Below are positions 1 to 64,000 of a stretch of DNA of 64,000 bases, one piece after another. The notes below the pieces were generated by a model. It searched no databases. It was given only the letters and a program-made list of their open reading frames with translations, and was not told the origin of the DNA. The stretch covers positions 1,721,001 through 1,785,000 of the forward strand of contig NZ_CP032152.1 in the NCBI RefSeq assembly GCF_003555505.1, given 5' to 3'. How positions within the stretch are numbered: the first letter of the stretch is position 1; every line of letters starts with the position of its first letter. The translations under genes were made by a program, and so were the position numbers. Source of the DNA: Thermosynechococcus sichuanensis E542 (lineage in GTDB: Bacteria > Cyanobacteriota > Cyanobacteriia > Thermosynechococcales > Thermosynechococcaceae).

Positions 1-2
1 AA

Positions 3-251
3 CTCCAGCATCAGTTTGGCACCGAAGGCGGCCAAGTCTTTAGCGTGGCGGTGAGTCCCGATGGTAGCACCATTGCCAGTGGCCATGGCGATCAAACCGT
101 CAAACTCTGGTCCCTCTCTGGTCAGCCATTACGCAACCTCAAGGGACATTCTGGCGCCGTGTACAGCGTCGTCTTTGGTCAGGATCAACTCATCTCCGCC
201 AGTGAAGACAGCACCATCAAAGTGTGGCGTCTCTTTCCGGGAACCTCCTAA
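3..251 (+). CDS. WD40 repeat protein, C-terminal fragment (5' end outside window)
   Basis: The reading frame is open from the first bases of the window and stops at 249-251, so only about the last 82 residues are visible. They carry two WD40 blades: VAVSPDGSTIASG...VKLWS, then a GHSGAVYSVVF segment ending in SEDSTIKVWRL. WD40 blades form beta-propellers that serve as protein-interaction platforms, and cyanobacteria have many large WD40 proteins, some fused to kinase or NTPase domains that would lie upstream here. The gene converges on sufB with only 5 bases between the stop codons. The molecular role cannot be told from this fragment. Confidence 0.85.
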   Translation, partial: LQHQFGTEGGQVFSVAVSPDGSTIASGHGDQTVKLWSLSGQPLRNLKGHSGAVYSVVFGQDQLISASEDSTIKVWRLFPGTS

Positions 252-256
252 AACCT

Positions 257-1693
257 CTAGCCAACACTGCCTTCTAGTTTCAGACTCAGCAGGCGATCGG
301 CTTCGACCGCAAATTCCATCGGCAATTGGTTAAAGACATCGCGACAGAAGCCACTAATCATCATTGAGACCGCATCCTCAGCCGAAATTCCCCGCTGGGC
401 AAAGTAAAAGAGTTGATCCTCACCAATTTTCGACGTTGAGGCCTCATGCTCCACCTGGGCAGTGGGGTTTTGCACCTGAATATAGGGGAAGGTATTAGCG
501 GCTGCCGTATCACCAATGAGCATCGAATCGCATTGGGAATAGTTGCGTGCCCCCGTGGCCTTTGGCCCAATTTTCACCAAGCCGCGATAGCTATTTTGGG
601 AGTGCCCTGCTGAAATCCCCTTGGAGACAATGGTGCTACGGGTATTCTTGCCAATGTGGATCATCTTGGTACCCGTGTCTGCCTGCTGGTAATGATTGGT
701 GAGGGCAACGGAGTAAAATTCACCCACGGAATTATCCCCCACCAAGACACAACTGGGGTACTTCCAAGTAATGGCTGAACCTGTTTCTACCTGTGTCCAA
801 GAAATCTTAGAGTTGCGGCCAAGGCACAGTCCCCGCTTGGTCACAAAGTTGTAGATGCCCCCCTTGCCGTTTTCATCGCCAGCGTACCAGTTTTGCACCG
901 TGGAGTATTTGATTTCGGCATTATCAAGGGCAACCAATTCTACCACTGCTGCGTGGAGTTGATTGGTGTCAAACATGGGAGCCGTACAGCCTTCAAGGTA
1001 GCTAACATAGCTGCCCTCATCCGCAATAATCAGCGTGCGCTCAAACTGCCCCGACTCGCCATTGTTAATGCGGAAATAAGTGGATAGCTCCATCGGACAG
1101 CGGGTGTTCTTGGGAATATAGACAAAGGAGCCATCGGAAAAGACGGCGGAGTTCAAAGCCGCATAGAAGTTATCACCGATGGGGACAACACTGCCCAAGT
1201 ATTTCTGCACCAACTCGGGATATTCGTGGAGCGCTTCAGAAATAGAGCAGAAAATGATCCCCTGCTTGGCCAACTCCTCGCGGAATGTGGTGGCCACGGA
1301 CACGCTATCGAAAATCGCATCTACCGCCACATTGGTCAGCCGCTTTTGCTCTGAGAGGGGAATCCCCAGTTTCTCAAAGGTTTCCAGTAGAACAGGATCT
1401 ACTTCATCCAAGCTTTTTAGTTTTTCCTTCTGCTTGGGAGCCGAGTAATAGACAATATCTTGATAGTTGATGGGGGGATAGCTCACCCGTGGCCACGTGG
1501 GTTCACTCATCTTCAACCATTGGCGATAGGCCCGCAGGCGAAACTCGAGCATGAACTCTGGCTCGTTCTTCTTGGCAGAGATGAGGCGAATAATGTCTTC
1601 GTTGAGACCTCGGGGAATGGTTTCCGTCTCAATTTGGGTGACAAAGCCGTATTTATAGGGCTGATTGACGAGGGATTGTACCGTTGCCGACAT
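257..1693 (-). CDS. sufB: Fe-S cluster assembly scaffold protein SufB
   Basis: The 478-residue protein is the usual length for cyanobacterial SufB, the scaffold subunit of the SufBCD complex that builds Fe-S clusters in the cytoplasm, needed above all for photosystem I, ferredoxins and other plastid-type Fe-S proteins. Recognisable family segments include [40 protein letters not shown], the [20 protein letters not shown] stretch and the C-terminal [19 protein letters not shown] segment. The ATG start at 1693 faces sufR across a 119-base region with two SufR-type palindromes, so repression by SufR is expected. In many cyanobacteria sufC, sufD and sufS follow sufB directly; here the next gene on that side is a convergent WD40 gene, so sufB stands apart from them. 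Confidence 0.97.
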
Positions 1694-1737
1694 CGAGTGT
1701 TCTCTTGGGTGAAGGAATGGGCAGAATAGAGTATATT

Positions 1738-1757
1738 AAGCAACAAGATGGTTGCTT
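1738..1757. promoter_or_regulatory. SufR-type operator 1 (CAAC-N6-GTTG palindrome)
   Basis: A perfect inverted repeat, AAGCAAC - 6 bases - GTTGCTT, lies in the sufB/sufR intergenic region, with the CAAC core at 1741-1744 and GTTG at 1751-1754. CAAC-N6-GTTG is the SufR recognition core described in Synechocystis PCC 6803. It lies closer to the sufB start (45 bases) than the second copy does, so it is the better candidate for blocking sufB transcription. Confidence 0.8.
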
Positions 1758-1777
1758 TATCTCTAGGACTAATTTAG

Positions 1778-1791
1778 CAACAAAACGGTTG
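1778..1791. promoter_or_regulatory. SufR-type operator 2 (CAAC-N6-GTTG palindrome)
   Basis: A second CAAC (1778-1781) - 6 bases - GTTG (1788-1791) palindrome lies 37 bases after the first core (center to center), just upstream of the sufR GTG start at 1813. Its position suggests SufR autoregulation. Paired sites between divergent sufR and suf genes match the known arrangement in Synechocystis. Confidence 0.78.
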
Positions 1792-1812
1792 TTTTAGTCA
1801 AGGGGGCGTTGC

Positions 1813-2472
1813 GTGACGCTCACATCGGATACTAAACAGGACATCTTACACTGCCTTCTCCGCGACGGTCACCTCAGTGCCCAAGAGTTGGCGGCACAAC
1901 TGGCGATTAGTCCGCAGGCGGTGCGGCGGCATCTCAAGGATTTAGAGGCGGAGCAACTAGTGACCTATGAAGTCCTGTCAGGTACGGTGGGGCGTCCCCA
2001 ATACCGTTACACGATCAGCGAGGCGGGACGGGAAGAACTGCGGCAACTGCAACTGCGGCAGCAACCCAGTCAGACGAAGGGCTTTGCCGTTGAACTCTTG
2101 GAATCTGTAGCCGCAACCCTTGGCCCAGAGCAGATGCAGGATGTATTGCAGGCAGCTTGGCAGCGCAAGGCATTAGCCTATCGCGAGCAGATGGGAAACG
2201 GCACCTTGGCCGAACGCTTGGCGCGACTGGTGACTCTGCGGCGACAGGAGGGGTATATGGCCGAGTTTTACCCCGTGAATGACCCTCAAGGTGCCTATCT
2301 ATTTACGGAGTACAATTGTGCGATTTCTGCCGTTGCCCAATCTTTTCCCACCGTCTGTCATCATGAGTTAGAGATGTTTGCGATCGCCCTTGGGGATTGT
2401 GCCGTTGAGCGCACCCATTGGCTTGTGGATGGTGAACATCGCTGTGGCTATTTAATTCGCCCCTTGACCTAG
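1813..2472 (+). CDS. sufR: SufR, Fe-S-sensing transcriptional repressor of suf genes
   Basis: This 219-residue protein has an N-terminal DeoR/ArsR-like winged helix (residues about 5-60; the LSAQELAAQLAISPQAVRRH segment forms the helix-turn-helix) and four C-terminal cysteines at 169, 182, 196 and 211, spaced C-X12-C-X13-C-X14-C. That cysteine pattern is the SufR signature; the cysteines bind Fe-S clusters, and loss of the cluster relieves repression. The start is GTG at 1813. It is divergent from sufB, with two CAAC-N6-GTTG palindromes between them. A hydrolase gene begins one base after its stop codon, so the two may share a transcript. Confidence 0.95.
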   Translation: MTLTSDTKQDILHCLLRDGHLSAQELAAQLAISPQAVRRHLKDLEAEQLVTYEVLSGTVGRPQYRYTISEAGREELRQLQLRQQPSQTKGFAVELLESVAATLGPEQMQDVLQAAWQRKALAYREQMGNGTLAERLARLVTLRRQEGYMAEFYPVNDPQGAYLFTEYNCAISAVAQSFPTVCHHELEMFAIALGDCAVERTHWLVDGEHRCGYLIRPLT

Positions 2473-2473
2473 C

Positions 2474-3352
2474 ATGGCCTTTTGTCCGCCCACCTTTGTC
2501 CAGCAGAGCTTCAGTACCAGCACTGGCCGTATGGTCTATTACACCCCCAGCGATCGCTACTGGGGTCAGGTGCAATTGCGCCCTCCCTTGGTCTTTCTCC
2601 ACAGTTTGGGGGGTGGGTCTAGCCATTATGAATGGTCCCAAGTATATCCTGCCTTTGCCGCTCGCTACCGCGTCATTGCCCCGGATCTGATTGGCTGGGG
2701 GGAGTCGGATCATCCTGCCCGTGACTACACCACTAGCGACTACTGGCTCATGATTGCTGAACTGTTGCGCATGCTGGGAACGCCGGTTACCGTTGTCGCC
2801 TCATCCCTCACGGCTGGGATTGTTGTGCGGTTGGCGATTCAGCAACCCCATCTTTTTCAGCGTTTGTGTTTGGTGTGTCCGAGCGGGTTCAATGACTTTG
2901 GTGAAGATCAAGGACAGGCGATCGCCAATGCTCTGCTGAGTGTCCCAATTCTTGATCGCCTCATTTACACCATTGCTGCTGCTAACCCCTTGGCCGTGCG
3001 CAACTTCCTCACTCAATTTATTTTTGCCGATCCGCAGCGGCTGCGCCCAGAAACTGTCGAGGCCTACCTAGATGCCGCCTGTCGTCCCAATGCCGAATGG
3101 TCAGCTCTGGCCACCCTGAAGGGAAATCTCTCCTTTGATCTCAGCCAGTATTTACCCCAGTTAACCATCCCCACCGTGATCCTCTGGGGAGAAAAGGCAA
3201 AGCTCACGCCCCTTTCTCTGGGTGAGCGACTCTATGCCACCGCCCGCGATCGCCTGCAACAGTTTCAAGTAATCCCCAAAGCAGGGGTCTTACCTCATCT
3301 AGAACAGCCCGAATGGGTGATTTACAGCCTGCGGCACGATTTCTTGGTTTGA
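2474..3352 (+). CDS. Alpha/beta hydrolase fold protein
   Basis: The 292-residue sequence shows the alpha/beta hydrolase fold: an oxyanion-region segment FLHSLGGGSSHYEW (about residues 42-55), the PDLIGWGESDHP strand-loop, and a nucleophile elbow with VASSLTAG in place of the usual GxSxG. A late HLEQPEW segment carries the expected catalytic His, and ILWGEKAKLTP the region of the acid. The first elbow residue is therefore Ala rather than Gly. The substrate is unknown. The ATG start lies one base after the sufR stop, which suggests co-transcription with sufR, though nothing in the sequence ties it to Fe-S metabolism. Confidence 0.85.
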   Translation: MAFCPPTFVQQSFSTSTGRMVYYTPSDRYWGQVQLRPPLVFLHSLGGGSSHYEWSQVYPAFAARYRVIAPDLIGWGESDHPARDYTTSDYWLMIAELLRMLGTPVTVVASSLTAGIVVRLAIQQPHLFQRLCLVCPSGFNDFGEDQGQAIANALLSVPILDRLIYTIAAANPLAVRNFLTQFIFADPQRLRPETVEAYLDAACRPNAEWSALATLKGNLSFDLSQYLPQLTIPTVILWGEKAKLTPLSLGERLYATARDRLQQFQVIPKAGVLPHLEQPEWVIYSLRHDFLV

Positions 3353-3402
3353 GTTGTCCCCGATACAGGTATCCTAGAAGTATTGCTTGAAGTGTTGGTG
3401 CA

Positions 3403-3735
3403 ATGGCAGAAATTCAATTTATCCGTGGTGTTGATGAAGAAGTGGTTCCCGATGTGCGCTTGACTCGGGCGCGGGATGGCAGCAGTGGCCAAGCCATGTT
3501 TTACTTCGATAAGCCGAAAATTGTCCAAGAGGGCAATTTGGAGATCACAGGGATGTACATGGTGGACGAAGAAGGGGAAATTGTTACCCGTGATGTCAAT
3601 GCCAAGTTCATTAACGGCCAGCCCGTTGCCATTGAGGCCACCTACACCATGCGCAGCCCCCAGGAGTGGGATCGCTTTATTCGCTTTATGGATCGCTACG
3701 CGGCCAGTCATGGTCTTGGCTTCCAGAAGTCCTAG
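3403..3735 (+). CDS. psb28: Photosystem II assembly factor Psb28
   Basis: The 110-residue protein matches Psb28 (old name PsbW) in length and sequence: it opens with [20 protein letters not shown] and has the conserved FYFDKPKIV and the [12 protein letters not shown] segment, then [20 protein letters not shown] near the C-terminus. Psb28 has no membrane segment and binds at the cytoplasmic face of CP43-less photosystem II intermediates (near CP47, PsbE/F), where it helps assembly and repair. It is monocistronic in appearance, with a 50-base gap from the hydrolase and a gap of more than 100 bases to the next small ORF. Confidence 0.97.
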
Positions 3736-3860
3736 AGGTCTTAAATTGATCGGGTGCCGATTCAAAAAGATTGTGCTAGCTTAAAGTTACAGTGCCTTTT
3801 TTGTCTTTATTCAGGACACAGGGCATCTGCAAATTCTATAGCGATACAGTAGGGACATCA

Positions 3861-3989
3861 ATGGATTATCTAGAGAGCCTGCTTGACACCCTCAAATCGT
3901 GGTTAAAAAAACTGTTGGAACTTCTCGGTGGCGCCGAACCCACCCCTGAACTGGAGCCGATTCCGATTCCCGTGCGCGATCGCCAATAG
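3861..3989 (+). CDS. Small acidic/amphipathic protein, 42 aa, unknown function
   Basis: An ATG at 3861, preceded by an AGGGAC ribosome-binding-like stretch, opens a 42-codon frame. The first half (MDYLESLLDTLKSWLKKLLELL) looks like an amphipathic helix rich in Leu and Lys; the second half is Pro/Glu-rich (PTPELEPIPIPVRD). A longer frame with an in-frame ATG at 3792 exists but its N-terminal extension has no such helix character. I do not recognise the family. The composition fits a small membrane-peripheral peptide, but expression is unproven. Confidence 0.5.
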   Translation: MDYLESLLDTLKSWLKKLLELLGGAEPTPELEPIPIPVRDRQ

Positions 3990-4039
3990 AGCGACAGCAT
4001 TCAACAAAATTGAGTCATTTTTGAACGGTTAGGTTAAGC

Positions 4040-4486
4040 TTGGCCTTTCATATTCTGGTGCTGCATGGCCCCAATTTGAACCTGTTGGGGCAACGGGAGC
4101 CGGGGATTTATGGGGTTGTGACACTAGGGAGCATCAACCAATCTTTGGCAGCCTTGGCGCAGGAGTTAGGGGTAACCATTGAGTGCCTCCAGTCCAATCA
4201 TGAAGGGGTCTTGGTAGATGCTATTCAGGGGGCAATGGGACGTGCCCAAGGCATTTTAATTAACCCCGCAGCCTATACCCACACTAGCGTGGCTCTACGG
4301 GATGCGATTGCTGCGGTTGCCCTGCCCACTGTGGAAGTTCACCTGAGTAACATTCATCAACGGGAAACTTTTCGCCATCATTCCTACATTGCGCCGGTGG
4401 CGATCGGTCAAATCGCCGGCTTTGGTGCCGATAGTTATTTGTTGGGGTTACGGGCACTGGTCAATTATTTACAAGCAAAAGGCTAA
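4040..4486 (+). CDS. aroQ: Type II 3-dehydroquinate dehydratase
   Basis: The 148-residue protein is the dodecameric type II enzyme of the shikimate pathway that converts 3-dehydroquinate to 3-dehydroshikimate in the cytoplasm. Diagnostic segments are [18 protein letters not shown] at the N-terminus (with the catalytic Arg and Tyr), SNHEGVLVD, the [15 protein letters not shown] loop with the catalytic His region, and VEVHLSN. The reading frame uses TTG at 4040, which places the family N-terminus ([11 protein letters not shown]) correctly; no in-frame ATG fits better. Its last four bases overlap the end of the convergent YqeG-type gene. Confidence 0.95.
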
Positions 4487-5022
4487 TTCTCGGAGGAGGG
4501 GGCGATCGCCAGCGGTGTTCCTAGTTGTCGAGCCAGCCAAAACTCTAGGTTGCGTACCCAAGACTTACCATCAAGGCGCTTGACGAGAATAGGTTGTACC
4601 AAAATAGTAAACATCCCCAAGCGATTGCCGGCAAGAATATCCGTAAACAGGCGATCGCCCACCATGGCTACCTGATGGTAGGGCAAATTCATCGCTTGCA
4701 CCGCCTGACGAATCTTACGCCGCGAGGGCTTGCCCGCCCCCATCAAAAAAGGCAACTCTACCTGCTGGGCAATCCGTTCAATGCGGCGGTGGTTCAAGTT
4801 ATTGCTGACTAGCCAGATCGGCATTTGATGCTTGATCTCCAGTAGCCACGCTAGAATTTTCGGCGGCAGATCGACATCCCAAGTGGGGAGGAGCGTATCA
4901 TCCACATCCAGCACCATGCCCCGCAGATGATATTGTTCCAACAAACTGGGGTGCAACTGTTCAATGGTGGTTTCAAGAATTAAATTCGGTTGCAGCAGTG
5001 CTGCCAGAGACCGAGTGGCCAT
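4483..5022 (-). CDS. YqeG family HAD IIIA-type phosphatase
   Basis: The 179-residue protein carries the HAD motif I DVDDTLLP (residues about 40-47), motif II in the WLVSNN segment, a Lys in [13 protein letters not shown] and motif III as [19 protein letters not shown]. This order is that of the HAD class IIIA family typified by B. subtilis YqeG and the yeast mitochondrial phosphatidylglycerophosphate phosphatase Gep4, so a phosphatidylglycerophosphatase role is possible but inferred only from family resemblance. It converges on aroQ with a 4-base overlap. Confidence 0.88.
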
Positions 5023-5162
5023 TGAAAACGCAAATAACGAAGACGCTTCTGCCAGACTATCACGATCCTAGGAGAGGGTGGGAACTATAAAAATCTTCTC
5101 TGGTGTTACTCCAATCACAAAGCATATGCTACCATCTGAGAGAATGCCGCGTGTCAACGGAT

Positions 5163-5660
5163 ATGGCGAAGGTTCTGGTACTCAATGCCTCCTATGAACC
5201 ACTCAATATTACGAGTTGGCAACGGGCAGTTGTCCTTTTAATCAAGGGCAAGGCGGAGCAAGTTGAGCACAACGGCAAGATGGTTTACAACAATTTTCCC
5301 TTGCCGACCGTCATTCGGTTACGACACTACGTCGTCACTCCCTACAAAGAAATTCCCCTCACCCGCCGCAACATCCTGCATCGAGATGGTCACTCCTGCC
5401 AGTATTGTGGCTACACGGGCGATGAACTGACTCTTGATCACGTCATTCCTAAATCGCGCGGTGGCGGTGACACGTGGGAAAACATTGTGACTGCCTGTGT
5501 TCGCTGTAACGTCAAAAAAGGGAATCGCACCCCCCAAGAAGCAAATATGCCCCTACGGCAAACACCGCGTCGTCCCATTAGTAGCTTGTACTTTGAAGTC
5601 ACGAAACACGTACGCACCGGCACTCATCAGGAGTGGCGGAAATATGTCATTGGAGTTTAG
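5163..5660 (+). CDS. HNH endonuclease family protein
   Basis: I place the start at ATG 5163, giving 165 residues (MAKVLVLNASYEPLNI...), because the family begins at this point; an upstream in-frame TTG at 5103 would add about 20 unconserved residues. The HNH module has the zinc cysteines CQYCG and CVRCN flanking the catalytic LDHVIPKSRGGGDTWENIV segment. The N-terminal half (EPLNITSWQRAVVLLIKGKA) is shared by a widespread cyanobacterial HNH family. It is a stand-alone gene with no intron, intein or restriction-system neighbour, so its DNA target and role are unknown. Confidence 0.9.
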   Translation: MAKVLVLNASYEPLNITSWQRAVVLLIKGKAEQVEHNGKMVYNNFPLPTVIRLRHYVVTPYKEIPLTRRNILHRDGHSCQYCGYTGDELTLDHVIPKSRGGGDTWENIVTACVRCNVKKGNRTPQEANMPLRQTPRRPISSLYFEVTKHVRTGTHQEWRKYVIGV

Positions 5661-5679
5661 TTCCTTTCCCCTTTCCATT

Positions 5680-5750
5680 CAGTTTTCAGTTTTCAGTTTT
5701 CAGTTTCCATTCAATCTGCTTTCCCTTTCCATTCAATCTGCTTTTCCATT
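5680..5750. repeat. Heptamer tandem repeat (CAGTTTT) followed by two 19-base direct repeats
   Basis: Four 7-base units lie in tandem at 5680-5707 (CAGTTTT three times, then CAGTTTC). They run into a 19-base direct repeat TTTCCATTCAATCTGCTTT at 5704-5722 and again at 5726-5744, with a partial third unit to 5750. Short tandemly repeated heptanucleotides are known in cyanobacterial intergenic DNA. The patch lies in the 273-base gap after the HNH gene, where I see no gene. Confidence 0.75.
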
Positions 5751-5933
5751 GAGAAAGCGGCTACACTTTTAGCGTAGCGTTTGCAAGGTTACAGTACAAC
5801 CTTTTTCACAATAGTTGAGGCCTGTCAGCAAAACTTCTTTTTTCCAAGGTCGGGTCTATAGCTAAGGCAGATCGCATACTCTAGTATCCTAGGGGAGAAA
5901 CATCACCTTTGGAAAGCTCAAGTTCAGGTTGTT

Positions 5934-6644
5934 ATGTCAAGTATTGAGACCGAAAACTTTAGTCAACTCTTTCCGCTTTTTGGTGCCAGTTCCCAAGAGG
6001 CACTTTCCTCGATGCTCTCAGTGGCTTGGCACAACACCTACCCGGCGGGGCGTGCCATTTTAATTGAAGATGCATGGGGCAATGCGGTTTACTTTATCCT
6101 CTCAGGCTGGGTGAAGGTGCGGCGACTGCTCACCAATGGCGATTTCCTAACCTTAGCCATTCTAGGGCCGGGGGATTTTTTTGGTGAAATGGCCATTCTT
6201 GATCAATCCCCCCGCTCAACGGATGTGGTGGCGCTGTGTCCAGCGGAAGTGCTGTCGGTGCCGGCGCAAAAATTTGTCCATGTCCTGCGTCATGAGCCAG
6301 ATTTGCACTATCGCATGCTGCAATTGATGGCACAGCGGCTACGCCTGACCAATACGCGCATTGAACTGTTGCACCAACCTCCTGCGGTCAAATTAGCCCA
6401 TGTCTTGGTGAATTTGGCACGGCGCTATGGGCAGCATCCGGGCGGCAATGCCAACACAGCCGTGATTTTCAATGTCCCTATCAAGGACTTAGCGGATGTG
6501 GCTAACATTAGCGCTGATGAGGCACATCAACTGCTGGATAAACTGGTGGCAAAAAACTGGATCAAAATTGATGCGGCCAAGCAACAACTTCAAATTCTCA
6601 ATTTGCCCCAACTAGAGCAATTAGCCCAGCAAGCTGTGAGTTAA
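5934..6644 (+). CDS. Crp/Fnr family transcriptional regulator
   Basis: The 236-residue protein has an N-terminal cyclic-nucleotide-binding beta-roll (residues about 10-125) with the phosphate-binding-cassette-like stretch GDFFGEMAILDQSPRSTDVV, where a Gly-Glu and an Arg-Ser pair sit at the positions used by cAMP-binding members. A C-terminal winged helix (about 150-225) includes the VPIKDLADVANISADEAHQLLDKL helix-turn-helix. No cysteine cluster typical of FNR is present. The cassette suggests that it can bind a cyclic nucleotide, unlike NtcA, but this is inference. It stands alone after a repeat-rich gap; targets are unknown. Confidence 0.88.
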   Translation: MSSIETENFSQLFPLFGASSQEALSSMLSVAWHNTYPAGRAILIEDAWGNAVYFILSGWVKVRRLLTNGDFLTLAILGPGDFFGEMAILDQSPRSTDVVALCPAEVLSVPAQKFVHVLRHEPDLHYRMLQLMAQRLRLTNTRIELLHQPPAVKLAHVLVNLARRYGQHPGGNANTAVIFNVPIKDLADVANISADEAHQLLDKLVAKNWIKIDAAKQQLQILNLPQLEQLAQQAVS

Positions 6645-6712
6645 AGTTCTGTTGGCTTGTTGAGGAGCAGCGACCTCGCCTAGGATAACAATAGTTGCAA
6701 GCTCTTTCTGCT

Positions 6713-7297
6713 ATGGCGATCGCCCCCAACCTCTACGAACACACCTTAGTTCGCTACACAGATCCGCTGCACGCGACAGAATTGCTGCGGCAATATCGCC
6801 CCTATCTAGAAATGATTCCCAGTATGCGGCGACCCCAAGAAAGTCTAATTCCGATTCCGTTGCCGATCGCCCACATTCAGGTGCCTGCGGCCACAACCCC
6901 AAACCAACGTCCCCAAGTGAAGTCAGTGATGGTGCCCTGTGATCTGGTCTTTGTCATGTGCGATCCCGAGTGGAAGGTCAAAACTGACATTGAACTGCTG
7001 GTCTTTATCCACCGGCCGGGAGAAAGCTTTACGGAACTGCTGACCCGCTGGCGGCAGTCTCAAGTGCTCCTCAGTCGCAGTTATAGCTGGGATATGCCCT
7101 TGCAGCATCGAGATGTCTTTAGTGAGGGGGCCAATCGTCAACTCCCCCTTTTTGTCCTCTTTCAAGAAACCCTTGCCGTGATCAAACGCGGTCTCAAGGC
7201 TGCCCGATTACCTTACGTAATTGATACCACGATTCTCAAGGAGCAGCCATCTCCAACCACAAAGCTGATGACGGGTTCATCAGAAAGCACAGAATAG
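6713..7297 (+). CDS. Conserved hypothetical protein, 194 aa
   Basis: I choose the ATG at 6713 (MAIAPNLYEHTLVRYTDPLH); an in-frame TTG at 6695 would add six residues. I do not recognise a named family. The sequence has no membrane span or signal peptide. It contains a Pro-rich linker (residues about 45-70), then a compact region with CDLVFVMCDPEWKVKTDIELLVFIHRPGE and SWDMPLQHRDVF that looks like folded alpha/beta sequence, and a polar tail. It lies 69 bases after the Crp-like regulator on the same strand and could share its transcript. Confidence 0.6.
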   Translation: MAIAPNLYEHTLVRYTDPLHATELLRQYRPYLEMIPSMRRPQESLIPIPLPIAHIQVPAATTPNQRPQVKSVMVPCDLVFVMCDPEWKVKTDIELLVFIHRPGESFTELLTRWRQSQVLLSRSYSWDMPLQHRDVFSEGANRQLPLFVLFQETLAVIKRGLKAARLPYVIDTTILKEQPSPTTKLMTGSSESTE

Positions 7298-7408
7298 GTT
7301 GATCCACATCACAACCTGAGCACCGGCTCCATCACTGCCGCCCCATTGCCAAGGGCAGAGAATACCACTATCGAGCTGAATTCTCGATGTTGTGAGTTGA
7401 GTTGTCCT

Positions 7409-8521
7409 ATGGTGGCTACCCCCATTCAACCCGTGTCCGACCGTCCATTGACAACGGATTTGGTGCGGCAGTATTTGCAGGAAATTGGCCGTGTGCCCTT
7501 GCTTACCCCCAGCCAAGAACTGCGGCTTGCCCAACAGGTTCAGCAGTACCAAGCCCTGCTCGCAGTGCGCGATCAGTCCGATGATCCCCAGATCAAACGC
7601 TATGTGGCGGCTGTTACAGAGCGCGATCGCCAACAGCAGCAGTTGGGGCGTCCCCTTACCCGTGCCCAATGGGCTGCGCGACTCAAGATGAGTGTGGCTG
7701 AATTGCAAATCTGTGTGCAGGCGGGTCGTCAAGCTTGGGCAAAGGCGGCGAATATGACGCTCAGTGAACTTCAGCATATTGAGCGGCAAGGACAGCGGGC
7801 GAAAACCCAACTCCTGCAAGCCAACCTCCGTTTAGTGGTGAATATTGCCAAAAAATATCAACATCGCGGCGTTGAGTTTTTGGATTTAATCCAAGAGGGG
7901 AGTTTAGGCCTCGAACGTGCCGTTGAAAAATTCGATCCGACCAAGGGATTTCGCTTTAGCACCTATGCCTACTGGTGGATTCGCCAAAGTGTTACCCGTG
8001 CCGTTGCTAGTCAAAGTCGTACAATCCGCCTTCCCATTCACATGGTGGAAAAGCTCAATAAAATTAAGCGTGCCCAACGGCGTCTTGCGGCTCAACAGGG
8101 AGCAATGCCCAGTCTGGCGGATATTGCCCAAGAACTCAATCTGGAGGTGTCCCAAGTGCGGGAGGTGCTCATGGCTGTTCCCAAATCCGTGGCCTTAGAA
8201 CAGCGGGTTGGCTCCGACCAAGAAACGGAGTTGCAGGAGCTGATTGAATCCACTGCCCCCACCCCCAACGAGGTGATCATGCGCGAGTCGCTACGGACCA
8301 CTTTGAAGCAACTCCTGAGTGATCTATCACCCCGGGAGCGGCAAGTGATGGAACTGCGCTATGGCCTAGGGGAGCAGCCTGCCCTTGAGATGGCTGAAAT
8401 TGCGGCACTGCTGGGACTGAGTCGGGAGCGGATTCGCCAAATTGAGCACCGTGCCTTGCAAAAGTTGCGGCAGCCCCAACGGCGGCGGGAAATTCAAGAT
8501 TATCTCGAGGAGTTTGCCTAG
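7409..8521 (+). CDS. Group 2 sigma-70 family RNA polymerase sigma factor
   Basis: From ATG 7409 the protein is 370 residues. It lacks the long N-terminal region 1.1 of a principal sigma factor but has region 1.2 (DLVRQYLQEIGRVPLLTPSQE), region 2 with NLRLVVNIAKKYQHRGVEFL and the promoter -10 helix YAYWWIRQSVTRAVA, region 3, and region 4.2 with the -35 helix (AALLGLSRERIRQIEHRA). That makes it a group 2, non-essential type sigma (SigB-SigE class in cyanobacteria). Length and N-terminus look closest to SigC, but I cannot confirm the subgroup. An in-frame upstream start at 7346 is less likely. Its 3' end overlaps convergent ispE by 4 bases. Confidence 0.93.
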   Translation: MVATPIQPVSDRPLTTDLVRQYLQEIGRVPLLTPSQELRLAQQVQQYQALLAVRDQSDDPQIKRYVAAVTERDRQQQQLGRPLTRAQWAARLKMSVAELQICVQAGRQAWAKAANMTLSELQHIERQGQRAKTQLLQANLRLVVNIAKKYQHRGVEFLDLIQEGSLGLERAVEKFDPTKGFRFSTYAYWWIRQSVTRAVASQSRTIRLPIHMVEKLNKIKRAQRRLAAQQGAMPSLADIAQELNLEVSQVREVLMAVPKSVALEQRVGSDQETELQELIESTAPTPNEVIMRESLRTTLKQLLSDLSPRERQVMELRYGLGEQPALEMAEIAALLGLSRERIRQIEHRALQKLRQPQRRREIQDYLEEFA

Positions 8522-9453
8522 GGCGTCTCTAATTGAATGCCGTGGGGACAGCACTCACAGACCCATAGATCAAGGTCGGGGTCTGGTAAGGCGCGCCGTA
8601 CCCGTTGCATGATGCTGTAACCTTCATCGGCAGAGGACGCTAGGGCAAAAACTGTTGGCCCGGATCCCGACATCATGCTGGCGATCGCCCCGGCGGCGAG
8701 GAATTGCTCCTTTAACTCTGCCACCAAGGGGTAGCGGGGCAACACAACTTTCTCTAAATCATTACGGAGACTAGCAGCCAATTGGGTGATGTCGCGCTGC
8801 TGAATTGCCTGTAACAGGGTTGCGGATCCCCCCTCTTGGCGGGCTTTTTCCTGCTCGCTGGGGGTTTGAGCATAGGTGGTGGCGAATTCCTGCCGATAGG
8901 TTTGATAGGCCCAAGGGGTAGCCACACTCAGGGAGCGATACTTCCCCAAAACAACCGTTAATCCCTGTAAATCCACTAGGGGCGTCAACTGTTCACCGCG
9001 CCCTAGGGCCAAGGCAGTACCCCCTTGCAGACAGAAGGGCACATCGGCTCCCAATTGCGCTGCAAAGGTTTGCAATTCTGCTTGCGTAAGACCCAACTGC
9101 CACAGGAGATCTAAGCCCACAAGGACCGCTGCCCCATTGGTGGATCCCCCGGCCAAGCCCGCCCCCATAGGAATCCGTTTTTCAATGAAAATTTCCACGC
9201 CATCGTGATCGGGAAAATGCTGCTGGAGGAGTGCCGCTGCTTTGTAGGCGAGATTTCGTTGATCGCAGGGGACAGCAGGGTTGGTGCAATGGACTTTAAT
9301 CTGGCGATCGCGCCGAGGGACAAGTTCAATGCGATCCATGAGAGAGACCGCCTGCATCACCATTACCAGCTCGTGGTAGCCACTGCCATCCAAGCAATTG
9401 CCGACAATTTGTAAAAAGAGATTAATTTTGGCAGGCGCCAGCAGACGATACAC
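8518..9453 (-). CDS. ispE: 4-diphosphocytidyl-2-C-methyl-D-erythritol kinase
   Basis: The 311-residue GHMP-family kinase phosphorylates CDP-methylerythritol in the MEP pathway, which supplies isoprenoids for carotenoids, the chlorophyll phytyl tail and quinones. Visible signatures are the N-terminal LLAPAKINLFLQIVG, the glycine-rich ATP loop PMGAGLAGGSTNGAAVL (residues about 93-110) and the C-terminal MMSGSGPTVFAL motif. The catalytic Lys and Asp are present in PAKINL and GADVPFCLQGG. Length is normal. It converges with the sigma factor gene and diverges from the metal-transport permease gene. Confidence 0.96.
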   Translation of the reverse strand: MYRLLAPAKINLFLQIVGNCLDGSGYHELVMVMQAVSLMDRIELVPRRDRQIKVHCTNPAVPCDQRNLAYKAAALLQQHFPDHDGVEIFIEKRIPMGAGLAGGSTNGAAVLVGLDLLWQLGLTQAELQTFAAQLGADVPFCLQGGTALALGRGEQLTPLVDLQGLTVVLGKYRSLSVATPWAYQTYRQEFATTYAQTPSEQEKARQEGGSATLLQAIQQRDITQLAASLRNDLEKVVLPRYPLVAELKEQFLAAGAIASMMSGSGPTVFALASSADEGYSIMQRVRRALPDPDLDLWVCECCPHGIQLETP

Positions 9454-9535
9454 GCAGCCCCATCCTCACAACCACCTCGTTGAATAGCATATTATTCTTC
9501 TATTGCTCTTTGGCAGGCCCCAACCAAAAGTCTCC

Positions 9536-10390
9536 ATGATGTTGGAACGAATGATTGATCTGTTGCAGTTGCCCTTTATGCAGCGGGCACTGTGGGCAGG
9601 GATCTTGACAGGAGGGATGGCAGGTGCCCTCGGTAGCTTTACAATCCTGCGGCAACTTTCCTTTTTTAGTGATGCTTTGGGGCACTCAGCCCTACTGGGG
9701 ATTAGTTTAGGGATTATTCTGGGACTGAATCCCTCAGTGATGTTGCTGCCCTTTGCCGTGGTCTTTGCCCTTGGGGTGACGTATCTGCTGGAGCATACAC
9801 GGCTGTGGACGGATGCCCTTTTGAATATCATCTATTCGGCCTCGTTAGCAATAGCGGTGATTTTGCTCAGTATGAGCGATCGCTATCAAGGGGGGCTGAA
9901 TAATTTACTGTTTGGCGATATTTTGGCGGTGCGCCCAGCCGATCTCATCATGAGTGGCACACTCTGCGCCTTTGTCAGCATTTTTATTCTGTTGACGTTG
10001 CGGGTACAGTTGCTAATCACAGTAAATGAGGCCTTGGCAGTGGCGCGGGGGGCGGCGGTGGGCATTCAGCGGCTGCTGTTTATCACCCTATTGGCCTTGG
10101 TGGTCGCTGTCTCGATTAAGACTGTTGGTGTGTTGCTCATTAGTGCCTTTGTCGTCATTCCCGCCTGTGGCGCCCGCCTGTGGAGTCGGCAATTTTCGCA
10201 GTATGTGGTTTTGGCAGCCCTCGTGGGGGTGGGTAGTGCCATTGTTGGCATGCTGTTGTCAGCAGGGATGAATTGGCCGTCGGGTCCGAGTATTGTGGTC
10301 TGTCAACTAGCGTTCTTTTTGGGGTCGATCGCGATCAACTCACTGCGAGGGGCGCGGCTGTATAGAGGGCAGAAATCTCCAACAAGCTGA
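9536..10390 (+). CDS. ZnuB/MntB-type metal ABC transporter permease
   Basis: The ATG at 9536 (or the adjacent one at 9539) starts a protein of about 284 residues with about eight hydrophobic spans, the ABC-3 permease fold for Zn, Mn or Fe uptake. Diagnostic segments are [24 protein letters not shown] near the N-terminus, [19 protein letters not shown] and the C-terminal [21 protein letters not shown]. Transporters of this class need an ATPase and a binding protein, but neither neighbour is one, so the partners must be encoded elsewhere. The 3' end overlaps the end of tsaD by 56 bases. The metal cannot be told from sequence. Confidence 0.88.
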
Positions 10391-11396
10391 GGCGTGAACG
10401 CGCTGTCAGATCCAAGGGGGAGCGATCGCCCCGCTGGAAATGCTCCACTGCCGCACAGCCAATCATTGCCGCATTATCGGTACACAGCCGCAGGGGCGGA
10501 AAAATTAACTGTAGCCCCAAGGGTTCCGCAGCCGCAGTCAGGTGTTGTCGCAGTCCAGAATTGGCCGCTACGCCTCCCCCAATGGCGAGGGTTTTGAAGC
10601 CATGATCGACTGCTGCCGCGATCGCCCGCTTGGTCAAGGCCTGTGCCACCGCTTTTTGAAAACTGGCAGCGAGATCCGCCAGCGGCAATTCATCATAGGT
10701 TTGACGCAACTCCTCCACCAGCCGTGCCACTGCGGTTTTCAGGCCACTAAAGCTGGAATCGTAGGGATGCACCTTGCCATCTAGGAGGCGGATATTTCCC
10801 TCTGGTAGATCAAAGGCCTCTGGATTGCCCTGCTGCGCCAAGCGATCGAGCACTGGCCCCCCTGGATAGCCCAAGCCCAGTAGGCGTGCCACCTTATCGT
10901 AGGCTTCCCCCGCCGCATCATCCCGCGTTTGGCCAAAAAGCTGGTACTCGCCACAGCCATAAACACCAATGAGACTGGTGTGCCCGCCAGACACCAAGAG
11001 GCAGAGAAACGGCGGTTCAAGGGTCGGCTCCGCTAAATAAGACGCATAGAGGTGGCCTTCAAGGTGGTGAATTCCCAGGAGGGGTTTTTGCTGCACAAGG
11101 GCAAGGGTTTTTGCTGCTGTTACCCCAATGAGCAGCGACCCCACTAATCCAGGGGCACAGGTAACCGCAATGGCATCAATGGCAGACCAATCGCAACCGG
11201 CCTCACCCATGGCTGCTGTGATCACGCCGTTAATGTTTGCCAAGTGGGCGCGGGAAGCGACTTCCGGTACCACCCCACCAAAGGGCTGATGAGCACGCAC
11301 TTGCGAGGCAATCACATTACTTTCGATGGCGCGATCGCGCACTACGGCAGCAGCCGTTTCGTCACAACTGGTTTCAATGGCCAGAATTCTTACCAT
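10335..11396 (-). CDS. tsaD: tRNA N6-adenosine threonylcarbamoyltransferase TsaD
   Basis: The 353-residue protein is the catalytic subunit (Kae1/YgjD family) that transfers threonylcarbamoyl to A37 of ANN-decoding tRNAs, with TsaB and TsaE as partners. It opens with [17 protein letters not shown], has the metal-binding HxxxH in [26 protein letters not shown], and the ASP-fold ATP site ending in [13 protein letters not shown]. Length is normal. It overlaps the 3' end of the ZnuB-like gene by 56 bases tail to tail, and diverges from the Rrf2 regulator gene across 215 bases. Confidence 0.97.
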
Positions 11397-11611
11397 TGGG
11401 CAGACTTGGGCATGAAGCTAGAGGCTCTTTTCAGTCTAGCCTGTTTGTTCAGTGAACTTGTTGAAGAGCGTTTCTGCAATGCCGTGAATTCTCGAGGTTG
11501 CAACCTGTGCCACGGTGAAGATGCCTAAGAATCTCCTAAATCCCGATCAAGAAGTAGGATATACTATGGGTTGGGCAATCTGCTCAACGTCGTGCGTGTG
11601 CCAAAGGTCTT

Positions 11612-12049
11612 GTGGAACTGTCTGCCAAAAGTGAGTACGCCCTCTTGGCGCTCTTGGAAATGTCAGCGGCCTATGAACAGGCGGAGCCGCTACAAATTCG
11701 CCAAATTGCTGCCATGCACAACATTCCCGATCGCTATCTGGAGCAACTGATGGCGACCCTACGCCGCAAGGGTCTGATTCGCAGTCAGCGGGGGGCACGG
11801 GGTGGCTACTTGCTGGCAAAAGCACCTTGGCAAATCTCAATTTTAGATGTGCTCAACTGTATTGAGGGCATTGAGTCCAAGCTCGCGCAAAAGCCGCCCG
11901 ACAACGGTGATCTGGAGCGTAGCCTGATCCGTTCAGTGTGGCTAGAAGCCTGCGCAGCGGCCAATGATGTCTTGAAAAAGCATACGCTTCAAGATTTGTG
12001 CGATCGCCGACAGGCTTACCAGCAAGTGGATGTCATGTACTACATCTAG
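11612..12049 (+). CDS. Rrf2 family transcriptional regulator, cysteine-ligand-free (possibly CymR-like)
   Basis: The GTG at 11612 starts a 145-residue Rrf2 protein: MELSAKSEYALLALLEMSAA, the winged helix with LQIRQIAAMHNIPDRYLEQLMATLRRKGLI, and the family wing SQRGARGGYLLAK. In IscR-type members three closely spaced Cys residues after this region bind an Fe-S cluster; here the segment has only isolated Cys (LNCIEGI, LEACAAA, LCDRR) without that triad. Rrf2 proteins lacking the triad include CymR, the cysteine-metabolism repressor that works with CysK. cysK begins 63 bases downstream on the same strand, which supports a sulfur-related role by context only. Confidence 0.9.
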   Translation: MELSAKSEYALLALLEMSAAYEQAEPLQIRQIAAMHNIPDRYLEQLMATLRRKGLIRSQRGARGGYLLAKAPWQISILDVLNCIEGIESKLAQKPPDNGDLERSLIRSVWLEACAAANDVLKKHTLQDLCDRRQAYQQVDVMYYI

Positions 12050-12112
12050 ATTGGGGCTGGTATTTATCTGATTTTCCTCAGGTTTTTGTTTTGAATTGGA
12101 GATTAATACCCC

Positions 12113-13078
12113 ATGAACATTGCCCCTGATATTACTGCCCTCATTGGTCGCACCCCCCTCGTGCGCTTGAATCGCATTCCCCAATCCGAAGGCTGTGTGG
12201 CGCAAATTGTGGTCAAGCTAGAGAGCATGAATCCTGCGGCCTCGGTTAAGGATCGCATTGGCCTGAGTATGATTCAGGAGGCAGAAGCAGCGGGTCTCAT
12301 TACCCCCGGTAAAACGGTTTTAGTGGAACCTACATCGGGAAATACTGGGATTGCCTTGGCCATGGTAGCAGCGGCAAAGGGCTATCGCCTGATTCTCACC
12401 ATGCCAGAAACGATGAGTGCAGAGCGGCGAGCCATGCTGCGTGCCTATGGAGCAGAGCTGGATTTGACCCCCGGCACTGAGGGGATGAGTGGTGCGATTC
12501 GTCGTGCGGAAGAGATTACCGCCTCCCTTGAGGATGCCTTCATGCTGCAACAGTTCAAAAATCCCGCCAATCCCAAGATTCATCGTGAAACCACTGCCCT
12601 CGAAATTTGGCAAGATACAGACGGTCAAGTGGATATTTTGGTGGCTGGAGTGGGTACTGGAGGTACGATTACGGGGGTGGCAGAAGTGATCAAAGCCAAG
12701 AAGCCTAGCTTTCAGGCGATCGCCGTCGAACCGAGCAATAGTCCTGTCCTTTCAGGCGGCAAACCGGGTCCCCACAAAATTCAAGGCATTGGCGCTGGCT
12801 TTGTGCCCCCCGTTCTTAAACGTGAACTCATTGATGAAGTGATTACCGTCTCTGACGATCAAGCCATTCATTTTGGTCGGCGTTTGGCGCGTGAAGAAGG
12901 CTTGCTTTCAGGCATTTCCAGTGGCGCTGCCCTTTGTGCTGCCATTCAGGTGGCTCAACGACCCGAAAATGCAGGCAAGCTAATTGTCATGGTGCAGCCG
13001 AGCTTTGGTGAACGCTACTTGACCACACCCCTGTTTCAAGATGCACTACCCTTGGTACCCAGTTATTTACAACATTAG
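12113..13078 (+). CDS. cysK: Cysteine synthase A (O-acetylserine sulfhydrylase)
   Basis: The 321-residue PLP enzyme makes cysteine from O-acetylserine and sulfide in the cytoplasm. It shows the N-terminal [16 protein letters not shown], the PLP lysine in [11 protein letters not shown] (about residue 45), the substrate loop [13 protein letters not shown], and the phosphate-binding [24 protein letters not shown] near the C-terminus holds the Ser that contacts PLP. The start is ATG 12113, preceded by a GGAG stretch. It follows the Rrf2 regulator, and the two are likely co-transcribed or functionally linked. A hairpin-forming sequence follows at 13113-13135. Confidence 0.97.
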
Positions 13079-13112
13079 GCACAAGTGACGTTCGGTGTCA
13101 GGGGTTATTTTG

Positions 13113-13135
13113 TGCAAACTAAAACTTGGTTTGCA
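13113..13135 (+). other. Perfect 7-bp inverted repeat downstream of cysK
   Basis: TGCAAAC (13113-13119) and GTTTGCA (13129-13135) are perfect reverse complements around a 9-base loop, 35 bases after the cysK stop. No T-run follows, so it is not a classical intrinsic terminator. It may be a transcript-end hairpin or a protein-binding site for the following gene. Confidence 0.4.
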
Positions 13136-13210
13136 GGTTGGGGCGATCGCCTAGGCTAGATTGATAGCAAGACCTTGTGCTTCAGTCCTGCCTACCTTGG
13201 GAGACCCATA

Positions 13211-13675
13211 ATGACTGAACCTGCCACCCGCTCTGAACTTAGTCAAGTCCTAGATGCTATCCAAGGAATGCAAGCCGATATGAGGGCGATGCAGGCCACC
13301 ATTCAGGCGATGGACAAAAAGTTAGACATCCACATTGCCACCACAACAGAGCGCTTCAACCTCATGGATGAAAAGCTAAAGCGGCTGGAGGACAAAATTG
13401 ATGCTGTAGAAGCAAAGTTAGAGCAGCGGATCAATGCTGTAGAAGCCAAATTGGAGCAGCGCATCAATGCTGTGGAGGCTAAGCTAGAGCAGCGGATCAA
13501 TTCCATAGAGATACAGTTAGGGCAGCGGATTGATACAGTAGAGTCCACGTTGCAGGACATTGCTAAGCGACAGGCGGGGACAGATGCACGGCTATGGGGC
13601 TTCTTGGTAACCCTCTTGGTGGCAACGCTGGGACTGCTGGCAAAATTATTACTCTTTGATTTACCCCAGTCTTAA
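13211..13675 (+). CDS. Hendecad-repeat coiled-coil protein with C-terminal membrane anchor, copy 1
   Basis: From ATG 13211 the protein has 154 residues (an in-frame start at 13175 would add 12). The middle is a long coiled coil built of 11-residue repeats: DAVEAKLEQRI, NAVEAKLEQRI twice, NSIEIQLGQRI and DTVESTLQDIA, encoded by consecutive 33-base units at 13400-13564. The C-terminus is one hydrophobic span (WGFLVTLLVATLGLLAKLLLF) with a very short tail, so it is a tail-anchored-like protein with a cytoplasmic coiled coil. I do not recognise a named function. A close paralogue follows 134 bases later. Confidence 0.75.
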   Translation: MTEPATRSELSQVLDAIQGMQADMRAMQATIQAMDKKLDIHIATTTERFNLMDEKLKRLEDKIDAVEAKLEQRINAVEAKLEQRINAVEAKLEQRINSIEIQLGQRIDTVESTLQDIAKRQAGTDARLWGFLVTLLVATLGLLAKLLLFDLPQS

Positions 13676-13809
13676 GGATGTCTCTCTCTAAGGCTTTCGT
13701 CGAAGATGGTGTAAAACTGCTGTAAGCCAAGGAGAACCTTCATAAGCTTTATACTATGCACCCCCTAATGCAAGATAGAGTGTAGAAAAAGGCTTCAAAG
13801 GCTCTAAAA

Positions 13810-14220
13810 GTGAACGAACCCGCCACTCGCTCTGAACTTAGTCAAGTCTTGGATGCCATCCAAGGCATGCAAGTCACTATCCAAGCGATCGACAAAAAGT
13901 TAGACATCCACATTGCCACCACAACAGAGCGCTTCAACCTCATGGATGAAAAGCTGAAGCGGCTGGAGGACAAAATTGATGCTGTAGAAGCCAAATTGGA
14001 GCAGCGCATCAATGCTGTGGAGGCTAAGCTAGAACAGCGAATCAATTCCATAGAGATACAGTTAGGGCAGCGGATTGATACAGTAGAGTCCACGTTGCAG
14101 GACATTGCTAAGCGACAGGCGGGCACGGATGCGCGGCTATGGGGCTTCTTGGTAACCCTCTTGGTGGCAACGCTGGGACTGCTGGCAAAATTATTACTCT
14201 TTGATTTACCCTCGTCTTAA
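13810..14220 (+). CDS. Hendecad-repeat coiled-coil protein with C-terminal membrane anchor, copy 2
   Basis: A GTG at 13810 starts a 136-residue paralogue of the preceding gene. It matches copy 1 nearly base for base from the LDIHIATTTERFNLMDEKLK region to the end, but lacks one 33-base hendecad unit and seven residues near QGMQ. The repeat units run at 13978-14109, and the same C-terminal membrane span closes the protein. The near-identity implies recent duplication or gene conversion. The initiation codon, not the frame, is the uncertain part, since no ATG is available upstream of the conserved EPATRSELSQVLDAIQGMQ. Confidence 0.72.
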   Translation: MNEPATRSELSQVLDAIQGMQVTIQAIDKKLDIHIATTTERFNLMDEKLKRLEDKIDAVEAKLEQRINAVEAKLEQRINSIEIQLGQRIDTVESTLQDIAKRQAGTDARLWGFLVTLLVATLGLLAKLLLFDLPSS

Positions 14221-14271
14221 TCGGTCTAGCTCTTTTCTAAAATACGGGATTGCAAACAGGTACTGACAGTA

Positions 14272-14817
14272 ATGCAACGCTTAACAAAACCCAGTTTTTT
14301 AGTGAAGCTACGAGCAGGCGCATTGTCTCTAGTCCTCCTACCATTGGTTGTACCAGCAGTGGCTAAGGCTGAAAATCCTACCCATGTGCGACAACTCTTG
14401 GAAACGCGCCAATGTCCCAACTGTGATCTGCGGGGCGCGAACCTAATGGATGCCAATTTGTTTAAGGCAAATTTGGCGGGTGCCAATTTGGAGGGCGCCT
14501 ATCTGGCGGGTGCGAATCTCTTTGGCGCCAATTTGGAAAGGGCAAACTTGAACCGTGCCAGCCTCTACCTAGCGATTTTGGTCAATGCCAATTTGGCAGG
14601 GGCGCAACTTGTGGGAACCCGCCTCACCCTCAGCAACCTTGTCAATGCCAACCTTAGCGGTGCCAATCTGGAGAATGCAGTCATGAAGGGGGCAAATATG
14701 ATTGATGTGAATTTGACGGCTGCAAACCTGAAGGGGGCAGATCTCGATCGCGCCAATTTGAGTGGGGCTAATTTCAGCCAAACGATCTTTGATCGCCCCC
14801 CAGCCCTTAGGAAGTAA
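14272..14817 (+). CDS. Exported pentapeptide-repeat protein
   Basis: The 181-residue protein starts with a signal peptide ([20 protein letters not shown] followed by a hydrophobic core and AKA-EN as a likely cleavage site near residue 33). After a QCPNCDLRG segment it consists of A(N/D)LXX pentapeptide repeats to near the C-terminus (for example [20 protein letters not shown]), which fold into a right-handed quadrilateral beta helix. Proteins of this kind are abundant in cyanobacteria, many in the thylakoid lumen or periplasm, and mostly of unknown role. The gene end overlaps the convergent gltX end by 11 bases. Confidence 0.9.
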
Positions 14818-16264
14818 CCTGTGCCTGTTTCAATGCTGCCGCAAGTCGCGGTTGATCCCAGCCCCGTTGGTGGAGAATTTGCCACGTGGCCATTAAATCA
14901 GGACCATGGACAGCACCCGTGAGAGCAGCACGCAGCGATCGCATTGTTGCCCCTTTTTTCACACCGGCGGCTTTGGTGGCCTGTTGAATCAGGTGTTGCC
15001 CCATCTCAACCGTAAGCGTTGGCTCTGAGGGTAAATGCTCTAGCAGGTAGGTCAAAATAGTTGCACTTGGGGGTTGGCTCAATTGAGCCATTGCTTCAGC
15101 ATCAAAGGTGACGGTGGGGACAAAGAAAACCGCCCCTTGATCAATGGCCTCCTTGAGGGTGTTGAGACCGGGTTGCAGGAGTTGGGCAAGGTCAAGTAAC
15201 CAAGGGCGATCGCTCGCCTCATCAAAGGCATAGCCTGCCCCCTGCCACAAGGGAATAAGTTCCGCCAAAAGTTCTTCTGGCTCTAGTTGCTGAATGTACT
15301 GGCGATTGAGCCAATTCAGCTTATCCCAGTCAAAGCGAGCACCTGCTTTGTTAATCCGCTCAAAACTAAAGTGCTTTGCCGCCAGATCAAGGCTAAAGAG
15401 TTCACCCATCCCTTCAGGGGGCGACCAACCCAAGAGCGTCATGTAGTTGGCCAAAGCGGGGGCTAGGTACCCCATGGCTCGAAAGTCAGAAATGGAGGTA
15501 ACGCCATCCCGTTTCGAGAGTTTTTGTCCCGCTGAATTGAGAATCAAGGGGGTATGGGCAAAGTTGGGGGGAGTGGCGCCAAGGGCTTCGTAGAGCAAAA
15601 TTTGTTTGGGTGTGTTACCAATGTGGTCTTCACCGCGAATGACATCGGTAATGCCCATGGCAATGTCGTCAACGACCACGACCAAGTTATAGAGGGGATA
15701 GCCAATCTCGCCTCGGGGAGCCGCCCGCGCAATCACCATATCGCCCCCCAGATCAGCCCCCTGCCAGCTTACTCGACCGCGCACCAGATCCTGCCATTCA
15801 ATCTGGCGATCGTCCTCAATTTTGAAGCGAATCACAGGGGTGCGTCCCGCCGCATCAAAGGCTGCTTGCTCCTCTGGGGTCAAATGGCGGTGACGGTTGT
15901 CGTAGCGGGGGGCTAATCCCTTGGCTTTTTGTTCTGAGCGTAGGGCATCGAGTTCTTCGGGGGTGCAGTAGCAGTAGTAGGCCAGTCCCTTATCCAAGAG
16001 GGTTTGAATCGCTTGGCGGTACAGATCAAGGCGATCGCTTTGGAAATAGGGCCCCTCATCCCACGTCAGGCCCAGCCATTGCAAGCCCTCAAGGATATTT
16101 TCGGTATATTCGGGTCGAGACCGCTCGCGATCGGTATCCTCAATCCGCAGAATAAATTTCCCTCCCCGGTGGCGGGCGTAAAGCCAGTTAAATACAGCGG
16201 TACGAGCAGTCCCAATGTGCAGATTTCCTGTCGGACTCGGCGCTAAACGAACACGAACTGTCAC
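14807..16264 (-). CDS. gltX: Glutamyl-tRNA synthetase
   Basis: The 485-residue class I synthetase has the HIGH-type motif in [15 protein letters not shown] and the KMSKS-type loop KLSKRDGV, with a full C-terminal anticodon-binding alpha-helical domain. It charges tRNA-Glu, which in cyanobacteria feeds both translation and tetrapyrrole synthesis through glutamyl-tRNA reductase. It is probably the non-discriminating type, since most cyanobacteria lack GlnRS, but that cannot be read here. The start codon is GTG at 16264, giving the usual [14 protein letters not shown]-terminus. The tRNA-Glu gene is in the same window at 49272. Confidence 0.97.
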
Positions 16265-16321
16265 TGCTGACCTCGAATAAAAAATTGCCCTTTCGATCCT
16301 ACCGCATTGGCTACAGGCCTT

Positions 16322-18421
16322 CTAGGCAAGGGTATAGGGACGATTCAGCCGCTCCAACTGCTGCACCATCAGGCTGAGGAACAATCCCACATCTGTGACC
16401 ACACCCACAGATTCCACTGAACCCCGATCCGCTAGTTTAGTTACAACCGCTGGGTTAATATCCACACAGACGAGCTTCACCCCGGCGGGGGTCATATTGC
16501 CGACGCCAATGGAGTGCAGCATCGACGAGAGCATTAAAATCATGTTGGCGCCCTGAATCAGGCGGGCATATTCCCGCTGCGCCGCAATTAAATCCATGAT
16601 CGTATCGGGCAGTGGGCCATCATCGCGGATTGACCCCGCTAGGACAAAGGGCACATTATTCTTGATACACTCATACATCACGCCACTGGTGAGGATACCC
16701 TGAGCCACAGCATTGGCAATGCTGCCACAGCGACGAATGGTATTGATCACTTTCAGGTGGTGACGGTGACCGCCCCGCACAGGAACACCCCGCTGCATAT
16801 CTACCCCTAGGGAGGTGCCCATGATGGCTTGTTCCATATCGTGCACTGCGATCGCGTTGCCGCCGAGGAGTCCTTGGACATAGCCTTCACGGATCAGCTT
16901 GGCTAAATGCTCACCACCGCCTGTGTGGATAACCACAGGCCCGGCCACCACAATCACTTTGCCCCCCTGATCGCGGATGCGCCGCAATTCCCAGGCAATT
17001 TGTTCCACCACCAGTTCGACGCGGCGTTCACTGGAGACCCCTGACCCCATGAAGGTAAACTCTTGGGTATTGCGTTGGCTTTCTGTTTTGCGAATCGTGC
17101 GGATGCCTTCGACGCCCACAACCACGCGATCTCCCACCTGCAAATCCCGCAGAATGCGACACTCCGCCACCGTGCCTTCCGGAGTTGAGCGCACCACAAT
17201 CGCCCCATCCATGCGTTGGTTTTGCACCCGAACCCACTCACCGCCAACGCGCACCTCTGTGGGGTAAATCGTGGTCACATAGAAGTCGTCAGGGGCTACT
17301 CCCGCTTGGGTGACAGTTTCAAGGGTGGCATCACACACCTCTGAAGGGGGTAAGATCGCACCAAGGGTGATCAACTGCGCCATGATCGCATCCATCACCT
17401 CGGCATCGGGCGCCATGACCCGAATATCCGCTTGGGACGGACTTTGCCGTTGTTCGCCAAGATTAAATTGCAAAACTTGAAAACTGCCGCCACTTTCCAC
17501 AATCGTGTCTAGGACACGGTTCACAAGGCCAGAGTCGAGGAGATGTCCCTCCAGATGAATAACCCGACTGGGAATCGTTGCCGTGGCATGGAGTTCTTCA
17601 CGCACGGGTTCGGTCACCCGCAAGGTCAAACATTTAGCCGCACCCCCTGCCTTGAGAAATTCTGTCAAGGGGGTTTCCACCACCTCAAAGCCCACTTGGG
17701 CAAGGGCGGACTTCAATTCTTGGCTGGCACAGTTGAGAATCACCGTGCGATCGATATTGACGGCATTACAAGCAAAGTTAACTGCATCGGTCTCTTTAAC
17801 GGCAATTCGTTTATCTGCTGGTACCCGCAGTTCAATCAGGCGGTTGGAGTAGGCATCAAAGGCGGGAGGGTAGTAAAGCAAGTAGCCATCCGTCAGCGGA
17901 CAAAAACACGTGTCAAGGTGATAAAAGCGCTCATCCATAAGCCGTAGGGAGAGGACTTCAATATCCAGCCACTTTGCCAAATAGGCATGGGAATCCAATT
18001 CTGAACGGAAGCCATAGCCCGCCCACAGCCAGCGACCTTCGCGATCCAAGAGGGCGTCCCCTGCCCCCTCAAAGGGCAGTTGTTTCGGTAGCTCAAAAAC
18101 TTGATACCCCTGAGATTCAAACCACGCTTTGAAATAGGGTTCTTCCCCCTGCCGTTCTGGGTGATAAAAGCGACTCAGCACCACGCGATCGCCCAGCACC
18201 AAGCCGGCATTTGCTGTAAACACCATATCCGGCCAGCCCGGCTGCGGCTCAATCAAGTCAACCGTTGCCCGCGTATGGATAATCTCATAGAGTTTTTGCC
18301 ACTGCTCCTGTGCCCGATCGCGAGAGGACTTGTGGATATTTCCCTCCATCCAAGGATTGATTACATAGTCCACCTCATAATGGGTGGGAGGGCACATGAG
18401 GAATCGCAGGGTTGAACTCAT
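16322..18421 (-). CDS. argZ: Arginine dihydrolase with LOR/SDH-type domain (ArgZ/AgrE family)
   Basis: The 699-residue protein joins an N-terminal guanidine-modifying amidinotransferase-fold domain (about 1-275) to a C-terminal LOR/SDH domain (about 280-690). The first has DMVFTANAGLVLG, YHLDTCFCPL with His168 and the nucleophile Cys264 in AAKCLTLRV, matching the catalytic residues known in Synechocystis ArgZ, which degrades arginine to ornithine, CO2 and ammonia. The second has a Rossmann-like VIVVAGPVVIHTGGGEHLAKL and, in Anabaena AgrE, converts ornithine to proline. Together they make an arginine catabolism route used in nitrogen storage turnover. The gene is monocistronic, with an ATG start. 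Confidence 0.95.
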   Translation of the reverse strand: MSSTLRFLMCPPTHYEVDYVINPWMEGNIHKSSRDRAQEQWQKLYEIIHTRATVDLIEPQPGWPDMVFTANAGLVLGDRVVLSRFYHPERQGEEPYFKAWFESQGYQVFELPKQLPFEGAGDALLDREGRWLWAGYGFRSELDSHAYLAKWLDIEVLSLRLMDERFYHLDTCFCPLTDGYLLYYPPAFDAYSNRLIELRVPADKRIAVKETDAVNFACNAVNIDRTVILNCASQELKSALAQVGFEVVETPLTEFLKAGGAAKCLTLRVTEPVREELHATATIPSRVIHLEGHLLDSGLVNRVLDTIVESGGSFQVLQFNLGEQRQSPSQADIRVMAPDAEVMDAIMAQLITLGAILPPSEVCDATLETVTQAGVAPDDFYVTTIYPTEVRVGGEWVRVQNQRMDGAIVVRSTPEGTVAECRILRDLQVGDRVVVGVEGIRTIRKTESQRNTQEFTFMGSGVSSERRVELVVEQIAWELRRIRDQGGKVIVVAGPVVIHTGGGEHLAKLIREGYVQGLLGGNAIAVHDMEQAIMGTSLGVDMQRGVPVRGGHRHHLKVINTIRRCGSIANAVAQGILTSGVMYECIKNNVPFVLAGSIRDDGPLPDTIMDLIAAQREYARLIQGANMILMLSSMLHSIGVGNMTPAGVKLVCVDINPAVVTKLADRGSVESVGVVTDVGLFLSLMVQQLERLNRPYTLA

Positions 18422-18682
18422 AGGGGGTGTTTAGAAATCGTTGAAGTCATTGTTGAAAACAGCAGACGTGGGCTACACAGCACCCATCACAAACCTTTAT
18501 TCTATAGGTAGTGGGGAGCCTGACGATTGCTTTTGTCATCAAACCTTGACATTACACCCCTTGTCGTTTGCTTTTAGGAGCAACCCTATTAGCAAAGAGT
18601 AGGGAGAATCTGCGCTAAAATTATCATTTGCGCGATCGCGCACAGCCAACTGATACTACACTGACACCATCTGCGAAGGGGA

Positions 18683-20155
18683 ATGACCTTGACTGACGTG
18701 ACTGACATCATTTCCATGACAACTGAACCCCGTGCCAATAGCCAACTCCTCGCCACGATTGAGGTTTCGGGGGCACACTCCCAACAGGTGTATAACCAAG
18801 TGGTCAATGATCTCCTTCGCCATACCCAAGTGCCTGGATTTCGCAAGGGCAAAGCTCCGCGCCAGCTTGTATTGCAGCAGATTGGCAAAGAGCGGCTGCG
18901 CTATGTGACTATGGAAAAGCTCATTGAGGATACCGTCAAAGCCGCCGTCGAAAAGAACAATATCCCCTATCTGGGTAACCTTAGACTCGAGGGGGACGCG
19001 GTAGAGGCACTGGATCGCTTTCAGCCCGGCGAAAACTTTTCCTTCAGCGTCACCTTTGATGTTGAACCTGAGGTTACGGTCACAGGCTACAAAGGGCTAA
19101 CCATTGAGTACAATCCCGTCACCTATAATCCCGAAACCGTTGAGAAGCTCCTGCAACGGCATCAGCGGGAGCACGCCACCCTCATTCCCGTCGAAGACCG
19201 GCCAGCGCAGTGGGGTGATGATGTCACCCTGAAACTGGTGACCAAGGATGCCAATGGGGAGGTGGTGAAGGAATTCTCGGCAGATGAACTGCCCCTGTCC
19301 CTCGATGAAGAGCAACCCTTTTTGCTCAAAGAAATTCCTGCTGCTGTTGTTGGCATGAGTGTCGGTGAAGCGAAAACGGTGACGGTATCTGTTGCTGAGG
19401 CAGCGGAGGAAGGGAAAGCAGAAACCCCCAAACAATTGACCGCTGAGATTGAACTTTTAGGGATTAAAGCGCCGGAACTGCCCCCCTTAGATGATACCTT
19501 TGCCGCTGAGCACAGTGAATTTAGCACGATGGCAGAGTTGCGAGCCTATCTGGAGCAACATCATCGAGAGCGCGCTGAAAACCAAGACAAGAAGGCCAAA
19601 GAAGCAGCCCTCATTGATACCCTGATTGCCCAAAATCCAGTTGAATTGCCAAAAACACTGATCCGCAAAGAAGCAGATGTGAAGGTGCGCACGACGCTGA
19701 TGCAAATTCAGTCCCAAGGTGTTGATCTCAATAGGATCATGACCGAGGAACTCTACGAAAAAATGCGTCAAGAGGCAGAGCCGGGCGCTGCTAAGGAGGT
19801 GCACTCCCGCTTATTGCTGAAGGCGATCGCTCGTCAAGAGGGCATTGAACCTAGTGCAGAAGCCGTTGAGGAACGGCTGAACCGCTACAGAGAGGTCTTG
19901 GCGAACCAAGCCGCGAAGGATCTGGAACGACTCCGCGAATTTGCCTACGATGAGGTGCAGCAGGAGGAAGCCCTCAACTGGCTCCTAGAGCAGAATACAT
20001 TCCAACCAGCAACGTCCGAGGCAGCCACCGACGCCACAGCAACTGCTGAAGCGCCCAAAGAGACTCCCGTAGAACCAGAGGCCACGGTCGAAAAAACGGC
20101 CAAGCCTTCAAAACGCTCTGGGAAAAAAGCAAGCTCTACCCCATCCCAAGAATAG
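18683..20155 (+). CDS. tig: Trigger factor, ribosome-associated chaperone and peptidyl-prolyl isomerase
   Basis: The 490-residue protein has the ribosome-binding N-terminal domain with the signature GFRKGKAP (about residues 54-61), a PPIase-like middle domain ([17 protein letters not shown] onward) and a helical C-terminal domain. An alternative start at ATG 18716 ([17 protein letters not shown]) would lose 11 residues, and is as plausible. The last 45 residues are a low-complexity Ala/Thr/Glu/Lys tail that is longer than in E. coli. It leads a tig-clpP-clpX cluster, the standard arrangement for protein folding and turnover. A 12-base GCGCGATCGCGC palindrome lies upstream at 18632. Confidence 0.96.
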
Positions 20156-20239
20156 TTCGGCATAATGAAGGTGATGATCCCTACCGGGCCAAACCGCTAG
20201 TTACAATTAATTACAAACAAACCGTCATTCTAGGCAACT

Positions 20240-20929
20240 ATGCTGCAATCGCGTTACGACCATCCCCTCAGTGCCATTCTGCGCTCTCCAGTGCTCAACC
20301 TGCCGCCTACCCATGCCAATATTGTGCCGATGGTGGTTGAGCAGTCGGGGCGGGGTGAACGAGCCTTTGACATTTATTCGCGGCTTCTCCGCGAGCGGAT
20401 CATCTTCCTAGGGGGAGGCGCGGGCGATCGCCGAGGCATTGATGATGCCGTTGCTGACTCCATCGTGGCGCAGCTTCTCTATCTAGATGCCGAAGATCCA
20501 GAAAAAGACATTTACCTGTACATCAACTCACCCGGTGGCTCCGTGACCGCCGGCATGGCGATTTACGACACAATGAAGCACATTCGCCCCGATGTGTGTA
20601 CCCTCTGCTTTGGCTTGGCGGCGAGTATGGGTGCCTTCTTACTGTCTGGCGGTACCCCCGGCAAACGGATGGCGCTGCCCCATGCTCGGATTATGATTCA
20701 CCAACCCCTAGGGGGTGCCCAAGGTCAGGCGGTGGATATTGAAATCCAAGCGCGGGAAATTCTCTACCACAAGCGCAAGCTCAATGAACTCTTGTCCCAG
20801 CACACGGGGCAACCCATCGAGCGCATTGAAGCCGATACGGAGCGCGATTTCTTTATGTCCGCTGAAGAGGCCAAGGCCTATGGTCTGATTGATCAGGTGG
20901 TGACGCGACAGACCCTCCCTAGCCACTAA
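20240..20929 (+). CDS. clpP: ATP-dependent Clp protease proteolytic subunit ClpP
   Basis: The 229-residue serine protease has the catalytic Ser in [11 protein letters not shown], His in [10 protein letters not shown] and Asp in [11 protein letters not shown], together with [18 protein letters not shown]. All three triad residues are intact, unlike the ClpR paralogues that cyanobacteria also carry. The N-terminal 40 residues may include a short propeptide. It is 84 bases downstream of tig and 32 bases before clpX, so it is expected to pair with ClpX in the cytoplasmic ClpXP degradation machine. Confidence 0.97.
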
Positions 20930-20961
20930 GTACACTCTACGTGCAACCCTAGAGGTTCCCT

Positions 20962-22284
20962 ATGGCCAAATATGATACCCACCTCAAGTGCTCCTTTTGT
21001 GGTAAGTCACAGGAACAGGTGCGTAAGCTCATCGCCGGCCCTGGGGTCTATATTTGTGATGAATGCGTAGAACTGTGTAATGAAATCCTTGATGAGGAAT
21101 TGGCCACCGTTCCCAATGCGGCGGCTCCCCGTCGAGAATCCACACCATCGCGATCGCCCCGTAGCACCCCCCGCAGTCGTCCCCTCAGTCAAGTTCCCAA
21201 GCCCCGCCAAATCAAGGAATTTCTTGATAAGCACGTGGTCGGGCAGCACGAAGCCAAGAAAATCCTCTCGGTTGCGGTCTATAACCACTACAAGCGCCTG
21301 AGTCTTTTGGATGGCGATCAGCGGGGCGATGACAATGTTGAACTGCAAAAGTCCAATATTCTCCTTATTGGCCCGACGGGTTCTGGCAAGACCCTCTTGG
21401 CGCAGACGTTAGCGAAACTCCTGGATGTTCCCTTTGCGGTTGCCGATGCCACTACCCTCACGGAAGCTGGCTATGTGGGGGAAGATGTGGAAAATATCCT
21501 GCTGCGGCTGCTACAAACCGCCAATATGGATGTGGAGGAAGCACAACGGGGAATTATCTATATTGACGAGATTGATAAGATTGCCCGCAAAAGTGAAAAT
21601 CCTTCCATTACCCGTGATGTTTCCGGGGAAGGGGTACAGCAGGCGCTACTGAAGATGCTAGAGGGGACGATCGCCAATGTGCCGCCGCAGGGGGGGCGCA
21701 AGCATCCCTACCAAGACTGTATTCAAATTGATACGACGAATATCCTCTTTATTTGTGGTGGCGCTTTTGTTGGTTTAGAGAAAACCATTGAGCAGCGGGT
21801 GGGCAAAAAATCAATGGGCTTTGTTCGCGATGGTGAACCCCTACCCAAGGAAAAACGTTCTGCGGATATTCTCAAGCAACTGGAACCCCATGATCTCGTC
21901 AAGTACGGCATGATTCCAGAGTTTATTGGCCGTATTCCAGTTGTGGCCGTGCTGGAGCCGCTGGATGTGGCCGCCTTGGCAGAAATTCTCACCCAACCTC
22001 AAAACGCGCTCCTGAAGCAGTATCAAAAACTCATGCGCATGGACAGTGTGGAGTTGCGCTTTGAACCCGCTGCCGTGGAGGCGATCGCCCAAGAGGCCTA
22101 CCGTCGTAAAACCGGTGCCCGTGCCCTGCGCGCCATTGTTGAAGAGATTATGCTGGATGTGATGTACGAACTGCCCTCCCGCAAAGATCTGCGCGAATGC
22201 ACCATCACCCCCGAAATGGTGGAAAAACGCTCCACGGCTGAGCTACTCCTGCATCCCTCTTCACTGCCGACACTATCGGCGTAA
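20962..22284 (+). CDS. clpX: ATP-dependent Clp protease ATP-binding subunit ClpX
   Basis: The 440-residue AAA+ unfoldase has the N-terminal zinc domain ([10 protein letters not shown]...[10 protein letters not shown]), a Ser/Pro/Arg-rich linker (about residues 53-75), Walker [11 protein letters not shown], Walker [11 protein letters not shown], the pore loop GYVG and the RKH loop GGRKHPYQ. The sensor 2 region lies in [18 protein letters not shown]. The IGF-type loop that docks on ClpP is represented by the [19 protein letters not shown] region. It ends the tig-clpP-clpX cluster and unfolds tagged substrates for ClpP. No terminator hairpin is obvious after its stop. Confidence 0.98.
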
Positions 22285-22308
22285 GGTTTGCTCAATCTCT
22301 ACAAAGGG

Positions 22309-23028
22309 CTAAAAGAAAACGTGGCTATCGGGCATCAAGCTCAACTCAAGGGGAACCGCATGGGGATCCGTTTCTAGGGTAGCACGAATTAGACTGGCAA
22401 CGGTGGCTGGTCGCAGCAGTTTCTGGCGATCGATTTTGAGGCTGACCGCATCCCAGAAGGGGGTATCCACTCCCCCGAAGTAAAAAAGACTAAAGCGAAT
22501 ACCATAGCGCTTGAGTTCTTCGGCCATACACTTGCTGAAGCCCACCACTCCAAATTTCGCGGCACAGTAGGCTGACCCCATGGCCATTGAATGCTTACCG
22601 AGGATGCCAACAACCGTGCAGATGTGTCCTTGCTGCTGCTCTTTCATCAGTTCCGCCGCCTGTTGGGTGGTGTAAAAGCACCCCTTGAGGTTGAGATCCA
22701 ACATCTGATCCAGTTCAGCCGCCGTAATTTTTTGATAGGGCTTGAGAAGGCCAGCTCCTGCTGCGTTGATCAATATATCGAGTCGTCCCTGTTCACTGCG
22801 GATGGCGTGCATCAATTTGCTCACTTGCTCGGGTTGAGTGATGTCACAGGGCTGAATTTGAACCGTGACTGCGGAGGGAAGCTGCTCTGCTAAAGCTTGC
22901 AGGCGATCGCCTGAGCGGGCCGCTAAGACCAATTTGGCACCGGTTTCTTGGAGTTCGGCAACAACGGCTTGACCAATGCCACCCGTAGCACCCACCACTA
23001 ACACCACACGATCTGCTAAGACACTCAT
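22309..23028 (-). CDS. Short-chain dehydrogenase/reductase with altered catalytic serine
   Basis: From ATG 23028 the protein is 239 residues; an upstream GTG at 23052 would add eight. The Rossmann NAD(P) loop is VGATGGIGQ (residues about 11-19), the NAG-type motif is INAAGAGLL, and the active-site YxxxK is AYCAAKFG. The residue 13 before the Tyr, normally the catalytic Ser, appears as Gly in VVGILGKH by counting back from the YxxxK. Either the Ser is supplied by neighbouring HSMAMGS or activity is unusual. The substrate is unknown. It lies convergent to clpX with 24 bases between. Confidence 0.88.
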   Translation of the reverse strand: MSVLADRVVLVVGATGGIGQAVVAELQETGAKLVLAARSGDRLQALAEQLPSAVTVQIQPCDITQPEQVSKLMHAIRSEQGRLDILINAAGAGLLKPYQKITAAELDQMLDLNLKGCFYTTQQAAELMKEQQQGHICTVVGILGKHSMAMGSAYCAAKFGVVGFSKCMAEELKRYGIRFSLFYFGGVDTPFWDAVSLKIDRQKLLRPATVASLIRATLETDPHAVPLELSLMPDSHVFF

Positions 23029-23191
23029 TTTGTTACATTTCTTTACGTTCACCTTTTTATCCTAGCGTTTCTTGAATGTCCGAGAACCTACCAATGGTTT
23101 AAGTGATCAAATTTAGAAAGCCGAGCCTTTGTTCTGCGTATTAGGATTGAGCCGTTGGGCTTCTCGCCTAGGTGTAACGGAGTTGGGATGA

Positions 23192-26100
23192 ATGACGCAG
23201 CAACCACAACCCCCCTTTAGCCTTTGGTTTCGTCAGTGGGTACGGAGGGCAATTATTGATCTTATTGGTTCGGCGGCGCTAGGGGCGATCGCGGGTGGAG
23301 CATACGCATGGTGGTTTGTGCACTATAAATTGGCTCCTGAAATTGCCCAGCAACTACAACAGCGCCTCAATCGGCCAGTGAGCATGGGTAATGTGCAGCA
23401 GGTGGGCTTAAATTTTATTCGTTTTGGCTCCTCAGCGGTTCCCAGCTACACAGCAACCGATGGCACTCCCGAATTGGACAATGCCTTCATCAACGGAATT
23501 GAGGTCGCCTTTAATCCATGGCAACTCCTCACGGGTCAAAAATTAGATCTCGACGTGACCCTCCACCAACCCCAACTCACGGTGGTTCAGGATGCCCAAG
23601 GGCAGTGGTGGCGCACGGAAGTTAAGCTCCCAGAGGAGGAGCCGACCTTTTTTCAACTGAATCAAGTCACAGTGAAGGTGAAAGATGGCTCTGTGCTGAT
23701 TCAACCCTTTCAGCGTCCTGCCTACCTGCTGCGTCAAATCCATGGTCGCTTCACACTCAAGCCCGATCGCCAGAATTTTGCGCTCAAAGGTCAAGCGGAA
23801 GGACAACTGGCCGGGGGTGGCCAATGGCGATTGCAGGGGGACTGGAACCAACCCCAAGAAGCTGGGCAACTGGATTTGCGCTTCAGCAGGATTCCCCTTG
23901 TACTGGGGAATGAGATTCTGCCAGAGACCATTCGTGTCAAAGGTGGCCAACTAGAAGGACAGTTGCGGCTTACTCTACCCCTACCAGAAACGCCCGAAGT
24001 CACGGGTCAAATTTGGTTGCGGGATGGCACTTTACGCACGGCCTTTGTGCCCCAAGACATCAAGGGATTACAGGCCCATGTGCAGTTGCAGGGCAATCAG
24101 GCGAAGCTCCACTATTTGCGCGGAGCGATCGCCAATCTCCGCTGGCAGGCTCAAGGCACCGTCGGTCTCCAAAGCGGCTGGAACGTTGAAGCGCAAGTGG
24201 CGAGGTTTGATCTGGCTCCTACCTTAACGGCGTTGCAGATTACGTCACCCGTTTCCCTCAGCGGTCAAGTAGCAGTTCCAACCCTCCGCTTGCAGGGGAA
24301 TCTGGACAATCCCCAGATCATCGGTGAACTGCGCAGCCAAGGGCCGCTTCAAGTGGATCAACTGCAACTGCAACAGGTGCGGCTACCTTTTATGGCCTCC
24401 TTTGATCAAGGGGTTCGGCTCATGGATGTCCGCGCCCAGTTGGTGGAGGGAGGTGAGGTACGGGCAACGGTAGGGATACAGCCCACGGGGGAGTTTCGCG
24501 GCCAAGCACAAGTGCAGCAGGTGAATCTTCAGGCGATCGCCCGCCGCTATGATGTGGCTCCGCCCGTGTCCCTAGGGGAGGGTTTTGCCCAACTGGACTT
24601 TGGCGGCAATCTGCGTACCCCAGAGGCTTGGCAGGTTAATGCGGTCTTTCAACTGCCGACGGCTCAATATCCACTGCGGGGCACTGCCCGTCTGACGCAA
24701 ACCCAACTGGTCGTTCCTGAGTTTCAAATGCAGTTTCTAGGGGGGAGTCTGCGCGGTCAAGTGCAAGCCGCTGCCGGTCAGTGGCAGTTACAGGCTCAGG
24801 CCGAAAATATTCCCCTACGGCAGTTCAATCAAGATTTACAAGGTCGTCTCAGTGGGCAGGCGATCGCCCAAGGACGGGTGGATCAACTGACGCTGCCAGC
24901 AATCCGAGCCAGTGCCAATCTGCAAGTGGATCAAACCCCCACGGGTGAGCCGCTGATTGCGGCTGTGAACTGGGATGGTCAGCAATTGCAAGTCCAAGAC
25001 GCTACCCTCGGTGCTATCCGCGCCCAAGGAACTATCGGCGTTGATTTAGCAGCTTTGCAACCCACTGACATTCAATTGGGCATCCAAGCCAGAAATCTCC
25101 CCCTGAGTACCTTAAGCAACTTCTTAGAACCGAATCTTCCCGTTCCCCTCACTCTTGCAGGTACTACCTCCTTTCAAGGCCAACTCACAGGCCGCCTCAA
25201 AAATCTCCAATTTCAGGGGGCACTGCTCACCCAAGGATTGGCGGTGAATGATTTGCGTTTTGCCCCCCAACTCACAGGCACGGTCACCTTGAGCCAACAA
25301 CAGGGGGCAACCCTCAACTTACAGGGGGGGGGCGATCGCTTAGCGCTTCGTCTTGATGCCGATGGCCTACCCCGCTCACTGCTGGTTCAACGGCAACAGG
25401 CGCAACTGATTGGCCAGCGCCAAGGGGAAAACTTTGATTTGCGTCTTCAGCAGTTTCCTGTGGAATCCCTGCGCTTACAACCCCCGCAACTTCCTCAGGA
25501 TGCCATTCTCGCAGGAGTCGCCTCTGGCAATCTACAGTTGCAAAATTGGACAAGGGGGCAGGGCAGTTTTACCGTAGAGCGACCGGGGTTAGGGGCATGG
25601 CGGGGCGATCGCCTGCAGGCCCAATTCCGTCTAAGTCGCGATCGCCTGACAATTCAATCCGGCCTTTTTGAAAAAGGAGAAAGTCGCTATCAATTCACCG
25701 CCGATCTCCAGCCGCAACAATTGGGGGCGCAGTTGACGATTGCCCAAGGCAATTTAGCCGATTTGACAGGGTTGGCGACGATTCTTGGGATTGGCCAACC
25801 CACCGCTCGCGGCACCGCGGCAGATCTAGGCACACCGACCGCAGGGGAAGGTCTGCAAGTATCACTGCTAACCCAGATTCGCCGCCTTGCTGAAATTGAG
25901 ATGCTGCAATCCCAAGCGGCTTTGGTGCGGCGGCCGGAGCTGCTGCCCTCCTTAGATCAACTTCAGGGGTTTTTTAATGGCCAAATCAATCTCAGTCAAA
26001 CCCCCCAGTCAGGCTTAGTGGCTAGCTTTGATCTCAAGGGCGCCAATTGGCAGTGGGGCAACTACCAAGTTGATCAGTTTCTGAGTCGTGGTCGCTTTGC

Positions 26101-27913
26101 CCAAAATCAACTGGTGCTGACAACCCTCAATCTGCTCGCGAACGGTGGGCAATTAAACGTTAGTGGCATTCTTGGCGGCAACCAGCAAAATGCCCGATTG
26201 CGGCTAGAGCAGTTCCCTATGAGTCTTGTGGCCAGTCTTTTGCCCCCTGGGGTGGATGTTGAGGGCAAGGTGAATGCCCAAGCAATGTTGACTGGCTCAT
26301 GGCAGCAGCCCATCCTCACGGGTGAAGCGAGTCTTGCGGAGGGTCGGTTGAATCAACGTCCCTTGGAGGCAGCGAATGCCACATTTCGCTATGCCCAAAA
26401 TCGTCTCGCCCTTCAGGCGATCGCCCGTTTGGACACGCCAGAACCGCTAGTGGTTACAGGTTCAGTTCCCTTGATCTCTCCCCTTGACCCGCGACCAGTG
26501 GTGGATCCGCAGTTAGCCCTAGATGTCAGCCTCAAGGATGAGGGATTGTCCTTGATTAATGTCTTTACGGATCAGGTGCAATGGCAACAAGGAAAGGGGC
26601 TTTTCCAAGCCCAACTGCGGGGCACATGGGAAGAACCCATTGTCAATGGTGTCCTTAGTGTGGATGATGCGGTGATTAAAACTCCCGCCTTTGAGGAGCC
26701 GGTAACCAATCTCAGTGCGCGCGTGCGCTTCGATCGCGATCGCCTGCGGGTGGATGGCCTTCAAGGTCTCTTTAGCCAAGGGCAAATTACCATGGCAGGG
26801 GTGCTGCCCATTCAGACTCCCTTGACCGCAGATGATCCCGATGCTGCCACACCCCTCACCGCTTCCCTGCGACGCTTGCAAGTGAATGCGGGCAATATCT
26901 ATCGCGGCACCGTAGATGGCACGCTCGTGATTACGGATACGCTCCTGAGTCCCGATCTGGGGGGCAATGTCCAACTCAGCCAAGGCCGTTTGGATTTAGC
27001 AGCGATCAATGGTTTGGCCAATGGTGATGGTGTTGCTACGCCTGCCAACAGTCCCTTTGAGCCGCTGACCTTTGACAATCTGGAAATTAATATCGCAGAT
27101 TCCTTGCGAGTGACGCGATCGCCCGTTCTCAACCTAACGGCCACTGGCAGTTTGATCCTCAATGGCGGCCTCGATAGTCTCCAGCCCGAGGGTAAAATTC
27201 GGCTCACGGGAGGGCAACTGAATCTGTTCACCACCCTCTTTTTGCTCCAGCGGCAAGCGGATAACTATGTGCTCTTTACCCCGGCCAATGGCTTAGACCC
27301 CGAACTCAATCTCACTCTTGGGGCGACTGCAACAGAGGTCTATACCCCCGGCACCGTTACCCGTCTATCGGATTTTGGATCCGTCACAGCCACCAGTGTG
27401 GGGACTCTAAACACGGTTCGGATTACTGCCCGCATTAATGGTCGTATCAGTCAATTTCAAACCAATTTGCCTGCGGTGCTTGAGCTGTCGAGTACTCCCT
27501 CCCGCAGCACGACTGAACTCCTTGCCTTGATGGGCGGTGGCTCAATTGCGGATCTCAACCAAGTGGGGGGAGAAGCAGCGGTGGCGAGTCTTGCTGGATC
27601 TGCGCTTTTTAATAACCTACAGGCATTGATTGATCAGGCCACAGGCAACCGCACCTCCTTTCGGATTTTTCCAGCGGTGGTGCCCCCCGATCGCCAAGCC
27701 CAAAGCCAAGCCCCAACCCTTGCCGTGGGGGCTGAACTGGGTTTTCAAGTGAACAGTTTTACCTCGGTTTCCCTCTTGCAGTTGCTCACTGCCCCCAGTG
27801 ATCCGACGCGCTTTAACCTTGGGTTTCAGGTGACAGAGCAGATTCGCCTTGGCGGACAGGTGAGCACTACTGGTCAGGGCACAGGCTTTCTTGAGTTTCG
27901 TTACCGTTTTTAA
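23192..27913 (+). CDS. TamB-like (DUF490) translocation and assembly module protein
   Basis: The 1573-residue protein begins with an uncleaved-looking membrane anchor (AIIDLIGSAALGAIAGGAYAW, about 20-41). The rest is a very long array of beta-rich repeats with recurrent ..LQGNLDNPQI.., ..GQLTGRLKNLQF.., ..TGSWQQPILTGEASL.. patterns typical of AsmA/TamB-type lipid-transfer proteins that bridge the inner membrane and outer envelope. The C-terminal TamB domain is visible in SPDLGGNVQLSQGRLDLAA, ITARINGRISQFQTNLPAVLELSS and the closing FLEFRYRF, which ends on an aromatic beta-strand as outer-membrane associated proteins do. In cyanobacteria the family includes the chloroplast Tic236 relatives. 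The start is ATG 23192. Confidence 0.9.
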   Translation: MTQQPQPPFSLWFRQWVRRAIIDLIGSAALGAIAGGAYAWWFVHYKLAPEIAQQLQQRLNRPVSMGNVQQVGLNFIRFGSSAVPSYTATDGTPELDNAFINGIEVAFNPWQLLTGQKLDLDVTLHQPQLTVVQDAQGQWWRTEVKLPEEEPTFFQLNQVTVKVKDGSVLIQPFQRPAYLLRQIHGRFTLKPDRQNFALKGQAEGQLAGGGQWRLQGDWNQPQEAGQLDLRFSRIPLVLGNEILPETIRVKGGQLEGQLRLTLPLPETPEVTGQIWLRDGTLRTAFVPQDIKGLQAHVQLQGNQAKLHYLRGAIANLRWQAQGTVGLQSGWNVEAQVARFDLAPTLTALQITSPVSLSGQVAVPTLRLQGNLDNPQIIGELRSQGPLQVDQLQLQQVRLPFMASFDQGVRLMDVRAQLVEGGEVRATVGIQPTGEFRGQAQVQQVNLQAIARRYDVAPPVSLGEGFAQLDFGGNLRTPEAWQVNAVFQLPTAQYPLRGTARLTQTQLVVPEFQMQFLGGSLRGQVQAAAGQWQLQAQAENIPLRQFNQDLQGRLSGQAIAQGRVDQLTLPAIRASANLQVDQTPTGEPLIAAVNWDGQQLQVQDATLGAIRAQGTIGVDLAALQPTDIQLGIQARNLPLSTLSNFLEPNLPVPLTLAGTTSFQGQLTGRLKNLQFQGALLTQGLAVNDLRFAPQLTGTVTLSQQQGATLNLQGGGDRLALRLDADGLPRSLLVQRQQAQLIGQRQGENFDLRLQQFPVESLRLQPPQLPQDAILAGVASGNLQLQNWTRGQGSFTVERPGLGAWRGDRLQAQFRLSRDRLTIQSGLFEKGESRYQFTADLQPQQLGAQLTIAQGNLADLTGLATILGIGQPTARGTAADLGTPTAGEGLQVSLLTQIRRLAEIEMLQSQAALVRRPELLPSLDQLQGFFNGQINLSQTPQSGLVASFDLKGANWQWGNYQVDQFLSRGRFAQNQLVLTTLNLLANGGQLNVSGILGGNQQNARLRLEQFPMSLVASLLPPGVDVEGKVNAQAMLTGSWQQPILTGEASLAEGRLNQRPLEAANATFRYAQNRLALQAIARLDTPEPLVVTGSVPLISPLDPRPVVDPQLALDVSLKDEGLSLINVFTDQVQWQQGKGLFQAQLRGTWEEPIVNGVLSVDDAVIKTPAFEEPVTNLSARVRFDRDRLRVDGLQGLFSQGQITMAGVLPIQTPLTADDPDAATPLTASLRRLQVNAGNIYRGTVDGTLVITDTLLSPDLGGNVQLSQGRLDLAAINGLANGDGVATPANSPFEPLTFDNLEINIADSLRVTRSPVLNLTATGSLILNGGLDSLQPEGKIRLTGGQLNLFTTLFLLQRQADNYVLFTPANGLDPELNLTLGATATEVYTPGTVTRLSDFGSVTATSVGTLNTVRITARINGRISQFQTNLPAVLELSSTPSRSTTELLALMGGGSIADLNQVGGEAAVASLAGSALFNNLQALIDQATGNRTSFRIFPAVVPPDRQAQSQAPTLAVGAELGFQVNSFTSVSLLQLLTAPSDPTRFNLGFQVTEQIRLGGQVSTTGQGTGFLEFRYRF

Positions 27914-28001
27914 GGTCGTCTAAGATCAATGTACTGCCAGCAACGCTCACGCTTGGAAAGTAGAAATTGCGGCAGTTGCAGTAGCCTTGGTATCAACCTT
28001 A

Positions 28002-30284
28002 ATGAAAAATTCCGCTAGAGCCTTATCGCAACGATTCTCGATCTCATGGCAGCGGTTAAGTCTGCGTTGGAAATTTACCTTGGCCTTGGCTCTTGCGGCG
28101 CTCTTTCCAGCCGTGATGATTACTGAAGCCCTGATTCAAGTCAGCTATCGCAGTTTTGAGCATCAGCTCGGTCAGCAACTGCGCGCTAGTTTGGAGGATT
28201 TACAGTGGGAAATCGATAACTTGGCCTATGAAGCTCGCATCCAAGCTCTCTTAATTGCTAATGGAATGCAGGTACAGCATGTGGGTGAATCTCTCATCAG
28301 TGTTTTGCATCCTGCCGCTATCCAAGCCATTCTTGCGGAAGTGGATAGGACGGAGCGCCCCATGAACCTGATGCTGGTGAGCGATGCCAAGGGTAAGGTA
28401 CTGGCACAGCAAACAATGGTCTTGGCCAAAACGGGAGAGGCACTCCTCGACTTGACCCCCGAAACCCATTCTTACTATCGTTTCAGCCCCCATCAAGCTA
28501 GTAGTATTGCTAACTTACCGATGTTTCAAGTGGCTCGCGATCGCCAAGAGATGATTAGCGGTCTAGTGCTCCTCAATCGTGAGCAGGTACAAGAACTGGG
28601 CTTAGCCCAGCAGGCCAAGATCACGTTACGTCCTCAACCCAGCGCAACTCTACCTCCCCAGCAGCGGCCAGCTCCTGCGGGTACCTACCCCATTGCGGAT
28701 GGCAATATTGGCTTACTGGCCTTTGCCGCAAAGCCCCTCTATGACAACAACCAATTTCAAGGGCTAATTCTGACGGGCATTTTGCTCAACAATATGCCAG
28801 ACCTTGTGGATACCACCACAGAATGGTCCACAGTGGATACGGTGGCAACAATTTTTGCCCAAGATTTGCGGATTGCCACCAATGTGCCTTACACCGATGG
28901 TCGGACTCGTGCCCTAGGTACCCGTGTGGCTCGTGAAGTGGCCACTCAAGTTCTAAATCAAAGCAAACCGTTTGTCGGCACAACCAATATTGTTGGCGCT
29001 CCCTATGCAAGCATCTACAGCCCCTTGCAGGACTTTCGCCAGCAGCTCGATCTGCCGCATCCACCGCCCATTGGTATCGCCTTTGTGGGGAAGTCCCAAG
29101 CGTGGATTGATACGATGGCCACCCAGAAGCGGTTGGTGGCTTTTGCCATCACTCTTGGTGCCTTGGTGTTGGCCGGTGCTTGGGCGTATCTCACGGCCAA
29201 TGCGATTGTCAAACCCATTCAATTTTTGGTAACTTCCACCCGCCGCGTCCAGGCGGGAGATTTGACGACCCTGGTGCAGGTGCACTCCCTTGATGAGGTG
29301 GGAGAACTGGCTAATTCCTTTAATGCCATGATGCGCCAGTTGCGCATTTCCTTTGAGGAGTTAGCCCAAAAAAACCGTTCCCTTGAGCAGATCCGTGATG
29401 AACTTATTGAGGCCAATGAACAGTTTGAGGCGGTACTGAATGCTGTTCCCGGCACGATTTCTTGGATTAATGCCGAGGGCATCTATAAGGGGGTTAATCG
29501 CAGGCTGGCAGAAACCTTAAATCTGCCGCCAGAGGCCTTTATTGGGCGTCCCTTGGGCTTTTTGCGTGAGGATGGGGAGCTGGCAGCCTTTATGCAGGAG
29601 TTTGTGGATTCTCCAGATCAATTTGCCTCACGGGTGATCGCCGTTAAACGCAATGGTCAAACCATGTTTTACCTCGTGGCTTTGCAAAAGTATATGCAGG
29701 GTACCCATACGGTGGCGGTCGGCATTGATATTAGCGATCGCATTCGGGCCGAGGAAGCACTGCGCATTGCTGAGGAAAACTACCGCAGTATCTTTGAGAA
29801 TGCCCTTGAGGGGATTTTTCAGGCGTCAACCGAAAATCGGTTTATTCGGGTCAATGCCGCCATGGCTCAGATTTTTGGCTTTGACTCTCCTGAGCAAATG
29901 GTGGAGACTGTCACCAGTATTCGTGATCAAATCTATGTGGAACCCAGCACCCGTGATGAGATTCTGAATCATTTTGCGACTGGAGCAACAACAGGGCATT
30001 TTGAATTCAAGGCCTATCGGCGCGATCGCCAGATTATTTGGATTGAGTTGGATATGCGAGCCGTCTTGGATACTGACGGCAAGATTTCCTACTATGAAGG
30101 ATTAGTGCAGGACATTACTGAGCGTAAACAGCGTGAGCAAGCCATGCAGCAGCAAATTGAAGAGCTAAGGGTGGAAATTGACCACGAAAAACGACGGCAG
30201 CAGGTGGCAGAAATTACCGAAACGGAGTACTTTCAGCAGTTGCGCCGTGAGGCGAACTATTTACGTCAGCGTCGCCAGCGCTAA
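28002..30284 (+). CDS. Membrane sensor: extracytoplasmic sensor domain, HAMP, two PAS domains, coiled coil, no output domain
   Basis: From ATG 28002 (760 residues) the order is: TM1 (WKFTLALALAALFPAVMI, about 23-40), a large extracytoplasmic region of about 330 residues resembling a Cache sensor, TM2 (VAFAITLGALVLAGAWAYLT), HAMP (PIQFLVTSTRRVQAGDLTT..), PAS1 (VLNAVPGTISWINAEGIY), PAS2 (IFENALEGIFQASTENRF), and a C-terminal coiled coil ending in EYFQQLRREANYLRQRRQR. No kinase, GGDEF, cyclase or methyl-accepting domain is present, so signalling must go through a partner. PAS1 includes VGIDISDRIRAEEALRIAEE. The gene is followed 9 bases later by menG. Confidence 0.9.
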   Translation: MKNSARALSQRFSISWQRLSLRWKFTLALALAALFPAVMITEALIQVSYRSFEHQLGQQLRASLEDLQWEIDNLAYEARIQALLIANGMQVQHVGESLISVLHPAAIQAILAEVDRTERPMNLMLVSDAKGKVLAQQTMVLAKTGEALLDLTPETHSYYRFSPHQASSIANLPMFQVARDRQEMISGLVLLNREQVQELGLAQQAKITLRPQPSATLPPQQRPAPAGTYPIADGNIGLLAFAAKPLYDNNQFQGLILTGILLNNMPDLVDTTTEWSTVDTVATIFAQDLRIATNVPYTDGRTRALGTRVAREVATQVLNQSKPFVGTTNIVGAPYASIYSPLQDFRQQLDLPHPPPIGIAFVGKSQAWIDTMATQKRLVAFAITLGALVLAGAWAYLTANAIVKPIQFLVTSTRRVQAGDLTTLVQVHSLDEVGELANSFNAMMRQLRISFEELAQKNRSLEQIRDELIEANEQFEAVLNAVPGTISWINAEGIYKGVNRRLAETLNLPPEAFIGRPLGFLREDGELAAFMQEFVDSPDQFASRVIAVKRNGQTMFYLVALQKYMQGTHTVAVGIDISDRIRAEEALRIAEENYRSIFENALEGIFQASTENRFIRVNAAMAQIFGFDSPEQMVETVTSIRDQIYVEPSTRDEILNHFATGATTGHFEFKAYRRDRQIIWIELDMRAVLDTDGKISYYEGLVQDITERKQREQAMQQQIEELRVEIDHEKRRQQVAEITETEYFQQLRREANYLRQRRQR

Positions 30285-30293
30285 GGCTAAACC

Positions 30294-30971
30294 ATGACCA
30301 ATATCCAAGCCCTGTTTGAGCGCATTGCCCCTCTCTATGATCGCCTCAATGATCAACTGAGTTTTGGCCTGCACCATGTCTGGAAACAGATGGCCGTGGA
30401 CTGGCTGGAACTGCCTGCAGGAGCAACGGCTTTGGATCTCTGCTGTGGCACGGGGGATTTAAGTCGTGTGCTGGCGCGTCGGGTGGGGCGGCAGGGGCGG
30501 GTGGTGGGGTTAGACTTTGCTGCGGCACCGCTGGCGATCGCCCGCCAACGCAGTTATCATTATCCCCAAATTGAATGGCTCCAAGGAGATGCTTTAGCAG
30601 TACCCTTTGGGGATCAAACCTTTCAGGGCATCACGATCGGCTACGGGCTACGCAATGTGGCAGATATTCCCCAAGCCCTCAGGGAAATGTTTCGGCTGCT
30701 TGTTCCCGGTGGGCGGGCAGCAATTCTCGACTTTAGCCATCCCCAAACCCCCGTACTCCAACAATTTCAGCAATGGTATTTGCAACAGTGGGTAGTGCCT
30801 ACTGCCCGTCAGTACGGCTTGGCAGCAGAGTATGACTATTTGTGGCCGAGTATTCAGGCCTTTCCCACCCCCCCTACCCTCTGGAGACTGATTCAACAAG
30901 CGGGCTTTGAAAGCGTGAAACACTACCCTCTGCTGGGGGGACTCATGGCGATTACTATTGCTCAAAAGTAA
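30294..30971 (+). CDS. menG: Demethylphylloquinone/demethylmenaquinone methyltransferase (UbiE/MenG)
   Basis: The 225-residue class I SAM methyltransferase has the UbiE/MenG signature: LFERIAPLYDRLNDQLSFG at the N-terminus, ALDLCCGTGDLSRVLAR as the SAM glycine-rich motif, VVGLDFAAAPLAIAR, and GITIGYGLRNVADIPQALREM. In cyanobacteria this enzyme adds the ring methyl group of phylloquinone, the secondary acceptor of photosystem I. Start ATG 30294 is only 9 bases after the sensor gene, so the two are probably co-transcribed, although no functional link is evident. Confidence 0.93.
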   Translation: MTNIQALFERIAPLYDRLNDQLSFGLHHVWKQMAVDWLELPAGATALDLCCGTGDLSRVLARRVGRQGRVVGLDFAAAPLAIARQRSYHYPQIEWLQGDALAVPFGDQTFQGITIGYGLRNVADIPQALREMFRLLVPGGRAAILDFSHPQTPVLQQFQQWYLQQWVVPTARQYGLAAEYDYLWPSIQAFPTPPTLWRLIQQAGFESVKHYPLLGGLMAITIAQK

Positions 30972-31055
30972 TCTATGTTACAAATGTTAGGCTTCACGCC
31001 TTTGACAATCCTCTAAGCTATAGATAGGCGAACCGCAGGGCGTTTGGAGGGCAGT

Positions 31056-31547
31056 ATGTATAAAAAAATTCTCGTTGCAGTTGACGACAGTGAACTGGGA
31101 GAACAGGTGTTTCAAACCGCACTGGATTTGGCTCAGCACTACCAAGCTCGCATGATGCTGATTCATGTCCTCTCGCCCACCAACGAATCCTATCCTGACC
31201 CGATCTTTACGACCCCTTTAGCTTCAGGAGTCTATGTGGGACTCCATGAGGAAGTGATGCGTGCCTATGCTGAGCAGTGGGAAAACTTTGAGCAAAAAGG
31301 CTTGGATATGCTGCGCAACCTTACCCAAATTGCCACTGAAAAAGGGGTGCCCACAGAATTTACCCAAGCCTTGGGAGATGCCGGTCGTGCCATTTGTGAT
31401 CTGGCCAAAGATTGGGAAAGTGATTTGATTGTGCTGGGGCGGCGGGGTCTCAAGGGCTTGAGTGAATTTTTCCTCGGCAGTGTCAGCAACTATGTGCTCC
31501 ACAATGCCCACTGTTCTGTGCTCACCGTTCAGCGTCGCCGTGATTGA
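31056..31547 (+). CDS. Universal stress protein (UspA family)
   Basis: I place the start at ATG 31056, preceded by GGAGG, giving 163 residues; a TTG at 31044 is a less likely start. The UspA fold is shown by MYKKILVAVDDSELGEQV at the N-terminus and the ATP-binding G-2X-G-9X-G-S motif at the C-terminus in LGRRGLKGLSEFFLGSVSNYVL, followed by CSVLTVQ. The presence of this motif indicates an ATP-binding member. The role is general stress adaptation; specific signals are unknown. miaE starts at 31540 within its last codons, so the two are translationally coupled. Confidence 0.93.
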   Translation: MYKKILVAVDDSELGEQVFQTALDLAQHYQARMMLIHVLSPTNESYPDPIFTTPLASGVYVGLHEEVMRAYAEQWENFEQKGLDMLRNLTQIATEKGVPTEFTQALGDAGRAICDLAKDWESDLIVLGRRGLKGLSEFFLGSVSNYVLHNAHCSVLTVQRRRD

Positions 31548-32136
31548 GACTCCCGTTCGCATTAAGTTCCTTGTGCAACCTACCCGTCCTGAGTGGGTAG
31601 AGCAGGCGATCGCTCACCTAGATACGATTTTGCTCGATCACTCCCACTGTGAGCGCAAAGCCGCTGGCGTCGCTATCAATCTCATGTTTCGCTACCCTTC
31701 CCACAAGCCCTTAGTGGATGCCCTCACCGCTATTGCCCAAGAGAAACTGGATCACTTCCGCCAAGTTAATCAGCAACTGGAACGCCGCCAAATTGCCCTT
31801 GCCCCCCTCAGTGCGCCCCCCTATGCCTCCCGCTTGAATGCGGCTGTCCGCCCGCAGGAACCTCAGCGCTTTTTGGATACCCTATTGGTTTGCGCGTTGA
31901 TTGAAGCCCGCAGTCATGAACGGTTGCAACTGCTGGCTCAGCACTGCCCCGATCGGGAACTGGCGGAATTTTTTGCCAGCCTAGTCACCTCTGAGGCACG
32001 CCACTATGGCACCTATTGGTACTTGGCCTCTCAGTCCTTTGGTCAAGAGGTGGTGGCAGAGCGATTACAGCAGTTGGCTGCCCTTGAAAGTGAGATTCTC
32101 AGCACGCCCTATCCCTTACCCCGGATTCACAGTTAG
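31540..32136 (+). CDS. miaE: tRNA-(ms2io6A37) hydroxylase, MiaE family diiron enzyme
   Basis: A GTG at 31540 gives 198 residues (V/MIETPVRIKFLVQPT) and overlaps usp by 8 bases; longer in-frame starts upstream would only overlap usp more. The diiron ligands of the ferritin-like fold are visible: HCERKAAGVAINLMF (Glu), IAQEKLDHFRQV (ExxH), ALIEARSHERLQLL (Glu) and LVTSEARHYGTYWYL (ExxH). MiaE hydroxylates the isopentenyl group on A37 of tRNAs reading U-starting codons, using O2. It converges with the lipoprotein gene at 32139, with 2 bases between the ends. Confidence 0.88.
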   Translation: MIETPVRIKFLVQPTRPEWVEQAIAHLDTILLDHSHCERKAAGVAINLMFRYPSHKPLVDALTAIAQEKLDHFRQVNQQLERRQIALAPLSAPPYASRLNAAVRPQEPQRFLDTLLVCALIEARSHERLQLLAQHCPDRELAEFFASLVTSEARHYGTYWYLASQSFGQEVVAERLQQLAALESEILSTPYPLPRIHS

Positions 32137-32138
32137 TC

Positions 32139-32840
32139 CTAAATGGCTGGTGGTGTTGCCCCTTGAGCAGTGGCGGGTTGACCGACCGTGAGGCGCACCG
32201 TTTGGCCAAATTGCTCTAAAACGACTGCGGGGGTAGGGTCATAGGCATCAATGGCACGCACAATCACATTGCCGGCGATCGTATCCCCCACCTGCACCGT
32301 GCGGGTGACATTCTCCTTAGGTGAGCGAATAATCGCTTGAAGACGGCCATTCACCGCAGCCACACCAAAAACTTTCACAGCTTGGGCATCAACGGGTGGG
32401 GGCGGCGGAGGGGGCGTAGGCTGGCTAGCGGTACCACCAGTGCCTGTGCCATTGCCCACGGTTCCAGCAGTGCCATTGCCGCCACCTCCTCCAACAGTAC
32501 CGCCATTTGCCATACCACCATTCCCATTCCCAACACCACCAGTGGTCGGCGGCGGTGGAACAGGGGCAAAGGGATTAGCACGACCGATATTGGAGAGTCC
32601 CTCAATGTAGGTTTTGGGGTTGGTGGGTGGGGTTAAGGTGGCAACCGCAAATCCAGCAGCAGTGGGTTCCGTGGGTTCAGGGGGGGTGGGAGCGGCTGCG
32701 GGGGGAGCAACGGGTTGATCGGGTTGAGTTGTGATTTCTGTTTCACTGACAATGAAGCCACAGCCACTTATTGCTGAGGCCAGCAGCCCGGCTGCAATGG
32801 GAATGATCTTGGTGCGCTGTTTGAACATTTGGTGTCTCAC
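32139..32840 (-). CDS. Lipoprotein with Gly/Pro-rich linker and PilP-like C-terminal domain
   Basis: The 233-residue protein starts with a lipoprotein signal (PIAAGLLASAISGCGF; ISGC lipobox), so it would be anchored by Cys27 or thereabouts. A Pro-rich stretch follows, then a segment GLSNIGRANPFAPV and a Gly/Asn/Thr low-complexity linker. The C-terminal 75 residues (VKVFGVAAVNGRLQAIIRSP...TRTVQVGDTIAGNVIVRAID) resemble the PilP/GspC beta domain, where GRxDPF-like motifs and GD(x)I..G are typical. Thus it may be a PilP-like type IV pilus alignment lipoprotein, inferred from pattern only. A second start at MFKQRTK is possible. Confidence 0.72.
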   Translation of the reverse strand: MRHQMFKQRTKIIPIAAGLLASAISGCGFIVSETEITTQPDQPVAPPAAAPTPPEPTEPTAAGFAVATLTPPTNPKTYIEGLSNIGRANPFAPVPPPPTTGGVGNGNGGMANGGTVGGGGGNGTAGTVGNGTGTGGTASQPTPPPPPPPVDAQAVKVFGVAAVNGRLQAIIRSPKENVTRTVQVGDTIAGNVIVRAIDAYDPTPAVVLEQFGQTVRLTVGQPATAQGATPPAI

Positions 32841-33023
32841 CTTTGGATGCTGGTCTGGTGGTGCAGACGTGCTCTTTGTTGCCTACTATAAAATGTACCG
32901 TCGGCTGGCAGTGGCTATGCATAGGCAGTTGCCAAAGTGGTCTTTGCAGCGCAGAGTTGCTGTGGGGGCGATCGCTCGGTACACTGAAAACAACTGTAAC
33001 CTTATTTACGGAATGAATCGGTC

Positions 33024-33719
33024 ATGAGTGCTAAGCCCGTCGTGATTGCTCCCTCCATCCTTTCTGCGGACTTCAGTCGTTTGGGTGAAGAGATCCAAGC
33101 GGTGGATCGGGCAGGAGCCGACTGGATCCATGTGGACGTGATGGATGGTCGTTTTGTTCCCAATATCACGATTGGGCCATTAATTGTTGAGGCGATTCGC
33201 CCCTTGACCCAAAAGCCCCTCGACGTGCACTTAATGATTGTTGAGCCAGAAAAATACGTGGCCGATTTTGCCAAGGCCGGTGCCGATATTATCTCAGTTC
33301 ATGCCGAACACAATGCCTCCCCTCACCTGCATCGTACCCTCTGTCAAATCCGCGAACTGGGTAAACAAGCAGGGGTGGTGCTTAATCCCTCTAGCCCTCT
33401 TGAACTCATTGAGTACGTCCTCGATGTTTGTGATCTCGTGCTGATTATGAGTGTCAATCCCGGCTTTGGGGGTCAGAAGTTTATTCCAGCAGTGCTGCCA
33501 AAAATTCGGCGGCTACGGCAACTGTGCGAAGAGCGCGGTTTAGACCCATGGATTGAAGTGGATGGTGGTCTCAAGGTGGACAATACTTGGCAAGTTCTCG
33601 AAGCGGGTGCCAATGCCATTGTGGCCGGTTCAGCCGTCTTTAATGCCCCTGATTACGCCGCCGCGATCGCTGGTATCCGCAATAGCAAGCGTCCTAGCCC
33701 TGAGTTGGTCACTGCCTAG
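33024..33719 (+). CDS. rpe: Ribulose-phosphate 3-epimerase
   Basis: The 231-residue TIM barrel converts ribulose 5-phosphate and xylulose 5-phosphate in the Calvin-Benson cycle and the pentose phosphate pathway. Characteristic segments are [17 protein letters not shown], the metal-binding [40 protein letters not shown] and [11 protein letters not shown] (metal ligands and catalytic Asp pair). Length is normal. The start is ATG 33024. Its end overlaps the end of thiO by 4 bases tail to tail. Confidence 0.97.
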
Positions 33720-34822
33720 ACCCTAGCCTCTGACGAAGCTTGAAATCGCTGCCACGAAAAGGCTTTCAGGTGGCGATCGCCCGTCTGGTGCAGAATCAAG
33801 TTCGCCATTAGCTTTGCTGTAATCGGGGCAAGCAAAATGCCATTGCGGTAATGCCCCGTCGCGAGGTAAAGGTTGGCCGCTGGCCCTTGCCCCAAAATGG
33901 GTAAATCATCGGGGGTAGCTGGACGATAGCCCCACCATGTATCAATCACCTCGTAGCTGGCCAATTCTGGAATAACGGCGGTGGCACGATTCAGCAGTGC
34001 TTGCAGGCCAGCAACCGTCGTCCCCTCTTGAAAACCGACATCCTCACTGGTGGCACCCACCACCACTTTGCCGGAGCGGCGCGGCACGAGATAGAGTTGA
34101 TCGCCAAAAATCACGTGCTTTAGCAGGGGTTGCCCCGGCGGTTTCAGTGCCAACATTTGCCCCTTGCGGGGGGTGACGGGTAGGGGAAGTAGGCTTTGTG
34201 CCCATGCCCCTGTGGCCAGAATATAAATCCCCGCCGACCAACGCCCGCGATCGCTCTCTAACGCTGTAATCTCCCCTTGGGGCGTTTGCTGAAATCGCTG
34301 AACCGTAATCCCCTCAATCACCTCGACGCCAAGAATCCGAGCGGCGCTCACTAGAACCTTCGCCAAGTTGCGTGTATTCACCTGCCCATCTTGAGGAAAC
34401 CACCAAGCTCCTAGCACACTCTCCGCAAAGCCCGGCTGATAGTTCACCAGTTCAGACGCATCCAGCCAGCGGCTGTCGGGTTCCATGGGGTGGGGGCGAT
34501 CGCGCTGCCGCTCATCGGTCACGGGTGCCAAAATACCACAGGGCCAGTAGCCTGCATCCAGCCCCGTAAGTTGCTCAAGCTTGTCAATCCAACTGGGGTA
34601 GAGATTGCGGCTCGCCGTACACAAATTCCACATGGCGCCTGCGGGCAAGCCTTCTGCTTGGGGGGCTAACATTCCCGCTGCCGCATGGAGTGCTGCTTCC
34701 CGAAATTGGCGGCTGAGAACCGTGGGTCGTGCCCCCCGCAATGCCAATTCGATGGCGATCGCCAGCCCCATGGTGCCGCCACCAATAATCAAAATGTCCC
34801 GCTGTTCATCCCCAAGAATCAT
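33716..34822 (-). CDS. thiO: Glycine oxidase ThiO
   Basis: The 368-residue FAD enzyme of the DAO family oxidises glycine to the imine needed for the thiazole half of thiamine. It has the N-terminal dinucleotide motif [20 protein letters not shown], the GMLAPQAEG stretch, a C-terminal [22 protein letters not shown] and the FAD-binding [20 protein letters not shown]. In several cyanobacteria ThiO is fused to ThiG; this version stops at normal ThiO length. thiL, another thiamine gene, lies 686 bases downstream on the other strand. Confidence 0.93.
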
Positions 34823-34998
34823 TCTTGACGCTTCAATCCCGATTCACACATTTCTTTATCTTGGCATCTGCCACCCCTTAAGGGTAGCCCACACCAGCCG
34901 TTTGAGGGGGAACGGCGCCTTGTTTTCCCTTCCTGAAGTCAACTGGTTATAATAAGGGCGATCGCGGTGGATTTGCTGCCGCTGTGTGGTAACTGTCC

Positions 34999-35508
34999 AT
35001 GATCTCATCCGGCTCTCACTACCCGATCTTTGGTCCTGAAATTCGTTGTCCCCACTGTCGGCAAGTCATTCCCGCTCTGACCCTCACCGATACCTACCTG
35101 TGCCCACGCCACGGTCCTTTTGAAGCGGATGCCAAAACCGGGGAGTTGATGCACCTGCAATCCGGTCGCATTTGGCGCCTCTGGGACGGCGAATGGTATC
35201 GCCAGCACACCCATCCTGACGGGATTCGCTTTGAAATTCACGATGCCCTCGATCGCCTCTACACCCAAGGCTACCGCGCCACCAAAGTCATTATTGCCGA
35301 ACGCTATCGGGATCTCTTTTGTGCCTACCTCGAACGTAGTACCCCTTGGCGAGGCCCCACGGATCCGCAAATGCTACGCCTCTTTGGTCTGCCCGTTGAG
35401 TTTAGTCCCCCCGCTAGCCAAGAGGAGCGCTGGGATGTGATTAACTTTGATCTCGAAAAAGAACCCGGCGCCCCCATTCGCCCCCCCTATTTTCGGATGT
35501 TTGACTAG
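34999..35508 (+). CDS. TIGR02652 family cyanobacterial protein
   Basis: The 169-residue protein carries the cyanobacteria-specific family signature CxxC-x14-CxxH: CPHC ... CPRH, residues about 15-35. These four residues would bind one zinc, giving a zinc-ribbon-like N-terminus. The rest (WDGEWYRQHTHPDGIRFEIHDALDRLYTQGYRATKVIIAERYRDLF) is conserved in the family and looks globular and soluble. Its function is unknown. It abuts thiL (stop TAG 35506-35508, next ATG at 35511), so the two are likely co-transcribed. Confidence 0.88.
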   Translation: MISSGSHYPIFGPEIRCPHCRQVIPALTLTDTYLCPRHGPFEADAKTGELMHLQSGRIWRLWDGEWYRQHTHPDGIRFEIHDALDRLYTQGYRATKVIIAERYRDLFCAYLERSTPWRGPTDPQMLRLFGLPVEFSPPASQEERWDVINFDLEKEPGAPIRPPYFRMFD

Positions 35509-35510
35509 TG

Positions 35511-36497
35511 ATGCTCACTCTCGCCGACTGTGGCGAACTGGAATTGATTGCTCGCCTGCGTCCCTACTGCCACAGGGAATTGATTGGCGATGATGCAGCG
35601 GTTCTGTCACTACCCCCCGCTGAACAACTTGTTGTCAGTACCGATGTGCTGGTTGAGGGGGTGCACTTTAGTTTAGGCATGACCGGTACGCCGGTAACGA
35701 TGACGCCGCTGGATGTGGGCTGGCGATCGCTGGCCGCCAATTTGTCCGACCTTGCAGCCATGGGGGCATTGCCCTTGGGGTTAACGGTGGGTCTCGCGGC
35801 GCCGCGTAACTGTCCTGTGGCAACGATTGAAGGGATTTACCAAGGGATGGCTGCCTGTGCTCAAGCCTACGGCACCAGTATTATCGGTGGTGATACCTGT
35901 CGCTCTAGCGTTCTCAGTCTCAGCATCACGGTCTTGGGCAGTGCGCCGCCAGAACGGATTATTTATCGCGATCGCGCCCAAGCGGGGGATGTGATTGTCG
36001 TAACCGGTGTTCATGGTGCCTCCCGTGCTGGTCTGGAGTGCCTTTTGTATCCCCAGTGGGCCAGCACTGTGCCCGAACAACTGCGGCAGGCGTGGATCCA
36101 AGCCCATCAACGCCCCCAACCGCGATTAGATCTTGTCCAATGGCTGCGCCACCGGGTGCCCCCGCCGCGTCTTGCCGGTATGGATAGTAGTGATGGTCTG
36201 GCGGCTGCCGTCCTGCAACTCTGTCAAGCCAGTGGGGTGGGTGCAGTTCTTTGGGCGGAGAAAATTCCAATGGTGGGCTATGGCGATCGCCTGCAGGCGT
36301 TGAACTGGGCGCTCTATGGTGGTGAAGATTTTGAACTGGTGTTGTGCCTTACTCCAGAATTGGCTCAGGATCTCTGTAGGGCAGCAGGCGACCACGCTGC
36401 CATTGTTGGCGAAATTATTCCTGAAAAGAGGGTGCAACTCAAGCTCAATGGGGAATTATTGGCCGTGCAGCCCGATCAACTTTTTCAGCACTTTTAG
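35511..36497 (+). CDS. thiL: Thiamine-monophosphate kinase
   Basis: The protein, 328 residues from ATG 35511 (a GTG at 35508 is one codon earlier and overlaps the previous stop), phosphorylates thiamine monophosphate to the diphosphate cofactor. ThiL hallmarks are the GDDAAVL metal loop, STDVLVEGVHF, DLAAMGALPLGLTVGL, GGDTCRS, and DSSDGLAAAVLQLCQ. It follows the TIGR02652 gene by 2 bases, suggesting translational coupling. It is the last gene before the 222-base apcE leader. Confidence 0.95.
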   Translation: MLTLADCGELELIARLRPYCHRELIGDDAAVLSLPPAEQLVVSTDVLVEGVHFSLGMTGTPVTMTPLDVGWRSLAANLSDLAAMGALPLGLTVGLAAPRNCPVATIEGIYQGMAACAQAYGTSIIGGDTCRSSVLSLSITVLGSAPPERIIYRDRAQAGDVIVVTGVHGASRAGLECLLYPQWASTVPEQLRQAWIQAHQRPQPRLDLVQWLRHRVPPPRLAGMDSSDGLAAAVLQLCQASGVGAVLWAEKIPMVGYGDRLQALNWALYGGEDFELVLCLTPELAQDLCRAAGDHAAIVGEIIPEKRVQLKLNGELLAVQPDQLFQHF

Positions 36498-36573
36498 GCG
36501 ATCGGTATGAGCGGGCCGATTCGTTGCCTAAAGTAGGCATGGGTGTTGAGGTCGGGCGCAGCCGTCAAGGAAT

Positions 36574-36591
36574 ATTACAAAAATTCATAAA
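36574..36591 (+). promoter_or_regulatory. HLR1-like element upstream of apcE (possible RpaB site)
   Basis: Positions 36574-36591 resemble the HLR1 consensus KTTACAWW-NN-KTTACAWW: ATTACAAA, two bases, TTCATAAA. One mismatch lies in the first half and two in the second. HLR1 is the RpaB target at many photosynthesis genes in other cyanobacteria, and rpaB follows apcE, but the match is imperfect. Confidence 0.3.
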
Positions 36592-36676
36592 ACTTGGGGG
36601 CGATCGCCGACAAATCCCCATAAATTTATACATTTCTTAAAAAAATGCCGAGCTACCCCCGAATCGTTCTAATCTA

Positions 36677-40139
<3,463 letters not shown>

Positions 40140-40176
40140 GGAGCACTGCCACTAACCACTTGTGAATCTATACACT

Positions 40177-40209
40177 AGCGGATGCTCTTGCAGGGGTGTC
40201 CGCTTTTTT
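40177..40209 (+). terminator. Intrinsic terminator of apcE
   Basis: AGCGGA (40177-40182) and TCCGCT (40199-40204) are perfect reverse complements around a 16-base loop, followed immediately by a run of T to 40209. It stands 37 bases after the apcE stop codon and separates apcE from rpaB. Confidence 0.82.
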
Positions 40210-40224
40210 GTTGGGCAAGAGCAC

Positions 40225-40242
40225 GTTAAAATATGTTAAAGA
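40225..40242 (+). promoter_or_regulatory. HLR1-like direct repeat upstream of rpaB
   Basis: GTTAAAAT (40225-40232), two bases, then GTTAAAGA (40235-40242) fits the spacing of HLR1, KTTACAWW-NN-KTTACAWW, with A in place of C in both halves and one further mismatch. It lies about 135 bases before the rpaB start and could allow RpaB autoregulation; this is inference from motif shape. Confidence 0.35.
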
Positions 40243-40376
40243 TTTTCAATTCTGAAAAGCTCGCAAAATCCCGTCCTAGTCAGGGCTGGGAGTCTTTCTA
40301 TAGCCAGTAAAAAAATGATAGAGTACAAAAAATTCACATTTTAATTTCTATCCATTACTGTCCTCATTGAGTAGGA

Positions 40377-41132
40377 GTGTCCGTTACTTTGGAGAGCCAC
40401 AAAGAAAAGATACTCGTTGTTGATGATGAAGCGAGTATTCGCCGCATTTTAGAAACTCGGCTGTCAATGATTGGCTATACGGTCGTCACTGCCGCCGATG
40501 GCGAGGAAGCCTTGACCACATTTCGGCAGGAGCAGCCGGATTTAGTGGTGCTTGATGTGATGATGCCCAAACTAGATGGCTATGGCGTCTGTCAAGAACT
40601 GCGCAAAGAATCCGATGTCCCCATCATTATGCTCACTGCCCTTGGCGATGTCGCCGATCGCATTACAGGGTTGGAACTGGGCGCCGATGATTATGTGGTC
40701 AAGCCCTTTTCCCCCAAGGAGTTGGAAGCTCGCATTCGCTCCGTGCTGCGCCGCATTGAGAAAACCAGCACCTCTGGCATCCCTAGCTCGGGGGTGATTC
40801 AGGTGGGCAATATTCGCATCGATACCAACAAGCGCCAAGTCTATAAGGGGGATGAGCGCATTCGTCTCACGGGTATGGAATTTATGCTCTTGGAATTACT
40901 CGTGGGTCGCTCCGGGGAACCCTTCTCACGCGGGGAAATTCTCGAGCAGGTGTGGGGCTACACGCCAGAACGCCACGTGGATACGCGGGTGGTGGATGTC
41001 CACATTTCCCGCTTGCGGGCTAAGCTAGAGGAAGACCCCAGTAATCCAGAGTTAATTTTGACGGCGCGGGGAACAGGGTATCTCTTTCAGCGGATTACTG
41101 AATCGGGAGAAGCCAGTAACAAAAACTCATAA
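40377..41132 (+). CDS. rpaB: Response regulator RpaB (OmpR/PhoB family, Ycf27)
   Basis: The 251-residue response regulator has a receiver domain (KILVVDDEASIRRILETRLS, phospho-acceptor Asp in LVVLDVMMPKLDGYG, Lys in VVKPFSPKELEARIR) and an OmpR winged helix (IRLTGMEFMLLELLVGRSGE, VVDVHISRLRAKLEEDPSNP). It matches RpaB/Ycf27, the essential high-light regulator of photosynthesis genes in cyanobacteria and red algal plastids, which acts with the histidine kinase NblS (not in this window). The start is GTG 40377. It sits downstream of apcE, and a membrane-anchored unknown follows 22 bases after it. Confidence 0.96.
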   Translation: MSVTLESHKEKILVVDDEASIRRILETRLSMIGYTVVTAADGEEALTTFRQEQPDLVVLDVMMPKLDGYGVCQELRKESDVPIIMLTALGDVADRITGLELGADDYVVKPFSPKELEARIRSVLRRIEKTSTSGIPSSGVIQVGNIRIDTNKRQVYKGDERIRLTGMEFMLLELLVGRSGEPFSRGEILEQVWGYTPERHVDTRVVDVHISRLRAKLEEDPSNPELILTARGTGYLFQRITESGEASNKNS

Positions 41133-41154
41133 CCCGTTGGCTTGAGGTTGACCC

Positions 41155-41955
41155 ATGGGTAAGCCACACTGGCGCTGGTCAGATGCTTTAAGACTAGGGC
41201 TGACCACTCTAGCCCTTATGATTGTTGCTTTTATGCAGCAGGATGCCCTGCGGCAATTACAGGCGCAAACGGGAGAACAACTCACTGATGCTGAATATGA
41301 GCGCCAGAATGCCCAAACCATTACCCAAATGCGGCTTTTGGCCAATCTCCCTTCCTTTGGCTTTGACAATTTGGTTGCCGATTGGGCATTTTTGCAATTT
41401 CTGCAATTTTTTGGTGATTCCGCTGCTCGCCAGGTCACGGGTTACGACGATGTGCCTGCTTTTTTTGAGGTGATTATCGCTAAAGACCCCCGCTTTGCCC
41501 AAACCTATCCCTACCTCTCGACAGCACTTACAGTCTATGCAGGACAGCCGCAAACCTCTGTGGCTTTGATGGATCGGGGGTTGGCAGCGATGGATCCCGC
41601 CTATCAACCGACGGCCTACTTGGGATGGGTGTTTCGGGCCATGGATGAATTGCTCTTTTTGGGCAAGGGGCAAGCGGCAGCAGAGTCCTACGATCGCGCC
41701 GCAGCTTGGGCAGAAATGAATCCAGATCCCCAGGTACGCGCCGCCGCAGACTATTATCGCTCCTTGGCACAAACCCTACGGCGAGATCCCGATAGTCGCA
41801 TGGCACAGATCAATGCCTGGATTTGGGCATTGGTGAACGCGGTGAGCGATCGCTCCCGACAAACAGCGATAGAGAATATTGAACGCCTAGGGGGCAAAGT
41901 CTCACGACTCCCCGATGGCACTTGGCAAATTCGCCACCCTGAGGATCTGCGGTAA
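41155..41955 (+). CDS. Conserved membrane-anchored protein, TPR-like, unknown function
   Basis: The 266-residue protein has an N-terminal hydrophobic segment (LRLGLTTLALMIVAFMQQDAL, about residues 13-33) that would act as a signal anchor. The following helical region includes FGFDNLVADWAFLQFLQFFGD, a stretch around residues 70-90, and repeated helix pairs (FFEVIIAKDPRFAQTYPYLS, AAESYDRAAAWAEMNPDPQVR) that resemble TPR-like folds. I do not recognise a named family. It follows rpaB by 22 bases and precedes the DUF39 gene by 5, so the three are likely one transcript. Confidence 0.7.
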   Translation: MGKPHWRWSDALRLGLTTLALMIVAFMQQDALRQLQAQTGEQLTDAEYERQNAQTITQMRLLANLPSFGFDNLVADWAFLQFLQFFGDSAARQVTGYDDVPAFFEVIIAKDPRFAQTYPYLSTALTVYAGQPQTSVALMDRGLAAMDPAYQPTAYLGWVFRAMDELLFLGKGQAAAESYDRAAAWAEMNPDPQVRAAADYYRSLAQTLRRDPDSRMAQINAWIWALVNAVSDRSRQTAIENIERLGGKVSRLPDGTWQIRHPEDLR

Positions 41956-41960
41956 CGCCT

Positions 41961-43142
41961 GTGGAGCGCACGATTGCCGAAATTAATGAAAAGATTACAG
42001 CGGGTAAGGCCACGGTTTGGACACTGGCAGAACTCAAAGCTCGCCTTGAAAGCTTGAGTATCGCTGAAGCCACCCGCCGCGTGGATGTGATTACGACGGG
42101 CACCTTTGAACCCATGGAGTCCTCCGGGGCGATCATTAACTTAGGACCGACAGATCCGCCGATTAAACTGCGGCAGTGCTGGCTCGATGGTATTCCCGCC
42201 TATAGTGGTTTTGGCGCTGTCGATCTGTACTTGGGGGCAGCCCAATCCCTTGACCCCAATTCCGAAGCGGGGGAAGAACGAGGGGGTGGCCATGTCATTG
42301 CCGATTTGATTGCCGGTAAAGCCATTCCTCTGCGGGCTGTGGGCTATGTCACCGATTGTTATCCCCGCGCCAGTTTAGAAACGGTGATCAGCAAAGAGAC
42401 GATCAATCAGTTCTATCTCTACAATCCCCGCAATCTTTACCAAAATTTTATTGTGGGGGTGAATGGGGGCGATCGCCCGCTTTATACCTACCTTGGTCCC
42501 CTGCAACCGCAACTGGGAAACGCCGTCTATGCCTGTGGTGGTGCCCTCTCACCCCTGCTGAATGATCCCTACCTGCGACTGGTGGGGATTGGCACGCGCA
42601 TCTTTCTTGGCGGCGGTATTGGCTACGTGGCGTGGGAAGGCACTCAACACTTCCCCTTGCAAAAACGTTTGGCCAACGATACCCCCATTGGCCCAGCAGC
42701 CACCCTTGCCCTAATTGGCGATGCCAAACAGATGGATCCCTTTTGGGTGCGCGGTTGCTATTTCAAGCACTATGGGGCATCCCTAATGTTGGGGGTGGGG
42801 GTTCCGCTGCCGGTGTTGGATCAAGAGGTGATTGCCCGCTGCGCCATTCGCGATGAGGACGTGGTGGCACCGATTATTGACTTTTCTATTCCCCGCCGCG
42901 TGCGTCCCACCTTTGGCATGGTCAACTATGCGCAACTGAAGTCAGGCAAAATCAAGATTGAAGGCAAAACCGTGCGCACCGCTCCCCTCACTAGTCTCTA
43001 CTTTAGTCAACGCATTGCTGAAGTCCTCAAGAGCTGGATCCAGAGTGGTCGTTTTACACTCACAGAACCCATCGCCCCCTTGCCGCGCGATCGCGCCTTT
43101 TTGCCGCAACAACCTTGGATGCCCGCTGCCAGCGATGATTAA
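41961..43142 (+). CDS. DUF39 homocysteine biosynthesis protein
   Basis: The 393-residue protein matches the DUF39 family, for which archaeal members make homocysteine from aspartate semialdehyde and sulfide. Family segments include RTIAEINEKITAGKATVWT at the N-terminus, VDVITTGTFEPMESSGAII, RQCWLDGIPAYSGFGAVDLY, GGGHVIADLIAGK and the C-terminal VVAPIIDFSIPRRVRPTFGMVNYAQL. The archaeal form is often joined to or neighboured by CBS and ferredoxin domain partners; none is fused here. It starts at GTG 41961, five bases after the previous stop. The cyanobacterial reaction is inferred. Confidence 0.85.
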   Translation: MERTIAEINEKITAGKATVWTLAELKARLESLSIAEATRRVDVITTGTFEPMESSGAIINLGPTDPPIKLRQCWLDGIPAYSGFGAVDLYLGAAQSLDPNSEAGEERGGGHVIADLIAGKAIPLRAVGYVTDCYPRASLETVISKETINQFYLYNPRNLYQNFIVGVNGGDRPLYTYLGPLQPQLGNAVYACGGALSPLLNDPYLRLVGIGTRIFLGGGIGYVAWEGTQHFPLQKRLANDTPIGPAATLALIGDAKQMDPFWVRGCYFKHYGASLMLGVGVPLPVLDQEVIARCAIRDEDVVAPIIDFSIPRRVRPTFGMVNYAQLKSGKIKIEGKTVRTAPLTSLYFSQRIAEVLKSWIQSGRFTLTEPIAPLPRDRAFLPQQPWMPAASDD

Positions 43143-43174
43143 TGACTTTTGGCGGGTGGCAACCCTCCTTTCGC

Positions 43175-43180
43175 TATAAT
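43175..43180 (+). promoter_or_regulatory. Putative -10 element (TATAAT) upstream of hmpF
   Basis: A consensus TATAAT lies 33 bases after the DUF39 stop, with no convincing -35 at standard spacing. If used, the hmpF transcript would have a leader of about 230 bases. The whole gap 43143-43419 shows no ORF or RNA gene that I can support. Confidence 0.4.
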
Positions 43181-43419
43181 GACAAATAGTTCAACCACCT
43201 TGGCCTTGACAACTCTCCAGTTCCCGATCTAGTGATTCAGGCCACTGATGAACTCCTGCCGATGGGTGTTTAATAAAAATTAGGGTTCTGGCTTCCAGCG
43301 ATCGCGAACAGACGAAAAAGTGCATCCTTCATCAGCTCAAATCCGTCATGCGTATTATTACGGTTGTTGTATGTTCTAGTTGTGTGTCAGTCTCAGCATT
43401 AGGGTAGAGGTCAAGGGCT

Positions 43420-45105
43420 GTGCAGTATCTCGCCGAGGTGATTAAAAAAACGGGTTTCATGGGGACGAAATCCGAGTTGAAGTTATTGATGCGCGAACAG
43501 TCGGGTTACTGGCATCCTGTCCCCCAAAACGAAGAAACGATTCCCTTTGACAACAGTCGCGACTACGGCAATGGTGTGTTGGTCTTTGTGGAAATGGCCG
43601 CCAACCGCCAAATTCACAATGTGGATGAAGCGACACGCCGTCTCACGGGTATTTTACACGGCTTCACACGCATGCGTGAGCGGTTCCAAAGTCAAGAGGA
43701 AGAAATTGAAGGCTGGAAGCAATCCCTCTCCTATCAAGCGGAAGCCCTCAACCAACGGGAACAGGAATTTGAGCAGCGCAAAGAAGAACTGCAAGAACTC
43801 GAGGCGCAACTAGCGGGTGCTGAAGAGCAACTAGCACAACTCAATAAACTGCGGGAGGAATTGACTGCCGAGGAACAGCGGATTCAAGCGGAGCGGCAAG
43901 CCCTTGAAAATCTCCGCCACCAAGTACACCAGGAGCAGCAGCGCTGGGAACAACTTAAATCAAGCCACAGCGTTGGCCTATCCCCAGAACAAATCCGCCA
44001 AGTGGACTCGATTTTGCAGCAGTTGGCAGAGACCCTCAACAGTAGTGGGCGTCCCCAAATCGCAGAATGTTTTCAAATTTTAGACCAGCAGCAGGCTTTG
44101 CTGAGTCAATACTGGCAGCAACTGGAGCAACTGGAGCAGGAGGTGAGTCAAGGCCAAGCGACCCTAGAGGAGCGCCTGCAAGCCTTTCATCAAAAGGAAG
44201 AGACGTGGCGTACGGCTCAAGAACAATTCTGGCAAGACAGTCGGGCGATCGCCCTGCAGGAGGAACTCTGCCGCTACAAACAATCTGTCCTTGAAAAAGA
44301 ACGTCACCTCCTTGCCCAACAGGAGGAAATGATTCAGCAAATGCGCCAAGCCATGGTCAGTGATCTCACAGAGGCAGTGGATGTCAATGCCCTGATGAAA
44401 ATGCCGATAGAGGAACTCGAAAAAGAAGTGGCCAATCGCGGGAATGATCTCAAACGTGCCTCTGCTTTTGTCAACGATCAAGAAGAAGAGCTAAAAATGG
44501 CTCTGGAGTCCTTGGCAGAACTGGAGCAAAAAGTCAAAGAAGCCAGTGACTTCGATCGCCTGCAACTGGCAGGAGAACTGGAGGACGAACGCCAGCGCTG
44601 TAATCTGCTCAATCAAGCCCTTGAAGGACAGCGGCAAAATATCCGTGAAAAAGAAGCGATCTACAAAATTCACAAGCAAGTGCTAGAGGCACGGCTAGAT
44701 CCCGCCTCCCAACAGGGCATTAGCCTCATTCCCATCCTCAGTGAACTGGAACGCCAGTTTCAGGAGTACAGTGTGGCCGTCAATCAACTGGCGGAGGAAT
44801 TACAGCAGGCCTATACCGATTTAGAAAGTCTGCGCCACGACCTTGAAGAACGTCGCAAACTGCAACAGCAGCAAAAAGAGCAATTGAGCCAAGAAGAACA
44901 GGCACTCATTGAAGAGCAACGTTTGCTCGCCGCCAAACGTGGCCAAGCGAATCTGCTGCGGGAAATTTTGCAACCCGTTCAAGAGCGCCTCAATCATCTG
45001 CGTCAAGGCCTAGAGGGTCTGAACCAAAATATCCTCAATGGTCGTCCCAGTGCCCTCATTTCTGAATTGCAGCAGGTGGTCGTGAATTTGGGTCAAGGAG
45101 CTTAG
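43420..45105 (+). CDS. hmpF: Pilus motility taxis protein HmpF
   Basis: The 561-residue protein starts with the HmpF N-terminal domain (MQYLAEVIKKTGFMGTKSEL, then LKLLMREQSGYWHPVPQNEE and the NSRDYGNGVLVFVEM stretch) and continues as a long coiled coil rich in Gln, Glu and Leu from about residue 90 to 545. HmpF controls type IV pilus activity and phototaxis in Nostoc hormogonia and unicellular cyanobacteria. It is encoded here without the other hmp/che-like genes. The start codon GTG 43420 is consistent with the conserved N-terminus. It has no transmembrane span. Confidence 0.9.
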   Translation: MQYLAEVIKKTGFMGTKSELKLLMREQSGYWHPVPQNEETIPFDNSRDYGNGVLVFVEMAANRQIHNVDEATRRLTGILHGFTRMRERFQSQEEEIEGWKQSLSYQAEALNQREQEFEQRKEELQELEAQLAGAEEQLAQLNKLREELTAEEQRIQAERQALENLRHQVHQEQQRWEQLKSSHSVGLSPEQIRQVDSILQQLAETLNSSGRPQIAECFQILDQQQALLSQYWQQLEQLEQEVSQGQATLEERLQAFHQKEETWRTAQEQFWQDSRAIALQEELCRYKQSVLEKERHLLAQQEEMIQQMRQAMVSDLTEAVDVNALMKMPIEELEKEVANRGNDLKRASAFVNDQEEELKMALESLAELEQKVKEASDFDRLQLAGELEDERQRCNLLNQALEGQRQNIREKEAIYKIHKQVLEARLDPASQQGISLIPILSELERQFQEYSVAVNQLAEELQQAYTDLESLRHDLEERRKLQQQQKEQLSQEEQALIEEQRLLAAKRGQANLLREILQPVQERLNHLRQGLEGLNQNILNGRPSALISELQQVVVNLGQGA

Positions 45106-45108
45106 TTG

Positions 45109-46161
45109 CTAGTTACGCTGCCGCATCGCTTCTCGGACTTTCGTTTCCCCAGTGCGGTTATTTTGCTCACGGTACAGCTTTAGAGCCATTTGATAGGCAC
45201 TGCGAGCCTCCTGACGCCGCCCTTGGGCGGCCAAGGCTTTCCCCAAGCGGTAAAATCCTTCGGGATCTCTTGGATTAATCTGCGTGGCTTGACGATAAAT
45301 CGCCCCAGCTTCAAGGGGATTATTTTGCTGCATTAACAGCTCACCAAAACTGAAGTAGGTGGCCACCCGTTCCGGTTGCAGGGTAATCAGACGGCGATAG
45401 GTTTGAATGGCTCGCTCTGGTTGATTGGCAGCAACGGCGAGTTCTGCCACCTGTTGCAGGAGATCTGGATCCCGCTGACCCAAGTTCGCCGCGCGATCAA
45501 TTGCCTGCCAGCCATTACTCGTGTCCCCAGCCGCTAGGAGAGCCATCCCCAAATTGAGTTGGATCGCGGCATTGCCGGGGGCAAGGGCTGCCGCCTGTTG
45601 CAGATGACTAAGGGCTTCAGGAATATTGCGTTGTTGGAGCAGCAAAACACCTAATCCCTTTTGAGCCGCCCAATTGCGAGGGTCAAGACTGAGGGCGGAG
45701 CGATAGGCCTGTATAGCCCCTTGGGGATCTCCCATGCGGGCGAGAATCACCGCTAGTCCTTCGTAGGCTTGGGCATTGCGGTTATTTAGGCGAATGGCTT
45801 GGCGGTAGGCGGCTGCCGCACCGTGGTTTTCCCCCATCATCCCCAGACTGTAGCCGAGGGCATAGTAAAAATCAGGGTTTTGTTGATCCAGCTCAATGGC
45901 GCGTTGGTAGGCACGGGCGGCTTCGGCAAATTGTCCCTGCTGGGCATAGATGTAGCCAATGGCAGAATGCACGCGGGGATTACGGCTCTCGCTCTGGAGC
46001 AGTTGCTGATAAATGGCCAAGGCTTGGGCATAGTTTCCTGCTTCCACTAACCGTCGCCCTTCCTGCATCAGCGTGCTGACTTGGCTATTGGCGTGAACGG
46101 GTGACGCTAGCCAAAGGCTAAGACTGGCAATACTAGCCCATACAAGGGAATTGAAGCGCAT
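45109..46161 (-). CDS. Secreted tetratricopeptide-repeat protein
   Basis: The 350-residue protein has a signal peptide (MRFNSLVWASIASLSLWLAS, cleavage near PVHA-NSQ) and about eight TPR units from residue 30 to the end, with canonical 34-residue spacing, as in AIGYIYAQQGQFAEAARAYQ and YALGYSLGMMGENHGAAAAY. TPRs form superhelical interaction scaffolds, so it is probably a periplasmic or lumenal adapter. Partners are unknown. It converges on hmpF with 3 bases between the ends and diverges from the EF-G-like gene. Confidence 0.9.
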   Translation of the reverse strand: MRFNSLVWASIASLSLWLASPVHANSQVSTLMQEGRRLVEAGNYAQALAIYQQLLQSESRNPRVHSAIGYIYAQQGQFAEAARAYQRAIELDQQNPDFYYALGYSLGMMGENHGAAAAYRQAIRLNNRNAQAYEGLAVILARMGDPQGAIQAYRSALSLDPRNWAAQKGLGVLLLQQRNIPEALSHLQQAAALAPGNAAIQLNLGMALLAAGDTSNGWQAIDRAANLGQRDPDLLQQVAELAVAANQPERAIQTYRRLITLQPERVATYFSFGELLMQQNNPLEAGAIYRQATQINPRDPEGFYRLGKALAAQGRRQEARSAYQMALKLYREQNNRTGETKVREAMRQRN

Positions 46162-46343
46162 CGTGAGTGAGTCCTCCTCGCAAACATTAACCCCAACTTA
46201 ACGGTTGTTTACAGCTCTCTTAAGAGATACTGCAAATTCCACCAAGGGCGATCGCTAAGGGTTAAGAGATCTAGTTAAGGCAAAACTAAGGCTCTATTCT
46301 GGACAATTTTGACCCGAATGGCAAATCAAAAGGTAGGTGTGCG

Positions 46344-48326
46344 ATGGCGAGACGATGCAACATTGCCCTTGTGGGCAGCTACAACAGTGGCAAAACGACC
46401 CTCGCAGAAAGTATTTTGCGCCTTACCCAAGCTACCAATGGGAAGGCCAGTAGTCTTCTGGATACCAGTCCTGAAGCTCGCGATCGCCAAATGGGGGTGG
46501 AACTGAATGTTGTTCATACCCGGTATGGGGACTTGGGTCTCACGCTTCTCGACTGTCCCGGCTCGGTGGAATTGCTGCAAGAGACCCTCAATGCTCTTGT
46601 GGGCGTGGATATGGCGATCGTTGTCTGTGAACCCCTCAGCGATCGCGCCTTTACGCTAACTCCCCTGTTCAAATTCCTCGATGACTGGCAAATCCCCCAT
46701 ATCCTCTTTGTCAACAAGATGGAGCGTGCCCACGACCCCTACATGGAGATCCTCGCTGCCTATCGCCAAGTCTCTAGTCGTCCCCTTGTGCCCCACCAGT
46801 ATCCGATTTGGCAGGGGGATGATCTCTTGGGCTACATTGACTTAGTGACTGAGCAGGCCTATCACTACCATGCAGGGGCAGCGGCAGATTTAGTGCCCTT
46901 CCCTACGGAATTGCAAGCCGTCGAACAGGCGGCACGGGCGGAGCTACTGGAGGCTCTAGCCAACTATGACGATCATCTCCTAGAAGAACTCCTTGAGGAT
47001 ATTACGCCGCCAGAAAGTGAAATCATGGCGGATTTGCGTTGGGAGTTGGGAGCCGATTTAATTGTGCCCGTCTTCTTTGGCAGTGCGCAAACGGACTACG
47101 GTGTGCGTCCTCTACTAGCTGCCCTTGATCGCGAAGCCCCCGATGCTACCCATCGCCAGATCAACGGTGAGGAACCGCTCGCCCAAGTGCTAAAGACCTT
47201 CTATCTCCCCCAAGGAGGCGGCAAGCTCTCCCTTGTGCGGGTTTGGCAAGGCACCTTGACCGATGGCATGAGCTTGAATGGGGTGCGCGTGGGGGGCATC
47301 TACCGTGCCCAAGGCACGCAACTGGAATCCTTGGGTCAAGCCACAGCCGGGGATATTGTTCTCTTGGCGCGGCTAGAGGGCATTCGTACGGGTGAGACTC
47401 TCAGTGTCAGTGGTCAGGCGTCACCTTTGCCCTGTGCCCCCCAACTCGAACCGGTCTATGCCTTGGCCATTACCCCCAGCAAACGCAGTGATGAGGTGAA
47501 GCTGACCAGCGCGCTGCAAAAACTGCTTGAGGAAGACCCGGCGCTGCGCTGGGAACAGCATGGCGATACCCATGAAATTATTCTCTGGGGTCAGGGTGAC
47601 ATTCACTTGCAGATTGCCCTCGATCGCCTGCGCCGCAAATATAACCTACCGATGCAAACCCATCTCCCCCAAGTCCCCTACAAGGAAACCATTCGCCGCA
47701 GCACGAAAAACAGTCATGGCCGCTATAAACATCAAACCGGTGGCCACGGCCAATTTGGCGATGTGTACCTCGATATTGAACCCCTCGCACGCGGCAGCGG
47801 CTTTCAATTTAGTGAAACGATTGTCGGCGGCGTTGTGCCCAAGCAATATATTCCCGGTGTCGAGCAGGGGGTGCGGGACTTTCTCAACCAAGGACCGTTG
47901 GGATTTCCAATTGTGGATGTGGCGGTGACCCTCACCAATGGCTCCTACCATTCTGTGGATAGCTCTGAGCAGGCCTTTCGCCAAGCAGCTCGCCTTGCCA
48001 TGCAAGCGGGGATTCCCCAATGTGAGCCGCAACTCCTAGAACCCATTATGGCGGTGCAGGTGTGGATGCCCCAAGCCTTTACGGCGAAGGTGATGCAGGC
48101 GTTGACGGGGCGGCGCGGTCAGGTTTTGGGCTACAGCAGTAAGGAAGGTTGGCCCGGCTGGGATCAGATTGAGGCTTATTTACCCCAAGCGGAAATGCAT
48201 GACTTTGTGGTGGAGTTGCGATCGCTGACGATGGGCACAGGTGGCTTCCATTGGCAATTTGACCACCTTCAAGAGGTACCCGAGAAACTGGCTGCGACGA
48301 TTGTGCAGCGCCACAAAAAAGCCTAG
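46344..48326 (+). CDS. Elongation factor G-like GTPase paralogue (EF-G2 type) with degenerate motifs
   Basis: The 660-residue protein has all EF-G domains but altered G motifs: the P-loop reads GSYNSGKTT instead of AHxDxGKTT, switch II reads DCPGSVE instead of DTPGHVD so the catalytic His of translational GTPases is Ser, and the NKxD motif is NKME. Domains III-V are intact (RRSTKNSHGRYKHQTGGHGQFGDV). It is not the main EF-G; cyanobacteria carry such paralogues (for example the Synechocystis Sll0830 group) with unknown role. The start is ATG 46344. Its end overlaps the convergent glycosyltransferase end by 4 bases. Confidence 0.9.
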   Translation: MARRCNIALVGSYNSGKTTLAESILRLTQATNGKASSLLDTSPEARDRQMGVELNVVHTRYGDLGLTLLDCPGSVELLQETLNALVGVDMAIVVCEPLSDRAFTLTPLFKFLDDWQIPHILFVNKMERAHDPYMEILAAYRQVSSRPLVPHQYPIWQGDDLLGYIDLVTEQAYHYHAGAAADLVPFPTELQAVEQAARAELLEALANYDDHLLEELLEDITPPESEIMADLRWELGADLIVPVFFGSAQTDYGVRPLLAALDREAPDATHRQINGEEPLAQVLKTFYLPQGGGKLSLVRVWQGTLTDGMSLNGVRVGGIYRAQGTQLESLGQATAGDIVLLARLEGIRTGETLSVSGQASPLPCAPQLEPVYALAITPSKRSDEVKLTSALQKLLEEDPALRWEQHGDTHEIILWGQGDIHLQIALDRLRRKYNLPMQTHLPQVPYKETIRRSTKNSHGRYKHQTGGHGQFGDVYLDIEPLARGSGFQFSETIVGGVVPKQYIPGVEQGVRDFLNQGPLGFPIVDVAVTLTNGSYHSVDSSEQAFRQAARLAMQAGIPQCEPQLLEPIMAVQVWMPQAFTAKVMQALTGRRGQVLGYSSKEGWPGWDQIEAYLPQAEMHDFVVELRSLTMGTGGFHWQFDHLQEVPEKLAATIVQRHKKA

Positions 48327-49171
48327 GCTACCAGTTGAGCTGCCTTGGCCTGTAATTCCTGAAGTCGTGTGGCCATAATCTGCTGAATCTGCGCCTCCTG
48401 CTGGCGATCGCTGGCATCCAGATCATCAGCCACGGTGCCCGGTGCCGCTTGGAATTTCTTGAGTTGACGGTCAAAGAAACTATCGGGAAAGCGGCGGTAC
48501 TCAACGGTCTGTTGCTCTAGGCGGGCGGTGTGGCAAAACCGGTGTAACCAATGGGCATAGGCCACATCCTCAGCTCCGTAGCGAAATTGGCGAAACACCT
48601 CCTCTTCGGGAAAACCGCCAATAAACTCATGGACTTCACGGCGGACGGCGAGATTGAGCACCAGCGTTTGCTCGAGGCTTCTGTGCCAGTAGGGGTGCAG
48701 GCGATCGCGACAATAGACCCCTGTGCGCACCGCCCCAAAATACCCAGGGGCATAGGGTTGCGGTAGGGGCTGATTCAACACCGATAGAGCTAAGAACAGA
48801 TGCTCCGGGCGGTACAAATCATCGGCATCACAGAAGAAAATCACCTCCCCTTTGGCCAAGCGCACCCCCATGTTCCGCGCTGCCGCAATCCCAATATTCG
48901 TGGGTAACCCCACCAGTTGCAGGGGCACCGTATTTGGCCATCCTTCTGTTGCCACATCACAGGTGGTATCCGTTGAACCATCGCTGATCAAGATCAACTC
49001 CCCTTCCGTAGCGTAGGGAAAGTGCTGCTGGAGGTAGCGGCAACTGGCGGCAATGCTCTCAAGGGTTTCCCGAAAGACGGTTTCTCCCCGCTGGGTTACC
49101 ACATTGTAGGCGGGCATCACAATCGAGAAGGAACGCAGGCCAGCAAGTTCCACAGCAAGTCCCTCAGTCAC
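48323..49171 (-). CDS. Family 2 glycosyltransferase
   Basis: The 282-residue GT2 protein has the GT-A fold: FSIVMPAYNVVTQRGETVF at the N-terminus, ISDGSTDTT for nucleotide-sugar binding, GIAAARNMGVRLAKGEVIFF and the DXD-type CDADDLYRPEHLFLAL. YGAEDVAYAHWLHRF supplies the later ED acid motif. It has no membrane span. The acceptor is unknown, and no polysaccharide cluster surrounds it. Its end overlaps the EF-G-like gene by 4 bases. Confidence 0.88.
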   Translation of the reverse strand: MTEGLAVELAGLRSFSIVMPAYNVVTQRGETVFRETLESIAASCRYLQQHFPYATEGELILISDGSTDTTCDVATEGWPNTVPLQLVGLPTNIGIAAARNMGVRLAKGEVIFFCDADDLYRPEHLFLALSVLNQPLPQPYAPGYFGAVRTGVYCRDRLHPYWHRSLEQTLVLNLAVRREVHEFIGGFPEEEVFRQFRYGAEDVAYAHWLHRFCHTARLEQQTVEYRRFPDSFFDRQLKKFQAAPGTVADDLDASDRQQEAQIQQIMATRLQELQAKAAQLVA

Positions 49172-49224
49172 TCGCCCTCATTTTCTCCCTAGGCGCGGCT
49201 GCGATGCAAAAATTTCCCAAGGTG

Positions 49225-49254
49225 TTGACAAACGCTCAGGGCATTCGCTACATT
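49225..49254 (+). promoter_or_regulatory. Promoter of tRNA-Glu
   Basis: TTGACA at 49225-49230 and TACATT at 49249-49254, 18 bases apart, give a strong sigma-70-like pair (6/6 and 4/6). Transcription would begin near 49261, eleven bases before the tRNA, fitting a compact stable-RNA promoter. Confidence 0.65.
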
Positions 49255-49271
49255 AACTAATGCTGAGTCTT

Positions 49272-49344
49272 GCCCCCATCGTCTAGAGGCCTAGGACACC
49301 TCCCTTTCACGGAGGCGACGGGGATTCGAATTCCCCTGGGGGTA
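49272..49344 (+). tRNA. trnE: tRNA-Glu (anticodon UUC)
   Basis: The 73-base cloverleaf has acceptor arms GCCCCCA and TGGGGGT, a T-arm with GGGGATTCGAATTCCCC, an anticodon stem CCTCC/GGAGG and loop CTTTCAC, so the anticodon (49306-49308) is TTC, for Glu. The 3' CCA is not encoded. In cyanobacteria this tRNA also supplies glutamyl-tRNA for 5-aminolevulinate, hence chlorophyll and bilins. A consensus promoter lies just upstream. Confidence 0.97.
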
Positions 49345-49513
49345 TCCCAAACTGGCAAACTCAATGCCACCACCGCTTACGCCAAACGTCACGACTGGCG
49401 AGAGTTATTGCACTGCCCTCTAGTAATGTAAATCGCCCCTAGGCGGGTATTTTCCAGTCGCCGATCTCCTGCCAAAGTGCCACAATACTGAAAAGTAGTG
49501 CAGGAGACACAGG

Positions 49514-50677
49514 ATGAACTGGGCAACGCGGGTGATGCGGGTCACGCCGTCGGTCACACTGGCGATTGATGCCAAAGCCAAGGCAATGCGCGCGGCTGGA
49601 GAAGATGTCTGTAGCTTCAGTGCCGGCGAACCCGACTTTGACACCCCTGCCCACATTCGTGAAGCGGCCAAAACTGCCCTTGATCAAGGGAAAACTCGCT
49701 ATGGTCCAGCAGCAGGGGAACCCGCCTTGCGCCAAGCGATCGCCACCAAGCTCAACAACGATAATCACCTGCCCTATCGTGCTGAAAATATCCTCGTCAC
49801 CAATGGCGGCAAACAGGCGCTCTTTAACCTGATGCTAGCCCTGATTAATCCCGGCGATGAGGTGATTATTCCTGCCCCCTACTGGGTGAGCTATCCAGAA
49901 ATGGTACACTTGGCCAGTGGCACGCCGGTGATTGTGACGACAACTGCTGAAACGGGGTATCGGATTACGCCAGCGCAACTAGAAGCAGCAATTACCCCAA
50001 AGACACGGCTTTTTGTCCTCAACTCCCCCAGTAACCCCACGGGCATGGTCTATACCCCCGAGGAAATTCGTGACCTCGCGACAGTGATTGTGCGACATCA
50101 ACTGTGGGTGGTTTCCGATGAGATTTACGAGAAGATTCTCTACGATGGGGCTGAGCATCTGAGTATTGGGGCTGTGAGTGAGGCCGCCTTTGAGCGAACC
50201 ATTGTCTGTAGTGGCTTTGCTAAGGCCTATGCAATGACGGGCTGGCGCGTCGGGTATCTTGCTGGACCAGCGGATTTAATTAAGGCAACCACAAAGATTC
50301 AAGGCCACAGCACCTCAAATGTGTGTACGTTTGCCCAGTATGGTGCCCTTGCAGCCCTAGAGGGAAGTCAAGCCTGTGTGGCGGAGATGGTGGCCGCCTT
50401 CCGCGATCGCCGTGCCTGTATGTATGAACGCATTTCTGAGATTCCTCGGCTGCGCTGTCTCAAACCCCAGGGTGCCTTTTATCTCTTTGTGGATATTAGC
50501 GCAACGGGTTTAAGTTCTGTCGAGTTTTGCGATCGCCTGCTGGAGGAGGAAAAAGTGGCCACTATCCCCGGCAAAGCCTTTGGCATGGATGATCACATTC
50601 GCCTCTCCTACGCTACGGATTTAGCCACCATTGAAAAAGGCCTGACGCGACTGGCAAAATTTGTCGAACGGCTCTAA
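49514..50677 (+). CDS. aspC: PLP-dependent aspartate aminotransferase (class I)
   Basis: The 387-residue fold-type I aminotransferase has [19 protein letters not shown] at the N-terminus, [18 protein letters not shown] (substrate/PLP contacts), [13 protein letters not shown], and the PLP lysine in [17 protein letters not shown]. The C-terminal Arg in [11 protein letters not shown] binds the substrate carboxylate. This is the Ib-type aspartate aminotransferase of cyanobacteria and plants, probably a broad aspartate/prephenate aminotransferase; the specificity is inferred. The last 57 bases overlap a minus-strand reading frame that is a Uma2 relic, and may reflect rearrangement at its 3' end. 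Confidence 0.93.
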
Positions 50678-50682
50678 AGCCA

Positions 50683-50815
50683 CTCTGGTCAATTCTAGGC
50701 GCAGATCAGGATTGTCGTGGCAAAGTTGGTCGAACTGCTCTGGGGTCACCCGCACCGTTGTATTGCGGACATTCAGGAGCAGGGGGGAGCTGTCCACGGG
50801 TGTCGTAAAAGTCAT
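50683..50815 (-). pseudogene. Truncated Uma2 (DUF820) family gene, N-terminal relic
   Basis: On the minus strand from ATG 50815 about 43 residues (TTVRVTPEQFDQLCHDNPDL, then RLELT) match the start of Uma2 endonuclease-like proteins, where the family continues with a strand and the catalytic Asp/Glu core. Here homology ends near LELT, close to the 3' end of aspC, and the frame runs on antisense into aspC to a stop near 50621. The catalytic core is missing, so I call it a decayed fragment. Uma2 genes are abundant and mobile in cyanobacteria. Confidence 0.6.
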
Positions 50816-50858
50816 AGCCTTTGCCCAAATCGGGTAACTTGATCCTAGCGAAGGCGAC

Positions 50859-51755
50859 TTAGAGATGCTCTTTGACGTATTTCCACGCTAGTTTGGCTGC
50901 ACCGACGATACCCGCTTGGTTCCCAAGGGTGGCTCGCAAGCAGTGGAGGTTATTGCGAGAGGTGAGTAGCACCCGTTGTTCCAGTTCGGTAATCATTGCA
51001 GGAAAAAAGAGATCACTGGCGGCACTAATCCCGCCACCAATAATGACGGCTTCGGGGGTGAGGACGTACACAAGGCTAGCAATGCCAGCGGCTAATTCGC
51101 GGCCATAGGTTTGCCAAAGGGCGATCGCTTCAGGGTCTCCTTTGGTGGCCCGCTCTGCCATCTCATGGGGTTCACAGCCCCACCGCCGCCGCAGCGCTTG
51201 GGCGGAAACGTGTTGCTCAAGGGAACCGCGATTACCGCTATTGCAGGGATGGCCGTTGTAGTCAAGGGTAATGAGACCCAACTCCCCTGCGGTTCCATCC
51301 CGACCCACGAACAGCTCCCCATTAAGGATAATGGCACCCCCCACACCAGTACCAAGGGTGAGCATAATTAAGTCTTTGAACTGACTACCGGCTCCGAGCC
51401 ATGCCTCCCCTAGACCAGCGCAGTTGGCGTCGTTACCAATCACTGTGGGTTTGCCCGTCAGGTGCTCGAGGCTGTCGCTAATCGGGACATCGTACCAGTC
51501 AAGGTTAATGGCACGGCGGGCAATGCGACCCGTGGCATCCACTGGCCCCGGAACCCCCATACCGATCGCCAGCGCTCGATCCTCTGGATCGATGTTTTGG
51601 ATGCCCTGAGCAATGACTTTCACGACTTGATCTGGAAAGGGGGGCTGGGGAGTTGGCAGTGTGAGAGCATTAAGGCAATCCCCCTTGGGGCTAAAGCGCC
51701 CCATTTTGATGGCAGTGCCACCAAGATCAACACCAATAACGTAGGGTTCATTCAC
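50859..51755 (-). CDS. ROK family sugar kinase (glucokinase-like)
   Basis: The 298-residue protein has the ROK ATP loop VIGVDLGGTAIKMG, the GVPGPVD stretch, the catalytic Asp in VIGNDANCAGLGEAWLGAG, and LTLGTGVGGAIILNG. The zinc-binding motif of many ROK proteins (CxCGxxGCxE) is altered to PCNSGNRGSLE, so the usual zinc cysteines are reduced to one. Activity on glucose is likely but inferred. The start is ATG 51755, overlapping the LCP gene by 4 bases on the same strand, so they are translationally coupled. Confidence 0.9.
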   Translation of the reverse strand: MNEPYVIGVDLGGTAIKMGRFSPKGDCLNALTLPTPQPPFPDQVVKVIAQGIQNIDPEDRALAIGMGVPGPVDATGRIARRAINLDWYDVPISDSLEHLTGKPTVIGNDANCAGLGEAWLGAGSQFKDLIMLTLGTGVGGAIILNGELFVGRDGTAGELGLITLDYNGHPCNSGNRGSLEQHVSAQALRRRWGCEPHEMAERATKGDPEAIALWQTYGRELAAGIASLVYVLTPEAVIIGGGISAASDLFFPAMITELEQRVLLTSRNNLHCLRATLGNQAGIVGAAKLAWKYVKEHL

Positions 51756-53116
51756 AGAGATTTTGCCGGCCTCAATTGCAGGCGATCGCGAGCATCGTCG
51801 CCCAGTTGAATCGTCACATCCGATGCTAGCACACCCGTACTCTCCACCCGCACTTCCCCAAATCCCAGCAATAACTGCACCCGACGTGCTGCCGCCAAAT
51901 CCCCCTGCTGAGCAATGATGCGCGTAATCGGAATTGGCTGGGGCAATGGTTCTGCCACCAAAGGATAGGGATAACCGGCGGTTTGCAGTTGCTGACTCAG
52001 TTGCATGACCAATGATTCCGGCAGGCTGGTATTTTGAATTGCAATCCGCACTTGGGCAGGGGTGGTCAAACCCGTCTCGCGCGGATCAGCCGTGGGAGTA
52101 TCGCGGAAATACTGATCCGTCAGCCAAGCAATGCGTTGGTAATTGGGCAACCAATAGCTCACTTCCACTTCATCGGTGCTGCCATTAAAGTTCCCCGGCA
52201 GCATCAGAAACTCCACCCGCGATCGCGGCAAGCTGGTGAGAAATTGCCCCAAGCTCATCAGTTCTTCAACTGTTAAATTGGTATCCAAGTTTTCGCGAAT
52301 AATACTGAGAATTTGGGGGGTACGGGCAAGGGTTTCGGGGCGAGCGGTTTGCTCCATCAATGCCCGCAAAAACATCTGTTGTCGCTGCACGCGGCCAATA
52401 TCGCCAAGGGCATCGTAGCGAAAGCGCAGAAATTGGAGGGCTTGGTTGCCATTCAGGTGTTGTCGCCCCGGCTGCAAATCAATGTAGAGGCGCTGACTGT
52501 CATCCCGATAGCGCATGGCTGTGGGTACATCCAGCGTTACCCCCCCAAGGGCATCAATGAGTTTCTCAATGCCTTGAACGTTAATGCGCAAATAGCGATC
52601 AATGGGCACATCCCCCAACAGATCACTCACGGTTTCTGCCGCCAGGGCGGGTCCGCCGAGGGCATTGGCTTCGTTAATTTTGGCGTCTCCTCGGCCGGGG
52701 ATAAAGGTCAGCGTATCGCGGGGAATTGACAGCACTACTAACCGTTGCTGCACTGGATCAAAACGCACTAGCAGCAGTGAATCCGATAGCCCCTCAACGG
52801 AATTCACTAGGGCATGGTAGGTCAGGTTGGGGTCGGGTGGCTCATCTAAGTCGGAGGTTAAAACCTTGGAGCCAATGAGCAATAAATTCAAGGGTTGATG
52901 GAGCCTTGCCCCTGTCCAGCGATCGCCCCGTTGAAACACCTGCCACTCTCGACTGCTGAGCGATCGCTGCATGAGTGGTGTACTCTGACTCAATAGCCCC
53001 CACAGTGCCCCTAGGCTGCCGGAGATCAAGGCAACCCCTAACCACAACACCAGTCGCCAAAATAAAACCCCTTCTTCAGGCGGAGCAGGTCGTCGGCGTT
53101 GCCATCGAATAAACAC
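51752..53116 (-). CDS. LytR-CpsA-Psr (LCP) family cell-wall ligase with LytR C-terminal domain
   Basis: The 454-residue protein begins with a short cytoplasmic tail, one membrane span (FWRLVLWLGVALISGSLGAL), and the LCP domain: LLLVRFDPVQQRLVVLSIPRDT (metal/phosphate contacts), GDAKINEANALGGP and FLRFRYDALGDIGRVQRQQ. The last third, with PRETGLTTPAQVRIAIQNTS, is a LytR_C domain. LCP enzymes attach polyprenyl-linked glycans to peptidoglycan or other envelope acceptors. It is first in the transcript with the ROK kinase gene and diverges from obgE. Confidence 0.92.
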   Translation of the reverse strand: MFIRWQRRRPAPPEEGVLFWRLVLWLGVALISGSLGALWGLLSQSTPLMQRSLSSREWQVFQRGDRWTGARLHQPLNLLLIGSKVLTSDLDEPPDPNLTYHALVNSVEGLSDSLLLVRFDPVQQRLVVLSIPRDTLTFIPGRGDAKINEANALGGPALAAETVSDLLGDVPIDRYLRINVQGIEKLIDALGGVTLDVPTAMRYRDDSQRLYIDLQPGRQHLNGNQALQFLRFRYDALGDIGRVQRQQMFLRALMEQTARPETLARTPQILSIIRENLDTNLTVEELMSLGQFLTSLPRSRVEFLMLPGNFNGSTDEVEVSYWLPNYQRIAWLTDQYFRDTPTADPRETGLTTPAQVRIAIQNTSLPESLVMQLSQQLQTAGYPYPLVAEPLPQPIPITRIIAQQGDLAAARRVQLLLGFGEVRVESTGVLASDVTIQLGDDARDRLQLRPAKSL

Positions 53117-53317
53117 TATTGCCTTGCCACACTAAAAATTCTCTTAAGCCTACCATATAACCCTTTTTCCATAGGGAAAATACATCAAGCGGAAAGTGCT
53201 TTCGATGCTGAGTTTCACCTTTTGAAGCCTACGTCATCCCTGTGAAAAGAACGGTCAACAAGTTGGCAGGATACAATACTCAAATACCTAACCTATACGC
53301 AACCAATTGCGGCCAAA

Positions 53318-54328
53318 ATGCAATTTATTGACCTTGCCGAAATTCATGTCAAAGCTGGAAAAGGGGGCGACGGCATTATTGCCTTTCGCCGTGAAAAGTA
53401 TGTGCCTGCGGGGGGGCCCTCGGGGGGCAATGGGGGCAATGGTGGCTCGGTAATTCTCAAGGCAGTCTCCAATTTACAAACGCTGCTGGACTTTCGCTAT
53501 GCCCATGTGTTCAAGGCGGAAAATGGCCAGCGAGGCGGACCGAATAACCGTACGGGTGCCTGTGGTGCGGATTTAGTAATTGAAGTACCCTGCGGCACAA
53601 TGGTCTGGGATGCGGAAACGGAGGAATTACTGGGAGACCTCACCACCCCCGGTCAAACGCTGCTGGTGGCCAAGGGGGGTAAAGGGGGGCTAGGGAATAA
53701 GCACTTTCTCAGCAATCATCAGCGGGCACCAGACTATGCCCTACCGGGCTTGGAGGGGGAGGAGCGCCATCTGCGGTTAGAACTTAAGCTACTGGCGGAA
53801 GTGGGGATTATTGGCCTACCCAATGCGGGCAAATCCACGCTGATTTCGGTGCTGTCAGCGGCACGACCCAAAATTGCTGATTATCCCTTTACAACCTTAG
53901 TGCCCAATTTAGGAGTGGTGCGCCAACCCAATGGCGACGGAACGGTGTTTGCCGATATTCCCGGTCTGATTGCCGGTGCCCATGCAGGGTTGGGCTTGGG
54001 ACATGAGTTTCTGCGCCATGTTGAGCGCACACGTCTGTTGCTGCACTTGATTGATGCGACGGCTGAGGATGTGGTAGCTGCTTACCAAACGATTCGTGAT
54101 GAGTTAGTGGCCTATGGGCACGGCTTGGGCGATCGCCCGCAAATCATTGCCCTGAATAAAATTGATGCCCTAGAGGCTTCGCAAATTACGGCTATTCAAG
54201 AGACCCTTGCCGCCTATGCGGGTCAACGGGTTTTTGCCATCTCGGCGGTGGCGCGTCAGGGGTTAGAGCCTCTCTTGGACGCTATTTGGCAGGAACTGGG
54301 GGTGAGCGTTTCCCATCAGTATTCTTGA
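53318..54328 (+). CDS. obgE: Ribosome-associated GTPase ObgE/CgtA
   Basis: The 336-residue protein has the glycine-rich Obg fold ([37 protein letters not shown]) and a GTPase domain with the P-loop GLPNAGKST, switch [24 protein letters not shown] and the SAV stretch. The C-terminal OCT extension of some Obg proteins is absent, as in other cyanobacteria. It acts on large-subunit assembly and growth control. Its stop (TGA 54326-54328) overlaps an ATG of the following CHAT protein gene. Confidence 0.96.
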
Positions 54329-54348
54329 TGGCTGCTGTTGAGGCAAAA

Positions 54349-56877
54349 ATGAACACCAGAGGATGCCTTGTCTTGGGGGCGATCGCCCTTGGAACTAGTC
54401 TGATTCTTGGTTTGAGTTCTCCAACTCTCTCGCAACCTTCTGCCCAGCAATTTCAGGAACTGGCGAATCAGATTGATCAACTGCGGCAGGAGGGCAATGT
54501 TCAAGCCGCCATCCCCCTTGCGGAGCGCTTTGTGGCCCTAGTGGAAACCACCCTGGGCAGCAACCATCCCCTTTTAGCAGCCAGCCTCAACGAACTAGCG
54601 AAGCTCCATGTTGAGCAGGGCAACTATGCAGCAGCACTCCCTCTCTATCAACGGGCATTGACCCTCTATGAGCGCACTGGGGGGTCAGATCAACCAGAAG
54701 TGTCTGCAACCCTGAATAACTTGGCCAATCTCTACCGTGCGCAGGGGAACTATGCTGCCGCATTACCGGTATTTGAGCGGGCGTTGGCGATCGCTGAGCA
54801 GACTTTAGGCGTTAATCACCCTGAAGTCGCCATTATCCTCAACAACATGGGTCTCGTTTACACCGAGCAAAAAAACTACCCACTGGCACTGCCCCTCTAC
54901 CAACGTGCTCTGCGGATCTTTGAGCAGACCCTCGGAGCGAAGAGTCCCTATGTAGCAACGACACTCAACAATTTGGCAGGTCTGTACCGAGCACAAAAAA
55001 ATTACGCTGCCGCTTTGCCTCTGTACCAGCGGGCTCTAGAAATTCGCGAACAGACGTTGCCCGCAGGTCACCCCGATATTGCCGCCAGCTTGAACAATTT
55101 GGCAACCCTCTATTTTGATCAGCGCAACTACGCAGCGGCTCTGCCCCTCTATCAACGCACGCTGGCGATCGCTCAATCCCGCTTAGGGGAGACTCACCCC
55201 AACACAGCGGTTGCTCTAGGGAACCTTGCGGCGATCTATTGGCAACAGGGTGATCTCGCTCAAACCCTTACCTTAATGAAAAACGTAGAGGAGATTGAGG
55301 AAAAGAACCTTAATCAAAATCTGATTGTTGGCTCAGAGGACTACAAGCGCAACTATCTAGGCACCTTCCAAAACAGTACCGATGCCATTCTCACCTTGCA
55401 TCTCCAGAGTCTTCCCCAGAATTCTGAGGCCACTGCCTTGGCTCTAACAACGATTTTGCGTCGCAAAGGACGCTTACTAGATTTCCTGAGCCAAAACCAA
55501 GCCCGACTGCGACAGCAACTGGCGGCGCCAGATCAAGCGAAGCTCCAGCAACTCACCACCCTGCGCACAACCATTGCCAAGCTTGTCTTTGCCTCAGCAG
55601 AGCCAGCCGCCTTCTCCCAAGTGCAGCACCTACAAGCCAAGGCGAATCAACTGGAAGCCGAACTGAGTCTTAGCAGTGCTAGCTTTCGTGAACTCACTCA
55701 ACCTGTAACCCTTGCTGCGGTTCAACGGGCTATTCCAGCCAATGCCGCTTTGATTGAATTTATTCGCTATCGCCCCTACGACTTGGGCGCGCAGCGCTTT
55801 GGTGAGCCGCGCTATGGGGTCTATGTCCTGCGTGCTACGGGGCAACCCCTAGGCAAAGATCTGGGCTCTGCCACTGAAATTGATGCCCAAGTACGCCAGA
55901 CCCGCTTACGTTTGGCTGACCCCCGCTTACCTAAGGTTGAAGTTCAACGGGCGGCCCAGGTTCTTGCTGAGCGGGTGATGACACCAATTCGTCCTTGGAT
56001 TGGCAATGCCACCCATTTGCTGATTGCCCCAGATGGGGAATTGAACACGATTCCCTTTCAGGCTCTGGTGGATTCCCAAGGGCGCTATTTGGTCGAATCC
56101 TACATGATCACAGTGCTCACCTCTGGACGCGAACTCCTGCGCCTGCAATACCGACCTGCCACTGCGAACCCCCCTTTAATTATTGCTGACCCTAGCTTTG
56201 ATCGCTCCTTTGGGAACTCCTCTTCTTCTTCAGCAACGGTGCGCTCCCTTGATTTGCGAGACTTGAGCTTTGCTCCTTTACCGGGGACGGCTGAAGAAGC
56301 CCAAGCCCTAAGGGCACTCCTCCCCCAAGCCCAAGTGTTGATCCAAGCTGCGGCCACAGAAGCAGCAGTTAAAGCAGCCAATTCTCCAAAAATTCTCCAC
56401 TTGGCCACCCACGGTTTCTTTTTGCCTAATTCAGAAGACAAAAGTCTGCTTGAGAATCCTCTCCTGCGATCGGGCTTGGCCTTGGCGGGGTTTAACCAAC
56501 GCCAGAGTGGCTCAGATGTGGATGATGGTGTCCTGACTGCGTTAGAAGTGACCGGCATGAACCTCAGCGGCACAGAATTAGTGGTCTTATCTGCTTGTGA
56601 TACAGGGCGGGGCGATGTGGTGAATGGTGAGGGGGTCTATGGGTTGCGGCGAGCCTTTACCTTGGCGGGGGCGCGATCGCAGGTGAGTACCCTGTGGAAG
56701 GTGGATGATCAAGTGACCCGCGATATGATGGTGGCCTTTTACCAAAATCTGCGCCGAGGGATGGGGCGCACAGAAGCCCTGCGACAAGTCCAGCTTCAAC
56801 GGCTCAAGGATGAATCCCCCTACTATTGGGGGGCATTTGTGTCCAGTGGGGATTGGTCTCCTCTAATATTGCCCTGA
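54349..56877 (+). CDS. Exported TPR-CHAT domain protein (caspase-like)
   Basis: I prefer ATG 54349 (842 residues) because it directly opens a signal peptide (MNTRGCLVLGAIALGTSLIL, cleavage after LSQPSA or so); ATG 54328 would overlap the obgE stop. A run of about six 42-residue kinesin-light-chain-type TPRs (residues about 50-320, with ALPLYQRAL) follows, then a helical linker and a CHAT domain over the last 300 residues. The caspase-like dyad is present: His688 in HLATHGFF and Cys750 in VLSACDTGRGD. It is likely a periplasmic peptidase or scaffold. The stop overlaps the start of the histidine kinase gene. Confidence 0.9.
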   Translation: MNTRGCLVLGAIALGTSLILGLSSPTLSQPSAQQFQELANQIDQLRQEGNVQAAIPLAERFVALVETTLGSNHPLLAASLNELAKLHVEQGNYAAALPLYQRALTLYERTGGSDQPEVSATLNNLANLYRAQGNYAAALPVFERALAIAEQTLGVNHPEVAIILNNMGLVYTEQKNYPLALPLYQRALRIFEQTLGAKSPYVATTLNNLAGLYRAQKNYAAALPLYQRALEIREQTLPAGHPDIAASLNNLATLYFDQRNYAAALPLYQRTLAIAQSRLGETHPNTAVALGNLAAIYWQQGDLAQTLTLMKNVEEIEEKNLNQNLIVGSEDYKRNYLGTFQNSTDAILTLHLQSLPQNSEATALALTTILRRKGRLLDFLSQNQARLRQQLAAPDQAKLQQLTTLRTTIAKLVFASAEPAAFSQVQHLQAKANQLEAELSLSSASFRELTQPVTLAAVQRAIPANAALIEFIRYRPYDLGAQRFGEPRYGVYVLRATGQPLGKDLGSATEIDAQVRQTRLRLADPRLPKVEVQRAAQVLAERVMTPIRPWIGNATHLLIAPDGELNTIPFQALVDSQGRYLVESYMITVLTSGRELLRLQYRPATANPPLIIADPSFDRSFGNSSSSSATVRSLDLRDLSFAPLPGTAEEAQALRALLPQAQVLIQAAATEAAVKAANSPKILHLATHGFFLPNSEDKSLLENPLLRSGLALAGFNQRQSGSDVDDGVLTALEVTGMNLSGTELVVLSACDTGRGDVVNGEGVYGLRRAFTLAGARSQVSTLWKVDDQVTRDMMVAFYQNLRRGMGRTEALRQVQLQRLKDESPYYWGAFVSSGDWSPLILP

Positions 56878-58154
56878 TGACGATGGTGCGTGCGATTCAA
56901 TACCGCCTTGCCCTGTGGTATGTGGGGGTGACAGCACTCCTGCTCCTCATTTTTGCCACAGGGTTCTTTTTCTATGTGCGGGGAACGCTGATTGAGCGCA
57001 TTGATGACACCCTCAGCCATGTTGTAGAGGTGGTGAGTCGTTCCCTGATTATTGACACGGGCACGGCGGAAGCGATTGATTGGCAAACCAGTTTAGGCAG
57101 TCGTCCCCTTGCGGCCCTAGAGGAAGATCACATTGACCTTGAGGGGTTTACCCCCGATCAGCAGTTGGCTTGGAGTACGTTTTCAGAACCCCTTGACCTG
57201 CCTTTGCATCTGAGTCGAACAGCAGAAACAGTACAGGTGGGCGAGGATCGCTGGCTACGGCAAATGACGGTGGCCTTAATGGTGGGCGATCGCCTACTGG
57301 GCTATTTGCGGGTTAGCCATCCTTGGTTCGAGGTGACCCAACCGAGTCAAGCGCTACTTTGGGATCTCTTGGTTGGTATTAGCATCACGCTGACCCTAGT
57401 GAGTATTAGTGGCTGGTTCCTGTCACGGCTGGCGATCGCCCCCTTGCAGCAGTCCTATGCCTATTTGAAGCAATTTACTGCCGATGCTTCCCATGAATTG
57501 CGCAACCCCGTGGCCCTCATTCAAACCAATGTCCAAGTTGCCTTAGCCACTGCGGATCCCGAAACCCAACGCCAACAACTCCTTGTCATTGAACGCCTTA
57601 GCCGCCGCCTCAGCCGCTTGGTGGATGATTTGCTCTTTCTCGCTCGCCAAGATAGCGGCATGATTCCCCTAAACGCTCAGCCCTGCCACCTTGATGCCAT
57701 CCTCCTCGGCGTAATCGAGGAGCAGACGCCCCTGATCCAGCAAAAGCACCTACAACTGGAGTTGGAGCTTGCGGATCCCCAGACCTCGGAAGCGGCAGCC
57801 TATCGCCTTTGGGGCAACCCCGATCATCTCAGCCGCTTGTTAACCAATCTCCTCAGTAATGCCGTGCAATATACGCCTGCGGGGGGTCAGATTCAGGTGA
57901 GGTTAGATCAACAGGGCAAATTCTACCGCGTGGTGATTGCCGATAATGGACCGGGGATTCCCGCCAGTGAACTGCCCCGCCTGTTTGATCGCTTTTATCG
58001 CCTTCAGGGCACAAAGTCTGAGGGGACGGGTTTAGGGCTGGCGATCGCCCAATCCATAGTGCAGGCGCATCGAGGTCAGATTCAGGTTACGAGCGAAGTC
58101 GGTCAAGGTACCTGCTTTACGATTCTGCTGCCAGCGGAAATAAAAGAGATCTAG
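56877..58154 (+). CDS. Orphan membrane histidine kinase
   Basis: ATG 56877 overlaps the CHAT stop (TGATG), giving 425 residues; a longer frame from 56826 is not needed. It has two spans (YVGVTALLLLIFATGFFFYV and LLVGISITLTLVSISGWFLS) around a sensor of about 120 residues facing the periplasm. The kinase core has the H-box ASHELRNPVALIQTN with His206, the N-box LLTNLLSNAVQYTPAGG, DNGPGIP and GTGLGLAIAQSIV. A response regulator is not adjacent. Its coupling to the CHAT gene is the main clue to its job. Confidence 0.93.
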   Translation: MTMVRAIQYRLALWYVGVTALLLLIFATGFFFYVRGTLIERIDDTLSHVVEVVSRSLIIDTGTAEAIDWQTSLGSRPLAALEEDHIDLEGFTPDQQLAWSTFSEPLDLPLHLSRTAETVQVGEDRWLRQMTVALMVGDRLLGYLRVSHPWFEVTQPSQALLWDLLVGISITLTLVSISGWFLSRLAIAPLQQSYAYLKQFTADASHELRNPVALIQTNVQVALATADPETQRQQLLVIERLSRRLSRLVDDLLFLARQDSGMIPLNAQPCHLDAILLGVIEEQTPLIQQKHLQLELELADPQTSEAAAYRLWGNPDHLSRLLTNLLSNAVQYTPAGGQIQVRLDQQGKFYRVVIADNGPGIPASELPRLFDRFYRLQGTKSEGTGLGLAIAQSIVQAHRGQIQVTSEVGQGTCFTILLPAEIKEI

Positions 58155-58207
58155 ATCGCTGGTACGATGATTGCCAGAGTTACCCCGAAACCAGCTAGTT
58201 CACCACT

Positions 58208-59773
58208 GTGGAAAAGAAATCCCGTTCGCTTGCCCACATTGCCACCATTGTTGCCGTTGCTACGCTGTTGAGTAAAGTCGCCGGACTAGTGCGTCAGCAG
58301 GCGATCGCCGCTGAGTTTGGTGTGGGCGCCGCAGTGGATGCCTACAGTTATGCCTATGTGATTCCGGGGTTTCTCTTTGTGCTTTTGGGGGGGATCAATG
58401 GTCCGTTCCACAGTTCGATCATCAGTGTTGTTCTCAAGCAACCCCCAGAAAAAGCCGCGCCCCTCGTGGAAACCATTACCACCGTTGTGGGTGCCCTATT
58501 ACTGGTGCTAACGGCCATTTTGATGCTGTTGGCTGATCCGTTGATTCAACTCATCGCCCCCGGTGCCAGTCCAGACATTCAAGCCTTAGCCGCAGAGCAG
58601 TTTCGGATTATGGCGCCCTTGGCGGTGCTCTCGGGTTTGATTGGCATTGGCTTTGGCACGCTCAACGCTGCCGATCAGTACTGGCTGCCTTCCATTAGTC
58701 CCCTGCTGTCTAGTTTGGCGGTGATTATTGGCATTTGGTTCTTTGCCGATCAATTTGGCCCAGCGGTGCTGGCTTGGGGAACCCTAGCCGGAGGGGTATT
58801 GCAATGGCTCGTCCAAATTCCTGCCCAATGGCAAGCCGGCATGGGTACCTTGCGCTTGCGTTTTGATCTCAATCGTCCTGAGGTGCGGGAGTTAATTCAA
58901 CTCATGGGGCCTGCTACCCTATCCTCGGGCATGCTCTTGATCAGCGTGTATATCAGTCTCTTCTTTGCCTCCCAGTTGCCGGTGGGTGCTGCCTCGGCCT
59001 TGAGTTACTCCCAGCTCCTATTCCTGACGCCCTTGGGGATTCTCTCCAATGTGATCCTTGTGCCCTATATGCCCATTTTTTCAAAGTTGGCACAACCCGA
59101 ACATTGGCCAGACCTTAAGGAACGCATTCGCCAGAGCTTGGTACTCACGGCCTTGAGTATGATGCCCCTCGGTGGCATGATGGCGGCTTTGGCATTGCCG
59201 GCAGTGCGGGTGGTCTATGAGCGGCGTGCCTTTGATTTTCAGGCTTCCCAACTCGTAGCGGCACTGTTGTTGGTCTATGCCATTGGCATGTTTTTCTACC
59301 TTGCCCGCGATGTCATTGTGCGGGTCTTTTATGCCCTAGAAGATGGCCGTACCCCCCTCTACATCACCCTCTGGGGACTGGGATTTAATGCCCTCTTTTG
59401 CTTTTTCTTTACCCAAGCTTTTGGCGCTGTCGGGTTGGCCATGGCCACGGTGGGGGTGAATACCGTATCGTTTATTGCCCTGACTTGGATTTTGCACCGT
59501 CGTTTGGGGGGGCTGCCTTGGGGGGAGCTAATGGTGCCCTTGGGGGGAATTGCCCTAGCGAGTGTTCTCAGTGGGGGGGCAGGTTGGGGTGCTCTTAAGG
59601 GACTGGAATTGCTCTGGGGGCGGGAAGGCTTGGGGGTGCAACTGTTGCAGTTGGCGATCGCCGGCAGTGTCAGCCTGATTGTTTTTGCAGCGGCTATCTC
59701 CCCCCTGAATCTGCCAGAACTGGACTTTTTCTTGAGCAAAGTGCGGCGGTTTTTGCCCAAGCGCTACCAGTAG
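58208..59773 (+). CDS. murJ: Lipid II flippase MurJ
   Basis: The 521-residue protein has about 14 hydrophobic spans and the MurJ/MviN pattern: LLSKVAGLVRQQAIAAEFG at the N-terminus, GGINGPFHSSIISV, PLAVLSGLIGIGFGTLNA and VVYERRAFDF, a segment corresponding to the conserved cytoplasmic loop. It flips lipid II across the plasma membrane for peptidoglycan synthesis. The start is GTG 58208. It follows the histidine kinase gene by 53 bases. Confidence 0.93.
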   Translation: MEKKSRSLAHIATIVAVATLLSKVAGLVRQQAIAAEFGVGAAVDAYSYAYVIPGFLFVLLGGINGPFHSSIISVVLKQPPEKAAPLVETITTVVGALLLVLTAILMLLADPLIQLIAPGASPDIQALAAEQFRIMAPLAVLSGLIGIGFGTLNAADQYWLPSISPLLSSLAVIIGIWFFADQFGPAVLAWGTLAGGVLQWLVQIPAQWQAGMGTLRLRFDLNRPEVRELIQLMGPATLSSGMLLISVYISLFFASQLPVGAASALSYSQLLFLTPLGILSNVILVPYMPIFSKLAQPEHWPDLKERIRQSLVLTALSMMPLGGMMAALALPAVRVVYERRAFDFQASQLVAALLLVYAIGMFFYLARDVIVRVFYALEDGRTPLYITLWGLGFNALFCFFFTQAFGAVGLAMATVGVNTVSFIALTWILHRRLGGLPWGELMVPLGGIALASVLSGGAGWGALKGLELLWGREGLGVQLLQLAIAGSVSLIVFAAAISPLNLPELDFFLSKVRRFLPKRYQ

Positions 59774-59883
59774 TGGATTGCCGTAGTATGCTAGAAAACC
59801 GTCCCAATCCATGATCTGTTTGGGCGATCGCCCACCTTGAATTGAAAATTCAAACTTTACCTGCATCTGCCGTGGAGTACACC

Positions 59884-60993
59884 ATGAAAGTTGTTTGTTC
59901 ACAATCGGTTCTCAGTAGTAAGCTTGCTCCCTTGAGTCGCGTTGCTCCTAGCAATCCGTCGCACCCGATTTTGGCGAATATTCTGCTGCAAGCTGAGGGT
60001 GGCCGCCTCGGACTTTCCGTCTTTGATCTCAGTTTGGGGATGCAAATCTGGCTCGATGCAGAGGTGAAAGTGCCGGGGGCGATTACCGTTTCCGCCAAGC
60101 TCTTTAGTGAGATGGTATCGCGGATGCCCAACCGTGATATAGAAATCACAGCGGAAGATACGCGGGTAATCCTCGACTATGGCAGCGGCTTTTTCGAGAT
60201 TCAGGGGATGAGGGCTGAGGAATTTCCTGCATTGCCGACGTTAGAGGATGTGACACCGGTAACTTTGACGGCAGAGGCGTTGCGGCGGGGCCTGCAGGGG
60301 AGTTTGTTTGCGGCCAGTACCGATGAAACCAAGCAAATTCTCACCGGGTTGCACGTGACCTTTGAAGTGGATCGCTTGGAGTTTGCCGCTACCGATGGCC
60401 ACCGCCTTGCCGTTACCGTAACGGAACAGCCTGTGCCAGAAGCCCTCTCGCCGATTACGATTCCGGCAAAATCCCTCAAGGATCTAGAGCGGCTGATGGC
60501 GAAACAAGAGGGAGATGTAGCCCTGCGCTGTGACCCCACCCAAGTGGTGTTTGATATTGGCAACGATGCTCGCATCACCAGCCGTCTGCTAGAGGGGCAG
60601 TACCCCAATTACCGCCAACTGATTCCCAAAACCTTTGCTCGTCAAGTCACTGTTGAGCGATCGGCGCTAGCAGATGCCCTAGAACGGGTGGCAATTCTTG
60701 CCGCTCAAAAGAATAACGTGGTCAAAATCAACATTGATGCGGATGCCCAAGAACTCAAACTCTCCGCTGAGGCGCCGCAATTGGGAAGTGGGGAAGAGAA
60801 TGTGCCGGCTCAGATTTCTGGGGAGTCGATGGAGGTGGCCTTCAATGTCAAATATCTTCTCGAAGGACTGAAGGTGATGAATAGCTCAGACGTGCAACTG
60901 CAACTCAACGGCGAAACCCAGCCCGCGATCCTTCTCCCCCTTGGAGAAGCACAGATGAAATACTTGGTGATGCCGATTCAAATTCGCGGCTAG
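59884..60993 (+). CDS. dnaN: DNA polymerase III beta sliding clamp
   Basis: From ATG 59884 the clamp has 369 residues with three clamp repeats; it starts MKVVCSQSVLSSKLAPLSRV. An upstream TTG-type frame from 59842 adds 14 unconserved residues. Signatures include TDGHRLAVT, LEGQYPNYRQLIP and the C-terminal KYLVMPIQIRG. It encircles DNA as the replicase processivity factor. It is not next to dnaA or recF, as is common in cyanobacteria. It overlaps the convergent CPP1-like gene by 4 bases. Confidence 0.96.
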   Translation: MKVVCSQSVLSSKLAPLSRVAPSNPSHPILANILLQAEGGRLGLSVFDLSLGMQIWLDAEVKVPGAITVSAKLFSEMVSRMPNRDIEITAEDTRVILDYGSGFFEIQGMRAEEFPALPTLEDVTPVTLTAEALRRGLQGSLFAASTDETKQILTGLHVTFEVDRLEFAATDGHRLAVTVTEQPVPEALSPITIPAKSLKDLERLMAKQEGDVALRCDPTQVVFDIGNDARITSRLLEGQYPNYRQLIPKTFARQVTVERSALADALERVAILAAQKNNVVKINIDADAQELKLSAEAPQLGSGEENVPAQISGESMEVAFNVKYLLEGLKVMNSSDVQLQLNGETQPAILLPLGEAQMKYLVMPIQIRG

Positions 60994-61601
60994 CGCAGGA
61001 AATTGCTGGTGAGCCAAAAGGTGACGAAAACCCCAACGCCCACCAGTTGATCCACATTGAGGAAGACCCCTGGCAGACCCAGTTGGTAAATGCCCACGGC
61101 GATCATCGCGCCCAATATCAAGGCAAGGAGGGTGATCAAAAAGGCACGGCCAAGGCGTTGTTCTTTGCGTTGCAACCATACGAGGTTAAAGCCAACCCCC
61201 AGGGACAGCACCAATGCTAAGGTATCTGGGTTCGCTTGAGATAGCCCGATCGCCATCAGAACGGCATAGACCGTTGAGGTAATGGCAATGCCCCGCAGGT
61301 TGGGGGTGTCTAACTGTTGCTGCCACCACTGAAGGGCGGGATGATTTGCAATGCGATTTGGCTTCGCTAGCGCCGGTTCATTGAGCTGCTCAGCATAGCG
61401 AATGCGCTCGGGCACTTTGATTTTGCCCTCTTGGCGTTGCCGCAGCCGATCCATCAAAATTGCATCGTAGGCTGCTTCAATTTCGGTACGCTGCCGTTCA
61501 TCCCCCGAATGAGCTGCTAATAGCGCATCCCGCGCTTCCTTGATTTGTTCGAAAGAAGCGTCTTCCGGCACTTGCAGCTTTTCGTAGGGGTTGTCACTCA
61601 T
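60990..61601 (-). CDS. CPP1-like protein (J-like domain plus membrane spans)
   Basis: From ATG 61601 (MSDNPYEKLQV; an earlier ATG at 61622 adds seven residues) the protein has 203 residues. An N-terminal J-like domain (YEKLQVPEDASFEQIKEARD, without an HPD motif) is followed by a charged linker and about four hydrophobic spans. This is the architecture of CPP1/CDF1, a thylakoid/envelope chaperone-like protein that in plants stabilises light-dependent protochlorophyllide oxidoreductase. It lies divergent from the chlL-chlN genes, which make the dark enzyme for the same reaction, so a link to chlorophyll synthesis is plausible. Confidence 0.85.
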   Translation of the reverse strand: MSDNPYEKLQVPEDASFEQIKEARDALLAAHSGDERQRTEIEAAYDAILMDRLRQRQEGKIKVPERIRYAEQLNEPALAKPNRIANHPALQWWQQQLDTPNLRGIAITSTVYAVLMAIGLSQANPDTLALVLSLGVGFNLVWLQRKEQRLGRAFLITLLALILGAMIAVGIYQLGLPGVFLNVDQLVGVGVFVTFWLTSNFLR

Positions 61602-62242
61602 GGCAAATTGATCTTTGTTCATTGGCCATTCTTAGGGGCAGTATCAACAGCGGACTGAAGGCTACCCTACAGCTTTAACAACGCCGCACTTTTCCAAAGA
61701 GCCAATCTTGCTCGTTCGCACGGATAGCAGAGAAAAACGCTGTAGCACAATCGCCTTCCCTCAAATTCTAGCGACTTCCTAGGGAAAACGAGAGAAAGTG
61801 GCGCCCAAAGGGATGCAACCGCCTAAATTGTAACAAATTATTTACTTTCGAGATTTTTAATGATTCTTTACATCAATGTGGGCGATCGCCCCCTAGGAGA
61901 AAAGTTTCTTTTTTCAGATTGCCTTTGGCGCGATCGCTAGGCAGACAAACTTTCGCTTTGGGTTCAATTGGTCAGGGGATGACTTAGGGAGGGCAAATTT
62001 TTGTATTTTTGTTTTATTTAACTAAAAAATTAACAGTAAAAAACTGAAAAACAAGTTTTCAGCTAACCACTAGCTTCCTGAGAAACTTCCGAAAGTTGAA
62101 AAAGTTTTTGCTAATTCTCAAATAAGCTGAAATTTTATTACAAAAAAATAATTTTATTGACCGCTGCGCCTTCTGGCGATCGCTGGCCGAGAATAGCAGT
62201 TAGGTCATCGTGTCGCTCCCTTACTTAGGAGGCAAGGTCAAC
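61602..62242 (+). promoter_or_regulatory. Long A+T-rich intergenic region between CPP1-like gene and chlL
   Basis: These 641 bases hold no convincing ORF or RNA gene. The part from about 61840 to 62160 is strongly A+T-rich, with runs of A and T, and differs from the rest of the window. HIP1 palindromes occur near 61882, 61931 and 62177. A 7-bp inverted repeat, CTGAAAA (62044-62050) and TTTTCAG (62056-62062), and a smaller one AACTT/AAGTT at 62084-62097 could form hairpins. It is the control region of chlL, with the promoter not identified. Confidence 0.6.
62227..62232 (+). promoter_or_regulatory. Ribosome-binding site that fixes the chlL start
   Basis: AGGAGG at 62227-62232 ends 10 bases before GTG 62243. 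It lies inside the longer frame from GTG 62210, so the strong site favours initiation at 62243, which also gives the conserved ChlL N-terminus [13 protein letters not shown]. Confidence 0.75.
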
Positions 62243-63088
62243 GTGAAACTCGCAGTGTACGGTAAAGGCGGAATTGGCAAATCCACCACCAGTTGCAATA
62301 TCTCAGTGGCGCTAGCGCGGCGGGGCAAAAAAGTCCTGCAAATTGGCTGTGACCCCAAGCACGACAGCACATTTACCCTGACGGGCTTTTTGATTCCTAC
62401 CATCATTGACACGCTCCAAGCCAAGGACTACCACTACGAGGATGTCTGGCCAGAGGATGTCATCTACAAAGGCTATGGCGGTGTGGATTGTGTCGAAGCG
62501 GGTGGCCCCCCGGCCGGGGCAGGTTGTGGTGGCTATGTTGTCGGTGAAACGGTCAAGCTCCTCAAGGAACTCAATGCCTTTGATGAATACGATGTTATTC
62601 TCTTTGACGTTCTGGGGGATGTGGTCTGTGGTGGCTTTGCTGCCCCCCTTAACTATGCCGATTATTGCCTGATTGTTACCGATAATGGCTTTGATGCCCT
62701 CTTTGCGGCTAATCGCATTGCCGCCTCCGTCCGCGAAAAAGCGCGCACGCACCCCCTGCGCCTCGCGGGTCTCATTGGCAATCGCACCAGTAAGCGGGAT
62801 CTCATTGACAAGTATGTGGAAGCCGTTCCCATGCCAGTCCTTGAGGTGTTGCCGCTAGTTGAGGATATTCGCGTGTCACGGGTCAAGGGCAAAACCCTCT
62901 TTGAGATGGCCGAAAGTGATCCCAGTCTTAACTATGTCTGTGACTACTACCTAAACATTGCCGATCAAATTTTGGCTCGGCCTGAGGGGGTGGTGCCCAA
63001 GGACGCCCCCGATCGCGATCTCTTTGCCTTGCTCTCCGACTTCTACTTAAACCCACAGGCGGCAGAACGGCCACTCGCAGCAGTCTAA
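62243..63088 (+). CDS. chlL: Light-independent protochlorophyllide reductase iron protein ChlL
   Basis: From GTG 62243 the NifH-like protein is 281 residues. It has the P-loop [12 protein letters not shown], the two [4Fe-4S] ligands Cys95 ([11 protein letters not shown]) and Cys129 ([10 protein letters not shown]), and the switch segment DVLGDVV. It donates electrons with ATP hydrolysis to ChlN-ChlB in dark chlorophyll synthesis. It is O2-sensitive in characterised species. It is followed by a small ORF at 63133 and chlN, forming one operon; chlB is not in the window. Confidence 0.98.
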
Positions 63089-63132
63089 AACTCCCCTAGA
63101 ATACTCCACGGAACCCCCTCGCTGGAGTGAGT

Positions 63133-63513
63133 ATGAACCCTGAGCAACTACGGCAAAGCGCACGCAGTAAGTGGCTGGCCTACTACCAAGAAAACCGTCA
63201 TTGGATTGTTCGCTTGGCGATTTGGAGTACCTATCGCGGTCAACGGCGCCCCTCCTCCAGTTTTATTTTGGGGGTGCTTACCGCCCTAGAGCCACGCCTC
63301 CTAGATGCCCTGCCCGTGATTGTCGAACTCAGCAACGATCCCGATCGCATTATTTCTGCCCTCGGTTTGAACTTCAACCCCGACGAAGAACTGGCCAATC
63401 GCGATAACCCTGCGCAACTGCCCCCAGAACCTCGCTTACTACCCCCCAAGCCCTTTGTCAGTAATCGGGCTGAGGAACATCGTGAGGAGACTGCTCAAAG
63501 TCATCAAACCTAG
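63133..63513 (+). CDS. Conserved small protein between chlL and chlN
   Basis: From ATG 63133 the protein has 126 residues. The N-terminus (SARSKWLAYYQENRHWIVRL) and the middle (RRPSSSFILGVLTALEPRLLDALPVIVELSNDPDRIISALGLNFNPDEEL) look like a folded helical domain; the C-terminal 35 residues are Pro/Glu-rich and probably disordered. I believe it belongs to a cyanobacterial family often found with chlL and chlN (DUF5331-type), but I cannot verify the name. It lies 44 bases after chlL and 33 before chlN. Confidence 0.75.
   Translation: MNPEQLRQSARSKWLAYYQENRHWIVRLAIWSTYRGQRRPSSSFILGVLTALEPRLLDALPVIVELSNDPDRIISALGLNFNPDEELANRDNPAQLPPEPRLLPPKPFVSNRAEEHREETAQSHQT

Positions 63514-64000
<487 letters not shown>

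Follow-up and report, generated by a model that had tools for sequence, protein, structure and literature searches.

Tandem Genes for Tail-Anchored Coiled-Coil Proteins

We analyzed a 64,000-nt stretch of the Thermosynechococcus sichuanensis E542 genome (contig NZ_CP032152.1; hereafter, the window), in which two related genes lie in tandem on the plus strand. An earlier description made from the letters only (the sequence-only reading) had placed both genes correctly: copy 1 extends from an ATG at 13211 to a stop at 13675 and encodes 154 amino acids, and copy 2, a paralogue, extends from a GTG at 13810 to a stop at 14220 and encodes 136. Copy 1 was recognized as an open reading frame (ORF) and by family HMM and genome searches, and copy 2 as an ORF and by alignment. 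By ORF positions, the upstream gene, which we take from its sequence to be cysteine-synthase-like, ends at 13078, and a pentapeptide-repeat gene follows at 14272. The 134-nt intergenic stretch separating the copies (13676–13809, unstranded) was found by DNA search in one of the 11 genus genomes, the window genome itself. A promoter scan of the pair found none.

The stalk of copy 1 has a hydrophobic period of 3.64 residues, that of a hendecad coiled coil (two relatives gave 3.66 and 3.64), and Tandem Repeats Finder detected a 33-nt tandem repeat array of 3.9 units within the gene (13401–13530). Hydropathy placed a C-terminal membrane span at residues 131–149 (13601–13657; KD19 2.43), and the AlphaFold2 monomer model is a single helix over residues 4–149 (pLDDT 87, pTM 0.39). 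In copy 2, the corresponding array has 2.1 units (13979–14046) and the C-terminal span covers residues 113–131 (14146–14202, by hydropathy). The repeats, the period and the hydropathy bear out the earlier description of both proteins as a hendecad stalk followed by a single C-terminal span. Each rod protein would probably be one long helix, in which a conserved N-terminal stretch leads into a hendecad stalk, variable in length, and then into the membrane span, and the C-terminal span should put the rod on the cytoplasmic side. Inside each gene we also observed a 12-pair stem (13352–13383 and 13930–13961) that is terminator-like on the minus strand only; the number of such stems, two, is near the shuffle mean.

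Mosaic Identity of the Two Copies

The sequence-only reading had described the copies as nearly identical over their 3′ part and as differing by a single 33-nt unit. The first part held, with 301 of 309 nt (97%) identical outside the first 40 aligned codons. The second did not: the alignment shows one hendecad (33 nt) and one heptad (21 nt) missing from copy 2. Codon and DNA alignments put the 21-nt segment near the N-terminus of copy 1, at approximately 13268–13288 on the plus strand, where its seven codons encode MQADMRA; the segment is shared with G024, the genome with the closest match. Identity between the copies is mosaic, at 84/99 nt (85%) over the first 40 aligned codons compared with 97% over the rest (Fisher p = 2e-5), and two direct repeats, one of 242 nt (97%) and one of 222 nt (85%), join the two genes.

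At the same site, G024 has a single intact gene with the unit pattern of copy 1 and a 99% identical protein. It agrees with copy 1 at its 5′ end and over about 90 nt upstream, and with copy 2 at its 3′ end and in the DNA downstream; farther upstream, its flank is different and rearranged. Copy 1 agrees with this gene at 111/120 nt in the first 40 codons and 323/342 nt in the rest, copy 2 at 85/99 and 298/309 nt, respectively. At their 5′ ends, the two copies therefore differ from each other (15/99 nt) about twice as much as copy 1 differs from G024 (9/120 nt). From these counts, the 5′ ends appear older than the split from G024 and the 3′ parts appear homogenised. The mosaic identity, and a G024 gene sharing the 5′ side of copy 1 and the 3′ side of copy 2, do not bear out the recent simple tandem duplication proposed from the sequence. 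These small counts would be better explained by an older pair whose 3′ three quarters have been homogenised in this genome, probably by gene conversion, and which has fused into a single gene in G024.

Between copy 1 and the G024 gene, we counted 26 synonymous and 2 non-synonymous differences (dS 0.29, dN 0.006, dN/dS ~0.02), and copy 1 is strongly conserved, under purifying selection. Chance or an assembly error is an unlikely source of the pair, because the genome is a single contig, the copies diverge at their 5′ ends, and an intact gene for a 99% identical protein is present in G024 with the same downstream flank. Elsewhere in the genus, the site holds a decayed remnant in G020, the first and last few codons only in G022, the last few only in G025, and nothing in G028. 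The pentapeptide gene is present without a family match beside it in G021, G026 and G019, and in G023 and G027 it was not found at the threshold used. The G022 site (L068), between cysK and the pentapeptide gene, has the form of a deletion scar, with about 4 nt common to the junction.

Family Distribution and Stepwise Length Variation

The window genome carries eight family genes at five loci. Across the 11 Thermosynechococcus genomes, we counted 45 loci, each with one or more open frames; an array was scored as one locus, and decayed copies were included. Contig ends truncate some genes in the draft assemblies G022 and G023, where one gene may therefore count as two loci. Arrays reach 7 and 5 genes in G026 and 3 genes in G000, G021 and G024. 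Matches were detected in 18 of 29 genomes of the taxonomic family at E 1e-4 and in 24 of 242 genomes of the class at E 1e-10, ten of the latter lying outside the taxonomic family. A genome-contig search returned seven loci, six titled Thermosynechococcus and one Acaryochloris. The members in G015 are weak matches (E 2e-9 to 2e-21), and coiled coils can look related through convergence, a caveat on family membership. The resulting catalogue has 95 rows from 15 genomes, including one row from G153, outside the taxonomic family. In Thermosynechococcus and its close relatives, these tail-anchored coiled-coil rods form a large, fast-changing family with multiple gene copies.

As the sequence-only reading had suspected, coiled-coil length varies within the lineage: intact orthologues behind tRNA-Arg(ccg) have 147, 158, 169, 191 and 191 residues, and those at tRNA-Tyr have 151, 151 and 162. 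Among 202 gaps between related proteins (123 pairs, which are not independent), the sizes were 7 residues in 52 cases, 11 in 29, 18 in 16, 22 in 12 and 29 in 11, and a further 40 gaps measured 1–4 residues. The counts cover subfamilies A–C only, since the strict filter for intact genes retained 43 of the 95 rows and removed one five-gene G026 array entirely. As expected from coiled-coil geometry, the number of helical turns stays whole when 7 or 11 residues are added or lost. The stalk changes length mainly by whole 7- or 11-residue repeats with its register kept, most likely via recombination between repeats.

Association with tRNA Genes and Traces of Integration

Many family genes lie next to tRNA genes. 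We found 27 gene–tRNA pairs that overlap or lie within 300 nt of each other, and in 23 of them the tRNA is upstream on the same strand, a count that includes the second frame of one frameshifted G028 gene and several decayed copies. The other four involve a tRNA-Gly on the opposite strand at decayed copies. Nine different tRNA genes are linked: Arg(ccg), Tyr, Ala, Pro(ggg) and Ser(cga) in the genus, and Ser(tga), Leu(caa) and Arg(acg) in G018 and Lys in G015 outside it. Such linkage was found at 18 of the 45 genus loci, and at 7 of 22 loci in G000, G018 and G026 together. Random placement predicts 0.2% per locus; the probability of 7/22 is ~2e-9 at five times that rate, 2e-7 at 2% and 7e-5 at 5%. 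Loci within one genus share history, and tRNA types, not genomes, were taken as independent. Adjacency of a tRNA and an ORF is in itself not rare in G000, because 28 of its 38 tRNAs have a same-strand ORF of at least 80 amino acids starting within 300 nt, a number of these ORFs likely being spurious.

The gap between tRNA and gene is 14–28 nt at some loci, with 18 nt separating tRNA-Arg from the ATG. Gaps of 14–28 nt are too short for a separate promoter, so at these loci the rod gene is likely co-transcribed with the upstream tRNA. No tRNA was found within about 1.5 kb on either side of ten loci outside the taxonomic family (the 10 best), and none of the ten G016 loci is linked within 300 nt. 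At the window locus itself, there is no tRNA, duplicated tRNA end or integrase nearby; the nearest tRNA in the window is at ~49.3 kb, and tRNA-end fragments in the window are at chance level only.

Several loci carry marks of integration. At the tRNA-Ala site, about 30 nt separate the tRNA from the flank in G000, compared with ~0.7 kb containing the gene in G027 and ~0.5 kb containing a decayed gene in G025. The 3′ end of tRNA-Tyr is repeated downstream of the gene in G022 (51 nt, 92%) and G021 (18 nt), and that of tRNA-Pro in G026 (31–32 nt, 84%); in all three genomes, the true neighbouring tRNA came out first among the 37 that were compared. In G000 and G024, the tRNA-Tyr repeat is weaker (ranks 4 and 3, respectively), and no duplicated tRNA end was found at the genus loci at tRNA-Arg, tRNA-Ala and tRNA-Ser(cga). 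Among relatives, partial tRNAs lie near family genes for tRNA-Val (twice in G015, once in G016) and for tRNA-Pro and tRNA-Thr (G018); one of the G015 tRNA-Val fragments sits upstream of the family gene, and pieces of integrase genes occur near two of these loci. In control DNA (107 kb, all from G000), the best tRNA fragments scored 26.6 bits, against 34–82 bits for the six strongest loci other than that of the complete element described below. The 18-nt repeat of G021 also scored 26.6 bits, no higher than the best control; what counts for it are its position and rank. Integrases gave 30 matches in 14 genomes, two of them within 10 kb of a family gene. At tRNA-Val(gac) of G015 (L205:4486–6958), we also observed a second kind of small coiled-coil gene in two copies (92% identical), one 28 nt after the tRNA and the other after the partial tRNA copy.

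A Family Gene at the End of an Integrated Element

In G018, a complete 7.3-kb element flanked by perfect 44-nt repeats occupies tRNA-Thr and carries a family gene as its last intact gene. The order is tRNA-Thr, an integrase gene, several small genes, an AAA_25 ATPase gene, a terminase small subunit gene, a ParB-like gene and the family gene, which overlaps the end of the ParB-like gene by 4 nt. An ORF that by eye resembles the end of a second family gene follows, and then the 44-nt copy of the tRNA end. The integrase, of the tyrosine type, matches PF00589 (4.9e-11) and phrog_1 (5.7e-42), and the terminase small subunit matches phrog_4102 (2.9e-23). Among the seven other ORFs scanned beside the family gene, a scan that left out one relic ORF, we found no structural PHROG, and four had no PHROG match.

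Features by which PICI-like phage satellites are recognized are present here, namely a tyrosine integrase with att repeats in a tRNA gene, and a terminase small subunit accompanied by no capsid or tail genes. The element is like PICIs and other phage satellites in its integrase, tRNA attachment, replication-type ATPase and terminase small subunit; it differs in that no known regulator pair was recognized. On gene content, it looks like a small phage satellite. Marine cyanobacteria harbour tycheposons, elements that make use of tRNA genes. PMC11389934 names tycheposons among satellite families. A second complete element in G018 (L239:5566–14690) sits at tRNA-Pro(cgg) between perfect 50-nt repeats. 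It encodes an integrase, and its terminase gene, related to that of the first element, is interrupted by one in-frame stop; no family match was detected in it. Homologues of the terminase were found in two of the 242 genomes, one being G018 itself.

Two other loci in relatives have possible defence genes. In G016 (L216:10781–11905), a SoFic-type gene (PADLOC, 4.7e-116) lies between tRNA-Met and a family gene with a small DNA-binding-like gene in front of it; this locus showed no copy of a tRNA end. In G018 (L206:9736–13922), three consecutive genes between tRNA-Pro(ggg) and its partial copy adjoin a family gene. The first of them has a weak dynamin match below the cut-off, PADLOC gives no clear match, and the set may be a defence cluster.

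Comparison with Known Protein Families

None of the best 25 Pfam and NCBIfam matches listed for each window protein reaches its curated cut-off. The Pfam, NCBIfam, PHROGs and PADLOC matches (best 25 listed in each case; 13 for PADLOC with copy 2) are weak and mostly to coiled coils, and we rejected them as identities. Weak matches in a PDB sequence search, such as hemagglutinin stalks (best E 0.0046), were rejected as compositional. Phage records gave no match, and 25 pattern matches in viral contigs yielded none that was confirmed. The titles and abstract starts of open-licence PMC literature contained no report of the family or of its tRNA link, which is weak evidence of absence.

Bdr proteins have an 11-residue repeat length and a C-terminal span. 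PMC4370689 describes them (PFam80, with KID repeats) as repeat-containing inner-membrane paralogues, in which they are like the window proteins, and as unique to Borrelia. Five bdr records matched in tblastn at 1e-6 to 1e-8, but over query residues 7–118, 7–118, 39–116, 48–115 and 49–115, short of the span at 131–149, and no Bdr model is among the best 25 NCBIfam matches listed. On two plasmids that we viewed, the bdr gene is flanked by terminase and portal genes or comes after holin genes. The window proteins have repeats and a span as Bdr does, phage-related carriage was seen for a relative's gene only, and any likeness would be one of workings only.

The CCDC90-like proteins (DUF1640; MCUR1 and prokaryotic relatives), likewise a coiled coil with a membrane span according to PMC7519068, were rejected. 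The protein of one relative (L202) scored 17.3 bits against PF07798 (cut-off, 33.5), and this model is not among the best 25 of 89 Pfam matches for copy 1 or the best 25 of 60 for copy 2. XhlA-type phage hemolysin proteins are small coils with a C-terminal span; the corresponding match (phrog_937, 0.0042) is weak and was obtained for a relative only, and no lysis gene was recognized in the G018 element. Matches on Thermus plasmids (11 of 18 plasmid records) end before the span and were set aside. The one viewed, on plasmid pHB8b (L223), is to a hypothetical protein that has a similar coil and is encoded within a cobalamin gene cluster.

Origin and Possible Function of the Family

We regard it as fairly probable that the family was carried by satellite-like elements integrating into tRNA genes and was retained when those elements decayed, with the window pair as an older converted pair and length changing in steps that keep the register. 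The rod genes would have spread as end-of-element cargo of elements integrating into tRNA genes; in the window genome, the elements would be gone and the genes remain, kept by purifying selection as measured for copy 1, some of them presumably transcribed with the tRNA in front. The Thermosynechococcus copies, including the window pair, would then descend from element cargo. For the window locus, this mobile origin rests on family membership, because no tRNA, tRNA-end copy or integrase lies nearby.

As for function, the leading candidate is an element-borne membrane protein that would shield either the cell or the element itself from competing phages. We take this tentatively as a first guess because of the possible defence neighbours and the end-of-element position. 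A host envelope spacer comes second and is itself a doubtful candidate. More speculatively, and with rather little confidence, such rods could be a recurrent phage- or satellite-borne class, found independently in tRNA-integrated satellites of cyanobacteria and as Bdr in Borrelia prophages, tuned in length by steps of 7 or 11 residues, and kept by Thermosynechococcus hosts as an immunity-type repertoire that is partly transcribed from tRNA promoters. An unannotated repeat gene leads to a traceable trail concerning which parts of mobile elements a host keeps, and why beside tRNA genes. At one and the same locus, sibling species have proteins with a similar head and anchor whose stalks differ by exact repeat units; these proteins form a natural ruler series suited to tests of coiled-coil length effects at the membrane, and the family offers a comparison for the Borrelia Bdr proteins.

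We weighed element cargo against three other explanations. The rods could belong to the host, as tail-anchored spacers in the cell or thylakoid membrane; their genes would have multiplied by ordinary duplication, both tandem and dispersed, with new copies surviving behind tRNA genes because these are strong promoters. The strong purifying selection between copy 1 and G024, the tandem arrays sharing intergenic DNA, the 18-nt gap between tRNA-Arg and the ATG with no space for a promoter of the gene's own, and the small share of integrases near family genes all agree with this; however, duplicated tRNA 3′ ends beside some genes, the insertion at tRNA-Ala and carriage in an att-flanked element argue against it, and we consider it unlikely. 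Plain recent duplication with slippage, bearing no wider meaning, would account for the 97% identity over the 3′ three quarters and for the 33-nt repeats common to both copies. It is at odds with the mosaic identity, the intergenic DNA seen nowhere else in the genus, the comparison with G024 and the six further family genes elsewhere in the window genome, and appears quite improbable.

Equally improbable, in our judgement, is a two-gene module in which a small DNA-binding protein and the rod tether element DNA to the membrane or act as toxin and antitoxin. In G015, G016 and G018, a small RHH-like or ParB-like gene ends at most 8 nt from the family start in 6 of 25 genes (two short rows were skipped); the small gene, presumably ribbon-helix-helix-like, has no Pfam or PHROG match. 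Against the module, a catalogued rod gene comes after 3 of the 12 homologues of the small gene, and a rule that a small DNA-binding-like gene always precedes the rod gene is not borne out. Nor did any Thermosynechococcus copy examined have such a partner upstream; the flank of one G019 copy, and of no other, by eye resembles the end of the small gene.
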